A DNA stretch of 64,000 nucleotides from a beta proteobacterium AAP51 (GTDB lineage: Bacteria; Pseudomonadota; Gammaproteobacteria; Burkholderiales; Burkholderiaceae_C): NCBI GenBank assembly GCA_001295905.1, contig LJHT01000014.1, forward strand, positions 124,001 to 188,000. Reading direction: 5' to 3'. Numbering within the stretch: position 1 is the stretch's first letter; each line of letters begins with the position of its first letter. Made by a program: the position numbers and the translations under genes. The notes below the pieces were generated by a model. The model searched no databases. It saw only the letters and a program-made list of their open reading frames with translations, and was not told the DNA's origin. This document shows positions 1-64,000 of this stretch, one piece after another.

Positions 1-55
1 TCCTGCACTGAAACCCGGTCATCCAGCCCTGCGCGACCTTCAAGCCCCACGACCC

Positions 56-1093
56 ATGGCCACCATCACGCTCAGCAGCGGCCGCAGCTTCGAGGCCGCC
101 GAAGGCGTCTCGCTGCTGGAAGCCGCGCTGCAGGCGCAGGTGCCGTTGCCCTACAGCTGCCGCACCGGCCGCTGCAGCAGCTGCAAGTGCCGCGTGCTCA
201 GCGGTGACAGCGTGGCGCTGCAGCCCGAGCTGGGCCTGAGCAGCCAGGAAAAGGAAGCCGGCTGGGTGCTGGGCTGCGTGCGCGCCGCGCAGGGCCCGAT
301 GACGCTGCAGGTGGAAGACCTGGGCGGTATGGTGTTGCCACCTGCCAGGACGCTGCCCTGCCGCATCCAGGCCCTGCAGCGCCTGGCGCCCGACGTGATG
401 CAGGTGCAGCTGCGCCTGCCGCCGACTGCCGACTTCAGCTTCCTGCCAGGGCAATACATCGACGTCATCGCTCCCGGCGGCGAGCGCCGCAGTTATTCAC
501 TGGCCTCAGCCAGCACGGCCGACAAGACGCTGCTGCTGCAGGTGCGTGCCGTGCCCGGTGGTGCGATGAGCCGCTACTGGTTCGAGCAGGCCCGGCCCAA
601 CGACCTGCTGCGCTTGAACGGCCCGCTGGGCACCTTCTTCCTGCGTCCGCTGGCGGGCCTGGACCTCGTGTTCCTGGCCACCGGCACCGGCATCGCGCCA
701 GTGAAGGCCATGCTCGAAGGGCTGGCCGCCGCGGCAACGGCCCGCGGGCCCGCCGAAGCGCCGCGCAGCATCACCACCTACTGGGGCGGACGCACGCCGG
801 CCGACCTGTACTGGGACGCCGCGAGCCTGGCTGCCTGCGGCGAGGTGACGCACCGCTTCGTGCCGGTGCTCTCGCGTGCCGATGCCACCTGGGCCGGTGC
901 GCGCGGCCATGTGCAAGACGTGTTCATGGCCGAAGACCCGCGCCTGTCGCGCAGCGTGGTCTACGCCTGCGGCTCGCCCGCGATGATCGAAACGGCCCGC
1001 GCCCAGCTGCTGCGCGCCGGGCTGCCCGAACACCGTTTCCATGCCGACGCCTTTGTCTGTTCCGCGTCGGTGCCCCAGGCCAACAAAGGCTGA
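56..1093 (+). CDS. ddhD: CDP-6-deoxy-delta-3,4-glucoseen reductase (E3), 2Fe-2S/FAD/NAD(P)H electron-transfer protein
   Basis: The 345-residue protein has a plant-type ferredoxin domain first (Cys35, Cys40, Cys43 and Cys74, a CX4CX2CX30C cluster motif). An FAD domain follows with the RRSYSLAS flavin-binding motif near residue 145, then an NAD(P)H domain with ATGTGIAP near residue 205. Ferredoxin-N-terminal reductases of this order (AscD/DdhD/RfbI) pass electrons from NADH to the PMP/iron-sulfur dehydratase E1 during C3 deoxygenation of CDP-sugars. The E1 partner is encoded three genes downstream (RfbH), and only two bases separate this gene from rfbF. The domain order alone would also fit phenol-hydroxylase-type reductases; the neighbours decide the call. 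It is the first gene of the operon inside the window; more genes may lie to the left. Confidence 0.9.
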
Positions 1094-1095
1094 CT

Positions 1096-1869
1096 ATGAA
1101 AGCTGTGATTCTGGCGGGCGGCCTCGGCACCCGGCTGAGCGAAGAAACCTCCACGCGGCCCAAGCCCATGGTGGAGATCGGGGGCAAGCCCATCCTCTGG
1201 CACATCATGAAGACGTACTCGCAGCACGGCATCAACGACTTCGTCATCTGCTGCGGCTACAAGGGCTATGTCATCAAGGAGTACTTCGCCAACTACTGCC
1301 TGCACATGTCGGACGTCACCTTCGACATGCGCAGCGGCAGCATGAACGTGCACGAGAAGCGCGCCGACCCCTGGAAGGTGACGCTGGTGGACACAGGCGA
1401 TGAGTCGATGACCGGCGGCCGCCTGCGCCGCGTGGCCAAGTACGTGCGCGACGAAGAAGCCTTCTGCTTCACCTACGGCGACGGCGTGGGCGACATCGAC
1501 ATCAGCGCCAGCATCGCCTTCCACCGCAGCCACGGCAAGGCCGCCACGCTGACGGCCACCTACCCGCCGGGCCGCTTCGGCGCGCTGGACATCCACCAGC
1601 GCCAGGTGGTGAATTTCAAGGAAAAGCCCAAGGGCGACGGCGGCATGATCAACGGCGGCTTCTTCGTGCTGAAGCCCGAGGTGCTGAAGTACATCAAGGA
1701 CGACAGCAGCATCTGGGAACAGGCGCCGCTGAACCGCCTGGCCGAAGACGGGCAGCTGATGGCCTGGGAACACCACGGCTTCTGGCAGCCCATGGACACG
1801 CTGCGCGACAAGCAGCTGCTGGAAGAGCTGTGGGCTTCGGGCAAGGCGCCCTGGAAGAATTGGGACTGA
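1096..1869 (+). CDS. rfbF: Glucose-1-phosphate cytidylyltransferase
   Basis: This 257-residue sugar nucleotidyltransferase makes CDP-D-glucose from CTP and glucose-1-phosphate, the entry step for all CDP-3,6-dideoxyhexoses. It opens with the nucleotide-binding signature [13 protein letters not shown] at residues 6-18, followed by a [15 protein letters not shown] segment. Both are typical of RfbF/DdhA rather than of the dTDP-linked RmlA. The length equals the family norm (about 257). The start is two bases after the E3 gene and the stop is four bases before rfbG, so it is cotranscribed with them. Product specificity is well supported by the complete downstream pathway. Confidence 0.95.
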
Positions 1870-1873
1870 AGCG

Positions 1874-2977
1874 ATGCACCGCATTGGTAGCAACCCTGCC
1901 GTCAGCCCCACCTTCTGGCGCGGCAAAAAAGTGCTGCTCACCGGCCACACCGGCTTCAAGGGCAGCTGGCTCAGCCTGTGGCTGCAGCAGCTGGGCGCCG
2001 AAGTGCATGGCCTGGCCTTGGACCCGCCCACGCAGCCCAGCCTGTTCGAGGTGGCGCGCGTCGGCCAGCGCATGACGGAAACGCGCGGCGACATCCGCGA
2101 CTTCGACACCGTGCAGGCCTGCATGGCGGGCTTTGCGCCGCACATCGTCATCCACATGGCGGCGCAGTCGCTGGTGCGCCCTTCGTACAGCGACCCCGTG
2201 GCCACCTACGCCACCAACGTGATGGGCACCGTGCACGTGCTGGAGGCGGCGCGCCGCTGCGGTAGCGTGCGCGCGCTGGTGAACGTGACCACCGACAAGT
2301 GCTACGAAAACCGGGAGTGGGTCTGGGGCTACCGCGAAGAAGAAGCCATGGGCGGACACGACCCCTACAGCAGCAGCAAGGGCTGCGCCGAACTGGCCAC
2401 CGCCGCCTACCGGCGTTCCTTCTTCGGTGCGGCAGGCAACGGCCTGGCGGTGGCCAGCGCGCGCGCCGGCAACGTCATCGGCGGTGGCGACTGGGCCGCC
2501 GACCGCCTGGTGCCCGACACCCTGCGCGCCTTCGAGCGCGGCGAAGCCGTGGTGCTGCGCAACCCCCACGCCACGCGGCCCTGGCAGCACGTGCTGGAGC
2601 CTTTGTCGGGCTACCTGCTGCTGGCGCAGCGCCTGTTCGAAGATGGCCAGGCTTATGCCGAAGGCTGGAACTTCGGCCCGCGCGACGAAGACGCGCAGCC
2701 CGTGCAAACCATCGTGCAGCGCCTGGCCGCCGATTGGGGCGCAGGCGCGCGCTGGCAGGTGGATGCCGGCGAGCACCCGCACGAAGCGCACTGGCTCAAG
2801 CTCGACATCAGCAAGGCGCGCGCCCGCCTGGGCTGGCAGCCGCGCTGGACGCTGGCGCAGGCGCTGGGCCACATCACCACCTGGCACCGCGCCTGGCGTG
2901 CCGGCCAAGACATGCAGGCCCTGTGCCTGCAACAGATTCAACACCACGAACAGGCCCTGAGCCCGCAACCCGCATGA
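1874..2977 (+). CDS. rfbG: CDP-glucose 4,6-dehydratase
   Basis: This 367-residue extended short-chain dehydrogenase converts CDP-glucose to CDP-4-keto-6-deoxyglucose using tightly bound NAD+. The Rossmann fingerprint GHTGFKGS sits at residues 24-31. The GHTGFKG form, instead of the GGAGFIG of dTDP-dehydratases, is characteristic of the CDP enzymes. A Tyr-X3-Lys catalytic pair occurs in [11 protein letters not shown], and the [13 protein letters not shown] segment supplies the conserved catalytic Thr-Asp-Lys. Its stop codon overlaps the start of rfbH (ATGA), indicating translational coupling. Confidence 0.95.
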
Positions 2978-4368
2978 GCACCGCCACCCTGAACGCCGCG
3001 CCCAAGGCCACCCCCATGACTGCTGCCACCGTTGCCCCGCTGACCTTCATGCCCAAGTCGCCCGAAGCCGTGCGGCGCGAGATTGCCGCGCTGGTGCAGC
3101 AGTACGCCGACATCGTGCACGCGCCGCAGCCCTTCGTGCCGGGGCAGACGCCGGTGCCGGTGTCGGGCAAGGTCATCGGCGCGAAGGAGCTGCAGCTGAT
3201 GGTGGAAGCCTCGCTCGACGGCTGGCTGACCACGGGCCGCTTCAACGCCGAGTTCGAGGCTCGCCTGGCGCGCTACCTGGGCGTGAAGCACCTCATCACC
3301 GTGAACTCGGGCTCTTCGGCCAACCTGGTGGCGTTCTCTGCGCTCACCTCGCCACGCCTGGGCGAGCGCGCCATCCAGCGCGGTGACGAGGTCATCGGCG
3401 TGGCGGCGGGCTTTCCCACCACCGTGAACCCCATCCTGCAGTTCGGCGCCGTGCCGGTGTTCGTGGACGTGGACCTGGCCACGCACAACATCGACGCCAG
3501 CCTGATCGAGGCCGCCATCACGCCGCGCACCAAGGCCATCATGCTGGCGCACAGCCTGGGCAACCCCTTCAACCTGGAGGTGGTCACTGCGCTGTGCAAG
3601 AAATACAAGCTCTGGCTGGTGGAAGACTGCTGCGACGCCCTGGGTGCCACCTACAAGGGCCAGATGGTGGGCACCTTCGGCGACATCGCCACGCTGAGCT
3701 TCTACCCCGCGCACCACATCACCATGGGCGAGGGCGGCGCGGTGTTCACGAACAACGCCGAGCTGAAGCTCATTGCCGAGTCTTTCCGCGACTGGGGGCG
3801 CGACTGCTATTGCCCGCCCGGCAAGGACAACACCTGCAACAAGCGCTTCTGCTGGAAGCTGGGTGACCTGCCCGAAGGCTACGACCACAAGTACACCTAC
3901 AGCCACCTCGGCTACAACCTGAAGATCACCGACATGCAGGCCGCCTGCGCGCTGGCGCAGTTGGACCGGCTGGACGACTTCATCGCCGCGCGCCGCGCCA
4001 ACTTCGCCTACCTGCACGAACGGCTGCAGTCCTGTGCCGAGTTCCTGCACCTGCCGCAGGCCACGCCCGATTCAGAGCCTTCGTGGTTCGGCTTCCCCGT
4101 GGTGCTGAAGGAAGGGGCCGGCGTGAAGCGCACCGACCTGCTGAACTACCTGGACCAAAACAAAATCGCCACGCGCCTGCTGTTCGCCGGCAACCTGACG
4201 CGCCAGCCTTACATGTTGGGCCAGAACTACCGTGTCAGCGGCAACCTCAAGCACACCGACACGGTGATGAACCAGACCTTCTGGCTGGGCGTCTTCCCGG
4301 GCCTGGAAAAAGACCACCTGGACTACGTCGTCACCAAGCTCGAAGAGTTCTTCGGCGTGAACTTCTGA
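2974..4368 (+). CDS. rfbH: CDP-4-keto-6-deoxyglucose 3-dehydratase (E1), PMP and [2Fe-2S] dependent
   Basis: E1 of 3,6-dideoxyhexose synthesis removes the C3 hydroxyl together with the E3 reductase encoded at the start of the operon. It has the aminotransferase class V/DegT fold, but the usual PLP-lysine is replaced by His in [14 protein letters not shown], the hallmark of this PMP enzyme. The iron-sulfur ligands follow the exact CX57CXCX7C spacing of the family (Cys220, Cys278, Cys280, Cys288). I chose the ATG that overlaps the rfbG stop (464 residues). The reading frame stays open far upstream, but that part overlaps rfbG and is a shadow. A second ATG at 3019 is possible but would leave a gap. 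Confidence 0.95.
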
Positions 4369-4925
4369 TGTTCGAGCGCAAGGCCCTGGCACTGCCCGGC
4401 TGCTTCGAGCTGCAGCCGCGCGTGTTCGACGACGCGCGCGGCCGTTTCGTGAAGACCTTCCACCGCGACGCCTTTGCGCAGCACGGCCTGCACACCGAGT
4501 TCGCGGAAGAGTACTACTCGCATTCGCGGCGCGGCGTCATCCGCGGCATGCACTTCCAGACGCCGCCCGCCGCGCACGTGAAGCTGGTGTATTGCGTGCA
4601 GGGCGAGGTGTTCGACGTGGTGGTTGATTTGCGCCTGGGCTCGCCCACCTACGGCCAGTGCGCCACGGTGAAGCTGAGCGCGGCGCAGGGCAATGTGCTG
4701 TACATCCCGGCCGGGCTGGGGCACGGCTTCTGTGCCACCAGCGAGATGGCCACGCTGGTCTACAAGGTGAGCACGGTGTACGCCCCGGCGCAAGACTCGG
4801 GCGTGCTGTGGTCTTCGCTGGACGTGGCTTGGCCGCTGGAAGGCGCAGCGCCGGTGGTGTCTGAGCGCGATGCCGGCTTCCTGCCGCTGTCGGCGTTCCA
4901 GAGCCCGTTCCTCTATGCAGACTGA
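4368..4925 (+). CDS. RmlC-like CDP-4-keto-3,6-dideoxyhexose epimerase (AscE-like)
   Basis: This 185-residue cupin belongs to the dTDP-4-dehydrorhamnose 3,5-epimerase superfamily. The family's core GVIRGMHFQ block with the putative base His62 is at residues 57-64, and a GLGHGF segment followed by a VYKVSTVYAP block lies in the C-terminal half. Its start overlaps the rfbH stop (TGATG). No dTDP-rhamnose genes are nearby, so the substrate is inferred to be the CDP-4-keto-3,6-dideoxyglucose made by RfbH/E3. A C5 epimerase at this point is what separates CDP-ascarylose synthesis (AscE) from the abequose and paratose routes. Its regiochemistry cannot be read from the sequence. Confidence 0.75.
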   Translation: MFERKALALPGCFELQPRVFDDARGRFVKTFHRDAFAQHGLHTEFAEEYYSHSRRGVIRGMHFQTPPAAHVKLVYCVQGEVFDVVVDLRLGSPTYGQCATVKLSAAQGNVLYIPAGLGHGFCATSEMATLVYKVSTVYAPAQDSGVLWSSLDVAWPLEGAAPVVSERDAGFLPLSAFQSPFLYAD

Positions 4926-5844
4926 AGCGGCAGCGGCCCTTGGCGTAGCGCGGCGCGCGCTGGTCACGGGCGCCAGCGGCTACATCGGCGGCCGGCTCGT
5001 GGGTCACCTGCTGCGGCAAGGCTGGCAGGTGCATGTGGTGCTGCGGCCGCACACCGCTTTGCACACACTGCAGGCCGTGCAGGACCGCATCACCGTGCAC
5101 CGCCACGATGGCAGCACGGCCGGCATGGGCGAGCTGATGGCGCAGGCGCAGCCGCACACGGTGTTCCACCTCGCTTCCCTCTTCCTGGCGCAGCACCGGC
5201 CCGAAGACGTGCCGGCGCTCATCACCAGCAACCTGCTGTTCGGCACCCAGCTGGCCGAAGCCATGGTGCAGCACGGCGTGCGCGAGCTGGTGAACACCGG
5301 CACCGCCTGGCAGCACTACGAAAGCCAACCCTACAACCCGGTGAACCTGTACGCCGCTACCAAGCAGGCCTTCGAAGACCTGCTGGCCTACTACGTGCAG
5401 GCGCATGACCTGAAGGTGTGCACGCTGGCCCTCTTCGACACCTACGGCCCCGACGACCCGCGCGCCAAGCTGATCGCGCTGCTGTGGAAAACCGCCTTGG
5501 CCGGCGTGCCGCTGCCCATGTCGCCGGGTGAACAGCTCATCGACCTGGTGCACATCGACGACGTGCTGGCCGCCTACACGCAGGCCGCCGCGCTGCTGCC
5601 GCAGCAGGCCCCGGGGCATGCGCGTTACGGCGTCTCTTCCGGCCAGCCCTTGCGCCTGCAAGACCTGGTGCGGGCTTTCGAGGCCGCCACCGGCTGCACG
5701 GTACCCATCGTCTGGGGCGGGCGGTCCTACCGGGTGCGCGAAGTCATGCAGCCCTGGCACAACCCGCCACGCCTGCCCGGTTGGCAGCCGCGGGTGCCCT
5801 TTGCCACCGGCGTGCTGCAGACGCGGCCGGCTATGCAGGGCTGA
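4915..5844 (+). CDS. NAD(P)-dependent 4-ketoreductase/epimerase family protein, terminal CDP-dideoxyhexose step
   Basis: This 309-residue extended SDR has the nucleotide-binding motif GASGYIGG at residues 19-26 and a YAATK catalytic Tyr-X3-Lys segment in NLYAATKQAFE. The ATG at 4915 lies inside the end of the epimerase gene (11-bp overlap), so it is translationally coupled; a further upstream start would overlap more without reason. As the last gene of the operon, after an epimerase, the simplest role is reduction of the C4 ketone to give CDP-ascarylose or a related 3,6-dideoxyhexose (AscF-like). A plain CDP-abequose/paratose synthase role is the alternative. Confidence 0.75.
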   Translation: MQTEAAAALGVARRALVTGASGYIGGRLVGHLLRQGWQVHVVLRPHTALHTLQAVQDRITVHRHDGSTAGMGELMAQAQPHTVFHLASLFLAQHRPEDVPALITSNLLFGTQLAEAMVQHGVRELVNTGTAWQHYESQPYNPVNLYAATKQAFEDLLAYYVQAHDLKVCTLALFDTYGPDDPRAKLIALLWKTALAGVPLPMSPGEQLIDLVHIDDVLAAYTQAAALLPQQAPGHARYGVSSGQPLRLQDLVRAFEAATGCTVPIVWGGRSYRVREVMQPWHNPPRLPGWQPRVPFATGVLQTRPAMQG

Positions 5845-5910
5845 ACATATCGCGCGCCGGGCGGGCGCTGGCAAGAATCGCGGCCTTCGCCAACTCGATC
5901 GCCCTCGCCC

Positions 5911-6744
5911 ATGAGCACCCGCCGCCGTCTGCTGGCCCTCGTCACCGCCACGCTGGCTTCGGCCGGCGCAGCCACGCTGGGCACCGCCGCCCAGGCGCAA
6001 GAGAAGTTCATCGTGATGGCCAGCACCACGTCCACCGAACAGTCGGGCCTGTTCGGCCACCTGCTGCCCTTGTTCAAGCAGGCCAGCGGCATCAGCGTGC
6101 GCGTGGTGGCGCTGGGCACGGGCCAGGCGCTGGACAGCGCGCGGCGTGGGGACGCCGATGTCGTCTTCGTGCACGACCAGGCGGCCGAAGAGAAGTTCGT
6201 GGCCGAAGGTTTCGGCGTGAAGCGCCTGCCCGTGATGACCAACGACTTCGTCATCGTCGGCCCGAAGGCCGACCCGGCCGGCGTGCGCGGTGCCGACGTG
6301 GCAGCGGCGCTGAAGAAGCTGGCCGCCGGCCGCAGCCCCTTCATCTCGCGCGGCGACAAGAGCGGCACGCATGCCGCCGAACTGCGCTACTGGAAGGCAG
6401 CCGGCGTGGACCTGGCCGCGGCCAAGCCCGCCGGCTACCGCGAGTGCGGCTGCGGTATGGGCCCGGCGCTGAACATCGCTTCTTCCACCAACGCCTATGC
6501 GCTGACCGACCGCGGCACCTGGCTGAACTTCAAGAACCGGGGTGAACTGGCCGTGCTGGTGCAAGGCGACCAGCGCCTGTTCAACCAGTACGGCGTGATG
6601 GTGGTGAACCCGGCCCGGCACCCGCACGTGAAGGCCGACCTGGCCCAGGCCTTCGTCGACTGGGTGGTGTCGCCGGCCGGCCAAGCCGCCATCGCGGGCT
6701 ACAAGATCGGCGGCGAGCAGCTGTTCTTCCCGAACGCGCGCTGA
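5911..6744 (+). CDS. tupA: TupA-like tungstate (or molybdate) ABC-transporter substrate-binding protein
   Basis: This periplasmic protein of 277 residues has a cleavable signal peptide (RRR, then a hydrophobic stretch, ending AQAQ near residue 30). The family-defining oxyanion-binding segments ASTTSTEQSGL and SRGDKSGTH are intact. The third segment reads ECGCGMG, where I expect a Thr-Gly-Gln type sequence in most TupA proteins; two cysteines are therefore unusual. Neither tupB (permease) nor tupC (ATPase) is in the window, so it is an orphan receptor here. The molybdenum enzyme XdhB, encoded 18 kb away, would be a plausible consumer of the metal, but this is only context. A strong hairpin with a T-run follows the stop. 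Confidence 0.85.
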   Translation: MSTRRRLLALVTATLASAGAATLGTAAQAQEKFIVMASTTSTEQSGLFGHLLPLFKQASGISVRVVALGTGQALDSARRGDADVVFVHDQAAEEKFVAEGFGVKRLPVMTNDFVIVGPKADPAGVRGADVAAALKKLAAGRSPFISRGDKSGTHAAELRYWKAAGVDLAAAKPAGYRECGCGMGPALNIASSTNAYALTDRGTWLNFKNRGELAVLVQGDQRLFNQYGVMVVNPARHPHVKADLAQAFVDWVVSPAGQAAIAGYKIGGEQLFFPNAR

Positions 6745-6776
6745 GGCCGCCCGCCATCGGCCGGCGGCCGTGAACA

Positions 6777-6818
6777 ACAAGGCGACGGGCCCTCGCGGGC
6801 ACCGGCGCCTTGTTTTTG
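6777..6818 (+). terminator. Rho-independent terminator after tupA
   Basis: An 8-bp perfect stem (ACAAGGCG paired with CGCCTTGT) encloses a GC-rich loop and is followed by TTTTT on the plus strand, about 30 bp after the tupA stop. It separates tupA from the convergent giant repeat gene. Confidence 0.8.
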
Positions 6819-6819
6819 T

Positions 6820-6846
6820 GTCGCCAGGCCGGGCGGGCCTGGCGAC
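6820..6846. terminator. Perfect 10-bp hairpin at the 3' end of the giant repeat gene
   Basis: The arms GTCGCCAGGC and GCCTGGCGAC are perfectly complementary around a 7-nt loop. The hairpin lies 13 bp beyond the giant gene's stop, between two convergent genes. No T-run follows on the minus strand, so it may act as an mRNA-stabilising hairpin or as part of a bidirectional terminator. Confidence 0.5.
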
Positions 6847-6858
6847 TGGGGCCGCGCG

Positions 6859-9800
6859 TCAGATCAGCGGCACCTGGTGGCGCAGCAGCTCGTCGTCGAC
6901 CATGCCGCGGCTCATGCTGCCGGCGCCCACCGCGGTGGCCTGGGCTGCGGCCGGGCTGCCGCCCGTGCTGCCACCGCCCAGCAGGTCGGTGCCCGGGCCG
7001 CTGAGCAGTTCGCCCACGGTCGGCGGCGTGTCGGCCTGTTTGGCGAACCACACGTCCACCATCGCGGCCTGGGTGCCGTCGGTCTTGGTGTAGCCGCCCT
7101 GCAGGCCCATCAGGTTGCCGTTGTTGAGGTCGGTGCTCTTGGTGAAGTCGAGGTTCAGCTCGGCCACGCCCATGTCCAGCAGGCCCTTCAGTTCGCCGGC
7201 GTCCGTCACGCCGTCGCTGTTGGCGTCCACCCACAGCTTCAGCTCGCCCCAGGCATCGTCAGCCGCGTTGAGCTTGCCGTCGCCGTTGCTGTCCAGCGCG
7301 GCCATGGCGCGGAAGCCGTCACCGGCGCGCTGACCGTTGGCCAGCTGCGTGGCGCCGCCGAAGAGCTCGCGCCCGTCGTCGATGCTGCCGTTGCCGTTGA
7401 GGTCGCGCACCAGCAGGCCGTCCTGTGCGCTGGCCCAGCCCACCTTCGCCGTCTGGCCGGTGGCCGTGAGGTCGAAGTTCACGCCGTTGGCTGCCGACAG
7501 CGTCTGCACGCCGTCACCGTTCAGGTCCAGCACGATGGGCGTGACGGCCTGCAGCGCGGCGAACTGCGCCGTGGTCATGGCCGCCCAGTCTTCACCCTCG
7601 AAGGCGTTGTACTGGGCCATGGTCATGGCGCCCAGGTCTTCGGTCTCGAAGGCGAACACCTGGGTGGTGCTCAGGGCCTCGATCTGCTCGGTGGTCAGGG
7701 CGCGTGCCTGGGCCGTGGTCAGCGCCACGATGTCTTCCGTGGCCAGGCCGGCGATCTGCTCCGTGGTCAGCGACACGATCTGCGCCGTGGTCAGCGCCGC
7801 GAACTGCGCCGTGGTGAAGGCCGCAATCTCCGCCGTGCTCAGCAGGCCCAGGTGGTCGAGCGTCAGCGCCGCCACCTGTGCGGTGGTGAGCTGGCCCAGC
7901 TGCACCGTGGTCAGCGCGTCCACCTGCGCCGTGGTCAGTGCGGCGATCTGCGCCGTGGTGAAGGCCTGCAGGTCAGCCACCTCCATGGCCACCAGGTCGG
8001 TGGTTTCGATGGCCTGCACCTGCGTGGTGGTCAGGGCCGCCACCTGGGCGGTGGTGAGGCCCTGCACCTGGGCGTTCGTCAGCGCGGCAATGTTGTCGGT
8101 GCCGAGCGCACGCACCTGGGCGGTGGTGAGCGCAGCCACGTCGGCCACGGCCAGCGAAGACACCTGGGCGGTGCTCAGGCTGGCGATCTGCGCCGTGGTC
8201 AGCGCCACGATCTGCGCGCTGCCGAAGTTCGACAGTTCGCTGCCGCTCAGGGCCTGCAGCTGCGCCGTGGTCAGCGCGGCCACCTGGGCCGTGCCCAGCG
8301 CGGCCAGCTGGCCGGCCGTCAGCGCGTCGATCTGCGCCGTGCTCATGGCCGCGATCTGTGCCGTGCCCATGGCCGCCAGGTCGGCGGTCTGCAGCGAGCC
8401 CAGGTCGGCCACGTCGATGGCGCGCACCTGCGCCGTGGTCAGCGCCGCCACCTGCGCGGTGGTCAGCGCCTCCAGGCCGGCGCCGGTGAGGGCGTTCACC
8501 GCCGCCGTGCTCAGTGCGCGGATCTGGCCCGTGCTGAGGGCGGCGATGTCGGCCGTTTCCATGCCGTTGATCTGCGCCGTGTTGAAGGCACCCACCTGCG
8601 TGGCCGTCATGGCGGCGAACTGCTCGGTGGTGAAGGAAGCCAGCGCCGAGGGCGACATGCCGTTGATCTGGCCGATGTTCAGCGCCGAGACCTGGCGCGT
8701 CGTCATGCCGGCCAGCTGGGCCGCGCTCATCGCGCTGAGCTGGTCACCGGTGAAGGCGCCCACCTGGCCCACCGACATCGCGGCGAGGTCGGCCGACTGC
8801 AGCGACTGGATGTTCGCCGTGTTCAGCGCACGCACCTGCTGCGTGGTGAGGGCCACGACCTGCTCGCTGTCCAGCGCCGCCAGGCCGGCACCCGACAGCG
8901 CGGCGATGGCCGCCGTGCTGAGGGCACGCACCTGGGCCGTGCTCAGCGCCGCCAGGTCGGCGGTTTCCAGGTTCGCCACCTGGGTGGTGCTCAGGCGGGC
9001 GATCTGCGCCGTGGTGAGCGCCTGGAACTGCGCCGAGCTCAGCGCGTTCAGTTCGGTCGAGCCGATGGCGCTGACCTGCGCCGTGCCGATGGCTGCCAGC
9101 TGCGCCGTGCCCAGGTTGCTGAGCTGCGTGGATGTGAGCGCGTCGACCTGCGCCGAGGTCAGGGCGCGGATCTGCGCCGTGGTCATGGCCGCGAGGTCGG
9201 CGGTTTCCATCACCGCGATGTCACCCGACTCGATGGCCGCCACCTGGTTGGTGCGCAGGGCCGCCACCTGCTCGGTGAGCAGCGCCTGCAGCTGGCCACC
9301 GCTCAGCGCGATGACCTCGTCGGTGCCCAGCGCGCGGATCTGGTCGGTGGTGAGCGCCGCCAGGTCGGTGGTGGTGAGGTTGGCCACCTGCGCCGTGGTG
9401 AAGGCCGCCACCTGGGCGGTGGTGAAGGCACGGAACTGGTCGCTCGACAGCGCGTTGAGCTTGGCCGTTTCCAGCGCCGCCACCTGCGCGGTGGTGAGGT
9501 AGCTCAGCTGCGTGTCCGTCAGGTTCGTGAGCTGCGTGCTGGTGAGCGCGGCCACCTGGGTGGTGGTCAGCCCGGCCAGCTGGCTCTGGCTGAGTTCGGC
9601 CAGGTCGGCGGTTTCCATCAGCGCCAGGTTGGTGGTGCTGATGGCGCGCAGCTGGGCCGTGGTCAGGCCCGCGATCTGCTCGGTCACCAGGGCCTGCAGC
9701 TGGCCGGCGCTGAGCGCCGCGATCGCAGCGGTGCTGAGGGCGCGCAGCTGCAGGTCGCTCAGCGAAGCGAGGTCTTCGGTTTCCATGGCTGCCACCTGGG

Positions 9801-12800
9801 CCGAGGTCAGCGCCACCAGCTGGGCCGGCGTGAGCGCGTCGAACTCGGCCGTGCCCAGGGCGCGCAGGCGCGTCGGGTCGATGGCCGCCAGCTGCGCCGT
9901 GCCCATGTTGCTGAGCAGGGTGTCGCTCAGGTTGGCCAACTGCGTGGTGGTGAGGGCCGCCACCTGCGTGGTGGACAGCGCGGCGAACTGCGCCGGGGCC
10001 AGCGCGTTCAGGTCGTCGGTGGCCATGGCCACCAGCGTGGCCGTGGGAATGGCCTTCAGCTGGTTGGCTGTGAGGGCCGGGACCTGCAGCGTGCCCAGGG
10101 CTTCGAACTGCGTCTGCGTCAGTGCGGCGATGGCGGCGGTGGACAGGGCCACCACCTGGGCCGTGGTGAGGCCGCCGAGGTCGTCGGTCTGCAGGCCGGC
10201 CACCTGGGCCGCGGTGAGGCTGGCCACCTGGGTGGCCGAGAGGCCCACCACCTGGGCCGAGGTGAGGGCGGCGATGTCGGCCGAGTCCAGCGCACGCAGC
10301 TGGGACGTGCTGAGGAAGCCCAGGCGCGTGCCGTCCAGGTTCGAGAGCTGCACCGTGCTCAGTGCCGCGATTTGGGCCGAGCTCAGGGCGCCGATCTGCG
10401 CACTGTTCATCAGGTTCAGGTCGTCGGTGCCGAGCGCCTCCACCTGCTGCGCCGAGAGGGCGCGCAGCTGGGCCGTGTTCAGGCCGGCGATCTGTTCCGT
10501 GGCCAGGCCGGTGATGACGGCGTTGCTGAAGGCAGCGAAGGCGGCGGTGCCGATGGCACCGATCTGCACGCTGCTGAGCAGTGCCACGTCGGCGCTGTCC
10601 AGCGCGGCGGCCTGGCTGGCCGTCATGGCCGGCAGCTGGGCCGTGGTCAGGGCCTGCAGCTGGGCGCTGCCCAGCGAGGCCAGGTCACCGGCTTCGATGG
10701 CGGCGAACTGGCGCGTGCTCAGGCTGGTGAGCTGCGCCGTGTCCAGCGCGCCGATGCCGGCGGTGGTCAGGGCCGCGATGGAAGCCGTGCCCAGCGCCGC
10801 CAGTTGCGCGGTGGTGAAGGCACGCACGTCGGCGGTTTCGAGGTTGGCGATCTGGTCGTCGGTGAGGCGGGCCACCTGGGCTTCGCTCAGCGCGCGGATC
10901 TGCGCCGAGTCCAGCGCCGCCAGCACGGTGGGCTGCAGGGCCTGCAGCTGGCTGGTGGTGAGCAGCGGCACCATGGCCGTCGTCAGGCCGGCCACGGCGG
11001 CCGTGGTCAGCGCGCCGATGGCTTCGGTGCTGAGGGCGGCGATGGTGGTGGTGCCGAAGGCGCCGAGGTCGGCCGAGGACAGCAGGGCCGCCTGGGCTTC
11101 GGTGATGGCGCGCACCTGGGCCGAGGTCAGCGAGGCCAGCTGCAGCGTGCTCATCGAGGCCAGGTCGTCGGCCTCCAGCAGCTGGATCTGCGCCGTCGTC
11201 AGGCCCGGCAGCTGCACCGAGGTCAGCGCGCCCAGGCCGGCGGTGGTGAAGGCGGCCAGCTGCTCGGCGCTGAGCGCACGCAGCTGCAGCGTGCCGAGGG
11301 CGGCGATGTCCTCGGTTTGCAGGCCTTCGATCTGGCTGGCCGTGAGGGCCGCGATCTGGCCGGTGGTCAGGGCGCGGATCTGGCCCGTACCCAGTGCGTT
11401 CAGGTTGGCGTTGCTCAGTTCGGCGATCTGCGTCGTGGTCAGCGCCGCCGCCTGCGCGGTGGTGAGGGCGGCGAACTGCCCCGTCGTCAGTGCACCCAGC
11501 TGCTCGGCCGTCAGGGCGGCCACCTGCTGTGTGCTCAGTTCGACCAGGCGCGCGGTCGGGATGGAAGACAGTGCCGAGGCGTCGAGCGCGGCGAGTTGTG
11601 CCGTCGTGAGGTTGGGCAGCTGGTCCGAGGTCATGGCCTGCAGCGCCGCAGCCGAGAAGGCCGACATGTTGTCGGAAGCGATGGCGCGCAGCTGCGTGCT
11701 GGTGAGGGCCACCACGTCAGCGGTTTCCAGCGCGGCGATCTGGTCGACGTTCAGGCCGGCGATCTGCGCCGTGGTCAGCGCACGGAACTGGGCCGTGGTC
11801 ATGCCGGTGAAGTCGGCCATGTCCATCGCGGCCAGCTGCTCGTTGCTGAGCGCGGCCACCTGGTGCGTGCCCAGGCCAGCCACCTGCGTGGCGTCCAGCG
11901 CCGCCACTTGCTGCTCGGTGAGTGCGCGCACCTGCACGGTGGTCAGGGCCTGGAGGTCGGCGGCCTGCAGGTTGGCCACCTGCGCTTCAGTCAGGTTGGC
12001 GATCTGCGTCGTGCTCAGGCGGCTGAACTGCGCGCTGGTCAGGGCGTTCAGGGTCTCGGGCGCCAGGGCCGAGAGCAGGCTCACGTCCAGCGCGGCCACC
12101 TGGGCCGAGGTGAGGGCGGCCATCTGCGCCGTGGTCAGCGCAGTGAGGCCTTCCGCGCCCAGCGCGTTGATCTGCGCCGTGCCCAGCCGCACCAGGTCTT
12201 CGGTCTGCAGCGCCGCCAGGTTGCCGGTGACGAGGGCCGCCACCTGGTTGTTGCTGAGGGCCGCGGCCTGCGTGGTGGTGAGGGCCGCCACCGCGGCGGT
12301 GGACAGGGCGCCCACGGTTTCGGGCGTGAGCGCAGCCACCTGGGCCACGCTGAGCACGGCCACGTCGGCGGCTTCCAGGGCCGCGGCCTGCGCCGTGGTC
12401 AGCGCCGCCAGTTGCGCGGTGGTGAGCTTCTCGAACTGATGGGTGCCCAGGCTGGCCAGCTGGCTGGCCTCCAGGCCTGCAATCTGCTCGGTGGTGAGGG
12501 CCACCACCTGGCGTGTGGCCAGGCTGCCCAGCTGCGCGGTGCTGAGCTGGTTCAGCTGGTCCACGCGGAAGGCGGCGATCTGGCCCACGCCCATGGCCGC
12601 GAGGTCGGCCGTCTGCAGCGCCGTCAGCACGTTGGCGCCCAGGCCGACGATCTGCTCGGTGCTGAGGGCGGCCACCTGCTCGGTGGTGAGGGCCTGCACG
12701 GCGGCGCTGCCCAGGCCCGAGAGGGCGTCGGTGCTCAGCGCGCGGATCTGTGCCGTCTTCAGCGCGGCAATCACTTCGGTGGCCAGGGCGCCGGCCTGCT

Positions 12801-15800
12801 CGGCCGTCATCGCGGCGATCTGCGTCGTGCTGAGCGAGGCGAACTGCATCGAGCCCAGCGCGGCCTGGTCGGCGGCATCCAGCGCGGCGAACTGCGCGGT
12901 GGTGAGTGCTGCCACCTGGCGCGTGGTGAGCTGGCCCACCTGGGCGCTGCTCAGCGCCTCGATCTGCGCCGTGCTCAGCGCCTGGATCTGGTCGGTGCTG
13001 AAGGCGCGCAGGTCGTCGCTGGCCAGCTGGGCCATCTGCTCGGCCGTGAGGGCCTGCACCTGGGCGGCGCTGAGGCCCACCACCTGCGCGGTGGTCAGCG
13101 ACGGGATGATGGACGCGTTCAGGGCTGCCACGCTTTCCGTCGTCAGCGCGCGCAGCTGGGCGGTGCCCAGCACCGCCAGGTCGGCGGCCTGCAGGGCGCC
13201 GGCCTGTTGCAGCGTCAGCGCAGCGAGCTGGGCCGTGGTCATGGCGGCGAACTGCGCCGTGGTCATGGCGGCCAGGTTGCCGGCTTCAATGGCGGCGAAC
13301 TGCGCCGTGGTCAGCGAGGCCACCTGGCGCGTGGCCAGGGCCTGCAGCTGGGCCGAGTCCAGCGCCGCGATCTGCGCCGTGGACAGCACGGCCACCAGCG
13401 GCGAGGCGATGGCCGCGAGGTCGGCGGTCTGCAGCGCCGCCACCTGCTCCAGCGTCAGCGCTTCGAGCTGGGCCTGCGTCAGCGCACCGGCCTGCAGCGT
13501 GCTCATGCCGGTGATGGCACCGACCGACAGTGCCGCGATGGCCTGCGGCGTGAGGGCGCGCAGCTGTGCCACCGTGAGGGCGGCGATGTCGGCGCCTTCC
13601 AGCGAGGCGGCCTGCTCGGAAGTGAGGGCGGCCAGCTGCGCCGTGCTCATGGCGCGGTACTGCGCCGTGCCCATGGCGGCCAGGTCGGCAGCTTCCAGGG
13701 CCGCGAACTGTGCGGTGGTGAGCGCGGCGATCTGGCGCGTGCTCAGTGCGGCGGCCTGCGCCGTGTCCAGCGCCTGCAGCTGTTCCGTGGTGAGGGCGAT
13801 GACCTGGGCGGTGTTCAGCGCCACGAGGTCGGCGGTCTGCAGCGCCGCCACCTGGTCGGCCGTGAGCGCGGCCACCTGGGCCGTGGTCAGCGCACCGGCC
13901 TGGGCCGTGGTCAGGGCCACGATGCCGGCGGTGGTCAGCGCGGCCAGCGTGGTGGGCGCCAGGGCGCGGATCTGCGCCGTGCTGAGCGCGGCGAGGTCCA
14001 GCGTTTCCAGCGCCGGGGCCTGGGTCGCGGTGATGGCGCCCAGCTGGGCGGTGGTGAGGGCGCGGAACTGGTCGCTGCTCAGGCCTGCCAGGTTCTCGGG
14101 CGTGAGCGAGGCGATGTGCGCCGTGCTCCAGCCCGGCACCTGCAGCGTGCCCAGCTGGGCCAGCTGCGCCGAGGTGAAGGCCTCGAACTGCGCGGAAGAC
14201 AGCGCCGCCAGCTGCGTGCTGCTGAGCTTGGCCACGTCTTCGGTCTGCATGCCGGCGATCTGGTCCACCGTCATCGCGGCCATCTGGGCCGTCGTGATGG
14301 CCGAGATCTGACCGGTGCCCAGGGCCTGGATGGCGGCCACCGAGAGCTGGCCGAATTGGGCAGCACCCAGCGCCTTCAGTTGCGCCGTGCTGAGCGCGGC
14401 GATGTCGGCGGCCTGCAGTTCCACCGCCTGCGCGGTGGTGATGGCGGCGATCTGGCCCGTGCTCAGCGCCTGGAACTGCACGCTGGTCAGCGCGGCCAGG
14501 TCGTCGGGTGCCAGGCTGGCGATCTGCAGCGTGCGCAGCGCCGCGATCTGGGCCGTGGTCAGCTTGTTCAGCTGGTCGGCTTCCAGCGCGTCGAGCTGCG
14601 CCGTGCTCAGCGCGCTGATGGCGGCGGTGCTGAGTGCGGCCACGTTGGCCGAGCCCATGCCGGGCAGGTCGGCGGCGTCGATGGCGGCCACTTGCGCGGC
14701 GCTCAGCGCGGCGGCCTGCGCGGTGGACAGGCCGGCCAGCTGGGCGGCGTCCAGCGCGGCCAGGCTGGCGGTGCTCAGCGCCGAGATCTTGGCGGTGCCC
14801 AGCTCGACCAGGTCGGCCACTTCCAGGGCCGCGGCCTGGGCGGTGGTGAAGGCGGCCACCTGCGTGGTGGTCATGGCGGCGAATTGCGCCGTGGTCATGG
14901 CGGCCAGGCTGCCGGGTTCGATGACGGCGATCTGCTCGGAACCGAGCGCCGCCACCTGGGCGGTGCTCAGGCCGGCGAGCTGGCTGCCGTCCAGCGCTTC
15001 GATCTGCGCCGCCGACAGGCCGCGCAGCTGCGCCGTGCCCAGGGCACGCAGGTTGGCGGTGCTCATGCCGGCCAGGTCGGCCGTCTGCAGCGCGGCCACC
15101 TGGGCGTTGCTCAGGGCGGCGGCCTGGGCCGTGGTCAGGCCCGACAGCGCATCGGCCGTCAGGGCGGTGATGTTGCCCGGCGTCAGCGCAGCGATCTGCG
15201 CCGTCGACATGGCGGCGATGTCATCGGCCTCCAGCACCGCCACCTGGGCGTTGCTGAGCGAGGCCACCTGGGTGCTGGTGAGCTGGCCGATCTGCGCCGT
15301 GCCCAGCGCGTTGATGTCGGCGGTGCCCAGCAGCGCCAGCTGCGCCGTGCTCAGCGCGCGGATCTGGCCCGAGGTGAGGGCGGCCAGCTGGTCGGCCACC
15401 AGGGCCTGCACCTGCGCGTCGGTCAGTGCCGCGACCTGGGCCGTGCCCAGCACGGCGATGTCGGCGGTGTCCATTTCCGCCAGGCGGGCCGGGGCGATGG
15501 CGCGCACCTGGGCCGTGCTCAACGCGGCGGCCTGTTCGGTGCCCATGGCCTGCAAGGTTTCGGGGCGCAGGGCTTCGATCTGGGCCGTGCTCAGCGCGCG
15601 GATCTGGGCCGGGCTCAGCGCCGCGAAGTCGGCCGCTTCCAGCTGGCTCATCTGCAGCGTGGTGATGGCGGCCACCTGCGCCGTGCTCATGGCGCTGAAC
15701 TGGCCCGAGCTCAGGGCGTTGAGCTGGTCGGTGGTCATGCCGGCGATCTGGGCCGTGCTCAGCCCCGTCACCTGGCCCGTGCTCAAGGCCCCCAGCTGGT

Positions 15801-18800
15801 CGGGCGTCAGCGCCGCCAGCTGCAGGCTGGTGAGGGCCAGCACCTGGGCGCCGTTCAGCGCCGCCAGCGTGGCCGTGCCCAGCGAGGCCAGGTCTTCGGG
15901 GTCGATGGCGCGCAGCTGCGCCGTGCTCAGGCTGCTGGCCTGGGCCGAGGTGAAGGCGCCCACCTGGCCGGCGTCGAGCGCGGCGATGTTGGCGGTGCTC
16001 AGTGCAGCGATGCGGTCGGGCGCGAGCGCGGCGATGTCGGCGGCTTCCAGCGCCGCGGCCTGGGCCGTGGTGAAGGCGGCCACCTGGGCCGTGGTGAAGC
16101 CGGTGAACTGTGCGCTGCTCAGCGCGGCCAGGTCGCCCGCATCCAGGCTGGCCACCTGGGCGGCGGTGAGCTGCGCGATCTGCGCCGTGCTCAGGCCGGC
16201 CAGCTGGTCGGGGGCCAGCGCGTCGAGCTGCGCGGTGGACAGCGTGCGCAGCTGCGTGCTGTCGAGCTGGGCGATCTGTGCGCTGGTCAGGGCGGCGAGG
16301 TCTTGGGGTTCGAGGGCGCGCAGCTGCGCCGTGCTCAGCGCGGCCATCTGGGCGGTGCCGAGGTCCTTGCCCAGCGCGGCCACCTGCGTGGCGTCCATCG
16401 CGGCCAGCGCGGCGGTGCCGATGGCGCGCACCTGGGCCGAACTCAGCACGGCCAGGTCGGCGGTCTGCAGCGCGGCGGCCTGTTCGTCGCTGAACGAGGC
16501 GATCTGCGCCGTGCGCAGCGAGGTGTAGGCGGCCGTGCCGAGCGCGGCCAGTTCGTCAGGGGCGATGGCGCGCAGCTGGGCCGTGCTCAGCGCGGCCAGC
16601 TGGCCCGAGGCGCCCGTGGTCAGCGCCCCCAGCTGGGCAGCGCCCAGGCCTTCCACCTGCGAGGTGGTGAGCGCGGCGATCTGCGCCGTGGTGAGGTTGG
16701 CGATCTGCGCCGTGCTCAGCGCGGCGAGGTCGGCGTCTTCGATGGCGCGCACCTGGCCGGTGGTCAGGGCGGCCAGCTGGGCGGTGCTCATCGAGGCCAG
16801 CGCATCGGCGCTGAGGGCCGCCAGCGCGGCCGAGCTCATGCCCTTGATGGCCACGGTGTTGATGGCGGCCAGGTCTTCCGTGGCCAGCGCGGCCACCTGG
16901 GCCGTGCTCAGCCGGCCCACCTGGCTGGAGTTGAGGGCGCCGAACTGTTCGGTGGTGAAGGCGCCCAGGCGCTCGGGCGTCAGGCTGGCGATCTGGGCGC
17001 TGTTCAGGCTGGCCACCTGGGCCGTGGTCAGCGCGGCCAGGTCGCTGGTGTCCAGCGCCGCCAGCTGGGTGGTGCTGAGGGCGTTGATCTGCGTCGTGTT
17101 GAAGGCCCGCAGCTGCGTGCTGCTGAGCACGGCCAGGTCTTCGGTTTCCAGCGCGCGCACCTGGGCGCTGCTCATGTTGGCCAACTGCGCGGTGCTGAGC
17201 GCTGACACCTGGGCGGTGGTCAGTGCGGCGATGGCGGCCGGGCTCAGCGCGCCGATCTGCGTGGGGCCGAGCGAACCCAGGTCGATGGGCTGGGTGGCGC
17301 TGCCTTCGAACAGCGCGCCAAGCTGCGCGCTCGTCAGCGCGGCCAGCTGCGTGCCGCTGAACGAGGCCGCCTGGGCGCTGCTCAGCGCGTCGAGCATGGC
17401 GGTGCTGAGGCCGCGCATCTGCGTGATGGTGAGTGCGGCGAGGTCGGCGGTTTCGAAGGCGGCGAAGCCCTCGGTGCCGATGACGGCCAGCTGCGCCGCC
17501 GTCAGGCCCTGAATCTGCGCGGTGGTCAGCGAATTGACCTGCGCCGTGCTCAGGCCGTCGAGGGCGGCGGTGCTGATGGCAGCCACCTGGCGCGAGGTCA
17601 GCGCCGAGAGGTCGGGCACCAGCTGCGCGGACGTCAGGCTGGCGATCTGCGTCGGCGTGAGCGCGGCGAACTGGTCGCTTTCCAGCAGGCTGACACCGGT
17701 GCCCAGCGCGGCCAGCTGGGCGTTCGTGAAGCCGGCCACCTGGGCCGTGCCCAGCGAGGCGAAGTCTTCCGTCAGCGCGGCCACCTGGGCGGTGGTCAGC
17801 GAGGCGATCTGGCTGCCCGCCAGCGCAGCGAGGTCGCCGTTCAGCGCGGTGATGTTGCTGCCCAGGGCCTGCAGCTGGGCAGGGCTGAGGCCGGCCACCT
17901 GGGCCGAGGTGAGGGCGGCCACCTCGGCGGTGTCCATCGAGCCCGGCGCGAAGATGGCCGTGGCCAGCGCGCGCACCTGGGCCACGCTGAGCTGGCTGTA
18001 GTCGGCGGTGCCGAGCGTGGCGAACTGCGCCGTGGTCACGCCGGCCATCGGGCCGGCGCTGAGGGTGAGGATGTCGTCCGAGGTCAGCGCGCTGCCCAGG
18101 GCGGTGATGCTGGCGCTCGTCAGGCCGTTGATCTGGGTCGAGGTGAGGGTGGCGAAGTCAGCCGTCAGGCCGGCCACCTGGGCCGAGCTCAGGCTCCCCA
18201 GCTGGGTGGGGGCCAGCGCGGCGAGCTGCGCCGTGGTCAGCGCGTCCAGGTCGGCGGCGCTCAGGCCGTCGAGCTGGTTGGCCGTGAGGGCCCGCACCTG
18301 GGCCGTGCTCAGGGCCACCAGCTGCGCGGTGCTCAGGGCGCCCATCTGGTCGCTGGTGAGCGAGGTGATGCGGGTGGCGCCCAGCGCGGCCAGGTCTTCG
18401 GTGGCCAGGCCGGCCACCGCGGCTGTGTTGATGGCGGCCAGCTGGGCCGGCGTCATCGCGTTCACCTGCTCGGTGCTGAGGGCGGCGATGTCGGTGCTGT
18501 CCAGCGCCGCGATGGCGCCGGTGCTCAGCACGCGCAGCTGCGCGGTGGACATGGCCACGAGGTCGGCGGTGGTCAGCGAAGCGCCATAGGCGCTGCCCAG
18601 CGAGGCCACCTGCGCGGTGGTCAGCGCGGCCAGCTGCGCGTCGGTGATGGTGTCCAGGCGCGCCAGCTGCGCGGTGGTCATGGCGGCCACCTGGGCCGGC
18701 GTGAGGGATTCGATCTGCGTCGAGGTCAGCGCATCCACCGCCGCAGTGCTGAGGGCGCGCACCTGGGTGGTGTTCAGCGCGGCCAGGTCGGCCGTCTCCA

Positions 18801-24764: not shown

Positions 24765-27151
24765 ACAAGCCTTCAGACCTGCCGGTGGCCGCCGCAGTGG
24801 GCGTGATGGGCGCATCACCCGTGGTGGGTGCAGCCCGCCCGCACGAATCAGCCCACCTGCACGTGGCCGGTGCTGCCCCCTACACCGACGACCTGCCTGA
24901 GCTGGCCGGCACGCTGCACGCCGCGCTAGGCCTGGCGCCTGTGGCGCATGGCGTCATCGAGGCGCTGGACCTGCAGCGCATCCGCCAGCAGCCCGGCGTG
25001 GTGGATGTGTTCAGCGCGCGCGACATCCCCGGTGCCAACCAGTGCGGCGCCCTGTTGGCCGATGAACCCATCCTCGCCGGTGAAGCGGGCGACACCGTGC
25101 TCTACCGCGGCCAGCCCGTGTTCGCCGTGGTGGCCCGCACGCGGGACGAAGCGCGCCGCGCCGCCGCGCTGGCGGCCGAGGTGCTGCGCGTGCGCCCGCT
25201 GCCCGCGCTGCTGACGATGCAGGCCGCCCACGCGGCCCAGCAGTACGTGGTGCCGCCCATGCACCTGCAGCGCGGCGATGCCGCCACCGCGATGGCCGCT
25301 GCCCCGCAGCGCCTGGCGCTGCAGTTCCAGCTGGGCGGGCAGGAGCAGTTCTACCTGGAAGGCCAGATCAGCTACGCCGTGCCCACCGAAGACGGTGGCA
25401 TGAAGGTGCACTGCAGCACCCAGCACCCCAGCGAGATGCAGCACCACGTCGCCTATGCGCTGCACCGCCCCGCGCACGCGGTGCAGGTGGAATGCCGGCG
25501 CATGGGCGGCGGCTTCGGCGGCAAGGAATCGCAGAGCGCCGTCTTCGCCTGCGTGGCCGCGGTGGCCGCCGCGCGCCTGAACCGGCCCGTGAAGCTGCGC
25601 GTGGACCGCGACGACGACTTCCTCATCACCGGCCGCCGCCACTGCTTCCACATCGAAGCCGAGGTGGGCCATGACGATGAAGGCCGGCTGCTGGCGGCCG
25701 AGGCCACGCTGGTGTCTCGCGCCGGCGCCTTCGCCGACCTCTCGGGCCCGGTGATGACACGCGCGCTGTGCCACTTCGACAACGCCTACTGGCTGCCCCA
25801 CATGGCGCTGCACGGCTACAGCGCCAGGACGAACACGCAGAGCAACACCGCCTTCCGCGGCTTCGGCGGGCCGCAGGGCGCGTTTGCGGTGGAGTACCTC
25901 CTCGACAGCGTGGCGCGCCGCCTGGGCCGCGACGCGCTGGACGTGCGGCGCGCCAATTTCTACGGCACCGACACCAACAACGTCACCCCATACGGCCAGA
26001 CGGTCGACGACAACATCCTGCATCCCCTGGTGGCCGAGCTGGAAGCCAGCAGCGACTACCGCGCCCGCCGCGCAGCGGTGCAAGCCTTCAACGCCACCAG
26101 CCCGGTGCTGAAGAGGGGCCTGGCGCTCACGCCGGTGAAGTTCGGCATCAGCTTCAACGTCACGCACCTGAACCAGGCCGGCGCGCTGGTGCACGTGTAC
26201 ACCGACGGCAGCGTGCTCGTGAACCACGGCGGCACCGAGATGGGCCAGGGCCTGAACACCAAGGTGGCGCAGGTGGTGGCCCATGAGCTGGGCCTGCCAC
26301 TGGCTGCCGTGCGCTGCAGCGCCACCGACACCAGCAAGGTGGCCAACACCTCGGCCACCGCCGCCAGCACTGGCAGCGACCTCAACGGCAAGGCCGCGCA
26401 AGACGCTGCGGCGAAGCTGCGCGCCCGGCTGGCGGCCTTCATCGCCGCGCAGTGGGCTTGCGAGGCCACGGCGGTGGTGTTCAGCGCGGGCCGCGTGCAG
26501 GCGCCGGGGCGCGACGCCGCCTTTGCCGAGGTGGTGCAGCAGGCCTACCTTGCCCGCGTGCAGCTTTGGAGCGACGGCTTCTATGCCACGCCCGGCCTGC
26601 ACTGGGACAAGGCGAAGCTGCAGGGCCGTCCCTTCTTCTACTTCGCCTATGGCGCGGCCTGCAGCGAGGTGCTGCTGGACACGCTCACCGGCGAATGGAA
26701 GCTGCTGCGCGCCGACGTGCTGCACGACGTGGGCCGTTCGCTGAACCCGGCCATCGACATCGGCCAGATCGAAGGCGCCTTCATCCAGGGCATGGGCTGG
26801 CTGACGATGGAAGAGCTGGTGTGGCACCCGGCCGATGGCTCGCCGCGCGAGGGCCTGTTGATGACGCACGCGCCCAGCACCTACAAGGTGCCCACGGCCA
26901 ACGACTGCCCGGCCGACTTCCGCGTGAAGCTGTTCAAGCAGGACAACCGCCACGACACCATCCACCGCAGCAAGGCCGTGGGCGAGCCGCCGCTGCTGCT
27001 GCCCTTCAGCGTGTTCTTTGCGCTGCGCGATGCCGTCTCGGCCGTGGGCGGGCACCGCGTCGACCCGCCGCTGCAGGCCCCCGCCACCCCGGAAGCCCTG
27101 CTGCGTGCCATCACGGCCGTGCAGGCGGCGCGGCCGGGCGCGGCCGGGTGA
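24761..27151 (+). CDS. xdhB: Xanthine dehydrogenase large (molybdopterin-binding) subunit
   Basis: A 796-residue subunit that binds the molybdenum cofactor and oxidises the purine. Seen in order: GGGFGGKES (cofactor contact), the substrate Arg in FRGFGGPQG, GTEMGQGLNTK, and the catalytic glutamate in KAVGEPPLLLP near the C-terminus. I chose the GTG at 24761, which overlaps the xdhA stop by four bases and gives a protein of family length. The open frame further upstream overlaps xdhA and is spurious. Confidence 0.96.
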   Translation: MNKPSDLPVAAAVGVMGASPVVGAARPHESAHLHVAGAAPYTDDLPELAGTLHAALGLAPVAHGVIEALDLQRIRQQPGVVDVFSARDIPGANQCGALLADEPILAGEAGDTVLYRGQPVFAVVARTRDEARRAAALAAEVLRVRPLPALLTMQAAHAAQQYVVPPMHLQRGDAATAMAAAPQRLALQFQLGGQEQFYLEGQISYAVPTEDGGMKVHCSTQHPSEMQHHVAYALHRPAHAVQVECRRMGGGFGGKESQSAVFACVAAVAAARLNRPVKLRVDRDDDFLITGRRHCFHIEAEVGHDDEGRLLAAEATLVSRAGAFADLSGPVMTRALCHFDNAYWLPHMALHGYSARTNTQSNTAFRGFGGPQGAFAVEYLLDSVARRLGRDALDVRRANFYGTDTNNVTPYGQTVDDNILHPLVAELEASSDYRARRAAVQAFNATSPVLKRGLALTPVKFGISFNVTHLNQAGALVHVYTDGSVLVNHGGTEMGQGLNTKVAQVVAHELGLPLAAVRCSATDTSKVANTSATAASTGSDLNGKAAQDAAAKLRARLAAFIAAQWACEATAVVFSAGRVQAPGRDAAFAEVVQQAYLARVQLWSDGFYATPGLHWDKAKLQGRPFFYFAYGAACSEVLLDTLTGEWKLLRADVLHDVGRSLNPAIDIGQIEGAFIQGMGWLTMEELVWHPADGSPREGLLMTHAPSTYKVPTANDCPADFRVKLFKQDNRHDTIHRSKAVGEPPLLLPFSVFFALRDAVSAVGGHRVDPPLQAPATPEALLRAITAVQAARPGAAG

Positions 27152-27176
27152 GGGCGCGGCCAGGCAGGGCGGGCTG

Positions 27177-27998
27177 ATGGTGCTGGCGCACGCATTGCGC
27201 GCCCTGGCGCTGCAATGGCAGGCCGCGGGTCGCCCGGCCGTGGTGGTGGCCGTGGGCGCCACGCAAGGCAGCGTGCCGCGCGAGACCGGCACACGTTTGC
27301 TGGTGGCGCTGGACGAGGTGCAGGGCACCATCGGCGGCGGGCACCTGGAGCTGCAGGCCATTGCCGATGCCCGCGCGCTCATCGTGCGCGCGCAAGCGGG
27401 GGGCGGCACGGCCTTCGAACAACGCGTGGCCCTCGGCCCCAGCCTGGGCCAGTGCTGCGGCGGTGCGCTCACGCTGCACTTCACGCCGCTGGCGCAAGAC
27501 CGCCCCGAGGCCTGGCCCACCGAGCCGCCGCGTTTTGCGCTGCAGCTGCATGGCGCCGGCCACGTGGGCCGGGCGCTGGTGCGGCTGCTGGCCGGCCTGC
27601 CCTGCCAGGTGCAGTGGGTGGATGAACGCGAGAGCGAGTTCCCGCCCGAGGCCTTGCCGCCGCACATCGAAAAGCGCTGCGTGGAGCCCGTGCAGGCCGA
27701 GGTGGCCGCCGCGCCGCCGGGCGCTTTTTTCCTGGTGCTGACACACAGCCACGCGCTGGACATGGCGCTGGCCGAGGCCATCCTGCAGCGCGGCGATTTC
27801 GCCTGGTTCGGTCTCATCGGCTCGAAGACCAAGCGCGCACGCTTCGAGCACCGCCTGCTGGCGCGCGGCTTCGCGCCCGACCTGGTGGCGCGCATGGTGT
27901 GCCCCATCGGCCTGCCCGGCCTGGCCGGCAAGCAGCCCGAGGTGCTGGCCGTGGCCGTGGCGGCGCAACTGCTGCTGGCCGCACCGCCGCGTGGCTGA
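27177..27998 (+). CDS. xdhC: Xanthine dehydrogenase accessory protein XdhC (Moco sulfuration/insertion)
   Basis: A 273-residue XdhC/CoxI-family protein that binds molybdenum cofactor, promotes its sulfuration and inserts it into XdhB. The N-terminal XdhC/CoxI block GATQGSVPRETGTR and GTIGGGHLE is followed by a Rossmann domain (LHGAGHVGRALVRLL). The family-typical GLIGSKTKRARFEHRL and CPIGLPGLAGKQPEVLAVAVA motifs come last. The ATG at 27177 lies 25 bp after xdhB. It closes the operon. Confidence 0.95.
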   Translation: MVLAHALRALALQWQAAGRPAVVVAVGATQGSVPRETGTRLLVALDEVQGTIGGGHLELQAIADARALIVRAQAGGGTAFEQRVALGPSLGQCCGGALTLHFTPLAQDRPEAWPTEPPRFALQLHGAGHVGRALVRLLAGLPCQVQWVDERESEFPPEALPPHIEKRCVEPVQAEVAAAPPGAFFLVLTHSHALDMALAEAILQRGDFAWFGLIGSKTKRARFEHRLLARGFAPDLVARMVCPIGLPGLAGKQPEVLAVAVAAQLLLAAPPRG

Positions 27999-28078
27999 GC
28001 CCCTGCCGTCGTGGCCGCGCAACGCGGGCCACGTGGCGCCCGATTGACGCTGCACTGCGCTGACACCCACACTCATAA

Positions 28079-28099
28079 AACCCGCCATCTTGCGGGGTT
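28079..28099 (+). promoter_or_regulatory. Short hairpin ahead of the metalloprotease gene
   Basis: AACCCGC (28079-28085) and GCGGGGTT (28092-28099) form an imperfect hairpin immediately before the AGGAGTGAGG ribosome-binding region of the 28118 gene. It could terminate xdhC transcription or lie in the 5' leader; the sequence does not decide. Confidence 0.4.
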
Positions 28100-28117
28100 A
28101 AAAGCAGGAGTGAGGAC

Positions 28118-29062
28118 ATGAGTCATCGGATTCTGGGCGGCATCGCCGCCCTGGCACTGGGCCTGTTCAGCGTGGTGGCCGCGGCGCAGAGCCGCGCGCC
28201 CTTCGTCATCGACGGCTATTCGTTCGTGGACCAGAGCGCCTTCGTCAAGGCCGGCAAGCGATGCGCCGCGCCGGTGTTCGACGCCGAGGAAATGAATGCC
28301 ATCGACAACTTCATCCTCGCCAACCGGGGCGGCCCGAACAACCCCATGCGCCCGGGCATGACCGAGCCGCCGCAGTCGGCCGTGACGGGCGGGCAGATCC
28401 AGGTCTACGTGCACGTCATCACGCGTGCCAATGGCACCGGGGGCGTGAGCACGCAGCAGATCCAGCAGCAGATGCAGGTGCTGAACATCGGTTTCGCCGG
28501 CACGGGCTGGAGCTTCAATCTGGCCGGCGTCACCACCACGGCCAACGACGCCTGGTACACCATGCAGCCGGGCACCACGGCCGAATCGCAGGCCAAGAAC
28601 GCGCTGCGCGTGGGCACGGCCGAGACGCTGAACATGTACGTGGCCGGCATCGGCGGCGGCTTGCTGGGCTGGGCCACCTTCCCCTCCAGCTACGCCGGCC
28701 AGCCGCGGCTGGATGGGGTGGTGCTGCTGAACCAGTCGCTGCCCGGCGGCACGGCCGCGCCCTACAACCTGGGCGACACCGGCACGCACGAGGTGGGCCA
28801 CTGGATGGGGCTGTTCCACACCTTCCAGGGCGGCTGCGCGCGCAACGCCACCACGGGCGGTGACCAGGTGGCCGACACGCCGGCCGAACGTTCGCCCGCC
28901 TACGGCTGCCCCACGGGCCGCAACTCGTGCGCGAACCTGCCGGGTAACGACCCCATCACCAACTTCATGGACTACACCGACGACGCCTGCATGAACAACT
29001 TCACCCCGGCGCAGGACGTGCGCATGGATGCGGCTTATTCCGCTTATCGCTTCGGTAGATAG
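28118..29062 (+). CDS. Secreted M43-type zinc metalloprotease (pappalysin/cytophagalysin fold)
   Basis: A 314-residue exoprotease with a signal peptide (residues 1-24). The metzincin motif HEVGHWMGLFH is at 224-234 (His224, Glu225, His228, His234), and the Met-turn lies in NFMDYTDD (Met284). The arrangement and the late cysteines (240, 264, 271, 291) match M43B enzymes such as ulilysin-like proteases, which are usually extracellular and calcium-stabilised. The start has a good AGGAG...GAGG upstream sequence. It is monocistronic, with a compact inverted repeat six bases after its stop. Confidence 0.88.
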   Translation: MSHRILGGIAALALGLFSVVAAAQSRAPFVIDGYSFVDQSAFVKAGKRCAAPVFDAEEMNAIDNFILANRGGPNNPMRPGMTEPPQSAVTGGQIQVYVHVITRANGTGGVSTQQIQQQMQVLNIGFAGTGWSFNLAGVTTTANDAWYTMQPGTTAESQAKNALRVGTAETLNMYVAGIGGGLLGWATFPSSYAGQPRLDGVVLLNQSLPGGTAAPYNLGDTGTHEVGHWMGLFHTFQGGCARNATTGGDQVADTPAERSPAYGCPTGRNSCANLPGNDPITNFMDYTDDACMNNFTPAQDVRMDAAYSAYRFGR

Positions 29063-29067
29063 GTAAA

Positions 29068-29109
29068 GGCCCCCGAGCTCGCTGGCGCTCGCTGCCCCCC
29101 GAGGGGGCC
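29068..29109. repeat. GGCCCCC...GGGGGCC intergenic inverted repeat (REP-like / terminator)
   Basis: GGCCCCC at 29068 pairs with GGGGGCC at 29103-29109 around a CGAGCTCGCT...GCTCGCTG core, beginning five bases after the protease stop. This type of compact repeat is widespread in intergenic DNA of Burkholderiales (from memory, not searched). A second GC-rich inverted segment follows to about 29142. It probably ends transcription of the protease gene. Confidence 0.6.
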
Positions 29110-29232
29110 GTTCGCCTGCGGCCCGGCGGAGCCGGTTCCGCGGCTTGGTTTGGTCGAGTTCCCTCTCGGGCCCACGGGCAGTGGGCCCTCTGTCTGGCTG
29201 AGCCGGGTCTGCGGCTTGGCTTGGGGGCTTAC

Positions 29233-30615
29233 TCAGTCCAGGATGAGCAGGCGGCCGAAGGGCAGCTGGGTGCGGGCCTGGCGTGCGTGCAGCTCGGGCA
29301 CGGCCCAGACCACCGGCCAGCGCGGGCGGAAGCGGGCGGGGCCGTCCAGGTCGGTGAGCACGACGCCGATGTCGGGGCGGTGGCGGTCGGCTTCTTCCAG
29401 CAGGGGCGTGAAGTCGGTGCCGCCGCCGCCTTCGAACTTCAGTGCGGCCAGCTGTGATTGGCCGGGCTCGCAGCGGGTGACGGCACGCACGCGGTCGTCG
29501 CCCACCACCAGCGTGAGGCCGGCTTCCAGGCGCCGGGTGATGGCGTCGATCTCACTGGCAAAACACTGCAGCAGGCCGTCTTCGATGCTGCCCGAGACGT
29601 CCACCACCACCGCCAGCTGCGGCACGCGGCGCGCCGTGCTGAAGCCGGGCTCCCAGGGCAGGCGGTGGCCGGCGGCATTGCGGCCCTGGTTGGCGATGTA
29701 GCTGCGCGCCGGGCGCGACCACGACACCCCCAGCTTCGGCGTGAGCGCGCGCGCCAGCTGCGTGCGCAGCACCTGCTGCCAGGGCGTGCGTGTGCGCGGC
29801 AGGTCGGCCAGCAGCGTGCGCAGCATCGAGAACTCGCCATCGCCGGCATGGGCGCGCAGCAGGCGTTCGCCCCATTCACGCGCGGCCTCGGCCTCGGCTT
29901 CGGGCAGCTCACGGGTTTCTGGGCCGGGCTGCAGGTCGCGCGCGGTCTTCGCGCCCAGCGCGCGGGCGCGGGCGGCGCGGGGGCCGTCTTCACGCGGCGC
30001 GGTGCGCGGGTTGGTCTGTGCGGCGCTTTCGGCGCTCTCGGCGCTTTTGGCGCTTTTGGCGCCTCTGGTGCTTTCCGCACTTTCGGTGCTGCGGCCCTGG
30101 CTGCCGCGCGGGTCTTGCGCCCGGCCGTTGCCGCGCCCGGGCCGGCGGTCGTCGATGGCGCGGTACAGGCGCTCCACGTCCCACTCCAGCAGCGACTTCT
30201 CCACCGGCTGCGCCAGGCCCAGCGTGGCTTCCAGCAGCGTGTCGAGCATCACGCCGCCGGCCGGCAGTTCCAGCCAGGCCAGGTGCGAGAGCGCGCTGTT
30301 CACCACGGCATCGGCGCAGGTGTTGAAGAGCAGCAGGTCCACCTCGCCCAGCACGCCCTGCAGCGCGATGTAGCGCTGCGGGTGGCGCAGCGCGATGTGC
30401 AGCACCTCGTGCGCCACATGGCCCACCTGCTGCGGCAGCGGCAGCGCGGCAAAGCCGGGCCCGTAGCGCAGGGTGATGCCGTCGGTGCTGACGGGCGGTG
30501 CCTGGGTTTCAGGCGCGGCGGCCTCGTCGCGGTGGCGCACCCACAGCGCCAGCCCGCCCGTGGCCGGCGCGTACTCCACCATGCGTTGCACGGCGCGCGT
30601 GCCGCGGTGCTCCAT
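29233..30615 (-). CDS. VWA-like/DUF2201-type putative metal-binding protein
   Basis: A 460-residue cytosolic protein with no signal peptide. The N-terminal half contains a zincin-like HEVLHIALRH (His69, Glu70, His73) typical of the DUF2201 metallopeptidase-like domain. The C-terminal half is a von Willebrand A-like domain with MIDAS residues in VVDVSGSIED, GGGGTDFTP and VLTDLDG. A low-complexity Ser-Ala-Glu/Lys linker between them is encoded by a 9-bp minisatellite. It starts one base after the stop of the MoxR-like ATPase gene. VWA/MoxR pairs elsewhere act as chaperones that remodel or load metals into partner complexes. The client here is unknown. Confidence 0.82.
   Translation of the reverse strand: MEHRGTRAVQRMVEYAPATGGLALWVRHRDEAAAPETQAPPVSTDGITLRYGPGFAALPLPQQVGHVAHEVLHIALRHPQRYIALQGVLGEVDLLLFNTCADAVVNSALSHLAWLELPAGGVMLDTLLEATLGLAQPVEKSLLEWDVERLYRAIDDRRPGRGNGRAQDPRGSQGRSTESAESTRGAKSAKSAESAESAAQTNPRTAPREDGPRAARARALGAKTARDLQPGPETRELPEAEAEAAREWGERLLRAHAGDGEFSMLRTLLADLPRTRTPWQQVLRTQLARALTPKLGVSWSRPARSYIANQGRNAAGHRLPWEPGFSTARRVPQLAVVVDVSGSIEDGLLQCFASEIDAITRRLEAGLTLVVGDDRVRAVTRCEPGQSQLAALKFEGGGGTDFTPLLEEADRHRPDIGVVLTDLDGPARFRPRWPVVWAVPELHARQARTQLPFGRLLILD
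30022..30093 (-). repeat. Eight tandem 9-bp repeats inside the VWA gene
   Basis: The units GGCGCTTTC, GGCGCTCTC, GGCGCTTTT (twice), GGCGCCTCT, GGTGCTTTC, CGCACTTTC and GGTGCTGCG run end to end. They encode a repeated Ser-Ala-Glu/Lys triad in the linker between the metallopeptidase-like and VWA domains. The length could vary between strains. Confidence 0.85.
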
Positions 30616-30616
30616 T

Positions 30617-31723
30617 TCAGCGCTGGGCTGCCCGCTCGGCTGAATACCGGCGGTAGGCCGCGCTGTCCATCACCGTGGCCGCCAGGCCGGTTTCCAGCGC
30701 CTTCTGGAACAGCAGCTCCATCGCCAGCGTCTGTGCCTCGCGCAGCGGCAGGCCGGCGGTGGCGCCGGCGCGGTGCTGGGGCAGTGCCTCGATGATGTCC
30801 AGCGCACGCGCCAGGCGCGGCGCCTCGGTGCAGGCCGCCACCAGGCCATAGGTCAGGCCGTACAGGCCGTCCAGCGTGGTGGGCAGAAGCGCCAGCGTGG
30901 CATCGCCGGGCGCGGCGGCCAGCAGCTGCAGCACGTCGGCCCCGGCGCGCAGCTCGCGCAGCACGCCGAAGAACTCGGCCGCATTCGCCGCGCCGATGCG
31001 GCCCTGCACGAAGTGGCGCTGCGCGGTCTCGCTGAGCTTGCTCTTCAGCACGTTCGACACGTCCTCCCAGCCGCGCGGGCTGCTGCCCACCAGGTGGTCG
31101 GCGGCCAGCTGCGCGGCCGTGTCGTCCAGCTTGTCGGGGCGCACCTTCAGGTAGGCCATCACCTCGGGCGCGAAGCCCTGCTGCAGCGCGTGGGCCAGGA
31201 AGGCATCCACCGTGCTCTGCACGTTGAAGTGGAACAGCCGGTCGGCCAGCGCCGTGCCCATGTCGTGGCTGACGGCGCCGTGGAAGCTGGCGTTGCCCGC
31301 GGCCACCACCATCCAGCCGGCGGGCAGGCGGTAGTGGCCCACCTGGCGGTCGAGGATGAGCGAGTAGGCGCTGATCTGCAGGCGCTGGTCGGCCGCGGTC
31401 AGCTCGTCCAGGAACAGGATGCCGGCGGGCACGTCGGGCGCGGGCAGGAACTCGGGCGGGAACCACACCGTCTTGCCCTGCACTTCGTCCGCGTAGATGG
31501 CGCCGCGGATGTCCACGGGCTCGATGGTGGTCAGCCGCAGGTCGACCAGCGGCACGCCGTGCTGGGCCGCCACCTGCCGCACGATGGACGACTTGCCCAC
31601 GCCGCGCGGCCCCCACAGCATGGTGGCGCGCTGGCGCAGCAGCGGCTGGCTGAATTGCTCCAGCAGCGCGGCCTTGGCCGCGGCGATGCTGAGCGGGGGA
31701 ATGTTCATCGGGTTGCTTTGCAT
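30617..31723 (-). CDS. MoxR-family AAA+ ATPase
   Basis: A 368-residue AAA+ protein with Walker A GPRGVGKSS at residues 38-46, Walker B GILFLDE at 101-107 and sensor-1 Asn in VVAAGNASFH. This is the layout of MoxR-like ATPases, which couple ATP hydrolysis to remodelling of protein complexes together with VWA-domain partners. The partner gene follows one base later. A second in-frame ATG (Met6) is possible. It lies in the middle of a three-gene operon with the membrane protein upstream. Confidence 0.88.
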   Translation of the reverse strand: MQSNPMNIPPLSIAAAKAALLEQFSQPLLRQRATMLWGPRGVGKSSIVRQVAAQHGVPLVDLRLTTIEPVDIRGAIYADEVQGKTVWFPPEFLPAPDVPAGILFLDELTAADQRLQISAYSLILDRQVGHYRLPAGWMVVAAGNASFHGAVSHDMGTALADRLFHFNVQSTVDAFLAHALQQGFAPEVMAYLKVRPDKLDDTAAQLAADHLVGSSPRGWEDVSNVLKSKLSETAQRHFVQGRIGAANAAEFFGVLRELRAGADVLQLLAAAPGDATLALLPTTLDGLYGLTYGLVAACTEAPRLARALDIIEALPQHRAGATAGLPLREAQTLAMELLFQKALETGLAATVMDSAAYRRYSAERAAQR

Positions 31724-31746
31724 GGGGCCGGGCAGGTGGGTTCAGG

Positions 31747-32769
31747 TCAGGCGGCATTCAGTCGCCATTGCGGCTGGCGCAGGCGGCGCGGCACGGGCGG
31801 AATCTCCACCCGCGGCAGTTCGTTCATGCAGAACAGCGCCACCAGTACGATGGGCGGCAGGTGGAACATCAGCAGGCGCAGCACCGATTCCTTGGGCAGG
31901 TCGGGTTCGAGCTGGGCGAACTGCCAGGCCGCGGCCACCAGCAGGCCCGCGCCGAGCAGCGGGATGCAGCGCCGTGCGGCCGCAGCCCAGCGCGCGCCGG
32001 CCAGCCTTTCGTGAAAGCGGGCCGGTGGTTCGGCCAGCGTCTGCGCCAGATGGCGCAGCACCAGCGCCAGCTTGGCTTCGCCATCGCGGCTGCGCTTGAA
32101 GCCATCGCCGCGCAGGCGCAGCCGCGTGTGCCAGCCGGCCTGGCGCTTCACCAGGCGCGCCCAGCTCCAGCCCAGCACGGCCACCAGGTCGTCGGGCAGG
32201 GCCAGCGCCGTGCCGTCGCGGGTGTCGAATTCGATCTCGGCCGAGATGCCCTTCACCGGGCTCTGTTTGTAGCGCAGCCCCAGCGCCGCGGCTTCCAGCT
32301 GCGCCACGGCCGCACTCATGAGCAGCGGGGCATCGGCAGCGGGCTCGGCGGCCGTGCGCTGCTCGAAGGCCATGGTCTTGGCGGCCAGGTAGCCCGGCCC
32401 CACCACCAGCTGCCGCGACAGCGGCACCGCCTGCATGCGCGCCAGCAGCTCGCCCGGCGTGCCGCCCGTGGCCACCAGCACGGCCTGCAGCTCGGTGGGC
32501 CGGCCGTCCATGTCGGCGTAGCCGGGCAGGTGCAAGGTGCGCAGCAGGCGCGGTGGGCCATCTTGCGGGCATTCGAGCTGCAGCACTTCCTGCAGCGCCG
32601 GGTGTTCGGCGCAGGCCGCATGGGCCAGGGGCTTGAACTGCAGCCGGCGCGCGGCGCGGTCGCTGGCAGGCAGGTCGAGATGGCGGCCAGCGCGCGTGTA
32701 GGGCTCCACCAGGCCCAGAATCTCGTGATGGCTGAGCGGTGTGACGGGGGCGGAGGGCGCTGAACGCAA
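31747..32769 (-). CDS. Unrecognised membrane-anchored protein of the MoxR-VWA operon
   Basis: About 340 residues, family not recognised. The first 240 or so residues are soluble, mixed alpha/beta and rich in Arg and Leu. Two hydrophobic helices near the C-terminus (around AAARRCIPLLGAGLLVAAAW and LRLLMFHLPPIVLVALFCM) suggest a cytoplasmic domain anchored in the inner membrane. The frame opens with TTG at 32769; no ATG occurs before residue 87 and no clear ribosome-binding site is visible, so the start is uncertain. The gene ends 23 bp before the MoxR-like gene, which suggests it is the membrane dock or client of the ATPase/VWA pair. Confidence 0.7.
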   Translation of the reverse strand: MRSAPSAPVTPLSHHEILGLVEPYTRAGRHLDLPASDRAARRLQFKPLAHAACAEHPALQEVLQLECPQDGPPRLLRTLHLPGYADMDGRPTELQAVLVATGGTPGELLARMQAVPLSRQLVVGPGYLAAKTMAFEQRTAAEPAADAPLLMSAAVAQLEAAALGLRYKQSPVKGISAEIEFDTRDGTALALPDDLVAVLGWSWARLVKRQAGWHTRLRLRGDGFKRSRDGEAKLALVLRHLAQTLAEPPARFHERLAGARWAAAARRCIPLLGAGLLVAAAWQFAQLEPDLPKESVLRLLMFHLPPIVLVALFCMNELPRVEIPPVPRRLRQPQWRLNAA

Positions 32770-33102
32770 GGCTGGCGCTTTCGTCAGCCGGGTCGGCCTG
32801 GGGTGGGTGTCGAAGATCGTTCGATTCTGCCCAAGGGCGCAGCGGCTTGCCGGTGTGGGGGTGGGTGCGCTGCAGACAAGACCCCTTCAGCAAGCGCCGG
32901 CCCCTGGCAGCGGCCATGACAGCTGAGTGCAGCCCGGGCCGTTCGCCGCATACTGGCGCGCTGCGAAGCACTGCACTTCGCTCTCGCCGTCAGCAGTTAT
33001 CGCGGTTCCGGATGGGGGTCATGTCGATGTCTGGCGCTTCTGCAGCATGGGTTGCGGCTGACAGGGATGAATGGCCTCGTCCGGGTCTTTCACTTTCATG
33101 TC
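32770..33102. other. Intergenic region with no recognised gene
   Basis: About 330 bp between divergent genes. The right half is less GC-rich than the rest of the window, in keeping with the following orphan gene. No RNA gene, repeat or convincing promoter was recognised. Confidence 0.5.
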
Positions 33103-33612
33103 ATGGCCTTATCCAAGTCGCTTTTTCTGTGTTCGGTACTGGCCACGATGCCCGTCGCTGCAAGCGCTGCTGAAGACTGCGCTCCTATTGATGGGGTCTT
33201 TCACATCGATGGCCAGCTTGGGCGGGGGACTGCCGAAGTTCGTTCCATTCGCAAGTGGCCTGGAGCGGTTCCGCCGCGGGACTGGCGTCGTGCCAAGTAC
33301 TTCAGATACGAATTGAGCATGGATTCTGGGCGGGTGAAGTTGGCTGTTCTCAGCGCGGACAACGAAGTGCTCGGTGAACTCAGTCCTCAACAGAAGATCA
33401 CTTGTGTCGGCGGTCGATTTGTAGCGACCTGGGAGTCGGCACACGGTCAAGATGGCGTTTCAACATTCGCGAGATACAGGGAGATCATCTTCCTGGGCCC
33501 GAAGGGTGAGCTGACCATAGAAAGGTATTCAACGGTCGCACGTTCGGCGCGCTCGCTTGCGCGGATGAAAGAAGGTGAGCCTGTCTCGGTGATATTCGAG
33601 CCGAAGGAGTAA
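33103..33612 (+). CDS. Orphan secreted protein of unknown function (lower GC)
   Basis: From the ATG at 33103 the protein has 169 residues with a clean signal peptide (Lys5, a hydrophobic core, cleavage after AASA), so it is predicted to be periplasmic or secreted. The mature part has two cysteines (in EDCAPID and ITCVGG) that could form a disulfide, and beta-rich alternation. I do not recognise a family. In-frame alternatives upstream are ATG 33067 and TTG 33052; none has a strong ribosome-binding site. Base composition and codon use (more A/T at third positions) differ clearly from the neighbours, which suggests recent acquisition. Confidence 0.6.
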   Translation: MALSKSLFLCSVLATMPVAASAAEDCAPIDGVFHIDGQLGRGTAEVRSIRKWPGAVPPRDWRRAKYFRYELSMDSGRVKLAVLSADNEVLGELSPQQKITCVGGRFVATWESAHGQDGVSTFARYREIIFLGPKGELTIERYSTVARSARSLARMKEGEPVSVIFEPKE

Positions 33613-33782
33613 CGGGTTCAGATATCGAATCCAAAGTGCACCGGTCCCCCCTCCCCTTCGCACCGATCAGGATCTCGAACATGGCCCCACCCGCCGCCTC
33701 CCCGCCGTCAGGCCCGCGCCAGCCTCGGCGCGCCCACTGTCGGCTACCGTTCCGCCTTCAAGACCAACCCCAGGAGACCCCC

Positions 33783-34967
33783 ATGAGCACCCGTGACGTC
33801 GTCGTACTTTCCGCCGCCCGTTCCGCCGTCGGCACCTTCAGCGGCAGCCTGGCCGACATCGAGCCCGCCGAACTGGCCGGCACGGTGATGAAGGAAGCCG
33901 TGCAGCGCTCGGGCGTCGACCCGAAGGCCATCAACTACGTGACCGTGGGCAACACCATCCCCACCGAAAGCCGCTTCGCCTATGTGGCGCGCGTGGCCAG
34001 CATCCAGGCCGGTTTGCCGATGGACAGCGTGGCGATGTCGGTCAACCGGCTGTGCAGCAGCGGGCTGCAGGGCATCGTGACCACGGCGCAGAACATCCTG
34101 CTGGGCGATTGTGATTACGGCATCGGCGGCGGCGTGGAAGTGATGAGCCGCGGCGGCTACCTCAGCCCGGCCATGCGCAGCGGCGCGCGCATGGGCCACA
34201 CGCAGATGCTCGACATGATGGTGGCCACGCTCACCGACCCCTTCGGCGTGGGCCACATGGGCATGACGGCCGAGAACCTGGCGGTGAAGTGGGGCATCAG
34301 CCGCGAAGAGCAGGACGCGCTGGCCGTGGAAAGCCACCGCAAGGCCGCGGCTGCGGTGGCCGAAGGCCGCTTCAAGAGCCAGATCGTGCCCATCGTGAAG
34401 CAGACGAAGAAGGGCGAGGTCGTCTTCGACACCGACGAACACGTCAAGCCCGCCACCACGATGGAGACGCTGGGCAAGATGAAGCCCGCCTTCAAGAAGG
34501 ACGGCACCGTGACCGCCGGCAATGCCAGCGGCATCAACGACGGCGCGGCGTTTTTTGTGCTGGCCGATGCCGCCGTGGCCGCCGCGCACGGCCACAAGCC
34601 GCTGGCGCGCCTGGCGGGTTATGCCGTGGCCGGCGTGCCCAACGAGATCATGGGCGAAGGCCCCATCCCGGCCACGAAGCTGGCGCTGAAGAAGGCCGGG
34701 CTCACGCTGCAGCAGATGGACGTCATCGAAAGCAACGAGGCCTTCGCGGCCCAGGCCATCGCCGTGGCGCGCGGGCTGGAATTCGACATGGCCAAGGTCA
34801 ACCCCAACGGCGGCGCCATCGCCCTGGGCCACCCCATCGGTTGCAGCGGCGCCTTCCTGGCCACCAAGGCCGTCTACGAGTTGCACCGCACGGGCGGCCG
34901 CTACGCGCTGGTGACGATGTGCATCGGCGGCGGCCAGGGCATCGCGGCGGTGTTCGAGCGCCTGTGA
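33783..34967 (+). CDS. Acetyl-CoA C-acetyltransferase (thiolase)
   Basis: This 394-residue thiolase condenses or cleaves acyl-CoAs (acetoacetyl-CoA, and possibly longer 3-ketoacyl-CoAs). The nucleophilic Cys sits in NRLCSSGLQ, followed by NEAFAAQ, the catalytic His in GHPIGCSGA and the second Cys in CIGGGQG. The ATG at 33783 follows an AGGAGA ribosome-binding site; the longer open frame lacks one. The length is standard. Its stop overlaps the GTG of the next gene. With the phasin-like protein further on, a role in polyhydroxybutyrate or fatty-acid metabolism is possible, but chain-length specificity cannot be read. Confidence 0.92.
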   Translation: MSTRDVVVLSAARSAVGTFSGSLADIEPAELAGTVMKEAVQRSGVDPKAINYVTVGNTIPTESRFAYVARVASIQAGLPMDSVAMSVNRLCSSGLQGIVTTAQNILLGDCDYGIGGGVEVMSRGGYLSPAMRSGARMGHTQMLDMMVATLTDPFGVGHMGMTAENLAVKWGISREEQDALAVESHRKAAAAVAEGRFKSQIVPIVKQTKKGEVVFDTDEHVKPATTMETLGKMKPAFKKDGTVTAGNASGINDGAAFFVLADAAVAAAHGHKPLARLAGYAVAGVPNEIMGEGPIPATKLALKKAGLTLQQMDVIESNEAFAAQAIAVARGLEFDMAKVNPNGGAIALGHPIGCSGAFLATKAVYELHRTGGRYALVTMCIGGGQGIAAVFERL

Positions 34968-36421
34968 GCCGGCCCGCCAGCAAGAAGGCAGCGCCCCAGC
35001 GGCCGGCGGCCCCGGCCCTGCCGGCCTGGGCTGCGGCGTTACCCTACCTGCCGCTGTGGCTGGCCCACCAGCTGCGCGTGACGGAACAACCTGGCTGCAG
35101 CGTGGCCGTGGCCCACCACGGCCACGTGCTGGCCGAGTTTGCGCTGGGGCACTGCGGCAGCGGCGCCAAGCTCACGCCGCGCCACCGTTTCCGCGTGGCT
35201 TCGCACTCCAAGACCTTCACCGCCGTGGCGGTGCTGAAGCTGCGCGAACAGGGCCGCCTGAGGCTGGACGATGCCATCGGCCAGTTCGTGCCCGGCCTGC
35301 AGGCGGAAGTGGCCGGCGCCACGCTGGCGCAGCTGCTCAGCCACACGGCCGGCCTGGTGCGCGATGGTTTCGATGCCGGCCAGTGGAGCGACCGCCGCCC
35401 CTTCCTGGACGAAGCCGCGCTGCGCGCCGACCTGGCCGGCGGCCCCGTGCTGCCGGCCAACTGCCGTTTCAAGTACAGCAACCACGGCTACGGCCTGCTG
35501 GGCCTGGCCATCGAAGCCCTCACGGGCGAGCCCTATGCCGCCTGGGTGCAGCGCGAAGTGGTGCAGGCCGCCGGCCTGAAGCACACCGTGCCCGACGCGC
35601 CGCTGCTGCCCGAAGCCGCGCCTTTGGCGCAAGGCCACAGCGCCAAGTGGCCGCTGGGCCGGCGCGTGGCCATACCCGGCCGCAACGCGACGAACGTGTT
35701 GGCCGCCGCCACGGGCTTCATCAGCACCGCGGGCGACCTTGCGCGCTTCTACGCCAGCCTGTCGCCCGAAGCGGCGCAGAGCGTGCTCAGCCCCGCCAGC
35801 CGCCGCGAGCTGGTGCGCCGCCAGTGGCGCGACCCCTATGGCACGGTGGAGCGCTGGTACGGCCTGGGCACGATCAGCGGCAGCACACCCGGTGGCGACG
35901 CCACCTGGGACCATTTCGGCCACACCGGCGGTTTCCAGGGCACGCTGACGCGCACCGTGTGCGTGCCGGCGCAGGGCCTGAGCCTCAGCATCCTGAGCAA
36001 CGCCGCCGACGGCATGGCCACGGTGTGGGTGGACGGCGCGCTGCAGATCTTGCGCACCGCGGCGCAGCATGGCCCGCCCAGCCCCCATGCCGCGCCCTGG
36101 CAGGGCCGCTGGTGGAGCCTGTGGGGCGCCAGCGACCTGCTGCCGCTGGGCGGGCTGGTGTTCGTGGCCAACCCGGGCCTGGGCAACCCGCTGCTCGATG
36201 CCCCGCAGATCCAGCCCGAAGCGAAGGTGGAGGCTGCCACCCGCCACGGCCGCTTCGTGCAGGCCGGCGGCTTCGCCAGCCACGGCGAGACGGCGCGGCT
36301 GGAGCAAGACGTCCGCGGCCGCGCCCAGGCGCTGTGGCTGGGCGGCACGCGGCTGCAGACCGAGGCGCAGGCCGCGAAGGAACTGGCGCGGCGCTACGCG
36401 GACGCGGGCGGCCCGCGCTGA
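34964..36421 (+). CDS. Serine beta-lactamase-fold hydrolase (class C/EstB-like)
   Basis: A 485-residue penicillin-binding-like hydrolase. The active-site SxxK is in ASHSKTFTAV, the YxN motif in KYSNHGYGLLG, and a HTGG triad occupies the KTG position, all in the usual order. No signal peptide is obvious at the GTG start, so it is probably cytoplasmic and more likely an esterase or peptidase than a beta-lactamase. The GTG at 34964 overlaps the thiolase stop by four bases (GTGA); the frame upstream is a shadow of the thiolase. About 130 residues after the catalytic domain resemble the extra C-terminal domain of family members. Confidence 0.85.
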   Translation: MSRPASKKAAPQRPAAPALPAWAAALPYLPLWLAHQLRVTEQPGCSVAVAHHGHVLAEFALGHCGSGAKLTPRHRFRVASHSKTFTAVAVLKLREQGRLRLDDAIGQFVPGLQAEVAGATLAQLLSHTAGLVRDGFDAGQWSDRRPFLDEAALRADLAGGPVLPANCRFKYSNHGYGLLGLAIEALTGEPYAAWVQREVVQAAGLKHTVPDAPLLPEAAPLAQGHSAKWPLGRRVAIPGRNATNVLAAATGFISTAGDLARFYASLSPEAAQSVLSPASRRELVRRQWRDPYGTVERWYGLGTISGSTPGGDATWDHFGHTGGFQGTLTRTVCVPAQGLSLSILSNAADGMATVWVDGALQILRTAAQHGPPSPHAAPWQGRWWSLWGASDLLPLGGLVFVANPGLGNPLLDAPQIQPEAKVEAATRHGRFVQAGGFASHGETARLEQDVRGRAQALWLGGTRLQTEAQAAKELARRYADAGGPR

Positions 36422-36464
36422 GCTCTGCACGGAGCCACGCGTTCAGGCCCGGGGCCTGCGGCCT

Positions 36465-37046
36465 TCAGGGCAGCAGGTCGGCCACCTCGTCCCACAGCTC
36501 GGCCGGCACGCGCCCTTCGTGCCGCTGCACCACGCGGCCCTGGCGGTCGATCACCAGCATCAGCGGCAGGCGGCCGCGCGCCAGCCAGGCGGCGGGCAGC
36601 CGCACGTCGCCCAGCCAGGCGCTGCGCAGCGGGCCGTGGCCGGCATTCAGCTCGCGGCGCAGGCGGTCGTAGGCCTGCGCGTCGTCACGGCGCGGGTCGG
36701 TATTCACCAGCACCAGCTCGAAGGGCTGCTGGCGCCAGCCCTGCGCGTTGGCGCGAAGTTCGGGCATCTTGCTCAGGCAGACCGCGCAGTCGGTGCGCCA
36801 GAACATCAGCACGCGCACGCGGCCGTCGTCGGGGCGCAGGGTGAAGGGCTGGCCGTCGAGCGCGGTGCCACCGAAAACGGCCGCGGCGCCTGGGGCCGAG
36901 GCCGTGGCTGCGCTGGAGGCGGCCGATGCCGTGACGGGCGTGGGTGCCTGTGCCTGTGCGCCCGCGGCCGACACCAGCAGCGCCAGGCCCCAGGCCCCGA
37001 AGAACTGGCCAAGGCGCTGCGAGGCGGGGGGCTTCAAGGGGCTCAT
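36465..37046 (-). CDS. TlpA/ResA-like thioredoxin-fold protein
   Basis: A 193-residue exported protein with an N-terminal hydrophobic signal/anchor (FFGAWGLALLVSAAGA), an Ala/Ser-rich linker, and a thioredoxin fold with the redox pair Cys87-Ala-Val-Cys90 in MFWRTDCAVCLSKMPEL. It probably reduces periplasmic disulfides (cytochrome c maturation or repair). The expected cis-Pro is in RLPLMLVIDRQG. It lies 59 bp downstream of the response-regulator gene and may be cotranscribed with the two-component system. Confidence 0.82.
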   Translation of the reverse strand: MSPLKPPASQRLGQFFGAWGLALLVSAAGAQAQAPTPVTASAASSAATASAPGAAAVFGGTALDGQPFTLRPDDGRVRVLMFWRTDCAVCLSKMPELRANAQGWRQQPFELVLVNTDPRRDDAQAYDRLRRELNAGHGPLRSAWLGDVRLPAAWLARGRLPLMLVIDRQGRVVQRHEGRVPAELWDEVADLLP

Positions 37047-37105
37047 GGCTGCTGCGTCGTGACGTTGCCCCCGACCTTACAGCAAGGCCTGCACGGGCAT
37101 GCGGC

Positions 37106-37816
37106 TCAGCCGGCCGGCGCTTCCAGCCGGTAGCCCAGCCCACGCTGGGTGTGGATGAGCGCCGGCTCGTAGCCTTCGTCGATCTTGCTGCGCAGGCGGC
37201 GGATGTAGACGTCGACGATGTTGGTCAGCGGGTCTTCGTGCGTGCCCCACACGCTGGCCAGGATGCGTTCGCGGCTGAACATGCGGCCGGGGGCGCTCAT
37301 CAGCAGTTCCAGCAGGGCCAGTTCGCGGGCGGTCAGCGTGATGGGCTGGCCGGCGCGCGTGACGCGCATGCGCTCGCGGTCGAACTGCAGGTCGGCCACG
37401 CTCAGCACCGGGTTGGGGCGCGGGCGCGTGGGGCGGCCGCGGCGCGCCAGCGCTTCCAGGCGTGCCAGCAGTTCCTCGAACTCGAAGGGCTTGCACAGGT
37501 AGTCGTCGGCGCCCATGCGCAGGCCGGCCACGCGGTCTTCCAGCGTCGTCATGGCCGTCAGCATCAGGATGGGCAGCGCCACGCCTTCGGCACGCAGGGT
37601 CTGGCAGACCTCCAGGCCGTTCAGGCCCGGCAGCATGAGGTCCAGCACCACCAGCGTGGGCAGGGGGTCGGCGTCGGCCCCGCGGGCGGCGGCGCGGGCC
37701 ATCGCCAGACCTTCGGGGCCGGTGGCGGCGCGCTCCACGCGCCAGCCTTCGGCGCGCAGGCCGCGCAGCAGGAAATCGGCGATGCGGGCGTCGTCTTCGA
37801 CGAGCAGGATGTTCAT
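37106..37816 (-). CDS. OmpR/PhoB-family response regulator
   Basis: A 236-residue two-domain regulator: a receiver with acidic pocket EDD at 7-9, phosphoacceptor Asp59 in VVLDLMLPG and the conserved Lys in YLCKPFEFEEL; then a winged-helix DNA-binding domain (LTARELALLELLMSAPGRMF...). Its ATG overlaps the stop of the upstream sensor kinase (ATGA), so the pair is translationally coupled. Target genes are unknown; the downstream TlpA-like gene is a candidate. Confidence 0.95.
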   Translation of the reverse strand: MNILLVEDDARIADFLLRGLRAEGWRVERAATGPEGLAMARAAARGADADPLPTLVVLDLMLPGLNGLEVCQTLRAEGVALPILMLTAMTTLEDRVAGLRMGADDYLCKPFEFEELLARLEALARRGRPTRPRPNPVLSVADLQFDRERMRVTRAGQPITLTARELALLELLMSAPGRMFSRERILASVWGTHEDPLTNIVDVYIRRLRSKIDEGYEPALIHTQRGLGYRLEAPAG

Positions 37817-39474
37817 GCCGCCTGGGCTTCCAGCGCCTGGGTGAGTGGCAGGCGCAGGCAGGCGCGCGTGCCCTGCCCGGGCGTGCTGGCCAGCGTGAGC
37901 GAGCCCCCGTGCGCCTGGGCCAGCGCGCGGGCGATGGCCAGGCCCAGGCCGATGCCTTCGGCGCGGTGGCGGCGCGCGGCGGCGCCGCGGAAGTGGCGCT
38001 CGAAGACCTGCGGCAGCTCTTCGTCGGTGATGCCGATGCCTTCGTCCACCACCTCCAGCAGCAGCGCGTTGGCTTCGCCAGTGGCCGGCTGGGGACGCAC
38101 CAGCACCTGCACCCGCCCGCCGGCGTGCGAATAGCCGATGGCGTTGTCCAGCAGCACTACCAGCAGCTGGCGCAGGCGTTGCGGGTCTGCGAGCACGGGC
38201 CAGTGCGGCTGGCCGGCGCCGGCAGGACCGACGGCGCTGCCGCTGCCGGCCGTGAGGCCCGAGGCGGGGCCCTGCAACTGCACGCCACGTTCGGCCGCCA
38301 GCGGTGCGGCCTGGGCCAGGGCTTCGGCCACCACCTCGGCCAGGTCGATGGGGCGGCGCGCCAGCGCCAGCGCGTCGATGTCGCTGCGCGCCATCGCCAG
38401 CAGGTCGTCGATGACGGCGGCCAGCTGTTGCGAGCCGTCGACGATGCGCCGCAGTGCGGCGCGGTACTCGTCGGCGGCGCGGTCGCGCCCGCGCAGCGTG
38501 ATCTCGGCTTCGCCCCGGATGGCGGTGGTGGGCGTGCGCAGTTCGTGGCTGATGTCGGCGAACAGCTGGCGGCGGCGCGCGTCGGCCTGGCGCAGCGCTT
38601 CCAGTGCGCCTTGCAGCTCCGTGGTGCGCGTGGCCACCTGGGCTTCCAGGCGCAGGCGCTCGTCGGCCTCGCGGGCCTGGTGGGCGGCCAGGGCGGCGGC
38701 CATGGTGTTCATGCTGCGCGCCACGGCGCCGAACTCGGCATCGGCCTGCGGCGGCACGCGGTGTTCGAGCCGGCCTTGTTCCAGCGCCTGCGCGCCTTCG
38801 CTCAGCTGCTGCAGCGGCCCGCGCAGCGAACGTGCGAAGTGCAGCGCCGCCAGCAGCGCCGCCAGCGCCAGCGTGGCCGCCATGGCCAGCCAGAGGCCGC
38901 GGGTCCAGGCCATGGAGCGGTCGGCCGCCACGCGCTCACGGGCCACGGCCTCGGCTTCGCGGGCGATGGCGTCGGCCAGCAGCACGCGCAGGTCGCGCCC
39001 CTGGGCCTGCTCGAACACGGCGGACAAGGCAGCCCAGGCCTGGCGCGCATCGGCCCCGGGTTGCAGCGGGCCGGTGTCGGCGATGGCGCGCTTCAGCGCT
39101 TCGAGATGGCCGCCCAGCACGGCCAGCGCGTCCAGGCGGCGCAACTGCTCGGCGTTGCCGGTGCTGCCACCGTCCAGCGCCAGCGCGGCGTCGGCCAGGC
39201 GCTGCAGCTCGTCCAGGCGCTGGCGCAGGGTGGCTTGCAGCGCATCGCGCACGGCGGGGTCGGCCCCGGCGCCCTGCTGCAGCTGGGCCACCCAGGAACG
39301 CAGCTCTTTCTTGGTGGCCGAGAGTTCGACGAAGCCGAGCTGGATGTCGCTGGCCAGCCGGCCGCGCTGCACCTGTTGCTCGGCCTGGTTCAGCACCCAG
39401 ACGGCGCCCAGGCCCTGCAGCACCACGACGGTGGCCAGCGCAAGAAGGGCAAGCGTGAGACGGCGGCGCAGCAT
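37813..39474 (-). CDS. Membrane sensor histidine kinase
   Basis: A 553-residue kinase. A TM helix at about 6-29 is followed by a periplasmic helical sensor region (about 30-190), a second TM near 194-213 and a HAMP-like linker. The phosphorylated His310 is in FADISHELRTP, and the HATPase domain has the N box (LLDNAIGYS), G1 (VDEGIGI) and G2 (GIGLGLAIARA). I start at the ATG at 39474 (MLRRRL), which gives a normal N-terminus. It is the partner of the overlapping response regulator. The ligand is unknown. Confidence 0.92.
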   Translation of the reverse strand: MLRRRLTLALLALATVVVLQGLGAVWVLNQAEQQVQRGRLASDIQLGFVELSATKKELRSWVAQLQQGAGADPAVRDALQATLRQRLDELQRLADAALALDGGSTGNAEQLRRLDALAVLGGHLEALKRAIADTGPLQPGADARQAWAALSAVFEQAQGRDLRVLLADAIAREAEAVARERVAADRSMAWTRGLWLAMAATLALAALLAALHFARSLRGPLQQLSEGAQALEQGRLEHRVPPQADAEFGAVARSMNTMAAALAAHQAREADERLRLEAQVATRTTELQGALEALRQADARRRQLFADISHELRTPTTAIRGEAEITLRGRDRAADEYRAALRRIVDGSQQLAAVIDDLLAMARSDIDALALARRPIDLAEVVAEALAQAAPLAAERGVQLQGPASGLTAGSGSAVGPAGAGQPHWPVLADPQRLRQLLVVLLDNAIGYSHAGGRVQVLVRPQPATGEANALLLEVVDEGIGITDEELPQVFERHFRGAAARRHRAEGIGLGLAIARALAQAHGGSLTLASTPGQGTRACLRLPLTQALEAQAA

Positions 39475-39606
39475 GGCCCCGCATTGTCGGCCGGGCGCGG
39501 CCCCGCCCAAGCCCGTTCATCGGCTGTTCATCTGGGCTTGTTCCGGCGTTCATGCACCGGCTGCGCCAGGGCAGGCGAGCGGTGGCCGCGGCGCCCCGGC
39601 CTGCCT

Positions 39607-40386
39607 TCAGCGGCCGGTGAAGCGCGGTGCCCGCTTTTGCGCCCAGGCCGCCAGGCCTTCGCGCAGGTCATCGCTGGCGGCGCAGCGCGCCACGCGTTCG
39701 GCCATGTTGGCGGCCTGCGTCTGGGCGCCGCCGCCTTCGGCCGCTGCGGTTTCGTTCAACGAAAGCTTCATGCCCTGCACGGCCAGCGGCGCGCCGGCCT
39801 GCAGCGCCTGCACCAGCGCCCGCGTGGCGCTGTCGAGTTCGGCCGCGGGCACCAGGGCATCGAGGTAGCCGATGCGCAGCAGCTCTTCCGCAGGCACCGC
39901 CTGCGCCAGCAGGAACAGCCGCTTGGCGGCCTGCAGGCCCAGGCGCGACACATAACGCTGCAGCCCGCTGGGGTAGTAGTGCAGGCCCAGGCGCGCGGCG
40001 GGCATGCGCAGCTCCATGCCCTGCACGCCCACGCGGAAATCGCAGGCCAGCGCCAGGTCGGTGGCGCCGCCGTAGACGCTGCCGTTCAGCCGCGCCACGG
40101 TGGGCAGGGGCAGCGATTCGAGCAGGTCGACCGTGTGCTCGAAGAGCCGCGGGTGGGCGCTGGCGCCGCCGGCCTCTTCCAGTTCACCGAGGTGGAAGCC
40201 GCTGCAGAACACCGGCCCGCTGGCGGTGATCACCAGCACCCGGGCCGCGGGCTGTGCGGCCAGCGTGCGGAAGTGGTCTTGCAGCGCCAGCAGGTCTTCA
40301 CGCTGCAGGCGGTGGTGGTGCTGCGGGCGCTGCAGCGTCAGCGTGGCGCAGCCGTCTTCGGCCAGGTGCAGCAGCGGCGGGCCCAA
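39607..40386 (-). CDS. Enoyl-CoA hydratase/isomerase (crotonase) family protein
   Basis: About 259 residues with a crotonase fold. The CoA/oxyanion segment FCSGFHLGEL and the second oxyanion segment GSVYGGATDLALACDF are both present. The two catalytic glutamates of classical hydratases appear to be Asp (in GGATDLAL) and Ala (in MPAARLGLHYYPSG), so standard hydration chemistry is doubtful. An isomerase, or another crotonase activity, is as likely. No ATG is near; a TTG at 40386 just after the serC stop, or a CTG overlapping that stop, would start it. It is transcribed in the same direction as serC and probably coupled to it. Confidence 0.75.
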   Translation of the reverse strand: MGPPLLHLAEDGCATLTLQRPQHHHRLQREDLLALQDHFRTLAAQPAARVLVITASGPVFCSGFHLGELEEAGGASAHPRLFEHTVDLLESLPLPTVARLNGSVYGGATDLALACDFRVGVQGMELRMPAARLGLHYYPSGLQRYVSRLGLQAAKRLFLLAQAVPAEELLRIGYLDALVPAAELDSATRALVQALQAGAPLAVQGMKLSLNETAAAEGGGAQTQAANMAERVARCAASDDLREGLAAWAQKRAPRFTGR

Positions 40387-40388
40387 GC

Positions 40389-41471
40389 TCAGCCCCGGGT
40401 CTTCTCGAACTCCTGCATCCACGCCACCAGCGCCTGCACGCCGGCCAGCGGCATGGCGTTGTACAGCGAGGCACGCAGGCCGCCCACCACGCGGTGGCCT
40501 TTCAGCTGCACGAGGCCATGCGCCTCGGCGCCCTGCAGGAAGGCGGCGTCCAGCCGCGCATCGGGCAGGCGGAAGGTCACGTTCATGCGGCTGCGGCACT
40601 CGCGCGCCACGGGCGTGCTGTAGAAGCTGCTGGCATCCAGCGCGCCGTACAGCAGCGCGGCCTTGGCGGCGTTGTGCGCTTCCATCGCGGCCAGGCCACC
40701 CTGGTTCTTGATCCACTGGAACACCAGCCCGGCGATGTAGATGGCGTAGGTGGGCGGCGTGTTGTACATGCTGCCGTTGTCGGCCACCACCCGGTAGTTG
40801 AAGGCGGTGGGCGTGCAGGGCAGGGCCTGGCCCAGCAGGTCTTCGCGCACCACCACCAGCGTCAGGCCGGCCGGGCCGATGTTCTTCTGCGCGCCGCCGT
40901 AGATCAGCCCGTACTTCGACACGTCCACCGGGCGGCTGAGGATGCTGCTGCTCATGTCGGCCACCAGCGGCACGTCGCCGACATCGGGCGTGAAGTGGTA
41001 CTCCAGCCCGCCGATGGTCTCGTTGCTGCAGATGTGCACGTAGGCGGCCTGGGGGTCGAGCTGCCAGGTCTCGCGCGCGGGAATGGCGGTGTAGCCGCTG
41101 GCCTCTCCGCTGGCGGCGATGTTCACGCCGCCGTAGCGGCGTGCTTCCTGGGCCGACTTCTGGCTCCACTCGCCGGTGATGACGTGGTCGGCGCTGGCGT
41201 GGCCGCGCAGCAGGTTCATCGGCACGATGGCGTTCTCCGCCAGCGCGCCGCCCTGCATGAAGAGCAGCTTGTAGTTCGCCGGCGCCTGCAGAAGTTCGCG
41301 CAGCGTGCTTTCGGCCTCGGCCGCGATCTGCGTGAACTGCGGGCCGCGGTGGCTCATCTCCATCACGCCCATGCCGCTGCCGCGCCAGTCCAGCATCTCG
41401 TCGGCGGCCTGTTGCAGCACGGTTTCGGGCAGCGCGGCGGGGCCGGCGCTGAAGTTGTAGACACGGGTCAT
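40389..41471 (-). CDS. serC: Phosphoserine aminotransferase
   Basis: A 360-residue class V aminotransferase making 3-phosphoserine (serine synthesis) and 4-phosphohydroxythreonine (PLP synthesis). It starts [13 protein letters not shown], the invariant SerC opening. The PLP-lysine is in [13 protein letters not shown], and the [17 protein letters not shown] motif near the end is typical. The ATG at 41471 gives exactly the family N-terminus; the extended frame is not used. The pdxB/pheA neighbours often found with serC are absent. Confidence 0.96.
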
Positions 41472-41822
41472 GGTGGGTACGCGCCGGCGCGGGCCGGGGC
41501 GAAAGCGAGGGTGCGGAGAGCCCGGCTTCAACGCAAGCGAGGTCGAAGGCAAGCCAGTGGTGAGAAGTGTAGCCAGCGCCCGCGGGCGGTGACGGCCTGC
41601 AAGCCCTGTGACCGGAGCCGCTGCCCGCCTGTGGTGGCGTGCGGGTTGACCCTTGCTGCGCTTTTGCGAACCGGCCCGAACAATGGATTGGCCCCCGGGG
41701 CTGCAAGGTCAACGTCTGGCATGGCGTTTGCTGCAGGATTCCGGGTGGCTAACCCGGGACATGTGGGCACACCGCCCCGCAGGCCCACGACACTTCAACC
41801 GACTGAACAGGGAGGCATTGAA
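41472..41822. other. Divergent serC-protease intergenic region
   Basis: A 351-bp spacer between divergent genes; it must hold promoters for both. A GGGAGG ribosome-binding site precedes the protease ATG at 41823. I see no reliable promoter boxes, repeat or RNA gene. Confidence 0.5.
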
Positions 41823-43556
41823 ATGACTCGACACCTTCGTACCCAGCGCACCGTGATGGCCTGCGCCTTGGCTGCACTGTGGGCCCTGGCGCCCCAGGCC
41901 CACGCCGGCCAGGAAGAGTTCCAGCCCATGCGTGCGGCCGCAGAGCAGCCCGCCAAGGGCCTGATCGTGAAGTACCGCGATGGCGCGGCCGCGGCCGACC
42001 TCTCCGGCAGCGGCGCCTCGGTGGTGGCGCGTTCGCGGGTGATGGAAAGGCTGGAAGCCCTGTCCTCGCGCACCAACACACGGCTGAAGCACGTGCGCGC
42101 GCTGGCCATCGGTGCCCAACTGGTGGAGGCGGCCGACGAAAAGACCGACCTCGCCGCCCTGGCCGAGGTGCTGCGCAAAGACCCCTCGGTGCTGTCGGTC
42201 GAGCCCAACGCGATGATGGTGCCGCTGCTCACGCCCAACGACACGCGCTACCCCGAGCAGTGGCACTACTTCGAAGCCACCGGCGGCATCAACGCCGTGC
42301 CCGCCTGGGACCGCGCCACCGGCACCGGCGTGGTGGTGGCCGTCATCGACACCGGCATCGTGCCGCACAGCGACCTGAACGCCAACGTGCTGCCGGGCTA
42401 CGACTTCGTCTCCGACGCCGCCGCCGCACGCGATGGCAACGGCCGCGACAGCAACGCACGTGACGAAGGCGACTGGTTCCTCGCTGGCGAGTGCGGCCGC
42501 CCGACCGGCTCGAACAGCTCGTGGCACGGCACGCACGTGGCCGGCACGGTGGCCGCGGTCACCAACAACGCCGCCGGCGTGGCGGGCGTGGCCTTCGGCG
42601 CCAAGATCCTGCCGGTGCGCGCGCTGGCCAAGTGCGGTGGCTCGCTGGCCGACATTGCCGATGCCATCGTGTGGTCGGCCGGTGGCAGCGTGCCCGGCGT
42701 GCCGGCGAACCCGAACCCGGCCAAGGTCATCAACATGAGCCTGGGCGGCGGTGGTGCCTGCGGCACCACCTACCAGGCGGCCATCAACACCGCGCGCTCG
42801 CTAGGCGCATCGGTGGTGGTGGCGGCCGGCAACAGCAACGTCGACGTGGTGAATGCGCGGCCGGCCAACTGCACGGGCGTCATTGCCGTGGCGGCCACCA
42901 CGCGCAGCGGCGGCAAGGCCAGCTTCTCGAACTTCGGTTCGCTGGTGGACGTGGCGGCGCCGGGTGCGGGCATCCTGTCCACGCTGAACAGCGGCACCAC
43001 CGTGCCGGCTGCCGAAAGCTACGCCAGCTACAACGGCACCAGCATGGCCACGCCGCACGTGGCCGGTGTGGCCGCGATGCTGTACCAGGCCAAGCCGACG
43101 GCCACGCCCACGGAAATCGAGAACGCGCTGCGCAACACGGCGCGCGTATTCCCGGCGGCCTGCTCGGGCTGCGGCACCGGCATCGTCGACGCCAACGCCG
43201 CCATCACCGCCATCAGCGGCACGGCACCCCCGCCCCCGGCCGGCAACGTGCTGCAGAACAACGTGGCGCGCGTCATCTCCGGCGCCACCGGCACCGACAA
43301 CCGCTTCACGATGGTGGTGCCGGCCGGCCGCACGAGCCTGAGCTTCTCGATCAGCGGCGGCACCGGCGATGCCGACCTGTACGTGCGCTTCGGCACCGCG
43401 CCCACCACCACCACCTACGACTGCCGGCCCTACCGCACGGGCAATACGGAAACCTGCACCATCACCAACATCCGTGCCGGTACGTACCACGTGAACGTGC
43501 GCGCCTACTCGGCGTACTCGAACGTCACGCTGGTGGGCCGCTTCTCGCCGCAGTGA
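41823..43556 (+). CDS. Secreted subtilisin-like (S8) serine protease with C-terminal PPC domain
   Basis: A 577-residue preproprotease. It has a signal peptide (1-28) and an I9-type propeptide (about 45-131, from KGLIVKYRDG to VLSVEPNAMM). The catalytic domain carries Asp176 (VAVIDTGIV), His235 (HGTHVAG) and Ser407 (GTSMATPH) with the oxyanion Asn in VVAAGNSN. A Pro-rich linker and a bacterial pre-peptidase C-terminal domain (about 478-577) that assists secretion and is often cleaved off complete it. The ATG has a GGGAGG Shine-Dalgarno sequence. A small gene resembling its own propeptide follows after seven bases. Confidence 0.93.
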   Translation: MTRHLRTQRTVMACALAALWALAPQAHAGQEEFQPMRAAAEQPAKGLIVKYRDGAAAADLSGSGASVVARSRVMERLEALSSRTNTRLKHVRALAIGAQLVEAADEKTDLAALAEVLRKDPSVLSVEPNAMMVPLLTPNDTRYPEQWHYFEATGGINAVPAWDRATGTGVVVAVIDTGIVPHSDLNANVLPGYDFVSDAAAARDGNGRDSNARDEGDWFLAGECGRPTGSNSSWHGTHVAGTVAAVTNNAAGVAGVAFGAKILPVRALAKCGGSLADIADAIVWSAGGSVPGVPANPNPAKVINMSLGGGGACGTTYQAAINTARSLGASVVVAAGNSNVDVVNARPANCTGVIAVAATTRSGGKASFSNFGSLVDVAAPGAGILSTLNSGTTVPAAESYASYNGTSMATPHVAGVAAMLYQAKPTATPTEIENALRNTARVFPAACSGCGTGIVDANAAITAISGTAPPPPAGNVLQNNVARVISGATGTDNRFTMVVPAGRTSLSFSISGGTGDADLYVRFGTAPTTTTYDCRPYRTGNTETCTITNIRAGTYHVNVRAYSAYSNVTLVGRFSPQ

Positions 43557-43563
43557 GTGGCAG

Positions 43564-44028
43564 GTGCTGAAAGCACCGGGCCGGCGGCGTCTGATGCAGG
43601 CGGCCGCCTCGGCCTGCCTGTTCGGCCTGCTGGCCTGGGCGGCGGGGCCGGCCGCTTCGACCGGGCCGCCCGCTTCGGCCCAGCCGGCTCCGCCGGCAGT
43701 GCGCCCAGCCGCTGCGCCGATGAGCGCTGACGAGCTCATCCTGCAGTTCCGCCGCCCCGATCTGCAGGCCGCGCTGCAGCAGGCCAGCGGCAGTGCGGCG
43801 GCGCGCGCCACCGCGCAGCGTGCGCTGGCGGCGCTGGGGCAGCGCCACGGCGTGGCGTTGCACTACGTGCAGACGCTGGGCGTGGGCAGCGCGCTCGTGG
43901 CCGTGACCCCCGCCGCTGCGAAGCCGCAAGCCCTTGACGCGCTGGTGGCGCGACTGGCGGCCGATGCCGAAGTGGCCGCGGTGGAAGTCAACGCGCGCAT
44001 GACGACCTTCAAGCCCGCCGCGCCCTGA
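43564..44028 (+). CDS. Small secreted protein resembling a free-standing S8 protease propeptide (putative inhibitor)
   Basis: 154 residues from a GTG seven bases after the protease stop, or 144 from the ATG at 43594. An N-terminal signal peptide (RRR followed by a hydrophobic segment) exports it. The C-terminal 90 or so residues track the propeptide of the preceding protease block by block: DELILQFRRP against KGLIVKYRDG, HYVQTLGVGSALVAV against KHVRALAIGAQLVEA, and LVARLAADAEVAAVEVNARM against LAEVLRKDPSVLSVEPNAMM. No catalytic domain follows. The family is therefore inferred to be I9-inhibitor-like, acting on the co-encoded protease in the periplasm. This rests on a by-eye comparison. Confidence 0.65.
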   Translation: MLKAPGRRRLMQAAASACLFGLLAWAAGPAASTGPPASAQPAPPAVRPAAAPMSADELILQFRRPDLQAALQQASGSAAARATAQRALAALGQRHGVALHYVQTLGVGSALVAVTPAAAKPQALDALVARLAADAEVAAVEVNARMTTFKPAAP

Positions 44029-44052
44029 GGCGGAGCACCGCACAGCGGCCCG

Positions 44053-45294
44053 TCAGGGCTGCAGCCGGCGCAGCTGGTCCTGGGCTTCGGCCACGTCCTT
44101 GCTCAGTTCGGTGATGTAGCGCGTGCGCTCGTCGCTTTGCCATTCGGCATCGGAAAAACTCGCCAGCGCATAGCTGCGTGAACGGTGCTGCTCGCCCATG
44201 CGGCGCGGCAGCATCACGCGGTCGGGGAAGGTGTCGGGCTTCAGCAGGAAGGCCTCGACATCGCGCAGCACCAGCGGGAAGGCGGGCGCCAGGTCGCGCA
44301 GCAGCTTGCCATGCACCGGCAGCCGGAATTCCACCGCGCCCGCCCCCACTTCGCCGTTGAACTGCGCCAGCGCCACGGGCTGGCCTTGCGCGTCGTCGAT
44401 GCGGCCCGTCACCACATAGCGGCCGGGCATCAGCACCTGCGCCTTGACGAAGAAGTCCAGCCCGGCTGCGGTGGCTGCCTCGCGCACGCCGGGCAGCCAC
44501 TGTGCGGCCTGCTCGGGGCTGTAGACCAGGTCGAAGTACAGGAAGCCGGGCTGGCCGGCATAGGCCAGGTTCAGTTCCAGCCGCACGGTGCCGGCGAAGC
44601 TGGCGAAGCCCTGGGCGCCGGGCTGCATCAGCGCCGACCAGGTGCCGTCGCCGGCCACCAGGTCGCCCTGGGTGCCGGTGTCGTTCACGGCCAGCGCCAC
44701 CTCGGCGGTGCGCGCGGTGGCGCCCGGGGGTGTCACTTCCTTCATCACCGCGCGCTGCACGCGCAGCGGCAGCGTGCGGCCCTGGTCGTCGGTGAGCGTC
44801 AAGGTCACGCGGCTGCTTTCCATGCCGCTGGCGAACACACGCTCTTGCGTGGTGCGCAACCGCACGCCCTGGCTGGCGCTGCCGCCAGGCATGCGCAAGG
44901 CGCGTTCTTCTTCGATGGGGGCGAAGGGCCGCACCTGGTCGGGGTGCTCGCGGATGGGGCGCGACTCGTGCGGGTACTGCGCCGCAGCGCGGTATGCGTT
45001 CAGCGCATGGCTGGCACGCTCCAGCCGCGTTTCCCACAGCACCCGCTGGGCCTGGCGTTCGGCTTCGCGCTCGGCCTGGCCCAGGGCGCTGAGCGGGGGG
45101 CCCGGGCGCAGCGTGGGGCTGCTGCTGGCCGCCAGCGCAGCGTTGGGGGCTGAAGTACCGACGTCAACTGTGGTGGGGCCCGCGGCCGAGGCCAGCGCGC
45201 TTTCGGCTTCAACCCCGCCGCGGGCCTGCAGCCAGCCCAGCAGCAGGGCCACCGCGGCCGCTGCGGCCAGCGCTGCCGCAGCGCCGGTTTTCAT
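44053..45294 (-). CDS. Exported protein of unknown function (413 aa)
   Basis: It begins with a single hydrophobic segment (residues 4-21), suggesting a membrane anchor or uncleaved signal. A charged helical region (about 70-110) follows, then a beta-rich part with a VNDTGTQGDLVAGDGTW motif. That motif resembles the aspartate-rich loop of choice-of-anchor or Ig-like extracellular modules. The C-terminal 30 residues are helical and charged. I do not recognise a family. Its start overlaps the stop of the upstream gene (ATGA), so the two secreted proteins are made together, convergent to the protease/propeptide-like pair. Confidence 0.7.
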   Translation of the reverse strand: MKTGAAAALAAAAAVALLLGWLQARGGVEAESALASAAGPTTVDVGTSAPNAALAASSSPTLRPGPPLSALGQAEREAERQAQRVLWETRLERASHALNAYRAAAQYPHESRPIREHPDQVRPFAPIEEERALRMPGGSASQGVRLRTTQERVFASGMESSRVTLTLTDDQGRTLPLRVQRAVMKEVTPPGATARTAEVALAVNDTGTQGDLVAGDGTWSALMQPGAQGFASFAGTVRLELNLAYAGQPGFLYFDLVYSPEQAAQWLPGVREAATAAGLDFFVKAQVLMPGRYVVTGRIDDAQGQPVALAQFNGEVGAGAVEFRLPVHGKLLRDLAPAFPLVLRDVEAFLLKPDTFPDRVMLPRRMGEQHRSRSYALASFSDAEWQSDERTRYITELSKDVAEAQDQLRRLQP

Positions 45295-46220
45295 CGGGCG
45301 TTGGTGACCATGTCTTCACGCATCTTCGAGACGATGCCGCCCCAGTTGCCACGCGTGTAGTGGTCGAGCTGTTCGTTGTTGTCGCGGAAGATCACCGAGT
45401 GGTAGCTCCACTTCGCGCGCCCGCCCTGGGCGGCGGCGGTGCCCAGCGTGAGGTCGTTGCACAGCCAGTCGGCCGGGTTGCAGTAGCTGCCGCCGCTGCT
45501 GCCCGAGATGCCGCCGCTGGAGTGGTAGGCGATGGCCTCGTCGTCCTGCCCCGGCAGCACGAAGCTGTACAGCGTGCCCTTGCTGCCGGCGAACATGTAG
45601 AACCACTTCGCGGTGGTGGCGTTGTGGTTGTACAGCGCGCGTGCGGTGCTGGTCTTCAGGTCGCTGACCAGCGGTTCGCTCAGGGCCCAGTCGCCGGCAT
45701 CGGCCAGTTCGCTGCCGCCGCCGGCGCCGCCGGCCACGTTCACCCACTTGATGTTCCAGCCGGTCTGGGTGCCGGCGCCGCTGTTGCCGCACTGGCCCGC
45801 TGCGTTGGGCGTGGGTGTCTTGATGCTGCGGCTGCTGGTGCCGTAAAGCGCCAGGGCGTAGCCGATCTGCAGGTTGCCGGCCGAGTGGGCCGCCACGTAG
45901 CACCAGTTCGGGCCGGTGCAGTAGCAATCGAGCGCGTCGCGCACGTTGCCGTTGGTGGTGCTGATGCGGTTGTAGCCGTCCCAGTTCACCGACTTCTTGT
46001 TCACGCCCGCGGCGGTGGTGGCGGGGCCCCAGTAGCGGAAGTCGGCATAGTTGCCCACCGTGCCGCCGCCGGTGCGGCCGTTGATCCACAGGCTGTAGTT
46101 GGCCGCCTGGGCCACCGCCAGCACGGCGGCGCCTGCGGCCAGCAGCAGGGCCATCAGCACCAGCGGCAGGCGCGCGGTGAACAGGCGTGGGGGTACGGGC
46201 CTCGTCAAGGCTGGTTTCAT
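45291..46220 (-). CDS. Secreted protein with a lipase-like Ser elbow, function unknown
   Basis: 309 residues from the ATG at 46220, which has a GGAGGAG ribosome-binding site. The signal peptide ends at VAQAA (near residue 40). The mature protein contains CYVAAHSAGNLQIGYALA, which looks like an alpha/beta-hydrolase nucleophile elbow (His-Ser-Ala-Gly). A late Asp/His-containing segment (RDNNEQLDHYTRG) could complete a triad. Three Cys-rich spots (CYCTGPNWC, AGQCG, YCNPADWLC) suggest disulfides. The hydrolase assignment is tentative; no family name is offered. It is coupled to the downstream 413-aa protein. Confidence 0.7.
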   Translation of the reverse strand: MKPALTRPVPPRLFTARLPLVLMALLLAAGAAVLAVAQAANYSLWINGRTGGGTVGNYADFRYWGPATTAAGVNKKSVNWDGYNRISTTNGNVRDALDCYCTGPNWCYVAAHSAGNLQIGYALALYGTSSRSIKTPTPNAAGQCGNSGAGTQTGWNIKWVNVAGGAGGGSELADAGDWALSEPLVSDLKTSTARALYNHNATTAKWFYMFAGSKGTLYSFVLPGQDDEAIAYHSSGGISGSSGGSYCNPADWLCNDLTLGTAAAQGGRAKWSYHSVIFRDNNEQLDHYTRGNWGGIVSKMREDMVTNAR

Positions 46221-46385
46221 CGTTCGTCTCCTCCGTGGTGTTATGCGGCGGATGATCCGGCGGTGTTCGTGCGCCCAGCAACGCGCGTTTTCCCGTAGCC
46301 CCTGCAGGGCTATGCTGCGCCGCGTTGCCGGCTGCACGCCTCATGCCTTCCGGAGAGCCCCATCACCGCCCCGACTGCACCGCCC

Positions 46386-47618
46386 TTGCCCACTGCGCAA
46401 GCCGCCGATTCGCGCTACGCCATGGGCCGCCTGCTCGTGGCCCTGCTGCTGATGACGCTGGGCAGCAGCGGCATGTACGTGGTGGCCGTCATCCTGCCCA
46501 CGGTGCAGGACGAGTTCGGCGTGGCGCGTGCCGATGCCAGCCTGCCCTACACCGCGCTGATGATCGGCTTCGGCATCGGCGGCGTGCTGATGGGCCGCCT
46601 GGCCGACCGCTACGGCGTGATGTGGCCGCTGCTCATCGGCGCTGCCAGCCTGGGCACGGGTTACGTGCTTTGCGGCCTGGCTGGCGGCATCGGCAGCTTC
46701 ACCTTGTGGCACGGCCTGCTCATCGGGCTGCTGGGCAGCTCGGCCAGCTTCGCGCCGCTGGTGGCCGACACCTCGCTGTGGTTCGTGAAGCGCCGCGGCA
46801 TTGCGGTGGCGGTGTGCGCCAGCGGCAACTACGTGGCCGGCGCGGTGTGGCCGCCGGTGGTGCAGCACTTCGTGGAAGCCTCGGGCTGGCGCGCCACCTA
46901 CATCGGCATGGGCGTGTTCTGCGGCGTGGCGATGGCGCTGCTGGCGCTCTTCATGCGCCCGCGCCCGCCGGCGGCCGTGATGGCGCCGCCGCGCGCCGGG
47001 GCCGCGCCGGTGGTCTCGGGCCGGCCTTTCGGGCTGGGCCTGAACCAGGCGCAGGCCCTGCTGTGCGTGGCTGGCGTGGCCTGCTGCGTGGCCATGGCCA
47101 TGCCCCAGGTGCACATCGTGGCCTATTGCACCGACCTGGGCTTCGGCGCCGCACGCGGTGCCGAGATGCTGAGCCTGATGCTGGCCTGCGGCATCGTCAG
47201 CCGGCTGGTCAGCGGCGCCATCTGCGACCGCATCGGCGGCCTGCGCACGCTGCTGCTGGGCAGCGTGCTGCAGGGGCTGGCGCTGCTGCTCTTCCTGCCC
47301 TTCGACGGGCTGGTGTCGCTGTACGTCATCTCGGCGCTGTTCGGGCTGTTCCAGGGTGGGCTGGTGCCCAGCTACGCCATCATCGTGCGCGAGCACTTCC
47401 CGCCCGCCGAGGCCGGCGCGCGCGTGGGCACGGTGCTGATGTGCACGCTGCTGGGCATGGCGCTGGGCGGCTGGATGTCGGGCCAGGTGTTCGACCTCAC
47501 CGGCAGCTACGAAGCCGCCTTCGTCAACGGCATCGCCTGGAACGTGCTCAACGGCGCCATCGCCTTCTGGCTGCTACGCCGCACCCTGCGCACGCCCATG
47601 GCGCGCGGCTTGCCCTGA
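46386..47618 (+). CDS. MFS transporter (12-TM)
   Basis: About 410 residues with twelve hydrophobic segments and the MFS loop 2-3 signature GVLMGRLADRYGVMWPL. A related RLVSGAICDRIGG motif sits between TM8 and TM9. The substrate is unknown; the sequence resembles the oxalate/formate or monocarboxylate-like branch only in general. The start is uncertain. The frame has TTG at 46386 and ATG at 46422. A GGAGAG Shine-Dalgarno sequence sits correctly upstream of an in-frame ATC at 46362, a rare but known start type. Confidence 0.85.
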   Translation: MPTAQAADSRYAMGRLLVALLLMTLGSSGMYVVAVILPTVQDEFGVARADASLPYTALMIGFGIGGVLMGRLADRYGVMWPLLIGAASLGTGYVLCGLAGGIGSFTLWHGLLIGLLGSSASFAPLVADTSLWFVKRRGIAVAVCASGNYVAGAVWPPVVQHFVEASGWRATYIGMGVFCGVAMALLALFMRPRPPAAVMAPPRAGAAPVVSGRPFGLGLNQAQALLCVAGVACCVAMAMPQVHIVAYCTDLGFGAARGAEMLSLMLACGIVSRLVSGAICDRIGGLRTLLLGSVLQGLALLLFLPFDGLVSLYVISALFGLFQGGLVPSYAIIVREHFPPAEAGARVGTVLMCTLLGMALGGWMSGQVFDLTGSYEAAFVNGIAWNVLNGAIAFWLLRRTLRTPMARGLP

Positions 47619-47677
47619 ACCTGCGCCGGTGCGAGCATCGCCCCCACTTCAACACCTGCTCCCCCTGGAGACCCCCC

Positions 47678-48352
47678 ATGTCCAAGCCCATGTTCGATGC
47701 CGAGGCGCTGATCGCCATGTTCGAAAGCGCCACCGCCAGCCAGGGCGCGCAGCTGCGCAAGGCCACCACCGAGGCCACCATGATGGCGCTGCAGGGCCGC
47801 GAGCTCACGCTGAAGAACATGCGCGGCGCACTCAAGCAGGTGGCCGAAGCCGCCAGCACGGGCATTGCGAAGAACGTGATGCCCGACATCGACCCCGAAA
47901 GCCTGCTTGACCAGGCCGTGGCCGGCATGGACCAGGCCATGCTGAAGGCGGTGGAAGCCAACCGCGTGGCGCTGACCACCCTCACCACCCAGGGCGCCGA
48001 CCTGCGCGAGAAGCATCTCAGCAAGGCGCTGGCCGACCTGGAGAAGATGGAAGACACGATGTTCAGCGCGCTGAAGAAGGCCGCGGCCGGCGCCGGTGCG
48101 CCCATGGCCAGCGCCTGGGCGCCGGTGCTCGAGAAGATGCAGGCCGGCGGCACGCTCAGCGGCGCGAAGGCCGCCACCACGGCCGAGCAGATGGCCGAGC
48201 AGATGCACACCGCACTGCGCCAGCAGCGCGCGGCCAGCATGCGTGCCGCGCAGGCGCTGGCCGAGAGCTACACCGCCATGGTCAGCGGCGTGCTGCTGGG
48301 CATGAGCGACGCGCTGCAGGGCAGCAGCGCGCGCAAGCCCAAGGCGAAGTGA
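47678..48352 (+). CDS. Phasin-like alpha-helical protein
   Basis: A 224-residue, Ala-rich, almost entirely helical cytosolic protein with many Met and Gln and a basic tail (SSARKPKAK). Composition, amphipathic helices and length resemble phasins that coat polyhydroxyalkanoate granules, but the canonical phasin motif is not obvious, so the call is tentative. The ATG is preceded by CTGGAG. It lies 59 bp downstream of the MFS gene and may have its own promoter. An acetoacetyl-CoA thiolase 14 kb away would fit a PHB-making host. Confidence 0.55.
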   Translation: MSKPMFDAEALIAMFESATASQGAQLRKATTEATMMALQGRELTLKNMRGALKQVAEAASTGIAKNVMPDIDPESLLDQAVAGMDQAMLKAVEANRVALTTLTTQGADLREKHLSKALADLEKMEDTMFSALKKAAAGAGAPMASAWAPVLEKMQAGGTLSGAKAATTAEQMAEQMHTALRQQRAASMRAAQALAESYTAMVSGVLLGMSDALQGSSARKPKAK

Positions 48353-48385
48353 AGCCCGGGCCGTGATTCAAGGCTTCAGGCCCAG

Positions 48386-48408
48386 GGCTTGAGGCTCAGG
48401 CCCTGAAG
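48386..48408. terminator. Convergent intergenic hairpin candidate
   Basis: The 43-bp gap between the convergent phasin-like and unknown genes contains CTTCAGG (48374) and CCTGAAG (48402-48408), inverted around a GC-rich centre that overlaps the minus-strand stop. It is a weak candidate for a shared terminator. Confidence 0.3.
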
Positions 48409-49871
48409 TCCGCCGGCCCCATGCCGACGATGCGCGACTTGTCCACCTTGGGCAGCGGCGTGCCGCTGCCCAGCACGCGGTCGATGCCGCCCGAGATGGC
48501 ATCGGCCACCGAGCCGAGCGCGGCTCCCGGTGCGGAGGTCACCTTGTCCAGGCCGCTTTTGTGGCTCCAGTTCGCCTCACGGATGCCCTTGGCGTTTTCC
48601 ATGCGCGGAATCTCGAAGCGCGAGACCTTGATGTAGTGCCGTGCCTTGTCCAGCACGAGCTGGATCTTTTTCACCAGGCGCTCCACGTCCAGCATCCAGT
48701 TCGGCGTGCCGTAGTCGGCCACGGCGAAGTTGATGATGGTGCTGTGGTCCTGCACCACCAGGAAGTAGCAGCCCAGCACCGGGCAGGTGCGGAAGAGGTC
48801 GATGTTCAGCGCGCCCAGTTGCAGGGCGCGGTTGGCGCGCTGCACTTCCTTGTAGTCGCGCACGTACTCGACGATGGTCTGGAAGATCTGCGCCAGCGTC
48901 TCCAGCGCGCCCAGCACCGGGCCGGTGACGGCCCCGCCATCGGCGAACACGCCCAGCGCCTTGCCCGTGAAAGCCACGCTGTGCACCGCGGCCTTCTGGC
49001 TGGTGGCGGTGATTTCGCGGTCCAGCAGCATCAGCACCGCGTCGAAGGCGGCCTCGGGGTCGCCGGGGCGGATGGCGTAGCGGCGGTCGCGCACTTCTGA
49101 ACGGTCGTAGGCCAGCTTGGCCACGCTGGCCCAGCCGATGAGCGCCTTGCCGCCCGAGGAAATGGTGCCCAGGAAAGGCGCCAGGTTGGCCGCGAACTGC
49201 TCCACCGCGCCGAGGTTGAGCGCGTCGAAGACGCCTTGCGGTTCGACCCCCGGGCACAGCTCCTTGATGAAGGCGATGATCTTCGGCCGCAGCGAAAGTG
49301 TGTCGTTCTGCGCCGCCTTGTGCACCGCGCTGGCACCGCCGTTCTGCAGCAAGGCCACGTTCGCAGGCATCTGCGCCAGCCTGCGCCCGGCCAGGGCGCC
49401 CTTGGCCGCCAGGCCGCCGCCGTCCACCACCGCGGTGCTGGCGCCGGTCTTGAAGCGTTCCCAGTTCGTGCGTGCCGAACTCGCCATGCCCAGCACGGTG
49501 TTGCGCTTGAACTGCAGTTTGCGCCCCATGAACTGCTTCTGCAGCGCCAGGCGCTGCTGCAGCGCGATATAGGCCAGCGCCTCGCGCTCTTCCTTGCTGA
49601 GCTGGCGCTTGTCCACCGTGCTCAGCGCACGGTGCAGCGCGGTCACGGCGCCCTTCTGGTTGCGCACGCTCTTCGTCCAGTCCTTGCCCTGGCGGCTCTG
49701 GTCGAAACGCCAGCGGTCCAGTGCTTCGCGCAGGGCCTTCAGGTTCGCTTCGCCGGGCTGCTTCTCGTGCGCCTGCAGGGCGGTGTCCACACGCTTGAGC
49801 AGGTCGCTTCGCGGCGAGGTGAGCGAGTAGGTGTCGGCCATCCAGCGCGCGTGGGAAATGATCTCGGCCAT
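48396..49871 (-). CDS. Large cytosolic protein of unknown function (491 aa)
   Basis: I do not recognise this family. From the ATG at 49871 (MAEIISHARW) it has no signal peptide. Residues 1-150 are helical and highly charged (Lys/Arg/Gln). The middle has two weakly hydrophobic stretches (around NLAPFLGTISSGGKALIGW and FADGGAVTGPVLGALETLAQ) that could insert in a membrane. A stretch with aromatic and Cys residues (FRTCPVLGCYFLVVQDHSTI) follows. The tail is Gly/Ser-rich. It stands alone between convergent and divergent genes. Some secreted effectors look like this, but nothing here proves it. Confidence 0.7.
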   Translation of the reverse strand: MAEIISHARWMADTYSLTSPRSDLLKRVDTALQAHEKQPGEANLKALREALDRWRFDQSRQGKDWTKSVRNQKGAVTALHRALSTVDKRQLSKEEREALAYIALQQRLALQKQFMGRKLQFKRNTVLGMASSARTNWERFKTGASTAVVDGGGLAAKGALAGRRLAQMPANVALLQNGGASAVHKAAQNDTLSLRPKIIAFIKELCPGVEPQGVFDALNLGAVEQFAANLAPFLGTISSGGKALIGWASVAKLAYDRSEVRDRRYAIRPGDPEAAFDAVLMLLDREITATSQKAAVHSVAFTGKALGVFADGGAVTGPVLGALETLAQIFQTIVEYVRDYKEVQRANRALQLGALNIDLFRTCPVLGCYFLVVQDHSTIINFAVADYGTPNWMLDVERLVKKIQLVLDKARHYIKVSRFEIPRMENAKGIREANWSHKSGLDKVTSAPGAALGSVADAISGGIDRVLGSGTPLPKVDKSRIVGMGPADFRA

Positions 49872-49983
49872 GAGAAAGGGTGGGGGTGGTCGGGAAGTAG
49901 CCAAATGTATCCGTCGCGGCGGGCCGTGACCGTCAGGAAATGCCTCGAAGCCCCGGGCCCGGGGCCCCGCCTACACTGCCGGC

Positions 49984-51120
49984 ATGAAAAAAGTCGTCAT
50001 CTCCGGAACCGGGTTGTTCCAGCCTGAACAGGTGATCACCAACGCCGAACTGGTGGCCAGCTACAACGCCTACGCCGACCTGCAGAACGCGAAGTTCGCC
50101 GAGGAGATCGCCGCCGGCACGCGCCAGCCCCTGCCGCATTCCAGCGTCGAGTTCATCGAGAAGGCCTCGGGCATCCAGCAGCGCTACGTGCTCGAGAAGG
50201 AAGGCGTGCTCGACCCCACGCGCATGAAGCCGCGTTTTGCGCCGCGCGGCGACGGCGAGCTCAGCCTGATGGCCGAGATGGCCGTGGCCGCCGCCCAGAA
50301 GGCCCTGGCCGCCGCCGGCAAGCAGGGCAGCGACATCGACGGCGTGCTGTGCGCCGCCGCCAACATGCAGCGCGCCTACCCGGCCATGGCGTGCGAGATC
50401 CAGGCCGCCATAGGCGCGCGCGGCTATGGCTTCGACATGAACGTGGCCTGCAGCAGCGCCACCTTCGGCATCGAGCAGGCCGTGAACGCCGTGAAGTGCG
50501 GCAGCGCGAAGTGCGTGCTGGTGGTGAACCCCGAGATCACCTCGGCCCACCTCGAATGGCGCGACCGCGACTGCCATTTCATCTTCGGCGACGTGTGCAC
50601 CGCCGTCATCGTGGAAGCCGCCGACACCGCCACCAGCGCCGACCCCTGGGAAGTGCTGGGCACGCACCTCGTCACGCAGTACAGCAACCACATCCGCAAC
50701 AACGCCGGCTTCCTGAATCGCTGCGAAGACACCGACCCCGACGCGCGCGACAAGACCTTCATGCAGGAAGGCCGCAAGGTCTTCAAGGAAGTGGTGCCGA
50801 TGGCCGCGGCGCACATCGAGGCGCACCTGCAGACCCTGGGCTTCGAGCCCACCGACGTGCGCCGCTTCTGGCTGCACCAGGCCAACCTGGGCATGAACCA
50901 GCTGGTGCTGAAGAAGCTGGTGGGCCGCGAGGTGGGCGACGACATCGCGCCCATCATCCTGAGCGAATTTGCCAACACGGCCAGTGCCGGCAGCATCATC
51001 GCCTTCCACCGCCACCATGCCGACCTGGGGGCTGGCAGCCTGGGCGTGATCTGCAGCTTCGGCGCGGGTTATTCCATAGGCAGCGTGGTGTTGCGCCGTC
51101 TGGCGGTGGCACCGGCCTGA
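49984..51120 (+). CDS. FabH-like beta-ketoacyl-ACP synthase III family protein
   Basis: This 378-residue thiolase-fold condensing enzyme has the KAS III triad: Cys156 in NVACSSATFG, His in RRFWLHQANLGMN and Asn in SEFANTASAGS. It is longer than the housekeeping FabH (about 317). An insertion around residues 65-90 and 210-260 is typical of the FabH-like paralogues that start specialised acyl chains (FabY- or PqsB-like in general shape). No acyl-carrier or fab genes are adjacent, so its substrate is open. The start is good and the gene is monocistronic. Confidence 0.85.
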   Translation: MKKVVISGTGLFQPEQVITNAELVASYNAYADLQNAKFAEEIAAGTRQPLPHSSVEFIEKASGIQQRYVLEKEGVLDPTRMKPRFAPRGDGELSLMAEMAVAAAQKALAAAGKQGSDIDGVLCAAANMQRAYPAMACEIQAAIGARGYGFDMNVACSSATFGIEQAVNAVKCGSAKCVLVVNPEITSAHLEWRDRDCHFIFGDVCTAVIVEAADTATSADPWEVLGTHLVTQYSNHIRNNAGFLNRCEDTDPDARDKTFMQEGRKVFKEVVPMAAAHIEAHLQTLGFEPTDVRRFWLHQANLGMNQLVLKKLVGREVGDDIAPIILSEFANTASAGSIIAFHRHHADLGAGSLGVICSFGAGYSIGSVVLRRLAVAPA

Positions 51121-51246
51121 GGCCACGCACGCCCAGCCCCGCCGTGGCGGCGCGCAAAGCCCCGCGGCTGCGGAGTGGTGTGTGTGCCACCGCACGGAGG
51201 GGGGTGGTAAGTTCAGGGCATCCGTGACTACGCCCTGGAGCAAACC

Positions 51247-51558
51247 ATGACCGAAATGACCGCAATGCAGCGCGAGAAGCTGATGGCCGACCTGCGTGTG
51301 GTGGTGGCCGATGCCGAGCAACTGCTGAAGATGACCGCCGACGAAGTGGGCGAAGGCGCCGCCGGCCTGCGTGAACGGCTGCAAGAGCGGCTGGCGCAGT
51401 CGAAAGACCGCCTGCTGGCCCTGCAGGACGTGGCCACCGAAAAGGCCAAGGCCGTGGGCCATGCGGCTGACGACTACGTGCACGAGCACCCCTGGAAGTC
51501 GGTGGCCATCGGCGCCGGCATCGGCGTCATCGTCGGCATGCTCATCGGCCGCCGTTGA
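51247..51558 (+). CDS. DUF883/ElaB-YqjD-type ribosome-associated inner-membrane protein
   Basis: 103 residues: a charged helical N-terminal part (about 1-75) followed by the family hallmark HEHPWKSVAIGAGIGVIVG and a terminal GRR. The single C-terminal TM helix anchors it. YqjD/ElaB members bind 70S ribosomes at the membrane in stationary phase in Escherichia coli. It is first of a yqjD-yqjE-yqjK-like cluster with the next two genes, a conserved arrangement that supports the call. Confidence 0.9.
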   Translation: MTEMTAMQREKLMADLRVVVADAEQLLKMTADEVGEGAAGLRERLQERLAQSKDRLLALQDVATEKAKAVGHAADDYVHEHPWKSVAIGAGIGVIVGMLIGRR

Positions 51559-51629
51559 TGCGCAGCGCGTGCAGCCAGCGCGGTCTGGGCGCGGCCCAGT
51601 GCTGAGCCCCGGCCGCGCCTGAAACCCCC

Positions 51630-52085
51630 ATGGCCGTGACCCCGCGGCCCGCCACGGGCGGGCTCTTCCAATCCCTGCGCGCCCTGCTCGGCACCACGCT
51701 GGGCATGGCCAAGCTGCGGCTGGAGCTTTTCGGCACCGAGCTCGAAGCCGAGAAGCTGCGCCTGCTCGACGCGCTGTGGCGCGTGGGCCTGGGCCTGCTG
51801 CTGCTGGGCGTGGCCGTGGTGCTGGCCGCCGGCTTCGTGCTGCTGCTGTTCTGGGACAGCTACCGCCTGGCCGCCCTGGGCGTGATGGTGCTGGTGTTCC
51901 TGGGCAGCGGGGTGGGCCTGCTGCTGTGGGCCCGCGCCGGCTTGAGGGCCGGCGAGGGGGGGCCGTTTGCCCTGTCGGTGGGCGAGTTGCAGCGCGACCT
52001 GCAGGGTTTGCAGGCGGCCGTGCGGCCGGCCTCGGCCGCTGCACCTGCGCCTGCCCCTGCCCAACCGCCTTCCAGCACCCCATGA
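51630..52085 (+). CDS. YqjE-like phage-holin-family (superfamily III) membrane protein
   Basis: 151 residues: a short amphipathic start containing LRLELFGTELEAEKLRLLDA, then two adjacent TM helices (about 50-75 and 80-105), then an Ala/Pro-rich tail. This matches the holin-like YqjE family that accompanies YqjD. Its stop overlaps the ATG of the next gene (ATGA). The function is not established in the family; an envelope stress or stationary-phase role is usually suggested. Confidence 0.85.
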   Translation: MAVTPRPATGGLFQSLRALLGTTLGMAKLRLELFGTELEAEKLRLLDALWRVGLGLLLLGVAVVLAAGFVLLLFWDSYRLAALGVMVLVFLGSGVGLLLWARAGLRAGEGGPFALSVGELQRDLQGLQAAVRPASAAAPAPAPAQPPSSTP

Positions 52086-52390
52086 ACGAACGCGCGCAGG
52101 CGCTGGTGCGCCGTCAACACGAACTGCTGCGCCGCAGCGGCGAACTGCGCCACCAGTTCGCGCAGGAAGCCCGGGCCTGGCAGCGCCCGCTGGAGATTGC
52201 CGACCAGGTGCATGCCGGCTGGCGTTGGCTGCGCGCCCACCCCGAAGTGCCGCTGGCCGCCGCGGCGGTGCTGGTGGTGCTGCGCCCGCGCCGCGCCTGG
52301 CGCCTGGGCTGGAAGCTCTGGACGGGCTGGCGGCTGTGGCGCAGCCTGCAGCGGCAGGCTGCGCCGCTGGGCTTGTTGCGCCGGCCTTAG
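52082..52390 (+). CDS. YqjK-like small basic membrane-associated protein
   Basis: 102 residues rich in Arg and Trp (RRQHELLRRSGELRHQF, then WKLWTGWRLWRSLQRQ) with one moderately hydrophobic segment in the middle (VPLAAAAVLVVLRP). Position and pattern match the YqjK-like third gene of yqjDEK clusters. The start overlaps the previous stop by four bases. Confidence 0.75.
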   Translation: MNERAQALVRRQHELLRRSGELRHQFAQEARAWQRPLEIADQVHAGWRWLRAHPEVPLAAAAVLVVLRPRRAWRLGWKLWTGWRLWRSLQRQAAPLGLLRRP

Positions 52391-52453
52391 CGCCGGCCGG
52401 AGCGCCGGCGTTAGCGCCGCCCTTGGCTCTGCCTTAACGCCGCACCTGCCCCA

Positions 52454-54568
52454 TCACCAGATGACGATGGGCTGCGCCGAGGCCATCGGGTCGCCCGGCT
52501 TGCAGCTGAAAGCCTGCGCAAACGCCGGAATGTTCGACAGTGGCCCCAGGATGCGCCAGCGGCCCGGAGAGTGCTGGCCCGTGCGCAGCTGGTCGATCAT
52601 GGCTTCGGTGCGGTACTTGCCGCGCCACACCGTGGCGTGCGAGAGGAAAAAGCGCTGCTCGGGCGTGCGGCCTTCCACCAGCGGCGCCGCCTTGCCCGCA
52701 GCGCGCTGGCGCTCCAGCGCGATCTGCAGCCCGTCGAAGGCGATCTGGATGCCGGCCAGGTCGGAGATGTTCTCGCCCAGTGTCTGGCGGCCGTTGATGC
52801 GCACGCCGGGCACCGGTTCGTAGCTGCTGTAGAGCGCGGCCACGCGGTCGGCGCGTTCCTTGTAGGCCGCGGCGTCGGCGGGTTGCCACCAGTCGCGCAG
52901 GTTGCCCACGGCATCGAACTGGCGGCCGCGGTCGTCGAAGTGGTGTGTGATTTCGTGGCCGATGACCATGCCGATGCCGCCGTAGTTGCTGGCGTCGTCG
53001 GCCTTCTCGTCGAAGAAGGGCGGCTGCAGGATGCCGGCCGGGAAGACGATCTGGTTGCCGCCCGCCGCGAAGGCATTCACGATGTGTGGGCTGGTGTTCC
53101 AGCGGCTGCGGTCCACGGGCTTCTCAAGGTCGGCCAGGCGCTGCGCGGTGTGCCAGGCGTTGATCTTCAGCAGGTTGCCGGCAAAGTCATCCGGCTGCAG
53201 CACCAGGCCGTCGTAGGTCTTCCACTTCTCGGGCCCGCCGATCTTCACCGCCATCGCGGCCAGCTTGGCCTGTGCCAGCGTTTTCGTGGGCGCGCTCATC
53301 CAGGGCAGGGCGTCGATGCGGCGCTGCATGGCCAGCTTGATGTCGGCCACCATGGCCAGCGCACGCTGCTGTGCCAGTGGCGAGAAGGCCTTGGAAACGA
53401 AGACCTCGCCCAAGGTCTCGCCCAGCGGCGAGCCGCCCGTGCGCCCGCCGATCATCAGGATGACCTGCTCCACGCGCGGCGGCGCTGCGCGCAGGCCGCG
53501 GATGGCGCCCTGATAGAAATCGAAATGCGCCTGCGCCACGGCCTGCGGGCCGTACTCGGCCACGGCATCGAGCGCACGCACGCGCAAATAGGTGCGCCAG
53601 GTGTCCAGCGGCGCCTTTTCGGCCAGCGTGGCCAGGCCTTGCGCGAAGCCGGGCTGGCCGACGATGAGCCGCTGCGTCAGCGCGGCGCTGGGGCTCAGGC
53701 TGCCCGGGCCGAAATAGGCCTGCAGCCAGCCCGCCCAGTCGAAGCCCGGCGCCTGCAGCTGCAGCGAAGCCGGCGTCATCACGTTGTAGACGGCGTTGGG
53801 GTCGCGGCGCTGCACGCGCGTCATCGAGGCCTGGGCCAGTTCCTTCTCGAAGGCCATCAGCGCGTCCAGCGTGGCGGCGTCGGCGGGGGCGCCGGCGGCC
53901 TTCAGCAGGCGTTCGGCATACACGCGGTAGGCGGCCTGCAGCTTGCGGCTGTTCTCGTCGGTGTTGAGATAGTCGTCGCGGTCGGGCAGGCCCAGGCCGG
54001 CCTGGCTGAGCTGCAGCACATGGCGCGTGGCGTCTTTCGCGTCGGTGCCCACGAAGACGGCCAGCGGCGCGCTGACTTGCAGCCGCGCCATCTCGCCGAT
54101 AAGCGCCGGCAGTGCGTCGCGCTGCACGCTGTTCACGCGCGCCAGCCAGGGCTGGACGGCGGAGAGGCCGCGCTTTTCGATGGCCGCGCTGTCCATGCCG
54201 GCGCGGTAGTGCGCGGCCAGCAGCTTCAGGCCGGGCGTGGTCTGGCGCGCGGGTTCGCGGGCCAGTTCGGCCAGGCCGGCTTCCAGCAGGCGGTCGTTGG
54301 CCACGCGCAAGGCGTCGAAGCTGCCGATGCGGGCGCGGTCGGCGGGCATCTCGGTGGCGGCCAGCCATTGGCCGTTGGCGTAGGCGTCGAAGTCGGTGCA
54401 GGCCAGGCTGGTGGCTGCGGTGGTGGCAGGGCTGGCGGTGCTGCTGGGCGCTGCGGTGGCTGCCGTCGCGGCGGTGCCGGCCACGGCGCTGGCGGTGCCT
54501 TGTGCGTGGGCCAGCAGCGGGGCGGCCAGCAGCAGCGCGCTGGCCAGGCGGTTCAGAAGGTGGGGCAT
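52454..54568 (-). CDS. M13-family zinc metallopeptidase (PepO/neprilysin-like)
   Basis: A 704-residue exported peptidase with a signal peptide (1-22, ending AHAQ) and an N-terminal M13 domain beginning CTDFDAYANGQWL. The catalytic domain has zinc motifs VIGHEITHHFDDRGRQFD and ENISDLAGIQIAFDG, with NAFAAGGNQIVFPAGILQPPFF before them, all diagnostic. Length is standard. It cleaves short peptides in the periplasm. It is monocistronic and divergent from sbcB. Confidence 0.95.
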   Translation of the reverse strand: MPHLLNRLASALLLAAPLLAHAQGTASAVAGTAATAATAAPSSTASPATTAATSLACTDFDAYANGQWLAATEMPADRARIGSFDALRVANDRLLEAGLAELAREPARQTTPGLKLLAAHYRAGMDSAAIEKRGLSAVQPWLARVNSVQRDALPALIGEMARLQVSAPLAVFVGTDAKDATRHVLQLSQAGLGLPDRDDYLNTDENSRKLQAAYRVYAERLLKAAGAPADAATLDALMAFEKELAQASMTRVQRRDPNAVYNVMTPASLQLQAPGFDWAGWLQAYFGPGSLSPSAALTQRLIVGQPGFAQGLATLAEKAPLDTWRTYLRVRALDAVAEYGPQAVAQAHFDFYQGAIRGLRAAPPRVEQVILMIGGRTGGSPLGETLGEVFVSKAFSPLAQQRALAMVADIKLAMQRRIDALPWMSAPTKTLAQAKLAAMAVKIGGPEKWKTYDGLVLQPDDFAGNLLKINAWHTAQRLADLEKPVDRSRWNTSPHIVNAFAAGGNQIVFPAGILQPPFFDEKADDASNYGGIGMVIGHEITHHFDDRGRQFDAVGNLRDWWQPADAAAYKERADRVAALYSSYEPVPGVRINGRQTLGENISDLAGIQIAFDGLQIALERQRAAGKAAPLVEGRTPEQRFFLSHATVWRGKYRTEAMIDQLRTGQHSPGRWRILGPLSNIPAFAQAFSCKPGDPMASAQPIVIW

Positions 54569-54654
54569 GGGTGCAGTCCGGGGCTACAACGAAGCCGCGC
54601 AGTCTAGGGTGCCTGCGCCTTCGGTGCAGCAGGGGCTTGCGCTATCGTGCCGCC

Positions 54655-56118
54655 ATGGCTGACTTGAGCTTTTTCTGGCACGACTACGAAACCTTCGGCC
54701 GCGTGCCGCGCCGCGACCGGCCCTCGCAGTTTGCCGGCGTGCGCACCGACGCCGAGCTGAACGAGATCGGCCCGCCGGTGATGCATTTCTGCCAGCCCGC
54801 GCCCGACTTTCTGCCCGACCCCGAGGCCGTGCTGCTCACCGGCATCCTGCCGCAGCAGGCGCTGCAGCAGGGCCTGCCCGAACACGCTTTTGCCGCCGCC
54901 ATCGAACGTGAACTGGCGGAAGACGGCACCGTGGGTGTGGGCTACAACAGCATCCGCTTCGACGACGAGGTGACGCGCCACCTCTTCTGGCGTTGCCTCA
55001 TCGACCCCTATGCGCGCGAATGGCAGAACGGCTGCGGCCGCTGGGACCTGCTGGACGTGGTGCGCTGCTGCTGGGCGCTGCGGCCCGAGGGCATCGAATG
55101 GCCCGTGCACACCAGTGGCGAGATGGCCGGCCGCCCCTCGTTCAAGCTGGAACACCTGACGGCCGCCAACGGCCTGGCCCACGAAGCCGCGCACGACGCG
55201 CTGAGCGACGTGCGCGCCACCATCGCCGTGGCGCGGCTGATCAAGACCAAGCAGCCGCGGCTGTGGGACTTCTGCCTGAAGCTGCGCAAGAAAGACGCCG
55301 TGGCGGCCGAGATCGGCGCCGGCCGGCCTTTCGTGCATCTCTCGGGCATGTACCCGGTGGAGCGCGGCTGCCTGGCGCTGGTATGGCCGCTGGCGCCGCA
55401 CCCCACAAACAAGAACGAGCTCATCGTCTGGGACCTGGCGCAAGACCCCGGCGTGCTGGCCACGCTGGATGCTGCCGCGCTGCGCCGCCGCATGTTCACG
55501 CGCCAGGCCGAGCTGGATGCGGCCGGCCAGGGCGAAACCCGCCTGCCCATCAAGACCATCCACCTCAACAAGAGCCCCATCGTCATCGGCAACCTGAAGA
55601 CGCTGGGTGATGCCGCCGAGCGCTGGGGCCTGGATGTGGCGCTGGCGCAGCGGCATGCCGAAGAGGCCGCGCAGCTGGGCCTGCAGCTGCAGCCGCTGTG
55701 GGCGCAGGTGTACGAACGCGAAACCCCCGCGCAGGCGCCCGATGTCGATGAAGACCTGTACGGCGGCTTCGTCGGCAACGACGACCGCCGCACGCTGCAG
55801 CGCCTGCGCGAGCTGAAGCCCGAGCAGCTCGCCACCAAGCGCGTGGCCTTCAACGACGGCCGGCTGGAAGAGCTGCTGTTCCGCTACCGTGCGCGCAACT
55901 TCCCCGCCACGCTGAGCGAAGACGAACAGGCGCGCTGGGAAGCGCACCGCGCCGAACGCCTGCATGAAGGACACGGCGGTGCCTTGACGCTGACGGCCTT
56001 CTTCGAGCGCATCGACACGCTGGCCGAAGCGGCCGACAGCGCCGGCGATGAACGCGCCCAGGCCCTGCTGGAAGCGCTGTACGACTACGCCGAAGGCATC
56101 GCGCCCGAGCTCGGGTGA
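54655..56118 (+). CDS. sbcB: Exodeoxyribonuclease I
   Basis: A 487-residue 3'-5' single-strand DNA exonuclease. The DEDDh motif Exo I is FFWHDYETFG; then comes VGYNSIRFDDEVTRHLFWR, and the final motif is HEAAHDALSDVRATI. A C-terminal SH3-like/helical region follows, giving the family's usual length of about 475. The ATG at 54655 lies 86 bp from the divergent M13 gene; the longer frame runs through that gene and is a shadow. It acts in recombination and mismatch repair. Confidence 0.95.
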   Translation: MADLSFFWHDYETFGRVPRRDRPSQFAGVRTDAELNEIGPPVMHFCQPAPDFLPDPEAVLLTGILPQQALQQGLPEHAFAAAIERELAEDGTVGVGYNSIRFDDEVTRHLFWRCLIDPYAREWQNGCGRWDLLDVVRCCWALRPEGIEWPVHTSGEMAGRPSFKLEHLTAANGLAHEAAHDALSDVRATIAVARLIKTKQPRLWDFCLKLRKKDAVAAEIGAGRPFVHLSGMYPVERGCLALVWPLAPHPTNKNELIVWDLAQDPGVLATLDAAALRRRMFTRQAELDAAGQGETRLPIKTIHLNKSPIVIGNLKTLGDAAERWGLDVALAQRHAEEAAQLGLQLQPLWAQVYERETPAQAPDVDEDLYGGFVGNDDRRTLQRLRELKPEQLATKRVAFNDGRLEELLFRYRARNFPATLSEDEQARWEAHRAERLHEGHGGALTLTAFFERIDTLAEAADSAGDERAQALLEALYDYAEGIAPELG

Positions 56119-56160
56119 AGGCGGGCGGCCTCGGTCGCGCCTCGTTCCGTCGCGCTTCGT

Positions 56161-57654
56161 TCAGGCCAGGCGCCCCACCGGCAAGGCCGCTGGCAGGCGC
56201 TGCAGCACACGCCAGCGCCAGGCCAGCAAGGCCGCGGTGAGGGCCAGCAGCCCGGCCAGCCAGGGGCCCAGCCAGACGGGGTGGCGGTGGTGCAGCCACA
56301 TCGAAACTAGGCCCAGCACCAGGTAGGCCACGGCGGGCAAGAGGCGCGGGGCCATGGGTTCGGGCGATGCCCCTGAATGGTCGCGCCACAGCCAGGCGCT
56401 CAGCGGCAGCGCCACGCCCACCCAGGCCAGCGCGTACCACCCGTGGCCGGCCCATGCCAGGGCCACCAAGGCCGGCAGCAGGCCCAGCCACATCAGCAGG
56501 CTGTGCCGCCACTGGCGCCAGGCCAGCGCCCGGTTCAGCGCCGCGCCGCGCGGCAGGCCGGGCAGCAAGACCAGCAAGGCCTGCTCTCGGCGCGAGCGCC
56601 ACAAGGCCACGGGCAGCACCGTCACGGCGCTCATGGCGACGAAGCCCAGCCCGACCGAGATGCCGACACGCCCATGTTCTATGAAGAGCCCGAGGCTCTG
56701 CCCGGTGAGTGCGGCCGTGACGAGCAGGGCCAGCCCGAGGACTGTCTGCACCATCAGCACCGAGACGAGCTGGCCCACCCAATGCTGCCGCCCGTGCAGC
56801 ACCACTTCGGCCCGGGCCATCACGCTGCGGGGGCGGGCCAGGCAGCGCCGCAGCCAGGCATCTGCCAGGGCCTGGCCGGGCCAGTTCATCCAGGCGCCCC
56901 AGCGGCCATAGGCGGCCCAGGCCTTCGCGGGGTTGGTGGGGAAGAGTGCCACTGCCTGGCGCCACTGTTCGCGCTGGCGGTAGGCTTGCGCATGCCGCTG
57001 CCCCTGCTGGCCCACCAGGGCCGCCAGCAAGGCGCCCAGCACGGCCAGCAACAGCAGGCTGGTGCCCAGGGCCCAGGTGTGCCACACGGGCTCGACGCTC
57101 GCCCAGACCTGCTGGCCCCCGCGCAGCCACAGCTGCACGGCCAACGTGGGCGTACACCCCGCCACCACCCACACCCACCACCAGCGCAGGCCCGCCGCCA
57201 CCACCAGCAGCAGCAAGCCCGTGCCCAGCGCAGCGGCCAGCGCCAGGCGGGCGCTGGCGGCCAGGTCACCCAGGCCCAGCGCGGCGGCGCCGACGCCGGC
57301 CAGCACACCCGCGCTGGCCACCATCACCGCCCACAGGCCCAGCGCGGCACGGTGGATGGCGTGCCGGTGGCCGGGCACGAGTTGCAGCGCATGCGGGTGG
57401 TCCAGGCGCAGCAGCGCCGAGAACTGCACGCCCCACACCGAAGCCAGCCCGGCCAGCAACAGCACGCCCGCCACGCCTGCCGCGACGCGTGCCGGCAGCC
57501 AGGCCAGCGCCAGACCCGCCGGCACCACGTAAATGAGCAAGGCCACCAGGCCGTAGAGGTGCAGCGCCCACAGGCGGCCATCGTTGCGGCGCCATTGCCA
57601 GGCGGCACGCAGCATCAGCTGGGCAGACGATGGTGTGTTCATCGCGGTTTTCAT
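56161..57654 (-). CDS. ABC transporter permease-like integral membrane protein
   Basis: 497 residues with about twelve hydrophobic helices and no signal peptide. The N-terminus (LRAAWQWRRNDGRLWALHLYGL) suggests an ABC-2-type half permease. It starts inside the end of the ATPase gene (ATGA), so it must be the membrane part of this GntR-controlled exporter. The substrate is unknown. YtrA-linked ABC systems elsewhere respond to cell-wall-active antibiotics or osmotic conditions. Confidence 0.8.
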   Translation of the reverse strand: MKTAMNTPSSAQLMLRAAWQWRRNDGRLWALHLYGLVALLIYVVPAGLALAWLPARVAAGVAGVLLLAGLASVWGVQFSALLRLDHPHALQLVPGHRHAIHRAALGLWAVMVASAGVLAGVGAAALGLGDLAASARLALAAALGTGLLLLVVAAGLRWWWVWVVAGCTPTLAVQLWLRGGQQVWASVEPVWHTWALGTSLLLLAVLGALLAALVGQQGQRHAQAYRQREQWRQAVALFPTNPAKAWAAYGRWGAWMNWPGQALADAWLRRCLARPRSVMARAEVVLHGRQHWVGQLVSVLMVQTVLGLALLVTAALTGQSLGLFIEHGRVGISVGLGFVAMSAVTVLPVALWRSRREQALLVLLPGLPRGAALNRALAWRQWRHSLLMWLGLLPALVALAWAGHGWYALAWVGVALPLSAWLWRDHSGASPEPMAPRLLPAVAYLVLGLVSMWLHHRHPVWLGPWLAGLLALTAALLAWRWRVLQRLPAALPVGRLA

Positions 57655-58544
57655 GTCAGCGCCAGGAAGAGGTCTTCCAGCGTCACCGGCTCGGCGGCCG
57701 TGCCCTGCGGCAAGGGCGGCACCGAGGTGCCCGCCGTCAGGCGCGCCAGCACCTGCGCACGCCCTTGCGGCAGGGGCGTGTGTTTCAGGCTTTGTGCGCC
57801 CAGGCGCTGCAGCAGCGCCTGCACCTCGGCGGCGGGGCCGGAGAACTGGCGCACTTCCTCCAGCAGTTCGTCCAGCGGCGCCTGCAGCGCGATGCGCCCG
57901 CCGTGCATGAAAGCCATGTGGAAGGCCACGCGCTCCAGGTCGGACAGGATGTGCGTGGAGAAGACCACCGTGGTGCCCCGCTCCAGCACCTGGCCGACGA
58001 GCTCGGCCAGGAAGTCGCGCCGGCCGGCGGGGTCGAGGCTGGCCACGGGTTCGTCCAGCACCAGCAGGTCGGGCTCGTGCGCCAGGGCGCGGATGATGGA
58101 CAGCCGCTGCTGCTGCCCGCCGCTGAGCTTGCCGATGCGCTGGTGCGGCGGTATCTCCCAGCGCGACAGCAGGCCCTGGGCCTTGGCCTCGTTCCAGCGC
58201 GGGTAGAAACTGCGGAAGTAGGCCAGCAGCTGCGCGGCCGTGAAGCTCTCGAAGAGATCGGACTGCTGCGGCACGTAGCCGATGCGCGCGCGCACCGCGT
58301 CGCTGGGGGCGGTGGCCGGCTCGCCGAAAAGCTGCACGCGGCCGGCCAGCGGTTCGCGCAGGCCCAGCAGGGTTTCCAGCAGCGTGGTCTTGCCGGCGCC
58401 GTTGCGGCCCAGCAGGCCCACCACCTGGCCCGGCAACAGCTGCCAGCTCAGGCCCTGCAGCACGGGGGCGCCGCCAGGGTAGGCCAGGGTCACGTCGGCC
58501 AGCTCGGCGGTGGGTGCGGTGGTCGACAGCACATGCGCGTTCAT
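57651..58544 (-). CDS. ABC transporter ATP-binding protein
   Basis: A 297-residue nucleotide-binding domain: Walker A GRNGAGKTTLLE, Q-loop YVPQQSDLFE, signature LSGGQQQRLS, Walker B LLVLDEP and H-loop FSTHILSDLE. About 80 residues after the core are typical of CcmA/YtrB-like export ATPases. It starts within the last codons of the GntR gene and overlaps the permease by four bases, so the three proteins form one translationally coupled operon. Confidence 0.95.
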   Translation of the reverse strand: MNAHVLSTTAPTAELADVTLAYPGGAPVLQGLSWQLLPGQVVGLLGRNGAGKTTLLETLLGLREPLAGRVQLFGEPATAPSDAVRARIGYVPQQSDLFESFTAAQLLAYFRSFYPRWNEAKAQGLLSRWEIPPHQRIGKLSGGQQQRLSIIRALAHEPDLLVLDEPVASLDPAGRRDFLAELVGQVLERGTTVVFSTHILSDLERVAFHMAFMHGGRIALQAPLDELLEEVRQFSGPAAEVQALLQRLGAQSLKHTPLPQGRAQVLARLTAGTSVPPLPQGTAAEPVTLEDLFLALT

Positions 58545-58939
58545 GGGTGTTCGTCCTCGTCCAGGATGTCGGAAAACAGCTTCATCACGGTGGCCTTGGG
58601 CAGCTGCAGCTGCCGCGCCTCGGCGGCGGCGCGCGAAAGCGCTGGCCGCAGCAGCTCGATGCGTGAAGCCGCCGGCTGCGCGCGCTGGTGCTGCGGCGCC
58701 ACGCGCATGGCCAGGCCGCGGCGGCGCTCCAGCAGGCCTTCGGCTTCCAGCAGGCTGTAGGCCTTGGAGATGGTCATGGGGTGCACGGCCAGCTGCTGCG
58801 CCAAGTCACGCACCGAAGGAATCTCGTCGCCGGCCTTGATCTGCCCGCTGGCCACGCGCCGCCGCACGTGTTCCACCAGCTGCCGGTAGATGGGCTCGGC
58901 CGAGCCGGTCTGGATGCTGAAGGCGAAGTCGGGGTTCAC
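58541..58939 (-). CDS. GntR-family transcriptional regulator, YtrA subfamily
   Basis: A 132-residue repressor: a GntR winged helix with PIYRQLVEHVRRRVASG, GDEIPSVRDLAQQLAVHPM and TISKAYSLLEAEGLLERRRG, and a short helical C-terminal tail instead of a ligand-binding domain, as in YtrA. The GTG start at 58939 fits the family N-terminus. A near-perfect palindrome overlapping the promoter lies 14 bp upstream, so it very likely represses its own operon (regulator, ATPase, permease). Confidence 0.93.
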   Translation of the reverse strand: MNPDFAFSIQTGSAEPIYRQLVEHVRRRVASGQIKAGDEIPSVRDLAQQLAVHPMTISKAYSLLEAEGLLERRRGLAMRVAPQHQRAQPAASRIELLRPALSRAAAEARQLQLPKATVMKLFSDILDEDEHP

Positions 58940-58952
58940 GGCAGGTGTCTAG

Positions 58953-58974
58953 GTGTACCACTACGATAGTACAC
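58953..58974. promoter_or_regulatory. YtrA-type operator palindrome
   Basis: GTGTAC-N10-GTACAC at 58953-58974 is a perfect 6-bp inverted repeat with a half-site layout typical of YtrA-family GntR operators. On the minus strand it contains TACTAT and overlaps the likely -10 region of the GntR-ABC operon, which would allow autorepression. Confidence 0.8.
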
Positions 58975-58992
58975 ATGGGACGCAGCGGTCAA
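58953..58992 (-). promoter_or_regulatory. Promoter of the GntR-ABC operon
   Basis: On the minus strand TTGACC (58987-58992) is a good -35 box. The -10 is either TACTAT (15-bp spacer) or TATCGT (18-bp spacer), both inside the operator palindrome. Transcription would begin a few bases before the GTG start. Confidence 0.5.
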
Positions 58993-59036
58993 CACCCGAC
59001 CCCGGGCGTGGGTGGCGTCTGGATGCTGAGAAGGGG

Positions 59037-61424
59037 CTAGCGCGCGTGCGCTGAAGCGGCGGCGCTGGCCGCAGTCGCGGTGGGGGCCGCAGCGGCGGCC
59101 GAGGCCGGCATCAGCGGCGCCAGCGGGCTCTCGCCGGCATCGTCGATGCGCTGCACGAAGCCGCCTTCGGCGAATTCGGCATAGCGCCAGTCGTTGCCCA
59201 CGGCCACCACGCCCCAAGGTTCGGCCAGGGGCTGGAAGGGCACACCGCGCAGCGCACGCGCCATCACATCGATCCACACCGGCAAGGCCAGCCCGCCGCC
59301 CGATTCCCGCTCGCCCAGGCTGCGCGGTTCGTCGTGGCCTATCCACGCCGCCGCGGCGATGCCGGGCGCCCAGCCGGCGAACCAGGCGTCCACGGCGTCG
59401 TTGGTGGTGCCGGTCTTGCCGTAGATGTCGCTTCGGCCCAGGCTGGCCTGCGCGCGCGCGGCGGTGCCGCGCACCGTGACGTCGCGCATCAGCGTGTTCA
59501 CGAGAAAGGCGTTGCGTTCGGGGATGACGCGCGTGCTCTCGCTCAGCGGCTCGGGCAGCGGCGCCTGGAACAGCACCTGGCCCTGCGCGTCGACGATTTT
59601 CTCGATGAGCACCGGCGTCACGCGGTGCCCGCCGTTCGCGAACACCGCGTAGGCCTGGGCCAGCTGCATGGGCGTGACGCTGCCGGTGCCCAGTGCCAGC
59701 GTGAGGTTGGCGGGGTGGCGGTTCAGTTCGAAGCCGAAGCGCGTGAGCCACTGCCGCGCTTCGGGCAGGCCGGTTTCCTTCAAGGCGCGGATGCTCACCA
59801 GGTTCTTGCTGCGCACCAGGCCGTCGCGCAGCGTGATCTCGCCGTCGAACTTGTCGTCGCTGTTCTGCGGGTTCCAGCCGTTCAGGCCGGGCTGGTCGTC
59901 GCTGCCCAGCAGCGGCGCGTCGTTCACCAGGGTCTCGGGCATCACGCCCTGTTCCAGCGCGGCCGAATACAGGAAAGGCTTGAAACTGGAACCCGGCTGG
60001 CGCCAGGCGCTGGTGACACGGTTGAACTGCTGGCGGCTGAAGGAAAAGCCGCCCACCAGCGCGCGCACGCGGCCGGTGGTGGGGTCGAGGGCCACGAAGG
60101 CACCATCGGCCTGCGGCCATTGCGCCAGCTGCCAGGTGGGCGCGGCGTTGGGCGTGCGGCCCGGCGTGGCCAGCAGCCGCACGATGCTGCCGCGGCGCAG
60201 CGCCAGCGCCGGCTTGGCCTGCGGCTGCAGCGCGGCCTGCACCCAGCGCAGGCTGTCGCCGCGCAGCGTGACGGTGTCGCCGCTGGCCAGCCGGGCCACC
60301 AGCTCGCGCGGGCTGGCGGCCAGCACGATGGCCAGGCGCAGGTCGTCGTCGTCGCGGCCGTCCTTCAGCGCCAGGCCCACGGCGCGCTCCACGCGCTCGG
60401 CACCTTCGGCATCGTCGGGCAGGGTTTCGAAGCCTTCGGGGCCGCGCCAGGGCTGGCGGCGTTCATGCGCCAGCAGGGCGCGGCGCAGCGCGGCGTGCGC
60501 GGCGCGCTGGTCGTCGGCGCGCAGCGAGGTGAAGACGCGCACGCCTTCGGTGTAGGCCTTGTCGCCCAGGCGCTCCACCACGGCGCGCCGCGCCATCTCG
60601 GCCACGTGCTGGGCCTGCACGTCCACGAAGGCCGGCCGGCGGTAGACCAGCCGCGTGGCCACGGCCGCGTCGTGCTGGGCCTGCGTGATGGCACCGGTGG
60701 CCAGCATGCGCCGCAGCACCTGCTGCTGGCGTCGCGTGGCCGCCGCTGCGTTGTTGATGGGGTTGGCCCAGATGGGGTTCTGCTGCAGCCCGGCGAGCAT
60801 GGCGGTTTCGGCCAGGTTCAGCTGCGCCAGCGGCTTGCCGAAGTAGACCTGCGCCGCCGCGCCATAGCCGTACGCGCGCTGGCCGAGGTAGATCTGGTTC
60901 AGGTAGAGCTCGAGGATCTCGTCCTTGCTCAGCTGCTGCTCCAGCTGGCGCGCGATCAGCGCTTCCTTCACCTTGCGCTCCACCGTGCGCTGCGTGCTCA
61001 GGAAGAAGGTGCGCGAGACCTGCTGCGTGATGGTGCTGGCCCCGCCACCGATGCCGCCGGTGAGGTTGGACCACACCGCCCGCACCACGCCCTTCCAGCT
61101 GATGCCGCTGTGCTCATAAAAGCTGGCGTCTTCCACCGCCAGCACGGCCTGCTTCAGCAGCGGCGGCGTGGCCGCGATGGGCACGAAGATGCGGCGCTCG
61201 CTGCCGAACTGCGCGATCTCGCTGCCGTCGGCGGCCAGCACCTGCAGGTGCTGGCGGGGGCGGTAGTCCACGGCCTTGTCCAGCGGCGGCAGGTCGAAGC
61301 TCCACCACAGCGTCAGCAGCGACAGCAGCAGCAGGCCGATGGCCGCCAGGCCCGCCAGCAAGGCCAGCGTGCCCAGCACCACCATTCCACCGCGGCGGCG
61401 CGCGGCGCTGGCCAGCAAGGTCAA
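59037..61424 (-). CDS. mrcA: Penicillin-binding protein 1A (bifunctional glycosyltransferase/transpeptidase)
   Basis: A 795-residue class A PBP. One N-terminal TM (about 15-40) is followed by a GT51 glycosyltransferase with the catalytic Glu in AVEDASFYEHSG and GASTITQQVSR. The transpeptidase has SxxK in PGSSFKPF, SxN in VRSKNLVSI and KTG in YGKTGTTNDAVDAWF. The tail is Ala-rich. The start codon is TTG at 61424, overlapping the stop of the upstream nucleotidase gene (TTGA), which explains the lack of a nearby ATG. This is an unusual coupling of a cell-wall enzyme to a periplasmic nucleotidase. Confidence 0.93.
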   Translation of the reverse strand: MTLLASAARRRGGMVVLGTLALLAGLAAIGLLLLSLLTLWWSFDLPPLDKAVDYRPRQHLQVLAADGSEIAQFGSERRIFVPIAATPPLLKQAVLAVEDASFYEHSGISWKGVVRAVWSNLTGGIGGGASTITQQVSRTFFLSTQRTVERKVKEALIARQLEQQLSKDEILELYLNQIYLGQRAYGYGAAAQVYFGKPLAQLNLAETAMLAGLQQNPIWANPINNAAAATRRQQQVLRRMLATGAITQAQHDAAVATRLVYRRPAFVDVQAQHVAEMARRAVVERLGDKAYTEGVRVFTSLRADDQRAAHAALRRALLAHERRQPWRGPEGFETLPDDAEGAERVERAVGLALKDGRDDDDLRLAIVLAASPRELVARLASGDTVTLRGDSLRWVQAALQPQAKPALALRRGSIVRLLATPGRTPNAAPTWQLAQWPQADGAFVALDPTTGRVRALVGGFSFSRQQFNRVTSAWRQPGSSFKPFLYSAALEQGVMPETLVNDAPLLGSDDQPGLNGWNPQNSDDKFDGEITLRDGLVRSKNLVSIRALKETGLPEARQWLTRFGFELNRHPANLTLALGTGSVTPMQLAQAYAVFANGGHRVTPVLIEKIVDAQGQVLFQAPLPEPLSESTRVIPERNAFLVNTLMRDVTVRGTAARAQASLGRSDIYGKTGTTNDAVDAWFAGWAPGIAAAAWIGHDEPRSLGERESGGGLALPVWIDVMARALRGVPFQPLAEPWGVVAVGNDWRYAEFAEGGFVQRIDDAGESPLAPLMPASAAAAAPTATAASAAASAHAR

Positions 61425-63346
61425 GGCTGCAGCTCGAAGAGCGCGGTGCCGTCGCCCTGGTCTTGCACCAGGCGCACCTGCGGCGCACGCGCCAGGTGGG
61501 GAATGCCGCCCGCGCCCGAGACGAAGCGCAGCTTCACGCCCGGCACGGGCAGGATGCGCCAGTTGCCGTCGGCCGTCGGGTTCACGGTGCGCGCGGTCTG
61601 CAGGTACTGCACCAGGGCCTCGCGGTTTTCGTCAGGGGCATCGAGCACGATGTTGCTGCCGTCCAGCCCCGGGAAACTGCCGCCGCCCGAAGCGCGGTAG
61701 TTGTTCGTCACCACCAGGAACTCGGCGTCGTCGGCCACGGGGCGGCCCTGGTACTGCAGGTCGACGATGCGCCGCGCCTGCGGGGCGGCCAGCTTGCCGC
61801 TGCGTTCATAACGCGCGGGCTGCGTCACGTCGATGCGGTAGCTCAGGCCGTCGAGGGTGTCGAAGTTGAAGCTGGGGAAGGCCGGGTTCAGCAGGTTCTG
61901 CTCGGCCGGGCCCGCGGGGTTGATCTGGTTGAAGGCGCCGGCCGAGAACTCCAGCCACTCGCGCACCTGCGCGCCGCGCAGCTTCACCACCTTCACGGTG
62001 TTGGGGAAGATGTAGAGGTCGGCCACGTTGCGCAGCGCCAGCGGGCCGGTGGCAATGTCGGTGTAGTTGCCCGGCCCGCCACGCCCGCCGGTCTTGAAGG
62101 GCGCGCTGGCCGAGAGCAGCGGCAGCTTCTCCAGCGGCGTGCCCGCCAGCGCGCGGCGCGCATAGGCCAGCTGCGCCTGGCTGACGAGCTGCACGCTGGG
62201 GTCGTCCATCACCTGCGCAAAGTAGCTGTGGATGGGCGCGGTGGTGCGCGCCACCTCGGCCCGCATGTGGGCCACGGCGCCTTCGTGGCTGGGCTTCACC
62301 AGCGCAATGATCTCGGGGTCGGGCGCCACCAGGGCCTTGCGCGTGGCGCGGTCGTGGATGGGGCGGATTTCGGCACGGGCATCGGTCACCTGCCACTGCG
62401 CGCCTTGCCGGTTCAGCACGAGGTCGATGACACCCAGGTGGCTGCCCCAGGCACCCGGCATGGCTGCGGGCACGCCGTTGATGGTGCCCTTGGCGAGGTC
62501 GACCTTGGCATGCTGGGCGAAGGCCGCGCCCGGGAATTCACCGTGCGAATGGCCGAAGAGGATGGCGTTGACGCCCGGCACCTCGGCCAGCGCGCCCACC
62601 ACGTTCTCGGCCATGGGCCCCAGCTCGCCGCGCGCGAAGCCGCTGTGCGCCAGCACCACCACGATATCGGCGCCTTCGGCCTTCATGCGCGGCACCAGGG
62701 TGCGTGCGGTGGCCACCATGTCGAGCGCGCGCACGCGGCCTTGCAGGTGCTGGCGGTCCCACAGCATCACCTGCGGCGGCACGAGGCCGATGACACCCAC
62801 CTTCAGCGTGTGCGGCTGGCCGGCTTCGTCCATGAAGCGGCGCTCCAGCAGCACATAGGGCGTGAAGGCCGGGCGCGCCTGCTCGGCGGGGCTGCCGTCG
62901 TCCACCACGATGTTGGCGCTGAGGAAGGGGAACTGGGCCCCGGCGATGGCCTGGCGCAGGAAGGGCAGGCCGAAGTTGAACTCGTGGTTGCCCAGGGCCG
63001 CAGCGTCGAAGCGCAGGGTGTTCAGCGCCTTCACGGCCGGGTGCACCTCGCCGGGCGCCAGCGGCTTCACCCTGGCGATGAAGTCGCCCAGCGGGCTGCC
63101 TTGCAGCAGGTCGCCGTTGTCGAAGAGCAGGGTGTTCTTCGCCTCGCTGCGCGCGGCCTTGATGAGCGTGGCCGTGCGGTCCAGGCCGTGGGTTTCCACG
63201 GCGCGGTCTTGGTAGTAGTCCCAACCCAGCAGGTGCATGTGCAGGTCGCTGGTGTGCAGCACCCGCAGCTTCAGCTGCTGGGCCTGCGCGGCCATGAGGG
63301 GCCAGCACAAGGCCAGGGCCAGGAAGGACAGCAAGGGCTTTTTCAT
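61421..63346 (-). CDS. cpdB: Periplasmic 2',3'-cyclic-nucleotide 2'-phosphodiesterase/3'-nucleotidase
   Basis: A 641-residue exported enzyme with a signal peptide (1-22, MAAQAQ). The metallophosphoesterase motifs appear in order: LHTSDLHMHL, FDNGDLLQGSPLGD, LGNHEFNFG, VVLAHSGF and LFGHSHGEFPG. A C-terminal 5'-nucleotidase domain has the substrate aromatic motif NNYRASGGGSFPG. The WDYYQD segment after the first motif is typical of CpdB. It scavenges nucleotides from the periplasm. It overlaps the PBP1A start by four bases. Confidence 0.92.
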   Translation of the reverse strand: MKKPLLSFLALALCWPLMAAQAQQLKLRVLHTSDLHMHLLGWDYYQDRAVETHGLDRTATLIKAARSEAKNTLLFDNGDLLQGSPLGDFIARVKPLAPGEVHPAVKALNTLRFDAAALGNHEFNFGLPFLRQAIAGAQFPFLSANIVVDDGSPAEQARPAFTPYVLLERRFMDEAGQPHTLKVGVIGLVPPQVMLWDRQHLQGRVRALDMVATARTLVPRMKAEGADIVVVLAHSGFARGELGPMAENVVGALAEVPGVNAILFGHSHGEFPGAAFAQHAKVDLAKGTINGVPAAMPGAWGSHLGVIDLVLNRQGAQWQVTDARAEIRPIHDRATRKALVAPDPEIIALVKPSHEGAVAHMRAEVARTTAPIHSYFAQVMDDPSVQLVSQAQLAYARRALAGTPLEKLPLLSASAPFKTGGRGGPGNYTDIATGPLALRNVADLYIFPNTVKVVKLRGAQVREWLEFSAGAFNQINPAGPAEQNLLNPAFPSFNFDTLDGLSYRIDVTQPARYERSGKLAAPQARRIVDLQYQGRPVADDAEFLVVTNNYRASGGGSFPGLDGSNIVLDAPDENREALVQYLQTARTVNPTADGNWRILPVPGVKLRFVSGAGGIPHLARAPQVRLVQDQGDGTALFELQP

Positions 63347-63370
63347 GCGCGGTGCAGGGCAGAAGGGGTG

Positions 63371-64000
63371 TCAGCCGAACCAGGCTTGCTGCAGTTCAGC
63401 GGGCAGCGGCGGCGCCCCGGCCAGCCGGGTGCGCTGCGCGCGCTCGATGAGCTGCCAGAAGTAGCGGAAGCTGGCGCGGTCGTGCAGGGTGTTGCGGTGG
63501 CGGATGGGCGCCCATTGCGCGGCCTGGGCCCGTGTGATGATCTCGATGGCGTCTTCAAGTTCAGCCGCGCTGGGCGAAAAAGCCTCGACGATGGGCCGCA
63601 CCTGCGAGGGGTGGATGCTCCACATGCGCGTGTAGCCCAGCTGGCGGCAGGCTCTTTGCGCGGCGGCCTTCAGCGCCGTGGTGTCCTGGAATTCGGTGAC
63701 CACGCAGTGAGACGGGGTCTTGTTCGCCGCATGCGCAGCGGCAGCGATTTCCAGCTTCGCGCGCAGCACCAGCGGGTGGCTGAACTGGCCTTCGGCGCCC
63801 ATCGCGCTTTGTGGAATGGCGCCGCGGTGGGCCGAGACGAAATCCATCAGCCCGAAGGACAGCGATTCCACGCGCGGCAGCGCCGCGATGGCAAACACTT
63901 CGCGCAGCGCGCCGTGGGTTTCGATGAGCACGTGCAGCGGCACGGCAGCGCTGGCCGGGGTTTGCAGGGTTTCCAGCCACTGCAGAGCACGCTGCACGTC
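63371..64000 (-). CDS. HpcH/HpaI-type CoA-ester lyase (citrate lyase beta/malyl-CoA lyase family), 5' end outside the window
   Basis: The 3' 209 codons of a TIM-barrel CoA-ester lyase. VLIETHGALREVFAIAAL supplies the substrate/metal Glu, SLSFGLMDFVSAHRG the metal Asp region, and MWSIHPSQVRPIVEAFSPS is the family's C-terminal signature. The protein continues beyond base 64000 on the minus strand, so neither start nor full length is known. It would cleave or form malyl-, citramalyl- or methylmalyl-CoA; the exact substrate is open. It is about 25 bp upstream of cpdB and may share its transcript. Confidence 0.85.
   Translation of the reverse strand, partial: DVQRALQWLETLQTPASAAVPLHVLIETHGALREVFAIAALPRVESLSFGLMDFVSAHRGAIPQSAMGAEGQFSHPLVLRAKLEIAAAAHAANKTPSHCVVTEFQDTTALKAAAQRACRQLGYTRMWSIHPSQVRPIVEAFSPSAAELEDAIEIITRAQAAQWAPIRHRNTLHDRASFRYFWQLIERAQRTRLAGAPPLPAELQQAWFG

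Follow-up and report, generated by a model that had tools for sequence, protein, structure and literature searches.

Giant repeat adhesins secreted by the type I route, such as those of the MpAFP and BapA type, are strings of beta-sandwich domains. The giant protein described here is like them in its size, in its repetitive body and in the LssB-type transporter of carrier genomes, but its body is predicted to be a continuous helical solenoid rather than a beta-sandwich string. A second parallel is the HMW1/HMW1C pair, in which a cytoplasmic enzyme of the GT41 family is linked to an exported repeat protein of large size (PMC3983070). The likeness lies in a large repeat protein (whose export is putative here) and in the linkage to a GT41-family gene; HMW1 relies on two-partner secretion and N-glycosylation by an enzyme that lacks the TPR fold, whereas the octad-protein loci have genes for type I secretion and for an enzyme of the TPR-GT41 kind. 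RTX proteins, finally, carry GGxGxD nonapeptide repeats, of which the giant protein has none (GGxGxD 0, GGxG 0).

The repeat itself is that of Pfam PF20080 (ALTTAQ_rpt), and by profile match the protein is a member of this family, scoring 2436.3 bits in 135 stretches against a curated cut-off of 26.4. The Pfam model covers 38 positions, about five octads, and carries no 17-octad order, unlike the array studied here. A search of one literature collection for the word ALTTAQ found no paper.

The giant ORF and its C-terminal module

Within the window, a stretch of 64,000 nucleotides from beta proteobacterium AAP51, we distinguish the following features:

6859..19806, minus strand: giant ORF of 4315 aa with an ATG start
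7555..19785, minus strand: octad array, residues 8-4084, ~503 octads, from the octad parse and the PF20080 match
16792..19806, minus strand: N-terminal third, residues 1-1005, octads without the 17-octad pattern
11467..16791, minus strand: higher-order repeat region N, residues 1006-2780, ~13 copies of the 17-octad block
10843..11466, minus strand: transition, residues 2781-2988, across which the pattern shifts register by 11 octads
7555..10842, minus strand: higher-order repeat region C, residues 2989-4084, ~8 copies of the 17-octad block
8395..9210, minus strand: two-block fragment, residues 3533-3804, 34 octads predicted by AlphaFold2 as 34 short helices
7042..7539, minus strand: domain like the FrpC self-processing module, residues 4090-4255, from the match and alignment to 6sjw_A
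6862..7041, minus strand: C-terminal tail, residues 4256-4315, predicted to be disordered and ending in DDELLRHQVPLI

The octad consensus is L-[ST]-T-A-Q-[LIV]-A-A. The product begins MATLIPNFTTAQIA, and no signal-peptide-like N-terminus was seen in it by eye. Inserts of 2-7 residues separate some octads of the N-terminal third; octads then run gapless from residue 1149 to 4084, despite the register slip between regions N and C. Tail ends similar to DDELLRHQVPLI occur in most genus relatives.

Residues 4090-4255 match the FrpC module (6sjw_A; E 6.2e-42, with homology tested over the 177-residue module), and the two domains are homologous. Four EF-hand-like loops align with the four calcium loops of FrpC (6sjw, 6sjx), whose sites we took from PMC7078468, so that calcium is expected, from this alignment, in the C-terminal module rather than in the octads. 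At the Asp-Pro bond that is cleaved in FrpC, the giant protein has Thr-Pro, as do 13 of 13 aligned rows. Among 80 named loci that encode the C-terminal module the motif could be read in 67, with Thr (53) or Ser (14) and never Asp before Pro, a count in which one of the two search patterns itself required Thr-Pro. The module is probably without FrpC cleavage activity.

The 17-octad higher-order repeat

The sequence-only reading had proposed that a 17-octad (136-residue, 408-bp) repeat is hidden in the array, and autocorrelation of both protein and DNA confirms it. Amino-acid identity of the giant ORF is 0.395 at lag 136, the highest among lags 1-699, against 0.323 and 0.309 at lags 128 and 144, the two lags named beforehand as the comparison that could overturn the proposal; from residue 1149 onward identity at lag 17 octads reaches 0.464. 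In the DNA, lag 408 (identity 0.559) ranks first among lags 1-2099. At the octad level lag 17 gives 0.445, against a maximum of 0.394 over lags 2-60 when octad order was randomised 1000 times (z 13.8).

The ~30 block copies first proposed are too many: about 21 (~13 + 8) show the pattern, since residues 1 to ~1000 and ~2781-3052 have no excess at lag 17. Lag 17 ranks first to third among lags 5-30 in the segments of region N, and only tenth or eleventh from residue 2781 to ~3052. The pattern is shared by regions N and C but displaced by 11 octads between them (r 0.95 at this shift).

That the array grew by copying a 17-octad block, also part of the original proposal, is supported by the dominance of lag 17 and by length differences among relatives. 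Across the repeat region, six full-length relatives (L052, L053, L055, L056, L054 and L057) differ from the giant protein by a net 0, 136, 136, 136, 544 and 0 residues, respectively; single alignment jumps are messier, with 15 of 70 jumps of at least 48 aa being exactly 136 or 272. Codon identity among identical residues is 1.062 times expectation at lag 17 and 1.056 times at lag 34 (reference over lags: mean 0.999, sd 0.028). Judged by their amino-acid identity and their codons the blocks are old, and we rejected recent duplication as the source of lag 17 because this excess is only 1.06-fold.

Two series of octads with Asp at position 5, reported at 7729 to 10585 and 7969 to 10825 (Asp codons starting at 7732...10588 and 7972...10828) and both within region C, are kept at 8 of 8 places each. 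The same 240/168-bp alternation claimed for 12361-16033 holds at 9/10 places in its first series and at 6/9 in its second, where an Asp-5 octad lies in the adjoining position at each of the three misses. Taking the acidic octads of both regions together, they recur at 16/16 places in the C-terminal region and 15/19 in the other. The recurring series are real, but the array has more than the two acidic columns foreseen, with Asp-5 spacings of 10/7, 6/4/7, 11/6 or 10/6/1 octads.

Asp-5 is one of several stripes. A dominant frequency of 5/17 is found for Asp-5, Gln-5, acid/Gln-2, Arg-7, Leu-6 and TAQ octads, with Asp-5, acid/Gln-2, Arg-7 and TAQ octads sharing 17/5 = 3.4 octads as their dominant period; the relative phases of Asp-5, acid-2, Arg-7 and TAQ are the same in both repeat regions. 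This period and these fixed phases support the idea that the acidic octads sit at fixed angles of a solenoid, at the level of sequence statistics, and the solenoid-like string of short helices in the AlphaFold2 model is consistent with it.

That the acidic octads coordinate calcium as RTX repeats do, the 17-octad spacing placing metal sites, is in our judgement very improbable. Acidic residues do outnumber basic ones in the array (284 vs 89) and the C-terminal module is FrpC-like; yet members of the two acidic series are separated by 7 or 10 octads, two or three turns by our estimate, and therefore form no next-neighbour ladder, RTX nonapeptides are absent, and 9ZEM HeliScrew4 and mesothelin, discussed below, are helical without RTX-type repeats. 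The calcium ladder was accordingly dropped as a leading idea for the octads.

Block lengths in relatives and the predicted solenoid

Our main new result is that the strongest lags in arrays from relatives are near-multiples of ~3.4 octads. From 88 candidate arrays (our own, the first ORF of each of the loci L052-L071, and 67 of the 80 named loci) we kept the 55 in which gapless runs of at least 20 octads hold 60 octads or more, dropping 33. The top lag is 7, 10, 14, 17, 24, 27, 34, 41 or 44 octads in all 55, never further than 0.13 turn from a multiple of 3.396 octads, a threshold chosen after the data were seen and one that 13 of 43 possible lags pass. In a second set of 20 ORFs from 19 of 20 loci, 19 of these ORFs being from other classes of the phylum (L199 gave no array, and L203 had one ORF of insufficient length), 17 top lags fall in the same near-multiple set and three do not (4, 4 and 21). 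The arrays are mutually related, and neither the 55 nor the 20 are independent counts.

When mean autocorrelation is plotted over lag, a cosine fits it with period 3.395 in the first set (bootstrap 3.390-3.403), with r 0.84 when lags 17 and 34 are left out, and with period 3.425 (3.417-3.435) in the second, after removal of a strong even/odd effect. Array by array, the 3.3-3.5 band exceeds the shuffle maximum in 46/55, and holds the strongest overall spectral period in only 30/55.

Such lengths could reflect descent only, 7- and 10-octad modules having been joined and then duplicated by unequal crossing-over, so that lengths are mere sums and no structural rule exists. Every top lag of the first set is indeed such a sum, common descent is still visible in the codon excess at lags 17 and 34, and some relatives carry young, near-identical 27-octad blocks (identity 0.77 in L058, 0.95 in L128). 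Yet 20, 21, 28, 30 and 14 are such sums too, and their mean Z is near zero (0.15, -0.15, -0.02, 0.00 and 0.02) against 2.66 for 17, 1.24 for 27 and 0.87 for 24, while other classes of the phylum use blocks of 24, 10, 34 and 14 octads. We regard descent alone as a serious but unlikely explanation.

Covariation provides a further line of evidence. Residuals after removal of column means, taken for two properties in three sets, covary most strongly over lags 2-9 at lag 3 or 4 in 6/6 comparisons (lag 4 in three, although for volume in the named set it is barely above lag 2, 2.70 vs 2.69). Block descent does not predict this signal, because it persists with column means taken out and is smaller when those columns are compared at a distance of one further block. 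Coupling at i+3/i+4 octads points to neighbours on the next turn, as expected at 3.4 octads per turn. We infer from these patterns that blocks come in lengths of whole solenoid turns, each turn taking ~3.4 octads.

For residues 3533-3804 AlphaFold2 gives one short helix per octad throughout the 34 octads (mean pLDDT 94.4, pTM 0.83). The best Foldseek match of this model is mesothelin (8cx3, 7ued; E 4.6e-5, TM 0.44 by query and 0.47 by target, 14% identity, rmsd 6.5 A), also a solenoid of short helices, but an animal protein whose helices, unlike those of the array, vary in length; the likeness is in fold only. By sequence, the array is matched by PDB 9ZEM HeliScrew4 (E 1e-14 and 9.1e-17), a 120-residue chain of LTPEQIAA-type octads that is, from its name, apparently a designed protein; it has the same kind of octad, but only 15 of them against ~503 in the giant ORF, and it is absent from the 50 Foldseek matches listed for the model.

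The turn might instead measure ~2.7-2.9 octads, as in mesothelin, whose 24 helices form nine layers (~2.7 per layer), with 3.4 being a surface pattern of another order such as a harmonic or intermolecular contacts. In a backbone scan, compact models span 2.2 to 3.8 octads per turn; right-handed ones with a pitch of 8-12 A have a median of 2.67 and a 5-95% range of 2.27-3.04, which excludes 3.4, whereas left-handed ones range over 2.27-3.84, which includes it; the scan gives the 3.4-octad turn no support. No significant 3.4 period was found in helix length of the AlphaFold2 model, and covariation at lag 3 fits both turn sizes. A turn of 2.83 octads (17/6), however, would put lags 7, 10 and 27 near half turns although they are favoured, and it sits poorly with the lag 4 maxima; we consider the smaller turn quite improbable.

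The reading that we favour, and think rather probable as a whole, is an exported giant solenoid with one helix per octad and ~3.4 octads per turn, in which 17 octads make five turns. Some 500 very short helices would build the body, with Leu-1 and the aliphatic residue 6 of each octad as core and residues 2 (mostly Ser/Thr) and 5 (Gln/Asp/Glu) capping each helix. As one turn would take 27.2 residues, a copied 17-octad block would put every octad back on the same face, and the acidic stripe (Asp-5 with Glu/Asp/Gln-2), the Arg-7 stripe and the TAQ face would continue unbroken. Blocks off whole turns (8, 9, 12, 15 or 22 octads) would rotate these faces and not be kept, which would account for the family's block lengths. 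Stated as a general rule, tandem blocks in short-helix solenoids would survive only near whole superhelical turns (7, 10, 14, 17, 24, 27, 31, 34, 41, 44 octads), with a single constant of ~3.40 octads per turn across classes of the phylum and with 17 as the best closure, aligning glycan-bearing Ser/Thr and acidic stripes over hundreds of nanometres; we give this rule an even chance.

Linked secretion and glycosylation genes

All 11 same-genus genomes that encode the canonical protein carry the TIGR03375 ABC gene, against 2 of 14 others (Fisher 2e-5, a value that ignores kinship and uses a canonical class defined after the proteins were seen); counting all 13 PF20080 carriers instead gives a table of 11, 2, 2, 10 and Fisher 0.0012. 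Among the 80 named loci, the DNA examined holds ABC and HlyD genes in 17 and GT41 in 20, with at least one of the three in 36. In L087 a complete cluster (OEP, HlyD, ABC, TPR-GT41) adjoins the octad-protein gene. Conserved neighbours could not be used within the genus, because only L052 among the 10 relative loci compared with the flanking ORFs of the window shows a shared neighbour.

Type I secretion and GT41 linkage suggest, at the level of gene content, an exported and perhaps glycosylated surface protein. The array could alternatively be a cytoplasmic filament or scaffold, its linkage to secretion genes being incidental: no N-terminal signal is apparent by eye, the secretion genes of AAP51 lie on another contig (C102) than the giant ORF, and 44/80 named loci have no ABC, HlyD or GT41 gene in the DNA examined. 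The linked genes in the other loci, the co-occurrence within the genus and the FrpC-type module, described so far in exported RTX proteins (PMC7078468), speak against a scaffold, which we hold to be improbable. In the exported reading, the array would close in the calcium-binding FrpC-type module, a cytoplasmic TPR-GT41 glycosyltransferase would probably modify Ser/Thr before type I export, and the product would probably act as a long surface or matrix protein. Gene linkage and composition are the evidence that points to glycosylation and adhesion.

The octad giant proteins are a large and nearly undescribed family, and the overall shape of such a protein may be readable from sequence alone. 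If our reading is true, the length at which DNA blocks are duplicated is set by selection for protein shape, and a helical parameter could be obtained from repeat spacing alone and compared with the deposited 9ZEM; under the general rule above, sequence would give the pitch of a solenoid lacking a solved structure to ~1%. The reading would also point, for these giants of environmental Proteobacteria, to a likely route of export and to an enzyme that glycosylates them.

The octad array and its 17-octad blocks

The array is encoded by a single reading frame:

Window 6859-19806, minus strand: giant ORF, 4315 residues

It comprises about 503 octads (504 by our parser, the final one lying inside the next domain) with the consensus L-[ST]-T-A-Q-[LIV]-A-A, and is covered by Pfam PF20080 (ALTTAQ repeat). 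Positions 1 and 6 are hydrophobic in 491 of the 503 octads, position 2 carries a cap-type residue in 411, and position 5 is Gln, Glu, Asp or Asn in 425 (Asp in 77/504). Judged from sequence, this pattern fits a capped mini-helix, an arrangement known for its capping box and hydrophobic staple. In the N-terminal third (window 16792-19806), inserts of 2-7 residues separate the octads and the block pattern is absent. An antisense open frame of 3442 aa also runs across the array (window 6877-17205, plus strand); it most likely arises as a side effect of codon usage and repetition in the minus-strand gene.

The sequence-only reading had proposed a higher-order repeat of 17 octads (136 aa, 408 bp), and this is borne out: amino acid identity reaches 0.395 at lag 136, the top of lags 1-699 (lag 128, 0.323; lag 144, 0.309), and DNA lag 408 is the highest up to lag 2099. 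Compared with 1000 shuffles of octad order, the lag-17 signal has a z of 13.8. The two interleaved series of acidic octads described in the same reading were recovered at 16/16 places in the C-terminal region and 15/19 in the other; the two regions share one acidic pattern at an offset of 11 octads (r 0.95). The 17-octad pattern sets in near residue 1000, is lost at about 2781-3052, and then returns, and in place of the roughly 30 copies first estimated we count about 13 + 8 blocks.

Because lag-17 identity is 0.464 and codon identity only 1.06 times expectation, the blocks are old. Over the alignment, the full-length relatives (loci L052-L057) show 48-69% identity; across the repeat region their net offsets are 0, 136, 136, 136, 544, and 0 residues. 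Single alignment jumps were less regular, measuring 136 residues in 10/70 cases and 272 in 5/70, the rest being fragments or lying within the N-terminal third; these sizes are to be read knowing that an aligner favours in-register placement in such a repeat. Two other loci, L128 and L058, carry young 27-octad blocks (lag-27 identity 0.95 and 0.77), unlike the window's 17-octad blocks, which are old.

Periodicity, block lengths and predicted fold

Where the octads of the window protein run without gaps, the strongest spectral peak falls at 5/17 per octad for Asp-5, Gln-5, acid/Gln-2, Arg-7, Leu-6 and TAQ; for A7, A4, L1, F6, I6, P3, A5 and D4/E4 it lies elsewhere. Relative to Asp-5, the phases in both regions are about 0 degrees for acid-2, 117-137 for Arg/Lys-7 and 147-157 for TAQ.

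We then considered 55 arrays (our own, 14 from genomes of other relatives, and 40 from named genomes). Their top lags were 17 (30 arrays), 27 (7), 10 (5), 34 (4), 7 (3), 24 (2), 41 (2), 14 (1) and 44 (1). None of the 55 departs from a multiple of 3.396 octads by more than 0.13 turn, a tolerance that 13 of 43 possible lags satisfy, both the period and the threshold having been fixed on the arrays they describe. The 3.0-3.85 band rose above the maximum of 20 shuffles in 46/55 arrays (median period 3.396), and the overall spectral peak fell within 3.3-3.5 in 30/55. A second set comprised 20 ORFs, taken from 19 loci; all but one of these ORFs come from other classes of the phylum. Their top lags were 24 (7), 10 (3), 34 (3), 17 (2), 4 (2), 31, 14 and 21; 17/20 are among those 13 lags, with a binomial probability of 6e-7 under an independence that the arrays violate. 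These arrays show a strong even/odd lag alternation, and a period of 3.425 once it is removed. The alternation is seen in L191-L196 and L200-L208, one family from another class, as if the unit were two octads (16 residues).

Apart from block lengths, covariation between octads bears on the turn. After subtraction of the column means, rms Z at lags 1-8 was 2.94, 2.48, 4.14, 2.95, 2.04, 2.10, 2.13 and 2.01 for residue volume, and 2.69, 2.17, 2.99, 2.97, 1.95, 2.27, 2.21 and 2.14 for hydropathy. Among lags 2-9 the maximum was at lag 3 or 4 in 6/6 comparisons (three sets), as next-turn neighbours at 3.4 octads per turn would give; values for the same columns one block further were lower. The third set was weaker, with hydropathy higher at lag 2 (2.84) than at lag 3 (2.57). 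Counting against a 3.4-octad turn are the result of a backbone scan, the roughly 2.7 helices per layer of mesothelin (PMC10035497) and the lack of a 3.4 period in helix length of the predicted model.

For residues 3533-3804, aligned with nine further stretches of the same protein, AlphaFold2 predicts 34 short helices for 34 octads (pLDDT 94.4, pTM 0.83). Such confidence calls for caution in repeats, since confident yet unrealistic beta-solenoid models of repeat proteins are reported in PMC11795689. One PDB chain, 9ZEM HeliScrew4, is alike by sequence. The best fold matches to the predicted model are mesothelin chains; according to PMC10035497, the 24 short helices of mesothelin form nine layers of a right-handed solenoid. 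The predicted fold also has matches in BFVD among proteins of uncultured tailed phages: A0A6J5QPU1 (Foldseek E 1.1e-6, query TM 0.21) and A0A6J5Q6G8 (E 1.6e-6, query TM 0.24).

C-terminal module and candidate export and glycosylation genes

Beyond the array, residues 4090-4255 resemble the self-processing module of FrpC (E 6.2e-42), with its four calcium loops aligned. Where FrpC is cut at an Asp-Pro bond (PMC7078468), this protein has Thr-Pro, as do 13/13 rows of our alignment of the module. The motif was readable in 67 of 80 named loci, with Thr in 53, Ser in 14 and Asp in 0, one search pattern having demanded Thr-Pro. The AlphaFold2 model of the C-terminal stretch (pLDDT 81.5) consists of 18 octad helices together with a beta-rich domain and a tail predicted to be disordered.

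Elsewhere in the same genome we found candidate export genes:

Contig C102 (L077), 8345-13793: HlyD-type adaptor, LssB-type ABC transporter and TPR-GT41 glycosyltransferase cluster

GT41 and ABC genes occur together in 4/4 other genus genomes examined, with HlyD in 3/4 (the fourth contig ends there). Clusters of this three-gene type lie beside octad-array genes elsewhere; at locus L087, OEP, HlyD, ABC and TPR-GT41 genes adjoin the array gene. Among the 80 named loci, found via the C-terminal module and counted over the DNA fetched for each, 24 have ABC, 18 HlyD, 17 both, 20 GT41, and 36 any of them. At 13 loci a same-strand GT41 match begins within 1.3 kb downstream, and at 11 an ABC match begins within 1.6 kb; all these are raw counts, uncorrected for chance adjacency. 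Many of the ABC matches at the named loci are only 25-31% identical. The gene content suggests glycosylation ahead of type I export, and candidate sites would be plentiful, since Ser or Thr occupies position 2 or 3 in 438/503 octads. From size, repetitiveness and export genes we infer an adhesin or matrix role. Adjoining the giant gene on the plus strand (window 56-5844) are genes for a Fer2/FAD reductase, a nucleotidyl transferase, a GDP-mannose-dehydratase-like protein, a dTDP-sugar isomerase and an epimerase, which read as a putative nucleotide-sugar pathway, its product perhaps a CDP-dideoxyhexose.

Distribution and novelty

PF20080 was found in 13/25 same-genus genomes (own included), 0/16 genomes from the order's other families, and 6/369 of the class and 28/398 of the phylum (own counted in each); of 14 genomes used as controls, only that of Caulobacter vibrioides has it. 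The LssB-type ABC gene (TIGR03375) is above cut-off in 13/25 same-genus genomes, namely all 11 with the canonical protein and 2/14 others (Fisher 2e-5); against all PF20080 carriers the table is 11/2/2/10 (Fisher 0.0012). By C-terminal module, the closest named relatives are metagenome-assembled Leptothrix (67%) and Rubrivivax (66%).

Among the matches listed in our search of open-licence literature, none dealt with ALTTAQ repeats, HeliScrew or octad-solenoid block lengths. Neither the repeat family nor the type of fold is new; the part worth testing is the whole-turn rule, by which block lengths would lie near whole multiples of the turn.
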